From Candidatus Aerophobetes bacterium Ae_b3b (GTDB lineage Bacteria > Aerophobota > Aerophobia > Aerophobales > AE-B3A): 24,280 nt of DNA. The stretch is from assembly GCA_005223085.1 (NCBI GenBank), contig NJBP01000032.1, forward strand, positions 1 through 24,280, read 5' to 3'. A program made the position numbers and the translations under genes. Below, piece after piece: positions 1 through 24,280 of the stretch (positions are counted from its first letter, which is position 1; every line of letters starts with the position of its first letter). The notes under the pieces are model-generated. The model was given only the letters and a program-made list of their open reading frames with translations. It was not told the origin of the DNA and made no database searches.

Positions 1-183
1 CTTCTTCCTCAACTCCAAGACTCGTTAAGGTAGCTGATATAAGGCTCCTTCGAGGAAAGTCCCTCGATACGCGTATAAATCTTCTGAATGCTAATACTTT
101 CCTGGTACTATCAAGATTTTTGGCCTGACCTTCCCCTGCAAAGACTTTTTAGCAACTTTTAGCTATTCCTCTGCGCAGTCCGC
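1..183. other. Window edge with no supported gene
   Basis: This stretch lies downstream of the minus-strand oxidoreductase. The minus strand has one frame that stays open to the window edge after a stop near position 150, but it has no start codon and no family motif that I recognise. It could be the edge of another gene or plain intergenic DNA. I do not assign a function. Confidence 0.4.
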
Positions 184-1164
184 CTAGAGAGGTAAATCTA
201 TCCTTTGTTTTTTCTCTATGCTCCTATAGCAGGCCTCAACAAGCTCAACAGATTTATATCCATCCCAGGCTGAAACGGCCGGCTTTCCTTCTTTTAAAAC
301 ACCGTCAATGAACAGACGGTCTTCCTCAACATATCCCCACTTAACTAACTCAGGATATTGAGAATAATCCCTCATTATTATTTCTCTTTCTAATCCTGAG
401 GAGAAAGTCACCTTTTCCATCTCTTCGGTAATTATAGCTGAATGCTCGCCAAAAAGTTCTATTCGCTCAAAGGGAAAAACCCAACTTGCATGAGCGGAAG
501 AGAGAAATGTGGCTATCCTACCAGAGGTAAAGGTCAAAAGCAGGGCGAAATCGTCTATTTCTTTATACACACTTTTTGCGCCAATACATTCCACCTTCTT
601 TACATCCCCTAAGAGCCATCTTACCATATCTAACAGATGAATAGTTGATTCATACAAAAATCCTCCGGTAATATTAGGATGGGAAACCCAGGGGGGATTT
701 TTAAGCTCTCCCCGGTTCATCTTAACGTGGGCTGAATAAGGGATAAATTTTCCATTTTGAATGAGGCTCTTGGCAAACTTATATGCCGGAGCAAATCGGC
801 GATTGTGTCCTATCTGATATACAATATTCTTGGATTCGAGTAGTTTTAAAATCCTTTTGGCATCCTGAAAGTTAGTAGCCATAGGCTTTTCGCAAAATAT
901 ATGAATATTTTTCTTTAAGACCTGCAAGGTAAGCTCTGTATGTGTAGTATTAGGGGTGGTAATATAAATAGCATTTACACCTTCGCCAACAAGATCATCT
1001 AAAGAAGCGAAGGTTTTAGTTTTGAATTCTGCTGCCAGAGCTTCCCTGGCTTCTTTTTCAATATCCACTATCCCTGTTAAAGTAGCTCGCTTATCCCCGG
1101 CTAACATTTGAGCGTGAACTTTTCCCATATGCCCTGCTCCTACTATTCCAACTTTAAGTCCCAT
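184..1164 (-). CDS. Gfo/Idh/MocA family NAD(P)-dependent oxidoreductase
   Basis: This 326-residue protein is full length for the Gfo/Idh/MocA family, which oxidises or reduces sugars, inositols and related polyols with NAD(P). The N-terminus carries a Rossmann fold with GAGHMG at residues 9-14. The family's EKP motif is at 92-94 and its lysine is the usual catalytic residue. The C-terminal half has the substrate-domain stretch GGFLYESTIHLLDMVRWLLG, whose histidine is the expected catalytic acid/base. The start is supported by AGGAGATGCAAAA just upstream of the ATG. It is the last gene of a minus-strand sugar cluster with an ABC importer and a TIM-barrel isomerase. That context suggests it works on the imported sugar or polyol, for example an inositol or a glucoside. 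The exact substrate cannot be read from the sequence. Confidence 0.9.
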   Translation of the reverse strand: MGLKVGIVGAGHMGKVHAQMLAGDKRATLTGIVDIEKEAREALAAEFKTKTFASLDDLVGEGVNAIYITTPNTTHTELTLQVLKKNIHIFCEKPMATNFQDAKRILKLLESKNIVYQIGHNRRFAPAYKFAKSLIQNGKFIPYSAHVKMNRGELKNPPWVSHPNITGGFLYESTIHLLDMVRWLLGDVKKVECIGAKSVYKEIDDFALLLTFTSGRIATFLSSAHASWVFPFERIELFGEHSAIITEEMEKVTFSSGLEREIIMRDYSQYPELVKWGYVEEDRLFIDGVLKEGKPAVSAWDGYKSVELVEACYRSIEKKQRIDLPL

Positions 1165-1385
1165 TTTTGCATCTCCTAATTTTTAAGTCCCGTCTTATAC
1201 TTCACTTCCTTAATAGAATTTCAGTGTAGTTTTATCAAACCTTTTACAAAAATGCCAAGAATACTTTTACCTTGCTTTGAGTACCTGGAAATTAACGGTA
1301 AAAAATCCTTGGCAGGAATAAGGTGATGTTTTGGCGGTAAGGACCAGAATAAGGCAAGAGGTTACTTTCCGTACTTTGCAGAAAA

Positions 1386-2216
1386 TTAGAAGAACAATCC
1401 CTTAAGCACAGCGATTGTTGTTTGTCGCGCCTCTTTAACCAGCTTTTCTGGATCCCACCTCCAATATTCTGGCCTAAAAAGTTCGACAGAGACCATTTTA
1501 TTGTATCCGATTCCTTGTAGTCCTTTAGCGATTTCCCGTAAGGGTATGATACCTTTGCCGGGAAGCAAACGATTCTTATCCTGAAGTTCATTTCTTGGTA
1601 AATCTTCAGAATCGTTGATATGGAACATGAAAATTTTTTCAGGGTCTACTTTTTGAAGGGATTTCAGGCTCGAACCACCAAGATAGAAATGAAAAGTGTC
1701 AAAAACCAGGCCTACATTTTCAAGATCCCCAGTTTTAACGATATCCCAGCAGGTAGCTAAGTTGTTCACTGAAGAATCTTCTCTTCCGATGAACTCGAAT
1801 GCTAGAGCCACATCGTAATCCAGTGCTATTTTGGATAATTGCCGTAAACTTTCTACCGACTCCTCTATAATCTCTCTTTTCGTTATGCCGGGTGGTTTAT
1901 CATTGGGTACCACCACCAAGTATTTACATTTAATTCTATGAGCAATTTCACTTAAACGTAAAGTCTCATCTTTAATCTGACCAAAGTCCTCTTTGTTTCT
2001 AAAAGTGATATTTTCTATAGAATTAATAGCATAGGGCTTGATTTTTGCTCCAGTAAATAAATTTACTAAACTGGTTAAATCTTTTTGACTTAAATAGTCA
2101 TTTAATTTAGCTTTCCAAATTTCCAGTAAGTCGTACTCAGCTTTCTCGGCAAGATATATGTCAGTGAACAAGTCTGCATTCTTCATAGTAGTAGCCCCAT
2201 TTAATCCGATAAGCAT
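1386..2216 (-). CDS. Sugar phosphate isomerase/epimerase-like TIM-barrel protein (AP_endonuc_2 fold)
   Basis: This 276-residue protein has the xylose-isomerase-like TIM-barrel pattern of IolE/IolI, hydroxypyruvate isomerase and related sugar epimerases. Likely metal ligands fall in order: the glutamate of AFEFIGRED, the aspartate of VFDTFHF, the histidine of FMFHINDSED and the glutamate of VSVELFRPEYW. This is the usual E-D-H-E layout for one divalent metal. A GGGAGG ribosome site precedes the ATG. It lies between the ABC ATPase gene and the Gfo/Idh/MocA gene on the same strand. Isomerase plus oxidoreductase is the common pair in inositol-type or keto-sugar breakdown. Assigning it to one member such as iolE would be a guess. 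Confidence 0.85.
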   Translation of the reverse strand: MLIGLNGATTMKNADLFTDIYLAEKAEYDLLEIWKAKLNDYLSQKDLTSLVNLFTGAKIKPYAINSIENITFRNKEDFGQIKDETLRLSEIAHRIKCKYLVVVPNDKPPGITKREIIEESVESLRQLSKIALDYDVALAFEFIGREDSSVNNLATCWDIVKTGDLENVGLVFDTFHFYLGGSSLKSLQKVDPEKIFMFHINDSEDLPRNELQDKNRLLPGKGIIPLREIAKGLQGIGYNKMVSVELFRPEYWRWDPEKLVKEARQTTIAVLKGLFF

Positions 2217-2427
2217 ACCGGCCCTCCCTTTTGAATTGATCCTTCCGACCCGAGAAAATCAAATTCTGGCAGCCAACAAAGGGGAGTCTCATCATAATAA
2301 GATTACCTCTCGTTGGGGGTGGGATAAGTACACCTATAGTAGCTCCCAGTATTGGCTCCAATCTCTTGTAAGAGAGCAACCTCCAACCACGGCTGAAGAT
2401 ATAGATTCTAGCCTCATATCCGTAAAA
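2217..2427. other. Intergenic gap within the sugar cluster
   Basis: The 211 bases between the ATPase stop and the TIM-barrel start are wider than other gaps in this cluster. A plus-strand reading frame crosses it (2158-2589), but that frame overlaps two well-supported minus-strand genes and has no family features. The gap may hold a secondary promoter for the two catabolic genes; no consensus pair is convincing. Confidence 0.3.
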
Positions 2428-3198
2428 TCAGGGACTAACCAATTCCCCTTTTATTATGCTTTCTTCGAGTCTACTAACCGATGTTTCTTCCTTTTTGATC
2501 TCTCCTATCTTTATTCCCCGATCCAAAAGGACAAACTTATGAGCCACATCATAAACCTCACGGATATTATGGGTTATGTAAATAAATGATATACCTTCTT
2601 TTTTGTTCAAATCTACTATTAAGTTTTTGATTTTACCTCTCTCTCTTACACTTAAAGCTCTAACCGGTTCATCTAAGACAATTAGCCGAGCTTTGTAGTA
2701 TACGGCTCTCCCTATTTTTATCCCTTGCCTTTGTCCCCCTGACAATTCACTCACTTCAGTTTTCGGATCAATGTCCGATGTTATCCCGATTATATGGTAA
2801 ACAGTTTTAGTTCCTTTTGACATTTTGTCTAAGTCCAAAAATTCAATTGGTCCCACTCTTTTGGCGACAATCTCATCACCTAGGAAGATATTTCTTCGGA
2901 TTTCCAAATCTTCAGCGAGCCCGATATCCTGGTGAACAAAGTCTATTCCTGCTCTTCTAGCCTCTTCAGGGGAAGTAATATTTGCCTCTTCCTCTTCTAT
3001 GTAAATTTTACCTTTGTCCGGTTTGTATATTCCAGCAAGAATTTTTACCACAGTTGTCTTGCCAGCGCCGTTATCGCCTACTAATCCCACTATCTCTCCC
3101 GGAAAGACTGAAAAACTTATATCTTTAAGAGCCTCAATCCGACCAAATCTTTTTCCAATGTTTTCAAACTTAATTAAAGGATTTTTCTTTTCACTCAT
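2428..3198 (-). CDS. Sugar ABC transporter ATP-binding protein (CUT2 type, single domain)
   Basis: This cytoplasmic ATPase powers sugar import. Counting from the chosen ATG, the Walker A motif GDNGAGKT is at 41-48, the Q-loop glutamine at 90 and the signature LSGGQ at 152-156. Walker B LIVLDEP is at 172-178 and the switch histidine at 210. The phrase ALSVRE after Walker B is typical of RbsA/XylG-type importers. At 256 residues it has only one nucleotide-binding domain, whereas RbsA, XylG and MglA carry two in about 500 residues, so it should act as a homodimer, as FrcA-like proteins do. An upstream in-frame GTG at 3210 exists, but GGAGG five bases before the ATG at 3198 favours the shorter start. 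The permease and binding-protein genes lie directly upstream. Confidence 0.92.
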   Translation of the reverse strand: MSEKKNPLIKFENIGKRFGRIEALKDISFSVFPGEIVGLVGDNGAGKTTVVKILAGIYKPDKGKIYIEEEEANITSPEEARRAGIDFVHQDIGLAEDLEIRRNIFLGDEIVAKRVGPIEFLDLDKMSKGTKTVYHIIGITSDIDPKTEVSELSGGQRQGIKIGRAVYYKARLIVLDEPVRALSVRERGKIKNLIVDLNKKEGISFIYITHNIREVYDVAHKFVLLDRGIKIGEIKKEETSVSRLEESIIKGELVSP

Positions 3199-3329
3199 CC
3201 TATCCTCCACTCTTACTTCATTTACATAGCTTCATATGAAACTTGCCCATTTATGGATCAAAAAAAGCTAAGTCAATACGAGTTAATTGCCGAATACTTC
3301 TTAGCAGAGAGTTTAAGATGTAAAAATGC

Positions 3330-4349
3330 TCACGACTTAAAGTCAGACACTTGGTTTATTGGCAGAGTTTTCTTTCTTAGGAACGGCAATAGAAACTTAT
3401 TTAGCATTACTCCTCCTATTAACGCCAATCCCACAAAACTGATAAATGAGTAAGGAGGAGCGCCCATTAAAATTAATCCACTACTGAGTGAGGAAAGGAA
3501 GATCGCTCCTAAAACTGCTCCGATTACAGAGGCCCTCCCTCCACGAAGTGAACAGCCGCCAATGACACACGCAGCTATACTTTTCAGAGCCATACCATTT
3601 CCTAAGTCGGCTGAAACGGAAATCAATTCACTCGCTGCAGTCATTCCAGCAAATCCGGCAATTGTGCTACACAGTAGAAAAGCCTTCCATTTCGTTAGTC
3701 CCGGTGAAATGCCTCGTGATAAACTACTTTCTGCATTACTTCCCACAGCAAGAATGTGATTTCCGAATTTTGTGTAAAAGAGAATTATTTCAAAAACGAT
3801 GGCTAAGGCTATCATCCAGATGATAAGAGCACTCCATCCTCCTCCTATAGCCCCTGCCAACATTTGAGGCAAAAAAGAACTTTTCGTGGAGGTAGAAAGA
3901 CTTCTTATAAATCCTCGACTAATAAGATAAATTATACCTCTACCAAAAAATAACATTCCAAGTGTCGCTATTAAAGAATTGATTTCAGCTTTTGTAACTA
4001 ATAACCCGTTTATAAAGCCAAAACCTGCTGCTATTAGTGTTGCTAAAAGAAAACTCGCATATATACTTATGCTCTCCGTAAAAACAACGAAAAGTAATGC
4101 TGCTAATCCAAAAACGCTTTCCACACTAAGATCAAATTCACCGGAAGCTAGCGTGTAGCTTTGACCTGTTGCAAGCATGCCTATCCATGCACCGTTCACC
4201 AGAATTGTTTGAATAACGGGTAAGCTCAAGAAGGCTGGATTTTTAAGCGTGAACAATGTAAAAAGAAAAACAATCGAGATAACCGCACCTGCTTCTCTTC
4301 TATTTAGGAATATTTCGAAAGCTTGGATTACTCGCCCTCTTTCTTTCAC
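3330..4349 (-). CDS. Sugar ABC transporter permease (RbsC/BPD_transp_2 family)
   Basis: This 339-residue integral membrane protein is the channel subunit of the importer. It is made of long hydrophobic segments, with around eight to ten membrane spans by eye. It has the family landmark near residues 60-80, where GQSYTLASGEFDLSVES matches the usual GxxDLSVGS region of RbsC-like permeases. A glycine-rich cytoplasmic coupling region (CVIGGCSLRGGRASVIGAVLGA) lies in the last third. The start codon is GTG; an in-frame stop two codons upstream excludes a longer form. The Shine-Dalgarno sequence is weak (AAGG about 13 bases away). A strong hairpin between this gene and the binding-protein gene may keep permease output below binding-protein output. 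Confidence 0.9.
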   Translation of the reverse strand: MKERGRVIQAFEIFLNRREAGAVISIVFLFTLFTLKNPAFLSLPVIQTILVNGAWIGMLATGQSYTLASGEFDLSVESVFGLAALLFVVFTESISIYASFLLATLIAAGFGFINGLLVTKAEINSLIATLGMLFFGRGIIYLISRGFIRSLSTSTKSSFLPQMLAGAIGGGWSALIIWMIALAIVFEIILFYTKFGNHILAVGSNAESSLSRGISPGLTKWKAFLLCSTIAGFAGMTAASELISVSADLGNGMALKSIAACVIGGCSLRGGRASVIGAVLGAIFLSSLSSGLILMGAPPYSFISFVGLALIGGVMLNKFLLPFLRKKTLPINQVSDFKS

Positions 4350-4423
4350 TTCTTATGAGACCTTCCGATTCTTGTCTTTCTTCGAGTTTTCCATCTCCGT
4401 CTCTATGAGCTTTAACTGGCAGG

Positions 4424-4457
4424 CGTAGGGGGTAAACCATGAGTTTTACCCCCTACG
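4424..4457 (-). other. Intercistronic 13-bp perfect stem-loop
   Basis: CGTAGGGGGTAAA (4424-4436) pairs perfectly with TTTACCCCCTACG (4445-4457) around an 8-base loop. It sits after the binding-protein stop and before the permease start on the minus strand. There is no T-tract after it in the direction of transcription, so it is not a classic intrinsic terminator. Known importer operons often use such hairpins to protect the binding-protein message, and that is my inference here. Confidence 0.75.
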
Positions 4458-4491
4458 AATCAAGCTCAACCTGTCCGGTTTGGTATGGCAA

Positions 4492-5505
4492 TTACCGCCA
4501 TGCTACCAACTTGTTGTATATCTCTTCCCCAAAGATTCCCTTTACCATCTCAATGAACTTATCTACGTTTGTTTTGTCTATTACAATCGGTCCCGTTAAT
4601 ACATCCGCCGCAGGCGATAATCCATACCTGCTATACATGTAAAGGATCGTCAGGGGAAGGTAGGCTTGCAAGTAAAATCCTTGTGACTGGGCGGCGACTA
4701 TTATCCCCCTTTTGATTCCTTCCAGACTGGTCGGACTCGCATCCACACCGATTATGTCGACCTCGTTCTCCTTGCCAAGTTTTTTCAGTACACTTACAGT
4801 CCAAGGCTCTCCATATGTAGTAACAGCAAAAACCATATCTACCTCTGGGTTAGCTGTAAGGTAGCTAGTCATAACGCTCATAGACTCTCCTGCATCTGGG
4901 GATAGGGCAACTTTCTCCGTGGGTACTCCTACTTCTTTCATTGCGTCCTTCATACCTTTAGCTCTGGCTTCTAAGCCCACATGGGCCGGATTAAACTGAA
5001 AAACAGCCACTTTAGTAGGTTTACCCCGCAGCTCCAGATATCTCTTGCCTAATCTGTACCCTGTAAGGTACTCGTCCCCACCAACATATGTCAGGTAAGG
5101 TATACGTTCGTCTTCGGGTCTTGGGTCCGCAATGTTGAAAGCCACCACAGGAATTCCTTTTTTTATTGCATCCCTCAGTGTAGCATCAAACATTTCAGGA
5201 GCAGTCATGCTGACTATAAGGCCATCTGGAGCCATGGCTATTGCTGTTTTTAGCATCTGTAGTTGCCCTCTTGGCGTGGGACTAGGAGGCGTAAGATATT
5301 CAACACTCACATCAGAATATCTTTCTTCAAATCTCTTCATTCCTACAGTGAACCAATTAGAGTTGGGGTCTGCTGGACCCATGTGAGAAACATAGAAAAA
5401 CTTATATTTCGGCTGTGCGTTTGCTGCTTGGCCAGAGAAAACCCCTATAGCTAACACTGTCACCAACACAAACAGCAAGACAACCTTAAATTTTCGTCCA
5501 CACAT
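4492..5505 (-). CDS. Periplasmic sugar-binding protein of the ABC importer (RbsB-like, Peripla_BP_4)
   Basis: This is the substrate-binding subunit, expected in the periplasm. It starts with a basic N-terminus (MCGRKFK), a hydrophobic stretch and an A-x-A cleavage site (AANA before QPKYKF), so it has a standard Sec signal peptide. The mature part reads as a type I periplasmic fold: FFYVSHM, then DGLIVSM, GIPVVAFN, YVGGDEYLTGYRLG and DIIGVDASP, which are ribose/galactose-binding-protein landmarks. A GTG nine bases upstream is in frame, but GGAGGT seven bases before the ATG at 5505 supports the ATG. Its fold is the same as the effector domain of the nearby LacI-type regulator, and both likely sense the same sugar. 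The substrate is unknown. Confidence 0.92.
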   Translation of the reverse strand: MCGRKFKVVLLFVLVTVLAIGVFSGQAANAQPKYKFFYVSHMGPADPNSNWFTVGMKRFEERYSDVSVEYLTPPSPTPRGQLQMLKTAIAMAPDGLIVSMTAPEMFDATLRDAIKKGIPVVAFNIADPRPEDERIPYLTYVGGDEYLTGYRLGKRYLELRGKPTKVAVFQFNPAHVGLEARAKGMKDAMKEVGVPTEKVALSPDAGESMSVMTSYLTANPEVDMVFAVTTYGEPWTVSVLKKLGKENEVDIIGVDASPTSLEGIKRGIIVAAQSQGFYLQAYLPLTILYMYSRYGLSPAADVLTGPIVIDKTNVDKFIEMVKGIFGEEIYNKLVAWR

Positions 5506-5864
5506 ATTAGCCACCTCCGGTTTGAGATGTTTTTACTTTCCCGTGAAACCTCTCCAAAGAGAGATTAGTCTCTTCACAGTTTTCTCTTTGGAAACTTTCT
5601 TTTATCCTCAAGCTAGACTCACCTAACTATTCTCTCACCTCCCCTCAGGCTTTTATTTCTAGCTTTCATCTTTTTAGCCTTCTCTCAGCATTAGCCAATT
5701 TTGTCGTTTTCTCCAATATCTGTCCTCTGCAAGCTCTTTCTTACTCAGAGCTTCTAAAAGGGGTCACTCAAAAACCTAAAGAAGAAGCCGACCATCCCCA
5801 CGTCGATTCACAAAAATCGATTTAAGGATAGGCAAAGTTTAAGAAAGTTGTTATCGAACGAAAA
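5506..5864 (-). promoter_or_regulatory. Leader/upstream region of the sugar importer operon
   Basis: This 359-base stretch separates the regulator gene from the binding-protein gene and holds no convincing gene. Next to the importer it has the ribosome site and a 10-bp inverted repeat, listed separately. Near 5802-5822 a short palindrome (TCGATT ... AATCGA) follows the regulator stop and could form a weak hairpin. I found no clear -35/-10 pair on the minus strand, so either read-through from the regulator promoter or a non-consensus promoter drives the operon. Confidence 0.4.
5553..5592 (-). promoter_or_regulatory. Inverted repeat in the importer mRNA leader
   Basis: TCCAAAGAGA (5553-5562) and TCTCTTTGGA (5583-5592) form a perfect 10-bp inverted repeat with a 20-base spacer. 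An alternative smaller hairpin (AGAGA/TCTCT) lies inside it. It is about 48 bases upstream of the binding-protein start. It could be a leader hairpin or a protein-binding palindrome; the sequence does not decide. Confidence 0.5.
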
Positions 5865-6986
5865 TTAACTTCTCACCACCCTCCTGACATAAGACACTTT
5901 TTCTAGAACTTGACTGGTTACAATATCCGCATTCTTAATATACTGTCTGGCTAGCATTTCAATGTTTCCCTGGCAAGCAATGGTGAGATTAGTAAAGACA
6001 AATTCCTCTGAAGGCTTACGATTTATTAAAAGATAGTTATGCAATATCCTGACCGACTCATAGCCCTGGAAAAAGGGATCCTGTTGGATACTCGCCTGCA
6101 CTATTCCTTCCCGAATAAGCTGAACGGTCTCTTTAAGGAGATCGAAACAAATGAGCTTTACGATCCCCCCTTTTCCGGCATCCCTTACTGCATATCCTGC
6201 TCCAAAAGGACCGCCCGCAGTCACATAAATACCTCCAAGATCAGGACAAGATTTTAACACCTTTTGGCTTATGTTATACGCTTTCTTAGGTTTATCGTGG
6301 TTTTCGTATATTCCTATAATCTCTATACCAGGAAAATACTTTTGGATCTGTTCTTTAAAACCTTGAAGTCGTTCTCGATGTCCCAGAGTTCTGTAAAAAC
6401 CAGTAATGATAGCCACCTTCCCTTCTCTATTCAAGAACTCACCCATTAGCGTTCCTGCTACTCTACCAGCTGTTAATGAGTCCTGTCCAATGAAACACAT
6501 CCTCCGACTTTCCGGGGCATCTGTGTTGAAAGTTACCACAGGAATCCCACTATCTACAGCTTTGTCAATTACCTTACTTAAAGCATCCGGATCCACCGGT
6601 GCCAGAGCGATTCCGTCTACTTTTTTGGCAATGAGCTGTTCCATCACAGTGATTTGATCAGTGGTATCCCAGCTTCTTGGTACAACCCATTGAGTCTCCA
6701 TTTCAACTTCTCGTATTTCATGGGCAATAGTGCGTGCTCCTGCTTTAACCTGATACCAAAGAGGGTCCTCATTCTCGTCTACAGGAACAACGATAGGAAT
6801 CAATAATCTTCTTTGGGTAGCCAAAACTCTGGCTGGAATATACGGCTTATAATTGAGGTGTCTGGCCATCAAAAGAACTCTCTGTCTGGTATCTTCACTG
6901 ACCCCGGGACGGTTATGTAAGGCTCTATGAACTGTGCCTCGTGAAACATTAGCAGCTCTGGCAATATCGTGTACTGTCACTCTCAC
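5865..6986 (-). CDS. LacI/PurR family transcriptional regulator
   Basis: This DNA-binding repressor probably controls the adjacent sugar importer cluster. The N-terminus has the family's helix-turn-helix and hinge (VTVHDIARAANVSRGTVHRA, then GVSEDTRQRV and LNYKP). It is followed by a periplasmic-binding-protein-like effector domain (GIALAPVDPDAL, GIPVVTFNTDAP, GQDSLTAGRVAG). The effector domain most resembles the sugar-binding Peripla_BP_4 type, matching the importer's own binding protein. An ATG at 7046 would add 20 residues before the helix-turn-helix. I prefer the GTG at 6986 because LacI proteins start within a few residues of this domain, AGGA lies five bases upstream, and a candidate operator would otherwise fall in coding sequence. 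From GTG the protein is 373 residues, slightly longer than the usual 330-350. Confidence 0.9.
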   Translation of the reverse strand: MRVTVHDIARAANVSRGTVHRALHNRPGVSEDTRQRVLLMARHLNYKPYIPARVLATQRRLLIPIVVPVDENEDPLWYQVKAGARTIAHEIREVEMETQWVVPRSWDTTDQITVMEQLIAKKVDGIALAPVDPDALSKVIDKAVDSGIPVVTFNTDAPESRRMCFIGQDSLTAGRVAGTLMGEFLNREGKVAIITGFYRTLGHRERLQGFKEQIQKYFPGIEIIGIYENHDKPKKAYNISQKVLKSCPDLGGIYVTAGGPFGAGYAVRDAGKGGIVKLICFDLLKETVQLIREGIVQASIQQDPFFQGYESVRILHNYLLINRKPSEEFVFTNLTIACQGNIEMLARQYIKNADIVTSQVLEKVSYVRRVVRS

Positions 6987-7017
6987 TTCTATCCTGCTCC
7001 GCCCTAGCAAACTGTGA

Positions 7018-7027
7018 ACACGTGCAC
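7018..7027 (+). promoter_or_regulatory. Candidate operator copy 1 (ACACGTGCAC)
   Basis: The 10-mer ACACGTGCAC, with a CG-centred palindrome-like core typical of LacI-family sites, is found here and again in opposite orientation at 7218-7227. If the regulator starts at 6986, this copy lies in its 5' untranslated leader. Autoregulation is inferred. Confidence 0.4.
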
Positions 7028-7217
7028 GCAACTCATTTCCGACCATTTCTCAAATTATTCTGTGACCAGAGCCAGTTCTGGCTCCTTTACCCCTTTGCGG
7101 TCTCCGGTTAGACGAATATGCGGACTCTATCGGTTGCGCCTCCTGGAAAAGTACGAGTTTGCGGATTGGTGGGACTTTCAATCTCATTATTTGTTCTCGT
7201 TTTTTGTGTTGCAGTTT

Positions 7218-7227
7218 GTGCACGTGT
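7218..7227 (-). promoter_or_regulatory. Candidate operator copy 2 (ACACGTGCAC) at the regulator start site
   Basis: The minus strand reads ACACGTGCAC here, immediately downstream of the -10 box at 7231-7236 and so over the expected transcription start. A repressor bound here would block the promoter. Similarity to copy 1 continues for a few bases (copy 1 GCAACT, copy 2 AAACT). Confidence 0.45.
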
Positions 7228-7230
7228 ATC

Positions 7231-7258
7231 ATTATATAGCAAAAAAATATTTTGTCAA
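7231..7258 (-). promoter_or_regulatory. Consensus sigma-70-type promoter for the LacI-type regulator
   Basis: On the minus strand, TTGACA (7253-7258) is followed by 16 bases and then TATAAT (7231-7236), a perfect match to both boxes. The spacer is AT-rich. It points to the regulator gene, giving a leader of about 240 bases if translation starts at 6986. Confidence 0.8.
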
Positions 7259-7357
7259 TCCCCAGCTCGCAGGGCCATCTCTTGGTGCGGAGCCCAACGT
7301 AAATAGTTACCCTTAAAGTATATCATATTTTTCAGAATATACAGTTAGTGCGCGAGC

Positions 7358-7386
7358 TTGACAAAGAAAGTACCCTACCCTATTAT
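7358..7386 (+). promoter_or_regulatory. Sigma-70-type promoter for the plus-strand housekeeping run
   Basis: TTGACA (7358-7363), a 17-base spacer and TATTAT (7381-7386) match the consensus in 11 of 12 positions. The expected start site is near 7393, about 35 bases before the radical SAM gene. It is divergent from the regulator promoter, with about 100 bases between their -35 boxes. Confidence 0.8.
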
Positions 7387-7427
7387 ATGGTGTAAAAATT
7401 CACTCTTTTAGGATAAAGATGAGCTAA

Positions 7428-8444
7428 ATGCATGAGGCTATGTTTTATGAGAAGCTGGGAGATGGAAAAGCAATCTGCCAGCTCTGCCCTCATTACTGCC
7501 GGGTAGGAGGGGGCAAAAGAGGAATCTGTGGAGTCAGGGAAAACCGAGAAGGAAAACTCTACAGCCTGGTTTATGGAAAGGTAATATCGTTAGCCACAGA
7601 CCCCGTAGAAAAAAAGCCTCTCTACCATTTTTACCCTGGCTCGGCTGCTTTTTCTTTGGCTACGGTGGGATGTAATCTGAGGTGTGTGAATTGTCAAAAC
7701 TACAGTATTTCTCAGCTTCCCAGAGAGAGGGAAGAAATTGAAGGAAAGGATTATACCCCTGAGTCCATCGTCTCCCAAGCTAAAAGATCTGGATGTAAGA
7801 GCATCGCTTATACCTATACCGAGCCTACTATCTTCTTTGAGTTTGCTTATGACACATCCAGGCTAGCCCGAAGGGAGCTCATCAAAAATATCTTTGTTAC
7901 CAATGGGTATATGAATAAGAAGGTCTTGCTAAAGATAAGTTCCTATCTGGATGCCGCTAATGTGGACTTGAAGTCTCTCAGTGAAGACTTTTACCGAAAA
8001 AACTGCGGGGGTAAACTCACTCCGGTTCTGGAGACCTTAAAACTCATGAAGAAAATAGGGATCTGGCTGGAGGTAACTACCCTCATCATTCCCACCCTGA
8101 ATGATTCTGCAGAGGAGTTAAAAAGAATAGCTGAATTTATAGTTAATTTAGGACCAGATACTCCCTGGCACCTCAGCCGATTTTATCCCACTTACAAACT
8201 AAATGATCTTCCTTTCACCTCTACAGAAACTCTTCATCTAGCTCGCCAGATAGGCCTCGAGGCAGGCTTAAGATATGTTTACACCGGAAACGTTCCTGGA
8301 GATGAGGGTGAGAACACTTACTGCTACAACTGCGGCAGAGCGCTTATTCGACGCCATGGATACAGAATAGAGAAATTTTACCTTAAGGAGGGCAGGTGTA
8401 AATTCTGTCAGACTAGAATAGACGGAGTGGGAATGGAAAAATGA
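7428..8444 (+). CDS. amrS: AmmeMemoRadiSam system radical SAM enzyme (AmrS-like)
   Basis: This 338-residue protein matches AmrS, a radical SAM enzyme of unknown reaction usually encoded with AMMECR1 and MEMO1 homologues. The [4Fe-4S]/SAM motif CNLRCVNC has its cysteines at 82, 86 and 89. The N-terminus has the family's extra cysteine set (C17, C20, C24 and C34, in CQLCPHYC and GICGVRE). The C-terminus has a zinc-ribbon-like pair, YCYNCG ... CKFC. The phrase AYTYTEPTIFFEFAYDTS is also typical. No AMMECR1 or MEMO1 partner is visible in this window. The stop overlaps the gatB start by four bases (ATGA), so the two genes are probably translationally coupled. A consensus promoter lies about 40 bases upstream. 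Confidence 0.9.
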   Translation: MHEAMFYEKLGDGKAICQLCPHYCRVGGGKRGICGVRENREGKLYSLVYGKVISLATDPVEKKPLYHFYPGSAAFSLATVGCNLRCVNCQNYSISQLPREREEIEGKDYTPESIVSQAKRSGCKSIAYTYTEPTIFFEFAYDTSRLARRELIKNIFVTNGYMNKKVLLKISSYLDAANVDLKSLSEDFYRKNCGGKLTPVLETLKLMKKIGIWLEVTTLIIPTLNDSAEELKRIAEFIVNLGPDTPWHLSRFYPTYKLNDLPFTSTETLHLARQIGLEAGLRYVYTGNVPGDEGENTYCYNCGRALIRRHGYRIEKFYLKEGRCKFCQTRIDGVGMEK

Positions 8445-9889
8445 AATACCAGGTCAATATCGGATTAGAAGTTCATGTGGAGCTCTCAACAGAGAGCAAG
8501 TTTTTCTGTGGATGCAGCACCAAATTCGGAGCACCACCCAATAGCCAGACCTGCTCCATATGTCTGGGTCTACCGGGAGTACTTCCCGTCATTAACAAAA
8601 AGGCTGTAGAATACACCCTTTCCGCCGCTTTAGCCTTAGACTGCGAAGTCAGCCGTGTCTGTAGATTCGCCAGAAAGAATTACTATTATCCGGATCTACC
8701 CAAGAATTATCAGATCTCCCAATATGATGAACCCCTGGCCAGGGAAGGATATCTGGAGTTTGAGATAAACGGCAAGCTAAGAAGAGTTGAGATTGAGAGA
8801 GTCCACCTGGAAGAAGATGCCGGCAAGCTCATTCATGGGGAGGATACCCAAAACCCCGAAGATAGGAAGGCAAGTTTTATTGACTATAACCGAGTCGGGA
8901 TTCCCTTAATGGAGATTGTGAGCCAGCCTGAGCTTAATTCTCCCGAAGAAGCCTATCAATACCTGGTTAACCTCAAAAGGATCTTGCGCTACTTAGAGGT
9001 CAGTGATTGTAACATGGAAGAGGGGTCTTTGCGCTGCGATGCTAATATCTCAGTTTCTCCCACGCGAGAAAAGTTGGGAACTAAGACGGAACTCAAAAAC
9101 ATGAATTCTTTTAAAGACTTAAGAGATGGACTTGAGTTGGAAGTAAAAAGACAATCAAGCCTTTTGGATAGAGGAGAAAAGGTTATCCAGGAGACCCGGC
9201 TGTGGGATCCTAAGAAAAAGAGAACAAAAGGGATGAGAAGTAAGGAAGAAGCACACGATTACCGATATTTCCCTGAACCTGATCTTTTACCTATCGAAGT
9301 GAACGAGGAGTGGAAGGAGAATTTAGCCACAGAGCTTCCTGAACTTCCCCTTAAGCGATATCAAAGGTTTATAAAAGATTACAGTCTTCCTCCTTATGAT
9401 GCGGGAGTTCTTACCGATACCAAAGAACTAGCTGACTATTTTGAGAAATGTGTGGCGGGTTTTCCCCATCCTAAACTGGTGAGTAACTGGATAATGGGAG
9501 AGTTTCTGAGGCTGGTCAAGAAAGCCAATATTCCAATACCACAGGTCAAAGTGAGCTCTGAACAGATAGGTAACCTGCTGGCGCAGATGAAAGAGGGAAC
9601 CTTAAGTGGGGGGTTAGCTAAACTCGTCTTCGAAGAGATGTTCAAAACAGGAAGGAATGCAGAAAAGATAATCGAGGAGAAAAAACTTGTGCAGATCACT
9701 GATGAGCTCAAATTGACAACCATAGTGGAAGAGGTGGTAAAAGAAAACCAGGGGGCGGTGGACGACTTTAAAAAGGGCAAAAAAGAAGCTTTGAGCTTTC
9801 TAGTGGGACAGGTAATGAAAAAAACGAAGGGGAAAGCCAGCCCTCAGGTGGTTAATAGACTATTAAAAGAAAGGGTAGGTTCTCTATAG
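8441..9889 (+). CDS. gatB: Asp-tRNA(Asn)/Glu-tRNA(Gln) amidotransferase subunit B
   Basis: GatB forms the GatCAB complex, which makes Gln-tRNA(Gln) and Asn-tRNA(Asn) by amidating mischarged tRNAs; GatB carries the kinase site and binds the tRNA. The sequence opens with YQVNIGLEVHVELSTESKFFC and has NYYYPDLPKNYQISQYD, both diagnostic. The cysteines around CGC and CSICLGLPG match the zinc-binding positions. The C-terminal YqeY-like tail (GQVMKKTKGKASPQVVNRLLKE) is intact. Its 482 residues match the normal length. gatA and gatC are not in the window, so the complex is encoded at more than one locus. It overlaps amrS by four bases. Confidence 0.97.
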   Translation: MKYQVNIGLEVHVELSTESKFFCGCSTKFGAPPNSQTCSICLGLPGVLPVINKKAVEYTLSAALALDCEVSRVCRFARKNYYYPDLPKNYQISQYDEPLAREGYLEFEINGKLRRVEIERVHLEEDAGKLIHGEDTQNPEDRKASFIDYNRVGIPLMEIVSQPELNSPEEAYQYLVNLKRILRYLEVSDCNMEEGSLRCDANISVSPTREKLGTKTELKNMNSFKDLRDGLELEVKRQSSLLDRGEKVIQETRLWDPKKKRTKGMRSKEEAHDYRYFPEPDLLPIEVNEEWKENLATELPELPLKRYQRFIKDYSLPPYDAGVLTDTKELADYFEKCVAGFPHPKLVSNWIMGEFLRLVKKANIPIPQVKVSSEQIGNLLAQMKEGTLSGGLAKLVFEEMFKTGRNAEKIIEEKKLVQITDELKLTTIVEEVVKENQGAVDDFKKGKKEALSFLVGQVMKKTKGKASPQVVNRLLKERVGSL

Positions 9890-9913
9890 GACTCTACGCT
9901 GCTCTCGACATGC

Positions 9914-10004
9914 AATTAGGTAGCGTCAAAAATAATATGGAAGAAATGCAAAAAAGGAAGATATTACTTGATGAAACGCAGGATAAATCCTGCGGCTACC
10001 AATT
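9914..10004. repeat. Small inverted-repeat element (MITE/REP-like) upstream of argF
   Basis: The ends AATTAGGTAGC (9914-9924) and GCTACCAATT (9995-10004) are inverted copies with a one-base difference. A perfect inner palindrome, CGCAGGAT-AA-ATCCTGCG, is at 9977-9994. The 91-base unit fills most of the gatB-argF gap and encodes nothing. This is the layout of a short non-autonomous palindromic repeat. Other copies in the genome would be expected but cannot be seen here. Confidence 0.5.
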
Positions 10005-10032
10005 CAAAAAAGTAATTATATAGGGAGCATTG

Positions 10033-10944
10033 ATGAAGAAAGATCTTCTCTCTATTGCGGACTTAAGTAAAGATGAGATTCTTCACCTTTTTGAACTCTC
10101 AGATTACCTAAGAAATCTACTAAAAAGGCGAAGACCTTATCACCCCCTGGGGGGTAAAACCCTGGGAATGCTCTTTCGTAAACCTTCTACCCGTACCCGT
10201 CTTTCCTTTGAAGTGGGAATGCATCAACTGGGTGGATGTGCTATATTCCTTTCTTCTCAAGATCTCCAGCTAGGAAGAGGGGAAACCATCGAGGATACAG
10301 GGAAAATCTTTTCCAGATATGTAGACGCCATTATGATAAGAACATTTGATCAGGAAGAAGTGGTAAAAATGGCGCAATCCTCCAGTATCCCTGTGATCAA
10401 TGGCCTTACTGATCTTCTTCATCCCTGTCAAGCTCTCTCCGATTATTATACGCTCTGGAAGAGAAAAATTGATTTACAAACCATAAAATTTGTCTATGTC
10501 GGGGACGGGAACAATGTCTGTAACTCTCTCCTTCTAGGGGCAGCCCAATTAGGGATTGATGTCGTTGTCTCCAATCCCAAAGGATATGATCCAAACTCAA
10601 AGATAATGGAGATAGCCAAAAAAATTGGTAATGGTAAGATAGTAATCCAGAGAGATCCTTTAAAGGCGGTGCAAGAGGCGGATATCGTGTACACCGATGT
10701 CTGGACAAGCATGGGTAAAGAACCAGAAAAAAAGATGCGCCAAAGGATTTTCCAGCCCTATCAGGTCAATGAGAATCTTTTGAGGAGGGCTAAAAAAGAT
10801 GCTCTGGTAATGCATTGCCTTCCTGCGCATAGAGGCGAGGAGATTACCTCTGAGGTTATGGATGGTAGTCAAAGCATTGTTTTCGAGCAGGCGGAAAATC
10901 GCCTGCATTTACAAAAAGCCATACTGGTGGAGCTATTGAGTTGA
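10033..10944 (+). CDS. argF: Ornithine carbamoyltransferase
   Basis: This enzyme joins carbamoyl phosphate and ornithine to make citrulline, the sixth step of arginine synthesis. The carbamoyl-phosphate motif STRTR is at 52-56, HPCQ is at 130-133, and HCLPAHRGEEI near residue 260 carries the ornithine-side cysteine region. SMG appears as WTSMGKE in the ornithine loop, which favours ornithine over aspartate as substrate. The 303-residue length is normal. A TTG at 10030 precedes the ATG, but GGGAG five bases before the ATG at 10033 supports the ATG. argG follows after a short remnant ORF, so the two arginine genes are probably co-transcribed. Confidence 0.96.
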   Translation: MKKDLLSIADLSKDEILHLFELSDYLRNLLKRRRPYHPLGGKTLGMLFRKPSTRTRLSFEVGMHQLGGCAIFLSSQDLQLGRGETIEDTGKIFSRYVDAIMIRTFDQEEVVKMAQSSSIPVINGLTDLLHPCQALSDYYTLWKRKIDLQTIKFVYVGDGNNVCNSLLLGAAQLGIDVVVSNPKGYDPNSKIMEIAKKIGNGKIVIQRDPLKAVQEADIVYTDVWTSMGKEPEKKMRQRIFQPYQVNENLLRRAKKDALVMHCLPAHRGEEITSEVMDGSQSIVFEQAENRLHLQKAILVELLS

Positions 10945-11021
10945 AATATCTTAACCTTCATTCATGGGAAGTGAGTCCTGAAGCTCATCTTCTGGTTAAC
11001 AGATTGAGAAAAGGAATTTAA
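10941..11021 (+). pseudogene. 26-codon remnant resembling the N-terminus of endonuclease V
   Basis: A short frame begins at a TTG overlapping the argF stop (TTGA) and ends two bases before the argG start. Its translation includes LHSWEVSPEAHLLVNRLRKG. This aligns well by eye with the first helix of deoxyinosine-specific endonuclease V (Nfi), recalled from the Thermotoga protein as LHRWDLPPEEAIKVQNELRK. Everything after this helix, including the catalytic core, is absent. I read it as the leftover of an nfi gene that once lay between argF and argG and lost its body by deletion. It may now serve only to couple translation and carry the argG ribosome site. Confidence 0.5.
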
Positions 11022-11023
11022 CT

Positions 11024-12226
11024 ATGAGAAAAATTAGAAAGATTATTCTAGCCTATTCTGGAGGATTGGATACCTCGGTAATTCTTTGCTGGCTTAAGGA
11101 AAAATACGGGGCTGAGGTCATTACTTACACCGCTAACCTGGGACAGAGTCAATCACTTGACTTCATAAAGGAAAAGGCCGAGAAAACAGGGGCTGCGAAA
11201 GCTTATATGGAGGATCTCAGGGAGGAGTTCTGTCGGAAGTATGTTCTTCCAGCGCTGCAGGCAGGAGCTCTTTATGAAGGGAAGTATCCTCTGGCCACAG
11301 CTCTAGGACGTCCCCTCATCGCTAAAGGACTGGTGGATCTGGCTGAAAAAGAAGGAGCCCAGGCTATTGCCCACGGGTGCTCAGGGAAAGGAAACGACCA
11401 GGTAAGATTTGAAGTAACGGCACGAGCATTGAATCCTGAAATTATCATCCTGGCCCCCCTAAGAGAATGGGAACTAAACTCAAGAGAAGAAGAAATACGA
11501 TATGCTCGAGCCCGCAGCATTCCCGTGGAGGTGAGCGAGGAATCCCCTTATTCCTTTGACAGAAACTTATGGGGAGTAAGTATTGAATGCGGAATTTTGG
11601 AGGATGCCTGGCAGGAGCCTCCTGCAGGAGCTTTTCAGATAACTCGCCCTCCTCAAAAAGCACCGGATGAACCCACTTATTTGGAGATTGAACTTGAGGA
11701 GGGAGTTCCTTCAAAGTTAAATGGTAAAACCTATCCATTGGTTAATCTAATAGAGGAGTTGAACAGAATAGGGGGAATAAATGGCATCGGGCGGATTGAT
11801 ATGGTAGAAAATAGAGTGGTGGGGATAAAATCAAGGGAGATTTATGAGGCCCCTGCTGCTGTGATTCTTCACTGTGCCCACAGGGAGCTCGAGAAGCTAA
11901 TCCTGGACCGGGAAACTCTCCATTTTAAGCCCATCATTGCTCAAAAGTATTCTGAACTTGTCTATAATGGACTGTGGTACTCTCCCTTACGTAAAGCTCT
12001 GGATGGTTTCATCTACCAAACTCAAAAAATGATGTCTGGCCAGGTTAAATTAAAGCTTCACAAAGGGAATTGTCAAGTGGTAGGGAGAAGGTCTCCCTAT
12101 TCCTTGTACGATAGAGACCTTGCTACGTACACTAAGGAAAGCACGTTCAATCAAAAGGCGGCTCCAGGATTCATCCGTATCTGGGGACTACCTCTGAAAA
12201 CTATGGGTAAAATGAGGAAAAAATGA
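11024..12226 (+). CDS. argG: Argininosuccinate synthase
   Basis: ArgG condenses citrulline with aspartate using ATP, the step after ArgF. The ATP-pyrophosphatase loop SGGLDTS is at residues 12-18. The family phrases GRPLIAKGLVDLA, AHGCSGKGNDQVRFE and YSFDRNLWGVSIECG follow in the expected order. The 400-residue length is standard. AAAGGA upstream supports the ATG. The stop overlaps the next ATG by four bases (ATGA). The next gene is purB, not argH, although both belong to the fumarase/aspartase superfamily; the final arginine enzyme must be encoded elsewhere. Confidence 0.97.
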   Translation: MRKIRKIILAYSGGLDTSVILCWLKEKYGAEVITYTANLGQSQSLDFIKEKAEKTGAAKAYMEDLREEFCRKYVLPALQAGALYEGKYPLATALGRPLIAKGLVDLAEKEGAQAIAHGCSGKGNDQVRFEVTARALNPEIIILAPLREWELNSREEEIRYARARSIPVEVSEESPYSFDRNLWGVSIECGILEDAWQEPPAGAFQITRPPQKAPDEPTYLEIELEEGVPSKLNGKTYPLVNLIEELNRIGGINGIGRIDMVENRVVGIKSREIYEAPAAVILHCAHRELEKLILDRETLHFKPIIAQKYSELVYNGLWYSPLRKALDGFIYQTQKMMSGQVKLKLHKGNCQVVGRRSPYSLYDRDLATYTKESTFNQKAAPGFIRIWGLPLKTMGKMRKK

Positions 12227-13521
12227 TTTCTCGGTATACTCTTCCCAGAATGGGAAAAATCTGGAAGGAAGAGGAAAAACTTAGACTCTGGCTTAAAATA
12301 GAGATTCTTGTCTGCCAGGCCTGGGCTGAGCTGGGAGAAATCCCCCCGGAGGCAGTCAAAAAGATAGAAAAAGATGCCGCTTTCGATATCAATCGAATAA
12401 AGAAAATCGAAGAAAAGGTCAAGCATGACCTTATAGCTTTCCTTACCAGTGTGGCCGAACATCTCGGTTCTGAGGCTCGCTATATTCATTTTGGACTTAC
12501 CTCCTCCGATGTGGTGGATACAGCTCTTGCCCTTCAGATGAAAATGGCCGGCGAGATAATCATCCAGGATTTAGAGAAACTAACTAAGGTTTTAGAAAAA
12601 AAGGCCCGAGAGCACCAAGGGACTTTGATGATGGGAAGAACTCATGGAGTTCATGCAGAACCCATCAGCCTGGGTTTGAAATTCGCTCTCTGGTATGAGG
12701 AGAGCAAAAGAAATTTAGAGCTAATGCGGCGGGCTAAAGAGATTATCTCCTGTGGCAAAATTTCGGGAGCAGTGGGAACCTATGCTCATCTTGATCCTCG
12801 CGTGGAGGAATATGTTTGCCGTCGGTTAGATCTTACCCCCTGCTTGATCTCCAACCAGATAATTCAGCGAGACCGTCATGCACAATATCTTTCTGCTCTA
12901 GCTATCGTTGCTTCATCTTTAGGTAAATTTGCCCTGGAAATTAGAGGTCTGCATCGAACCGAGATAAAAGAAGTCGAAGAGGGGTTCAGTAAAAAACAAA
13001 AAGGGTCCTCTGCCATGCCTCACAAACGTAATCCCATAGTATGTGAGAGAATCTGTGGTCTGGCTCGCCTGGTAAGGAGTAACCTACAGACTGCTCTAGA
13101 GAATATCAGTCTTTGGGGAGAACGAGATATTTCCCATTCCTCTTCCGAGAGGGTGATAATTCCCGATTCCACCATCCTGGTAGATTATATGCTAACAAAA
13201 TCTATTGAGGTTCTAAATAACCTTTTTATTTATCCTGAACATATGAAAAAAAATATGGCCAAATCGAAAGGATTGTTTTATTCTCAAAGAATAATGCTAG
13301 AGTTGGTGAAAAAGGGGCTTTCCCGGGAAAAAGCTTACGGGCTCGTGCAAAGAGTTTCCTTGAAGTCCTGGCAGGAAGATAAAGATTTTCAACAACTGAT
13401 CGAGCAAGATAAACAGATAAGAAGATACTTTAAAGAAGATGAACTAGAATCTTTCTTTGATCCTAAGTATTACCTTCGTTGGGTGGATCACATCTTTGAC
13501 AGACTAGGAATCCTGGCGTAA
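12223..13521 (+). CDS. purB: Adenylosuccinate lyase
   Basis: PurB acts twice in purine synthesis, releasing fumarate from SAICAR and from adenylosuccinate. The signature loop reads GSSAMPHKRNP, the PurB form; ArgH would normally show MPQKKNP. Further landmarks are HFGLTSSDVVDTALALQ and GRTHGVHAEPISLGLKFA, the latter carrying the catalytic histidine region. The 432-residue length is normal. It shares a four-base ATGA overlap with argG. Both ArgG and the purine branch use aspartate as nitrogen donor and yield fumarate after lysis, so the pairing makes metabolic sense, but that link is inference. Confidence 0.95.
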   Translation: MISRYTLPRMGKIWKEEEKLRLWLKIEILVCQAWAELGEIPPEAVKKIEKDAAFDINRIKKIEEKVKHDLIAFLTSVAEHLGSEARYIHFGLTSSDVVDTALALQMKMAGEIIIQDLEKLTKVLEKKAREHQGTLMMGRTHGVHAEPISLGLKFALWYEESKRNLELMRRAKEIISCGKISGAVGTYAHLDPRVEEYVCRRLDLTPCLISNQIIQRDRHAQYLSALAIVASSLGKFALEIRGLHRTEIKEVEEGFSKKQKGSSAMPHKRNPIVCERICGLARLVRSNLQTALENISLWGERDISHSSSERVIIPDSTILVDYMLTKSIEVLNNLFIYPEHMKKNMAKSKGLFYSQRIMLELVKKGLSREKAYGLVQRVSLKSWQEDKDFQQLIEQDKQIRRYFKEDELESFFDPKYYLRWVDHIFDRLGILA

Positions 13522-13534
13522 GAAAGGCGGAAAA

Positions 13535-14317
13535 ATGAGTATTTTCGTACATCCCACGGCCATAGTAAGTCCAAGGGCAAATCTAGATGAGGGGGTGAAA
13601 GTAGATCCTTATTCTATAATTGGAGAAAACGTGACTGTTGGTAGAGAAACTAAAATTGGTCCCCATGTTCAACTGGATGGCTGGACTCACATCGGTAAAG
13701 AATGCACTATTTGCAAGGGAGTAGTTATTGGAACCTTGCCCCAGGACATAAACTTTGAAAATGGAAAGAGCTTCGTAAAGATAGGAGACAGAAATCTTAT
13801 CCGAGAATATACCACTATTCATAGGGGTACCAAGGAAGGAAGCACTACTCGCATAGGGAATGACAACTTCTTCATGGCCTACTCTCATATAGCTCATAAT
13901 TGCCTCGTTGAGGATGGAGTGGTAATTGCCAATGTAGGCACCCTGGCCGGATATGTGACAGTGGAGAAAAAAGCCATAATTGGAGGCTTAAGTGCGGTGC
14001 ACCAGTACGTAAGGATCGGTACCTATTCTATAGTAGGAGGATGTTCCAAGGTGGTCAAGGACGTACCTCCCTACACCAGGGCAGATGGTCATCCTACCAC
14101 TCTTTGGGGACTAAACACCGTAGGGCTGCGTCGCGCTAATTTTTCCCTCCCGACAAGAAAAGTCTTAAAAAAAGCCTACCAGATATTGTTCAGATCAGGT
14201 CTAAATACCAGCCAGGCCGTGGAAAAGATTTCCAATGAGTTAGAATCAAGTCCTCCAGTCCGACACCTCTGTGCATTCATTAAGAACTCACAAAGAGGAA
14301 TATGTAAAGAAAGGTGA
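13535..14317 (+). CDS. lpxA: Acyl-ACP--UDP-N-acetylglucosamine O-acyltransferase
   Basis: LpxA adds the first acyl chain to UDP-GlcNAc, starting lipid A synthesis in the cytoplasm. The N-terminal two thirds form left-handed beta-helix hexapeptide repeats (for example VHPTAIVSPRANLDEGV and YSIIGENVTVG). The motif IREYTTIHRGT and the catalytic-histidine region YSHIAHNC are present. The C-terminus has the helical tail (LPTRKVLKKAYQILFRSG) that distinguishes LpxA from LpxD. At 260 residues it matches the family. An AGGCGG ribosome site precedes the ATG. Other lpx genes and fabZ are absent here. Its presence is the main sign that the host has an outer membrane. Confidence 0.95.
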   Translation: MSIFVHPTAIVSPRANLDEGVKVDPYSIIGENVTVGRETKIGPHVQLDGWTHIGKECTICKGVVIGTLPQDINFENGKSFVKIGDRNLIREYTTIHRGTKEGSTTRIGNDNFFMAYSHIAHNCLVEDGVVIANVGTLAGYVTVEKKAIIGGLSAVHQYVRIGTYSIVGGCSKVVKDVPPYTRADGHPTTLWGLNTVGLRRANFSLPTRKVLKKAYQILFRSGLNTSQAVEKISNELESSPPVRHLCAFIKNSQRGICKER

Positions 14318-14348
14318 GGTAAGCGGGATTGTCTTCTGCCTCTGCTCC

Positions 14349-15167
14349 ATGTCCATAGTTCAGGCCCTAGTTCTCGGTCTCTTGCAAGGGGTTACCGAAT
14401 TCCTTCCGGTGAGTAGCTCTGGCCACTTAGTTATTGTGCAGCACTATTTAGCACTCGAACGGCCCCTGGTATTGTTTGACGTGGCTTTGCATACGGCAAC
14501 CCTGGTAGTGGTTCTAATTTACTTCCGAGGCGATCTAAGCAGCATAATAGGCTCGTTCATAAAATTAAAGCTACACCATTCTCAAGGAATACTGGAACGT
14601 AAGATCTTCTATCTTATCATGGTGGGCACCATACCTACTGTGATTCTGGGGCTAATTCTACGGGTTTGGGTAAATTTGTTGTTCACCAGAGTGGGCCTTA
14701 CCTCCGTTATGCTCATCATTACAGGAATCATTCTCCGCGTAGGGGAAAAAACAAAGAGAACCGGCAGAGGAATAAAAGAGATGGGTATAATGGATGCCTT
14801 CTTAATAGGATTGATGCAAGGGATAGCTATAGTCCCAGGCATATCTCGCTCAGGAGCTACCATATCTACCGCTCTCTTGAGGGGGATCAACAAGGAGTTT
14901 TCCTTTCGCTATTCCTTTCTCCTTTCCATTCCTGCTATTCTGGGGGCCTTAACTCTCTCCTTAAAAGATGCCTTAATAGAAAAAATTTTTCCTCTTCACC
15001 CCCTTCCCTGGATAGTGGGAGCCCTATCTGCCTTTGCTGCCGGATATCTTTCTCTGGTTCTTCTTCGAAAGACTGTTGTCAAGGGCAAGCTTTCTCTATT
15101 CTCCTACTATTGCTGGATATTAGGGATAGGATCTCTCATCCTATGGATTAGCAGGGGGAGAATTTGA
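14349..15167 (+). CDS. uppP: Undecaprenyl-diphosphatase (BacA family)
   Basis: This membrane enzyme removes one phosphate from undecaprenyl diphosphate, recycling the lipid carrier for peptidoglycan and O-antigen. The two catalytic motifs are present: EFLPVSSSGH near the N-terminus and PGISRSGAT in the second half, each with hydrophobic segments around it. An ATG at 14271 is in frame but lies inside lpxA and would add 26 non-conserved residues. Starting at 14349 gives 272 residues beginning MSIVQALVLGLLQGVTEFLP, which matches the usual family start and length. The ribosome site is weak; AAGGTGAGG near 14311-14319 is rather distant. It lies 31 bases after lpxA, and both serve the cell envelope. 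Confidence 0.93.
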   Translation: MSIVQALVLGLLQGVTEFLPVSSSGHLVIVQHYLALERPLVLFDVALHTATLVVVLIYFRGDLSSIIGSFIKLKLHHSQGILERKIFYLIMVGTIPTVILGLILRVWVNLLFTRVGLTSVMLIITGIILRVGEKTKRTGRGIKEMGIMDAFLIGLMQGIAIVPGISRSGATISTALLRGINKEFSFRYSFLLSIPAILGALTLSLKDALIEKIFPLHPLPWIVGALSAFAAGYLSLVLLRKTVVKGKLSLFSYYCWILGIGSLILWISRGRI

Positions 15168-15214
15168 CATTTAAGATGGTTTTACTACCATAAAAAGCAA
15201 AAAGGAGGAACTCA

Positions 15215-15409
15215 ATGATTATACACGTCCGGATTGATGAAGAGACGTGTACTGCCTGTGGAATCTGCGAAGAGACCTGCCCTGAGGTGTTTGAAGTTAG
15301 TGATATGGCCGCGGTAAAGGAAGATGCCGATTTTAATGACTTTGAGGATGAAATAAAAGAAGCGGCCGAGGAATGTCCATCCGAGGCCATCGAGGTAGAA
15401 GAAGACTAG
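15215..15409 (+). CDS. Single [4Fe-4S] ferredoxin
   Basis: This 64-residue acidic electron carrier has one cluster. Ligands are C12, C15 and C18 from CTACGIC, plus C54 from ECPSEAI. C22 in ETCP is not an expected ligand. In the related Thermotoga-type ferredoxin a cysteine at this place forms a disulfide with another cysteine, but no partner cysteine exists here. A strong AAAGGAGG site supports the ATG. It lies between uppP and transketolase, with no obvious redox partner next to it. The partner enzyme is unknown; an anaerobic lifestyle would fit. Confidence 0.93.
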   Translation: MIIHVRIDEETCTACGICEETCPEVFEVSDMAAVKEDADFNDFEDEIKEAAEECPSEAIEVEED

Positions 15410-15461
15410 ATTAATTTATATAGGGGAAAAGGACTGGAAGTCCCTTGAAAGGCGAAAAAGA

Positions 15462-17384
15462 ATGTCATGGGGATTTGATAGTGAAAAACTGAGTGAGGAG
15501 AAAATAGCTAAACTGAAAGACCTGGCAAAGCTTGCCCGGGGAGACATCCTCAAGATGACCACTCTGGCTAAATCAGGTCATCCTGGAGGATCGATGTCCA
15601 GCATTGACATTTATCTGGTTTTGTACTCCTGTGCCAATCTGGATCCTGCTCATCCTTACTGGGCTGAGCGTGACCGCATCGTAATAAGTCACGGACACAC
15701 TTCTCCCGGAGTTTACGCTGCTTTAGCTGGGGTGGGTTTTTTTGAGGTGGATAGTGTCATTACCAGATTCCGCAAAGCGGGAACTATCTTCGAGGGGCAT
15801 GTCGAGCGAGGAATTCCTGGTGTGGAATGGAGCAGTGGTAATCTAGGTCAGGGCCTTTCTGCTGGCTGTGGATTTGCTTTGGCATCTAAACTGCATCAGC
15901 GAAACTATCAGGTTTTCGTAGTTATGAGTGATGGTGAGCAGGCAAAAGGTCAGGTGGGAGAAGCAAGACGCTTTGCCAAAAAATATAGCTTAAACAATCT
16001 TACGGTAATCATCGACTACAACCGACTCCAACTGAGCGGTCCTCTTGATAAGATTATGCCTCAGAATATTAAAGAAAACTACCTTGCTGACGGATGGGAA
16101 ATTCTCGAAGCGGATGGACACGATTATCAGCAAATTTATCAAGCCATCCGAACGGGGGTAAAAAATACCCAATCTCCGATAGTCATCATGGCCAATACCC
16201 TTATGGGAAAAGGTGTCTCCTTTATGGAGAACAAATTTGAATTTCATGGTATGCCTCTAACCTCCGATGAGTGTGCTACTGCTCTTTCAGAACTTGGCCT
16301 TGAGAACGATATGGAGAGATATCTTCACCTGAGAAATAAAATTCTGGAAGGGAAACCGGAGAAAAAACGGCCACCTGAGAAAATCAAGATAGATAGCGGC
16401 CAGCCCCGTAGCTATGGGCCAGACGAAATAACTGACAACCGCAGTGCATTTGGTCAGGCCCTTAAAGATTTAGGCCAGCTCAATTCCAATCGGCCTGGTA
16501 GAAGTCCTTTAGCTGTGCTGGACTGTGATCTGGTAGGCTCAGTCAAAACCCAAAAATTTGCTCAAGATCATCCGGACCATTTCTTTCAAGCTGGGATTCA
16601 GGAGCATAATACCGCTACGGTGGCGGGTGCTCTCTCCACTCAGGGGATTGTCACTTTCTTTGCTGACTTCGGAGTCTTCGGTGTTGATGAAACCTATAAC
16701 CAGCATCGACTAAACGATCTTAACCAGACCAATCTCAAACTTGTCTGTACTCACAATGGTATTGATGTGGGTCAGGACGGAAAAACCCACCAGTGCATAG
16801 ACTACGTGGGTATAATCAACAATCTCTACGGATACAAAATCATTATTCCTGCCGACCCTAATCAGACCGATCGGGTTATTCGCTACATTGCCAGCCAACC
16901 CGGTAATTTCTTCGTGGGAGTAGGTCGCTCAAAGTTTCGCGTAATTTTAAAAGAAGACGGCAGTCCGTTCTTTGCTGGTGACTATCAATTTCGCTATGGA
17001 AAGGCAGAAGTGATACGAGAGGGAAATCAAGCCGCCATTATCACCACCGGAAGTATGGTCCACCGCGCTGTCCAAGCCTGGGAAACTTTAAAAAAAAGAG
17101 GCTGTCGAGCACGGATAATAAACGTTAGCTGCTTGAGTAACCTAGATGAGAGCACCTTAACCGAAGCTGCTGGAACAGGGATAGTGGTCACTTATGAGGA
17201 CCATAACGTCAAGACTGGACTCGGCAGTTTGGTGGCCAACTTTCTGGCTGAGAATTCCCTCGTCCCACGATTTCGAAAGTTAGGTATAACCAGTTACGGT
17301 GGCTCAGGACTGTCAGAAGATCTTTTCAGGATACAGGGATTAGATATAGAATCCCTGGTAGAAACTGTCCTAGGAGGGAGGTGA
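15462..17384 (+). CDS. tkt: Transketolase (full length)
   Basis: This thiamine-diphosphate enzyme moves two-carbon ketol units in the non-oxidative pentose phosphate pathway. The N-terminal domain shows GHPGG at 39-43, SHGHTSPGVYAAL at 76-88 and the cofactor motif from SDGEQAKGQ (156-164) to the asparagine of DYNRLQLSG. The middle pyrimidine-binding domain begins near residue 325 (DNRSAFGQALKDL) and includes the family glutamate in FQAGIQEHNTATVAGALS. The C-terminal domain (AAIITTGSMVHRAVQA) is complete. All 640 residues are in one chain, whereas many anaerobes split it into two genes. DXS is ruled out by the overall domain order and motifs. The DJ-1-like gene follows four bases after the stop. 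Confidence 0.94.
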   Translation: MSWGFDSEKLSEEKIAKLKDLAKLARGDILKMTTLAKSGHPGGSMSSIDIYLVLYSCANLDPAHPYWAERDRIVISHGHTSPGVYAALAGVGFFEVDSVITRFRKAGTIFEGHVERGIPGVEWSSGNLGQGLSAGCGFALASKLHQRNYQVFVVMSDGEQAKGQVGEARRFAKKYSLNNLTVIIDYNRLQLSGPLDKIMPQNIKENYLADGWEILEADGHDYQQIYQAIRTGVKNTQSPIVIMANTLMGKGVSFMENKFEFHGMPLTSDECATALSELGLENDMERYLHLRNKILEGKPEKKRPPEKIKIDSGQPRSYGPDEITDNRSAFGQALKDLGQLNSNRPGRSPLAVLDCDLVGSVKTQKFAQDHPDHFFQAGIQEHNTATVAGALSTQGIVTFFADFGVFGVDETYNQHRLNDLNQTNLKLVCTHNGIDVGQDGKTHQCIDYVGIINNLYGYKIIIPADPNQTDRVIRYIASQPGNFFVGVGRSKFRVILKEDGSPFFAGDYQFRYGKAEVIREGNQAAIITTGSMVHRAVQAWETLKKRGCRARIINVSCLSNLDESTLTEAAGTGIVVTYEDHNVKTGLGSLVANFLAENSLVPRFRKLGITSYGGSGLSEDLFRIQGLDIESLVETVLGGR

Positions 17385-17388
17385 AAAG

Positions 17389-17922
17389 ATGGCCAAACTT
17401 AAAGAAAAGAAGGCTTTGATGATTATAGCGGAAAGAAACTTTCGCGATGAAGAACTGTTGGAGCCCAAAAAAATACTGGAGGACCGGGAAATAAAAGTTA
17501 CCATTGCCTCCACCTCCTTACAAAATTCCAGGGGTATGTTAGGAGCGACAGTTAAGCCGGACCTATTGCTAAGCAGCGTCAAGGTCCAAGACTATGATGT
17601 AATTATCTTTGTGGGAGGTGGCGGGGCTAGCCAATACTGGAATGATCCGCTGGCTCATTCAATTGCTCAAAAAGCGGTGCAAAAGGACAAAATCCTCGGT
17701 GCTATCTGTATTGCACCGGTAACGCTAGCTAATGCAGGAGTCCTATCGGGGAAAAAGGCCACTGTCTTCTCTTCAGAAATAAGCAAATTAGAGGCCAAAG
17801 GAGCTATTTACACGGGAAAACCGGTTCAAGTGGAAGGAAAGATTATCACTGGAGAGGGCCCACAATCTGCCGAACAATTCGGTGAGGCTATAGTAAAGGT
17901 TCTGGAAAATTTGCCTGAATAA
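17389..17922 (+). CDS. DJ-1/PfpI family protein
   Basis: This 177-residue cytoplasmic protein has the DJ-1/PfpI flavodoxin-like fold. The nucleophile elbow reads GAICIAPVTLANAGVLSGKKAT, with the reactive cysteine at position 107. The VIIFVGGGGAS loop lies before it, and a conserved glutamate is near residue 21-22. Members act as glyoxalases, deglycases, chaperones or proteases. The GAICIAP form is closest to the DJ-1/YajL-like group, but the activity cannot be fixed. GGAGGGAGGTG supports the start, and the gene is tightly coupled to transketolase. Protection from reactive sugar aldehydes would be a sensible role beside a sugar-phosphate enzyme; that is inference. Confidence 0.9.
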   Translation: MAKLKEKKALMIIAERNFRDEELLEPKKILEDREIKVTIASTSLQNSRGMLGATVKPDLLLSSVKVQDYDVIIFVGGGGASQYWNDPLAHSIAQKAVQKDKILGAICIAPVTLANAGVLSGKKATVFSSEISKLEAKGAIYTGKPVQVEGKIITGEGPQSAEQFGEAIVKVLENLPE

Positions 17923-18176
17923 AGAGAGGGCGAGATCGAAAACAAGAAGGGGGATTCAAGAGAGAATATCAACAAAGAGAAAGACTAGCAGCAAGCCACA
18001 AAGGTCCAAAAATTGTGCCGGACAAAAGTTAAACAATGACAGAAGGTGAATTTAATACTAGTTTTCAGACTGAGATAGATATCTTCATATTGTCATAGGG
18101 GTTGTTCATCAGACAATTCAGAAAAATCTGGGTGATATTCAAGAATTCAGCAAAAAAGTAGCTAGGGAGGGAAGAA
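17923..18176 (+). promoter_or_regulatory. Upstream region of the RiPP cassette
   Basis: This 254-base gap separates the housekeeping run from the peptide-maturation genes. No gene or obvious terminator is seen. ATTGTC (18089-18094) and GACAAT (18112-18117) form an inverted repeat with a 17-base spacer, which could be an operator or a weak promoter region (TTGTCA then ACAATT). The strong ribosome site GGGAGGGAAGAA for the PqqD-like gene is at its end. Confidence 0.35.
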
Positions 18177-18470
18177 ATGGGAGTAGCAGAAAAAGATAAA
18201 CCCATAGCCAATCCCTTAATAGTACTTCGCGAGGAGTTTGATGACTGGGCGATCCTTTTTGATCCTGATACTGGGAATGCTGTCGGTCTTAATCCGGTAG
18301 GGGTATTTATATGGAAGCTGCTTGACGGCTCTCACACAGCGGAAGACATTTTAAAAAAGCTGCGAGAGAGCTGTCGGAACGTGCCCGAGGAGGTTGAGGA
18401 TCATCTTCAGGATTTCATTCAGAGTTTAGTCGAACGAGGATTGGCTGGTTATGAAGCTAAAAAGGCCTAA
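18177..18470 (+). CDS. scmD: PqqD/RRE-like peptide chaperone of a SynChlorMet-type RiPP cassette (ScmD-like)
   Basis: This 97-residue protein is PqqD-like, a RiPP recognition element that grips the leader of a precursor peptide and presents it to radical SAM enzymes. The sequence runs VLREEFDDWAILFDPDTGNA, then GLNPVGVFIWKLLDG, then a helical C-terminus (TAEDILKKL, DFIQSLVERGLAGY). That is the winged-helix pattern of PqqD, and its wording matches my memory of ScmD, the PqqD homologue of the SynChlorMet cassette. It is the first gene of the cassette and ends six bases before the first radical SAM/SPASM gene. Its likely ligands are the two short peptides encoded downstream. I am sure of the PqqD class and fairly sure of the Scm subfamily. 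Confidence 0.85.
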   Translation: MGVAEKDKPIANPLIVLREEFDDWAILFDPDTGNAVGLNPVGVFIWKLLDGSHTAEDILKKLRESCRNVPEEVEDHLQDFIQSLVERGLAGYEAKKA

Positions 18471-18476
18471 CTTATT

Positions 18477-19601
18477 ATGAAACTAATGAGTAGCCCACAG
18501 TCCCTGGATTTGGATATCACCAACCGCTGTAATCTACGGTGTAGGTACTGCAGTCATTTCACCAGTGCCGGGGACGTAGGTCAGGATCTCGCCAAAGAAG
18601 AATGGCTCCAGTTTTTCGAGGAGTTGAATCGCTGCACGGTCATGAATCTTTGTATCTCGGGAGGAGAGCCTTTTTACCGCCAGGATCTCCCGGAGCTTAT
18701 GGAAGGGATTGTCAAGAACCGGATGCGATTTACAATACTCAGCAATGGGACCCTGATTACCAATGAGATGGCGGCGTTTTTGGCTTCTACTCATCGTTGC
18801 GACGGGGTACAGGTTTCCATTGATGGTTCCAACCCCGTGACGCACGATGCCTTTAGGGGTGAGGGTAGTTTCTCCCGGGCGATGGAGGGAATTGAGCATT
18901 TGAGGAGACACCGGGTCTCGGTACCGGTACGGGTCACCATTCATCGAGAGAATGTCCATGACCTTGAGGGGGTAGCAAGACTCCTGCTGGAAGATCTTGG
19001 GCTTCCATCATTTTGCACCAACTCCGCCTCTTTTATGGGACTTTGTCGAAGAAATGCAGAAGTCCAGCTTAGCGTTTCCGAGCGCAGCCTGGCCATGGAG
19101 AGCCTTTTGAACCTGAGCAAGAAATACAATGGCCGCATCAGTGCCATGGCTGGTCCTTTGGCTGAGGCGAGAAATTGGTTGATGATGGAACGAGCTCGAC
19201 GTGAAAGAAGGGAAAGCCTTCCCGGGGGAGGTTATCTTACCGGTTGTGGGGGGCCAATGAGCAAAATGGCGGTGCGTGCCGAGGGGGTTGTCGTTCCTTG
19301 CACTCAGCTCAACCATATGGAGCTCGGTCGCATCAATGAGGACGATCTGATAGAAGTCTGGCAGAATCATCCACAGCTTAAGCGCCTGAGGGAGCGGGGC
19401 ACTATTGCCCTGTGTGATTTTGACTTTTGTACGGACTGCGACTACATCCCTTATTGTACTGGTAGCTGTCCGGCACTCGCGTATACGATTTTGGGCAAGG
19501 AAAACCATCCCAGTCCTGATGCCTGTCTGAAAAGGTTCTTGGAGGAGGGGGGAAGACTTCCGGATGAAAGCCTGATGAATTCCTCCGGAAACAGACATTA
19601 G
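18477..19601 (+). CDS. scmE: Radical SAM/SPASM peptide-modifying enzyme (ScmE-like)
   Basis: This 374-residue enzyme is expected to modify a ribosomal peptide by radical chemistry. The SAM-cluster motif CNLRCRYC has its cysteines at 18, 22 and 25. GGEP follows in CISGGEPFYR, and VQVSIDGS is the strand typical of PqqE-like enzymes. The C-terminal SPASM domain, for auxiliary iron-sulfur clusters, carries cysteines in LTGCGG, VVPCTQL, FCTDCDYIPYCTGSCPALAY and PDACLKRF. The overall wording fits ScmE, one of the two PqqE-like proteins known in SynChlorMet cassettes. The modification is not known for the family. It has only a weak ribosome site, so coupling with the PqqD-like gene six bases upstream is likely. 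Confidence 0.87.
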   Translation: MKLMSSPQSLDLDITNRCNLRCRYCSHFTSAGDVGQDLAKEEWLQFFEELNRCTVMNLCISGGEPFYRQDLPELMEGIVKNRMRFTILSNGTLITNEMAAFLASTHRCDGVQVSIDGSNPVTHDAFRGEGSFSRAMEGIEHLRRHRVSVPVRVTIHRENVHDLEGVARLLLEDLGLPSFCTNSASFMGLCRRNAEVQLSVSERSLAMESLLNLSKKYNGRISAMAGPLAEARNWLMMERARRERRESLPGGGYLTGCGGPMSKMAVRAEGVVVPCTQLNHMELGRINEDDLIEVWQNHPQLKRLRERGTIALCDFDFCTDCDYIPYCTGSCPALAYTILGKENHPSPDACLKRFLEEGGRLPDESLMNSSGNRH

Positions 19602-19610
19602 TACTGAGAG

Positions 19611-20747
19611 ATGGTCAAGCAAATGGCCGAAAAAAAGGAAGATCGTAGATTTTCTCTCAATCAAATTTATTTTTACCTGACCGAGGGGTGTAACCTCCGC
19701 TGTCGTCATTGCTGGATTGCCCCCAAATACCAGAGTGAAAACAACTCTTATCCTTCCCTTTCTTCGGAGCTCTTTCGAGCAATAATCAAGCAGGCCAAGC
19801 CTTTGGGACTTTCTGGGGTCAAGTTAACCGGGGGGGAGCCGCTCTTGCATCCTCAGATCCACGAAATCCTGGAGGAGATTCGAGTCCATGATCTCCGGCT
19901 CACCGTAGAGACTAATGGTGTTCTGTGTACGGAAGGTCTGGCCCAGAAGATGGCTGCGTGTAAGAATCCTTTTGTCGCAGTGAGTTTGGATGCAGCCGAT
20001 GCGGAAACCCACGAGTGGGTAAGGGGAGTTTCGGGCTCTTTTGAGGCGGCCAAGGAGGGCCTTCGGAATCTGGTAGAGGCGGATCTTAGGCCTCAAGTCA
20101 TTATGACGATTATGCCTGGCAACAAAGACCAGATGGAGGCGGTGGTGCATCTGGCTGAATTGCTGGGTTGTGGTTCGGTCAAGTTCAACATTCTCCAGCC
20201 CATCGCCAGGGGTGAAAAGATGCATGAGGAAGGCCAGACCCTCGGTATTGAAGAGCTGGTGGAAGTGGGAGAGTGGGTAGAAAACGTTCTTTCTTCCTCA
20301 ACCAACCTGCGGCTTTACTACTCCCATCCGCTTGCTTTCCGCCCCCTTTCTAGGATGTTTGGCGATAAGGGGGATGGATGTGGGGTTTGCGGGATTCTCG
20401 GCATTCTGGGGGTTCTGGCAGATGGTTCCTATGCCCTCTGCGGTATTGGGGAGACGGTACCGGAGCTGATTTTGGGGCATGCAGCGAAGGATGACCTGGA
20501 GGACGTCTGGGACCGCGCTCCGGTTCTTCAGGAGCTGCGTGAGGGACTTCCCCAGCGTCTCGAAGGGATCTGCGGGCAATGTCTCATGCAGAGTCGTTGC
20601 CTGGGAAACTGCATTGCCGAGAATTACTACCGGAGTCAGAGTCTCTGGGCGCCCTTCTGGTTCTGCGAGGAAACCCACAAGCGAGGACTATTTCCGGGGT
20701 CACGATTAGCCCTGCAAAGATCGAGGAGCGGCATCGCGAGCCAATGA
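19611..20747 (+). CDS. scmF: Radical SAM/SPASM peptide-modifying enzyme (ScmF-like)
   Basis: This is the second radical SAM/SPASM enzyme of the cassette, with 378 residues. The motif CNLRCRHCW has its cysteines at 27, 31 and 34, followed by LTGGEPLLHP and VAVSLDAAD. The SPASM region has cysteines in DGCGVCGILG, ALCGIGE, GICGQCLMQSRCLGNC and FWFCEETHKRG. The start phrase FSLNQIYFYLTEGCNLRCRHC resembles ScmF. The two enzymes clearly differ, so they probably carry out two different modifications or act on different residues. An in-frame ATG at 19623 is an alternative start. The stop overlaps the ATG of a small ORF (ATGA). The two peptide genes lie directly downstream. Confidence 0.87.
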   Translation: MVKQMAEKKEDRRFSLNQIYFYLTEGCNLRCRHCWIAPKYQSENNSYPSLSSELFRAIIKQAKPLGLSGVKLTGGEPLLHPQIHEILEEIRVHDLRLTVETNGVLCTEGLAQKMAACKNPFVAVSLDAADAETHEWVRGVSGSFEAAKEGLRNLVEADLRPQVIMTIMPGNKDQMEAVVHLAELLGCGSVKFNILQPIARGEKMHEEGQTLGIEELVEVGEWVENVLSSSTNLRLYYSHPLAFRPLSRMFGDKGDGCGVCGILGILGVLADGSYALCGIGETVPELILGHAAKDDLEDVWDRAPVLQELREGLPQRLEGICGQCLMQSRCLGNCIAENYYRSQSLWAPFWFCEETHKRGLFPGSRLALQRSRSGIASQ

Positions 20748-20899
20748 GGAGATCTAGTACGTTTATAAAAGCTTATGAGCAAGAGCCCGTTTGGTCCGGA
20801 AAGAGGCGGCCCGGAGAGTATCCTAAAAATTCGCTCTGGTGGACCGGGGCGGGACTCTCAGCGCTATGTCTATATTGCGAGAGACCCCAGGTCCCTTAG
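20744..20899 (+). CDS. Small ORF coupled to the ScmF-like gene (51 codons, uncertain)
   Basis: A 51-residue frame starts at an ATG overlapping the ScmF-like stop (ATGA), the same coupling used by other gene pairs in this window. Its C-terminal third is encoded by the first part of the duplicated leader. The translation is rich in W, R and P and has two cysteines (LSALCLYCERPQVP), with no recognised domain. A competing frame at 20775-20918 (47 codons, MSKSPFGPERGG...) covers the same DNA. The differences between the two repeat copies are too few to show which frame, if any, is selected. It could be an extra peptide, a translated leader or just open sequence. Confidence 0.25.
   Translation: MRRSSTFIKAYEQEPVWSGKRRPGEYPKNSLWWTGAGLSALCLYCERPQVP
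20841..20894 (+). other. Conserved leader stem-loop of precursor gene A
   Basis: GGACC (20841-20845) pairs with GGTCC (20890-20894), GGGG (20846-20849) with CCCC (20885-20888), and CTCTC (20855-20859) with GAGAG (20879-20883), with small bulges. None of the six differences between repeat copies falls in a paired base. No T-tract follows. It may control translation or stability of the small peptide message. Confidence 0.5.
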
Positions 20900-20954
20900 G
20901 ATTCAAGCAAATAATTAGCTCATAAAGGAGGTCATCATGGGAAAGAATGCGAAG
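20841..20954 (+). repeat. 114-bp direct repeat, copy 1: leader plus start of precursor gene A
   Basis: This segment matches 21128-21241 at 108 of 114 positions without gaps. The differences are at 20864, 20878, 20897, 20916, 20919 and 20951. It covers the stem-loop leader, the AAAGGAGG ribosome site and the first six codons of the peptide gene. The spacing of 287 bases between copies points to a tandem duplication of a leader-plus-precursor unit. Confidence 0.95.
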
Positions 20955-21089
20955 AACAAGGCAATCATGGAATATGACAGGCCTCGGCTTATCGAGCTGC
21001 GGCCCTCTGTACCTGCGTGGGGCTGTCAAGCGGGAGGTCCGGTGGGTTGCGACAATGGTTCGTTGCCCTATCCGAACCAGTTTGCATAG
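20937..21089 (+). CDS. Putative RiPP precursor peptide A (50 aa)
   Basis: This 50-codon gene has an ideal AAAGGAGG site five bases before the ATG. The leader starts MGKNAKNKAIME and has YDRPRLIEL at 13-21, fitting the YxxPxLxxL pattern that recognition-element proteins bind in lasso and related leaders. The C-terminal part has C30, a GG at 33-34, C38 and then DNGSLP, ending YPNQFA. Peptide B shares the same first six residues, the Y-x-R-P-x-L-x-E-L motif and the GG ... C ... NGSLP block. It sits between two radical SAM/SPASM genes and an HPrK-like gene, where a substrate is expected. Likely modified residues are the cysteines, the asparagine or the serine, but the product is unknown. A true gene is likely; its role is inference. 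Confidence 0.8.
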   Translation: MGKNAKNKAIMEYDRPRLIELRPSVPAWGCQAGGPVGCDNGSLPYPNQFA

Positions 21090-21127
21090 AGACCGTTGGG
21101 TTCTGGGACCGGCCCGCAGCAATCTTA

Positions 21128-21181
21128 GGACCGGGGCGGGACTCTCAGCGTTATGTCTATATTGGGAGAGACCCCAGGTCC
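21128..21181 (+). other. Conserved leader stem-loop of precursor gene B
   Basis: The same pairing as in the first copy is kept: GGACC with GGTCC, GGGG with CCCC and CTCTC with GAGAG. The two base changes inside this stretch that fall between the arms are in the loop. Keeping the stem while the loop drifts hints at selection, though the sample is very small. Confidence 0.5.
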
Positions 21182-21241
21182 CTCAGGATTCAAGCAAATA
21201 ATCAGGTCATAAAGGAGGTCATCATGGGAAAGAATGCCAAG
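21128..21241 (+). repeat. 114-bp direct repeat, copy 2: leader plus start of precursor gene B
   Basis: This is the partner of 20841-20954, with six substitutions and no gaps. After it the two units diverge quickly, except for shared codons for the leader motif and the NGSLP block. Confidence 0.95.
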
Positions 21242-21352
21242 GAGGAAAAGCCGGTCTATGAGAGGCCGAAACTAGTGGAACTGGACACACCAAGCGCTTC
21301 CGGGGGCCTAGCATGTGTTAATAATGGGTCCCTTCCCAATCATATACCTTAA
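21224..21352 (+). CDS. Putative RiPP precursor peptide B (42 aa)
   Basis: This 42-codon paralogue of peptide A has the same AAAGGAGG site and spacing. The leader begins MGKNAKEEKP and has YERPKLVEL at residues 12-20. This is followed by a short linker (DTPSAS), GG at 27-28, then C31, VNNGSLP and NHIP. Compared with A it has lost the first cysteine and eight residues, but the recognition motif and the C ... NGSLP core survive. Conserved leader plus partly varied core is the normal pattern for duplicated RiPP substrates. A double-glycine cut would leave a 14-residue core, but that site is only a guess. It is too short for usual gene callers and is normally missed. Confidence 0.8.
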   Translation: MGKNAKEEKPVYERPKLVELDTPSASGGLACVNNGSLPNHIP

Positions 21353-21510
21353 CCTAGTGTGGCGCGGAGACCACCTAGGTCCCGAGGTTGTGTTGAGGGG
21401 TGTCCGGGGGGGTACTGCGGCCGGTGGTAGGTCTGCGGTGATGAGTGATGAATATCTGTCGGGGAATTGAGTCCGGTGGGGACGGTGGAAATTTAGGGTC
21501 AACGGGTACT

Positions 21511-22416
21511 ATGGGCAAGATCGTGTATTCGCTGGTGCTGGGCGACGGGAGTAGCTGGTGCCTGGTGGGCACGCCAGATTCGAGACCATGGGTGGAAAAG
21601 TTCGCCTCGATCATGAAGCTCGCTCCTGATGAAGGTGATCGGGATAGCGAACAGCCGAGAAAGCTCGTTTTCGTGAGACATTCAGGACAAGCTGGGTATG
21701 CGGAGCCGACGGATCTCTTCAGCCCGAGACCCGAGGAGGAGCTGCCGCAGAGTGGATGGGAGAGTCGTGATTGGAGGTCACTCCGGTTTTGGCAGCACCC
21801 AGCGGTGCCACACATCATTTGTGAAATCGGGAATGAGGGGAATCATGAGCTGGATATCATAAGGATGTGGACCTCTCTATGTATCCTTTATTTAGGAGTA
21901 CTGGACTCAGGAGGACTTGCCCTGCACGCTGCCCTTGTTGAGCAAGATGGCAAGGGGATCTTACTGGCTGGTCCCGGTGGTTCGGGAAAATCCACTTCAT
22001 GTGGTCGCCTTCCCCGTCCCTGGTGGGTCTGGAGTGATGATCAATCTCTCATTGTTCGTGACAACCAAAAAGGGTACCTGGTTCACCCCACTCCCACCTG
22101 GAGTGATTATCTCTACCGACGATCCGCACAGACGTGGAAGGTTGAGCACCATCTTCCCCTTGAGGCCATATTTTTTATGGAACAGGCCGGATCCGACGAA
22201 CTAGTTCCCATGGGGCAAGGCAAGGCAGCGGTATCCATCAACCATTCCTCCACTGAGGTGTGTCGTCCCATGTGGTGGAATGTCAGTAAGGAGGAGAGAA
22301 AACTTAAGGAGAGGATTTTTGACAATTCCTGCCAACTGGCCCGAGCTATCCCTGCCTATGTCCTTCGTGTCAGCCTTACTGGCCGATTCTGGGAAGAGAT
22401 GGAGAAGGTTCTTTAA
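21511..22416 (+). CDS. scmC: HPrK-like P-loop protein of the cassette (ScmC-like)
   Basis: This protein resembles the HPr-kinase-related proteins found beside PqqD-type genes and fits the conserved protein ScmC of SynChlorMet cassettes. The sequence GGLALHAALVEQDGKGILLA leads into Walker A GPGGSGKST (154-162 from the chosen start) and then WSDDQ, the usual HPrK order of histidine, P-loop and acidic pair. In some lasso peptide clusters such kinases phosphorylate the C-terminal serine of the substrate, so the serine of NGSLP is a possible target here. In-frame GTG/ATG starts at 21445/21448 would add a glycine-rich extension. I prefer 21511 because the conserved part begins YSLVLGDG. The ribosome site is weak for either start. 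Confidence 0.78.
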   Translation: MGKIVYSLVLGDGSSWCLVGTPDSRPWVEKFASIMKLAPDEGDRDSEQPRKLVFVRHSGQAGYAEPTDLFSPRPEEELPQSGWESRDWRSLRFWQHPAVPHIICEIGNEGNHELDIIRMWTSLCILYLGVLDSGGLALHAALVEQDGKGILLAGPGGSGKSTSCGRLPRPWWVWSDDQSLIVRDNQKGYLVHPTPTWSDYLYRRSAQTWKVEHHLPLEAIFFMEQAGSDELVPMGQGKAAVSINHSSTEVCRPMWWNVSKEERKLKERIFDNSCQLARAIPAYVLRVSLTGRFWEEMEKVL

Positions 22417-22417
22417 G

Positions 22418-23047
22418 ATGCCTGATGATGCTCGGAAATCTATATCTTATCTAGGACCCAGCATGAATCCCACCTTGAAGGCCCCTGACTTACTCCAGGT
22501 GGTGCCTTACCAGGGGAAAGAAATTCACCGTGGGGATGTGATTGTTTTTTGTCCTCCGGGAAGTAAGGGCATGATTGTTCACCGGGTCATCTCCGTTGAT
22601 GCTCAAGGAGTAAGGACCCGGGGGGACCACAATACTGACCTTGATCGCTGGGTCCTCAGCCCTGATCGCATCGTGGGACGGGTGGTCGGGGCCCAATGGG
22701 GAAACTGGCGGCGCTCGATTTCCGGGGGCCTCAGGGGCCGATCATACGCGTTTGGAGTCAGAATCATCCGGATGATAGACTCCAAGATATCTCCCCTACT
22801 CCACCCCATCTATCACCGCCTCGCCCAAACAGGCATCCTCAGACGATGGCTACCTTTCGGGGTGGACACCCGTATCCTTTGTTTTAACCGATCTACGGGA
22901 ACCGAGCTTCAGCTCCTTCTGGGTCGGAGAGTAATCGGCCGGCTCCTGCCGGGCAGGAATGAATGGGTGATCCGGCGACCTTTTCGGCTATTGGTGAATG
23001 AGGCGTCCCTTCCTCGAGGAGAACCCGATCATTCAGGGTCTTGTTAA
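22418..23047 (+). CDS. S26 (SEC11-type Ser-His) peptidase, soluble form
   Basis: This 209-residue protein has the catalytic core of a signal-peptidase-like S26 enzyme. Ser15 lies in GPSMNPTL, the RGDVIVF box follows at 38-44, His55 is in IVHRVISVD where bacterial leader peptidases have lysine, and Asp70 is in RTRGDHN. Ser-His-Asp is the archaeal/eukaryotic SEC11 arrangement. No N-terminal membrane anchor is seen, unusual for this family. It is preceded by GGAGAAGG and begins one base after the HPrK-like stop; the longer in-frame start inside that gene is unlikely. The residues after about 100 have no recognised domain. It is a good candidate for cutting the leader off the two precursor peptides, but this is inferred from position only. 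Confidence 0.8.
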   Translation: MPDDARKSISYLGPSMNPTLKAPDLLQVVPYQGKEIHRGDVIVFCPPGSKGMIVHRVISVDAQGVRTRGDHNTDLDRWVLSPDRIVGRVVGAQWGNWRRSISGGLRGRSYAFGVRIIRMIDSKISPLLHPIYHRLAQTGILRRWLPFGVDTRILCFNRSTGTELQLLLGRRVIGRLLPGRNEWVIRRPFRLLVNEASLPRGEPDHSGSC

Positions 23048-23133
23048 CCGACGGTGTTGCAAATAGATAACTCCATACCTTAAATATCACGGTTTCTCTA
23101 GTCTGGAATATCAGTGAGGGCAAACAGTCCCTA

Positions 23134-23514
23134 TTAGTTGTTAGTAATTTCGGCCTTTAGTTTTCCGATGCGAGAGAGACTCTGAAGAGAAGAGAGGTTA
23201 AGTCTGCGCCTATGTTTGCCGAATAAGATAAATGGACGAAGAAAATAATATAGGTAAATCCACTTAGAGGAAGGAGAAAGATTGTAAAGATTATAGTATT
23301 GAACCAAAATAGCCGAAGGAGGAAACGCCTTTTTTATTAAGTACTTTATTCTGGGAATTATTCCTTTTTCCCGGAGCAGCTCAAACACTGCCTCAACAAT
23401 AGGATCGGTTAAATTATCGAGGTTGAGGAAAGATTCATTTTCCAGTAGATATGAGAGTTTGTATTCACTGACGGTGGGTTCAAACTTTTTTAAAATTTCC
23501 TTCAAAACGGCTAC
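23134..23514 (-). pseudogene. C-terminal fragment of an NTP_transf_5-like nucleotidyltransferase
   Basis: This minus-strand AT-rich frame ends KAEITNN and has the tail FPPSAILVQYYNLY ... WIYLYYFLRPFILFGKHRRR, which looks like the C-terminus of the uncharacterised nucleotidyltransferases (NTP_transf_5). These are frequent in lasso and PqqD-containing clusters. The nucleotide-binding N-terminal half is missing: coding sequence runs into GC-rich foreign DNA at about 23505-23520. The family assignment is by eye and moderate. It faces the cassette convergently. Whether the gene is truly broken or only cut by an assembly join cannot be told here. Confidence 0.45.
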
Positions 23515-23899
23515 CATCCGTAAGGCTGAGCACGCCCTCTCCAGGGGGTGGTGCGACCTGGTTAACATCCGCATCTCCAAGTGTGGTGGGGTGTTGGCGA
23601 GCGTGCGCCTGCTGGCCGCGGTCCGGGAGGCCGGGGGACGGGCCCAGTTGGGTTGTCAGGTCGGTGAGACGGGTCTGCTGTCGGCGGCCGGCCGACACCT
23701 GGCTTGTACCCTCAACCACCTGGAATATCTGGAAGGCGCCTACGACCGCTATCTGCTGTCGGTGCAGTTGACGGAGCCCGACATAACCTTCGGCACTGGT
23801 GGCTGGGCCCCGGCCTTGAGGGGACCCGGCCTGGGAGTGACGGTCCGCCAGCGAGTTCTCGAACGGTTCTGCGTCAGGCAATCAGCAGTTCCCTGGTAA
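23510..23899 (+). CDS. C-terminal fragment of an enolase-superfamily enzyme (dipeptide epimerase-like)
   Basis: This GC-rich frame, missing its 5' part, reads RGWCDLVNIRISKCGGVLAS followed by LGCQVGETGLLSAAGRHLA. These are landmarks of the muconate-lactonising/dipeptide-epimerase group of the enolase superfamily, and the lysine before CGG is the second catalytic lysine. The N-terminal capping domain and the metal-binding aspartate/glutamate strands are absent. The in-frame start at 23423 lies in AT-rich sequence belonging to the other gene and is not a real start. An alpha/beta hydrolase gene follows 12 bases later, probably in the same operon. Substrate class is uncertain. Confidence 0.7.
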   Translation, partial: ATIRKAEHALSRGWCDLVNIRISKCGGVLASVRLLAAVREAGGRAQLGCQVGETGLLSAAGRHLACTLNHLEYLEGAYDRYLLSVQLTEPDITFGTGGWAPALRGPGLGVTVRQRVLERFCVRQSAVPW

Positions 23900-23911
23900 A
23901 AGGGGCCATCC

Positions 23912-24280
23912 GTGCAGCCAACGGCCCAGCGCTCCGCGGCCACCGGCCTGTGGGAGCGAGTCTGGTCTGTGCCCGAGTGCCGGGCCCTTGTGGTGATGCT
24001 CCATGGCGTTCAGAGCCATAGCGGATGGTATATAGGATCCGCTGAGCGGTTGGCCCGGGCCGGGGTGGCGGTGATAGCACCCGACCGGCGTGGGTCGGGC
24101 ATGAACAGCAACAATCGCGGCGACACCCCCAACTACCGGGTCCTCTTGGAGGACGTGCGACGAACGGTGGTGGAAGCCCGCCGGCTCTTCCCCGGACGGC
24201 CGCCCCACCTGGCGGGGATTTCCTGGGGTGGGAAGTTGGCCACGGCCTTTGCCCTGCGATACCGGCACCTGCTCCGGAGC
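23912..24280 (+). CDS. Alpha/beta hydrolase, N-terminal part (runs off the window)
   Basis: A GTG start with AAAAGGGG six bases upstream opens a frame that continues to the window end (123 codons). It shows the hydrolase landmarks MLHGVQSHSGWY (oxyanion-hole region), APDRRGSGMN and the nucleophile elbow GISWGG with the serine at residue 104. The form resembles serine aminopeptidase/monoacylglycerol-lipase-like hydrolases. The catalytic aspartate and histidine would lie beyond the window. Composition is very GC-rich, like the epimerase fragment before it. With an epimerase of the dipeptide type, a peptidase-like role is conceivable but not shown. Confidence 0.72.
   Translation, partial: MQPTAQRSAATGLWERVWSVPECRALVVMLHGVQSHSGWYIGSAERLARAGVAVIAPDRRGSGMNSNNRGDTPNYRVLLEDVRRTVVEARRLFPGRPPHLAGISWGGKLATAFALRYRHLLRS

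Follow-up and report, generated by a model that had tools for sequence, protein, structure and literature searches.

The window analysed here is a stretch of 24,280 nucleotides from Candidatus Aerophobetes bacterium Ae_b3b, and towards its right end it carries, on the forward strand, the genes of a SynChlorMet (SCM) cassette. The first of these, scmD (18177-18470), encodes a PqqD-family peptide chaperone, or stand-alone RiPP recognition element (RRE), with scores of 138.8 bits against TIGR04248 (cut-off 100) and 63.5 bits against Pfam PqqD. It is followed by genes for two radical SAM/SPASM maturases: ScmE (18477-19601; cluster motif CNLRCRYC; 632 bits against TIGR04250, cut-off 400), whose nearest solved structures are SkfB, PqqE and 5wgg, and ScmF (19611-20747; CNLRCRHC; 604 bits against TIGR04251, cut-off 400), scores that bear out a sequence-only reading of this DNA in which the modifying enzymes had been taken for radical SAM/SPASM proteins. 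Further downstream lie scmC (21445-22416, with an in-frame alternative ATG at 21511), which encodes a candidate HPrK/PEPCK-like peptide kinase with the motifs LHAA ... GPGGSGKST ... SDD (301.6 bits against TIGR04249, cut-off 125), and a gene (22418-23047) for an S26-family signal-peptidase-like protein, a candidate leader protease with GPSMNP, IVHRV and GDHN motifs. The latter matches Pfam Peptidase_S26 and lies just over the cut-off of TIGR02228, an archaeal-type signal peptidase model (53.6 versus 51.85 bits). ScmC, ScmD, ScmE and ScmF all exceed the curated NCBIfam equivalog cut-offs by wide margins, which places the cassette in the SCM system.

Between scmF and scmC are two short ORFs on the same strand. 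The first (20937-21089) encodes a ScmA-type peptide of 50 residues, with the leader YDRPRLIEL and a two-unit core, CQAGGPVG-CDNGSLP; the second (21224-21352) encodes one of 42 residues, with the leader YERPKLVEL and a one-unit core, CVNNGSLP.

Two short ORFs behind a duplicated 5' region

The 50- and 42-residue frames, and the perfect ribosome sites that had been claimed for them, are both present: the sequence upstream of each ATG is AAAGGAGGTCATC, with a full Shine-Dalgarno (AAGGAGG) at both ORFs. The two peptides also have in common, as had been stated, the start MGKNAK, the leader motif Y-x-R-P-x-L-x-E-L and the tail C..NGSLP. Among the 15 codons of these motif blocks that lie outside MGKNAK, differences between the two genes number 3, 1 and 10 at the first, second and third codon positions; seven codons differ silently and three conservatively (D/E, R/K and I/V). 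Such a third-position bias in shared motif blocks argues for constraint at the protein level on both frames, and the substitution pattern, which had been put forward as a check on the two ORFs, thus favours them. Judged by their codons, both short ORFs are genes under coding constraint.

NCBIfam and Pfam protein scans gave no match for either peptide. A hold-out profile, built only from the precursors of other genomes with the window left out, was scored against 699 six-frame segments of the window, and here peptides 1 and 2 ranked first and second, at 15.3 and 12.2 bits, the best of 40 shuffles reaching 10.7 bits. Precursors of other genomes thus find both peptides; the sampled genomes of the window's own genus, family and order are without the cassette.

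The shared start of the peptides has a separate explanation that was overlooked in the earlier reading, for the first six codons are part of a 114-nt duplication (20841-20954 versus 21128-21241, 95% identical). The duplication takes in 96 nt of 5' untranslated sequence, the first copy of which, with its AAGGAGG (20841-20936), is identical at 91 of 96 positions to the second (21128-21223), and DNA similarity between the two precursor genes ends after codon 6. Since the 5' region is near-identical while the motif blocks have diverged, the pair appears to be a mosaic, with an old divergence of leader and core behind a 5' region that was recently duplicated or homogenised. An arrangement of this kind suggests either that gene conversion has taken place or that precursor bodies have been exchanged like cassettes behind one 5' region. 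An RNA element was considered for the duplicated 5' region and rejected, folding energies being no better than those of shuffles (z of -0.78 and +1.05), and an Rfam scan of the region gave no match.

Related cassettes and the architecture of their precursors

A scan with a ScmE alignment, covering one genome per species for 84,980 species, recovered 76 loci, 59 of them SCM-type (L045-L103) and 17 unrelated. The 59 loci have the layout D-E-F-(precursor)-C-S26, and the D-E-F-C-S26 gene order recurs in Calditrichota, Desulfobacterota, Chlorobiota, Acidobacteriota, Chloroflexota, candidate division WOR-3, Lentisphaerota, methanogens and others. In the ScmE tree, the window belongs to a 19-row clade set against a 37-row sister clade, and groups with rows from Desulfobacterales, Calditrichota and Nitrospirota (100/97), so that taxonomy and the ScmE tree disagree. 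No ScmD above the cut-off occurs in any sampled genome of the window's genus, family or order, and GC content, about 0.45 ahead of the cassette, climbs to 0.53-0.55 where the cassette starts (18000-18500). The simplest reading of the cassette's origin, as judged from such features, is horizontal acquisition; alternatively, it may be a binning or assembly artefact. At the right end of the window (23134-24280), two apparent fragments, one of the enolase superfamily and truncated at its N-terminus (23423-23899), the other hydrolase-like, lie beside a minus-strand ORF, an arrangement that looks like a rearrangement scar or an assembly junction.

Precursors were sought in the relatives with a strict rule, under which a small ORF had to be led by a ribosome-binding site, carry a [YFW]xxP leader and contain two or more CxxG units. 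Cassette spans hold 12.6 such ORFs per 100 kb; the figure for shuffled sequence is 0.16 per 100 kb, and 231 kb of control loci gave a single one. At least one is found in 40 of 60 loci, the window counted, with more under looser criteria. A profile made from 39 aligned peptides has a match in all 20 cassette genomes tested, 19 of them credible; the weak match in the L049 genome falls inside its ScmD gene and was discounted, and in the L059 and L061 genomes the match and the ScmE locus are on separate contigs. When the profile was run on 60 relatives and the window's own genome, strong full-length matches were confined to G060 and G045, both of which have cassettes, three others giving weak partial matches (E 1.7e-4 to 7e-3).

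The leaders of the 39 precursors are highly conserved, with Y at position 0 in 37, P at +3 in all 39 and L at +8 in 35. Beyond the leader, 188 of 189 Cys residues lie in C-x2-G or C-x3-G, within a unit of the form C-x2/3-G-[S/T/G]-x-[A/P] that is present in one to nine copies per precursor at a spacing that peaks at 10 residues. S, T and G are the commonest residues at position +4 of the unit, and at +6 an A or P stands in 65% of cases. The window peptides, at two units and one, have the fewest among the aligned precursors, although the Myxococcota cassette L057 has a similar precursor of 50 residues and two units; the unit of the 42-mer is of the C-x3-G kind, not C-x2-G. An invariant core of Cys plus Asn-Gly-Ser-Leu-Pro, as the sequence-only reading had supposed, does not survive comparison with these 39 relatives, which show NGSLP to be the tail of a repeat unit; the window peptides hold one or two copies of this unit.

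In Methanospirillum hungatei (L091:4768-5037 and 4272-4481), the precursors join YEKP to a Nif11/NHLP-like leader that ends in LxxxVSGG, with CxxGG units after it; such a hybrid leader suggests double-glycine cleavage. In a Lentisphaeria cassette (L054:43-900), ScmD is preceded by several precursor ORFs in tandem, whose units include CFESGNS. The genome of the window itself holds a second PqqD and radical SAM pair (L004:1073-2674, contig C14 of G000), followed by a 62-residue ORF whose leader reads YQKP and which contains three Cys (MKKMAKKSKSVKVKKPYQKPLINQV...); by its sequence this is likely a separate RiPP system, situated beside a Wzc-like gene.

The SCM precursor has a name in NCBIfam, ScmA (TIGR04252, 'SCM_precur_ScmA', 49 positions, cut-off 35 bits). 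Neither window peptide matches this model in the protein scan, nor at E 10 in a search of the window's own genome, which returned as its sole match an unrelated stretch elsewhere. Among the 39 related precursors, TIGR04252 gives nine weak matches, the best at 1.3e-4, which indicates that the model is narrow, and its cut-off is reached in none of the 20 cassette genomes; thus the curated model misses most of the precursor family. Both peptides fall within the wider ScmA-type group as defined here, by their SCM cassette, YxxP leader and Cys in C-x2/3-G units. The precursor kind is one already recognised, and by sequence these two peptides are short members beyond the reach of TIGR04252. The suggestion that they are RiPP precursors of a new class stands in its first part, the peptides having a YxxPxL leader and radical SAM/SPASM genes beside them, and finds no support in its second, since a named family exists. 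Our search, which covered the open-licence literature, found no paper on the SCM cassette and no reported product.

A proposed maturation pathway and its alternatives

Taken together, the gene identities, the conserved leaders and cores, the coding constraint, the gene order and fusions, and the kinase fold point to a reading to which we give a probability of roughly 0.85, in which both ORFs encode precursors of the SCM cassette, of a divergent and unusually short ScmA type, that would be matured by ScmD, ScmE, ScmF, ScmC and the S26 protease.

In the first step of this pathway, ScmD would bind the YxRPxLxEL leader and present the peptide. For lasso RREs, YxxP has been characterised or mapped as a recognition sequence, and a W/Y/LxxP/L/I variant group includes PqqD and the sactipeptide RRE StsC (PMC12710340), which makes ScmD the expected leader binder. 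The YxxP...L leader, likened earlier to the element bound by recognition proteins of lasso pathways, is indeed found here, as YDRPRL and YERPKL in company with ScmD. Because such recognition is common to lasso RREs, PqqD and StsC, its combination with radical SAM enzymes has precedent. A new class argued from a lasso-like leader plus radical SAM enzymes was likewise ruled out, as YxxP recognition is shared by several RiPP classes (PMC12710340).

ScmE and ScmF would then act on the Cys of each C-x2/3-G-[S/T/G]-x-[A/P] unit, the likeliest product being a thioether crosslink inside the unit, and may work as a complex, as TrnC and TrnD do. Thioether formation is our first choice for the core chemistry, favoured by a modest degree, because Cys is the sole reactive residue in every unit and the closest solved relatives of ScmE include SkfB, described as a sactisynthase (PMC6231123). 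The main competitor, somewhat less probable and still substantial, is that the cores have no thioethers, ScmE and ScmF instead carrying out epimerisation, C-C crosslinking or a side-chain or backbone change, with the Cys-Gly units kept for disulfides or metal. Both enzymes do resemble the non-thioether enzymes WgkB, AhbD, NirJ and PqqE, and metal binding would be possible for a repeat rich in Gly, Ser and Ala with Cys at regular intervals; the near-complete placement of Cys in C-x2/3-G and the presence of SkfB among the closest solved relatives weigh against it.

ScmC would phosphorylate a Ser or Thr that follows the unit Gly. A Ser or Thr within two residues after this Gly is found in 63% of units versus 34% expected. 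The AF2 model of ScmC (mean pLDDT 87.8) has a full-length structural match in PEPCK (Z 14.6, rmsd 4.1 over 247 residues), and a profile search matches HPr kinase/phosphorylase (1jb1/1ko7, E 6e-4). When the kinase motif was sought by regular expression, 0 of 28 and then 16 of 31 proteins matched, the first P-loop Gly being variable, and conservation was therefore taken from the ScmC alignment, in which His142, Gly162 and Lys163 are invariant and Asp179/Asp180 nearly so. The lasso precursor kinase BsfK depends on a catalytic His, the P-loop Lys and Asp-Asp, as well as on an RRE and a YxxPxL leader (PMC10368454); the alignment shows that these catalytic residues are retained in ScmC, which by modelled fold and catalytic residues qualifies as a candidate HPrK-like precursor kinase.

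The S26 Ser/His protease would then remove the leader. The SMxP and HRV motifs are found in 21 of 29 S26 proteins, and neither signal peptidase nor S26 is mentioned in a review of RiPP leader proteases (PMC10885120). Elsewhere, S26 is fused to ScmC in nine loci and PqqD to ScmE in three, fusions that tie these activities to one pathway. What we infer, as distinct from what we observe, is the ScmE/ScmF chemistry, the sites of phosphorylation and cleavage, the export route and the biological role.

A further possibility, improbable on balance, is that one or both peptides are decaying relics of a horizontally acquired cassette, stripped of most of their units and no longer subject to maturation. 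The low number of units, the absence of the cassette from sampled relatives and the GC shift would fit such decay, but all enzymes are intact and above cut-off, the motif codons are biased to silent change, the Shine-Dalgarno sites are full and a similar two-unit precursor exists in the Myxococcota cassette. A lasso peptide, or a lasso/radical-SAM hybrid class, is very improbable, for although YxxPxL leader, PqqD and HPrK-like kinase co-occur in kinase-bearing lasso clusters (PMC10368454), the scanned cassette proteins include no lasso cyclase (Asn-synthetase-like) or B2 transglutaminase-like protease, and the YxxP leader is common to several RiPP classes (PMC12710340).

The substrate of the SCM cassette is here defined by a unit common to methanogens and many bacterial phyla. 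We tentatively suggest, as an idea with the odds against it, an SCM-type RiPP class whose repeated C-x-x-G-[S/T]-x-[A/P] units undergo both radical crosslinking and phosphorylation, the one- and two-unit peptides of the window being minimal members. As a minimal substrate the single-Cys 42-residue precursor is attractive, since it offers a single potential crosslink site and hence a simple mass-spectrometry question, and makes tractable the joint role of two radical SAM enzymes, a kinase and an S26 protease.

Comparison with known systems

The closest known system is ScmA/SynChlorMet itself, which the window resembles in ScmC, ScmD, ScmE and ScmF above cut-offs, in a YxxP leader followed by CxxG units and in a peptide length close to the 49-position model. 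It differs in that each cassette has two diverged precursor copies, preceded by a 5' region that is duplicated, and in precursors that match TIGR04252 not at all and have one or two units only. Kinase-bearing lasso clusters (paeninodin, BsfK) have in common with the window a YxxPxL leader, a PqqD-type RRE and an HPrK-like precursor kinase, whereas the window is without the cyclase and B2 protease and has two radical SAM/SPASM enzymes, an S26 protease and a Cys-repeat core. Nucleotidyltransferase-like ORFs, read from translations, adjoin two SCM-type cassettes (L057:11306-12000 and L041:9559-10656) and recall the kinase and nucleotidyltransferase pairs of some lasso clusters. With the thioether radical-SAM RiPPs (thuricin CD TrnC/TrnD, SkfB, StsB/StsC and ranthipeptides), the cassette shares radical SAM/SPASM enzymes and Cys cores; the SPASM radical SAM enzyme type that installs the Cys S-to-carbon thioether of sactipeptides and ranthipeptides is present. 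In the case of thuricin CD, two radical SAM enzymes likewise accompany two precursors, and TrnC and TrnD work as a complex (PMC12093266). The SCM system differs from this group in its Cys spacing and CxxG unit, and in having a kinase and an S26 protease.
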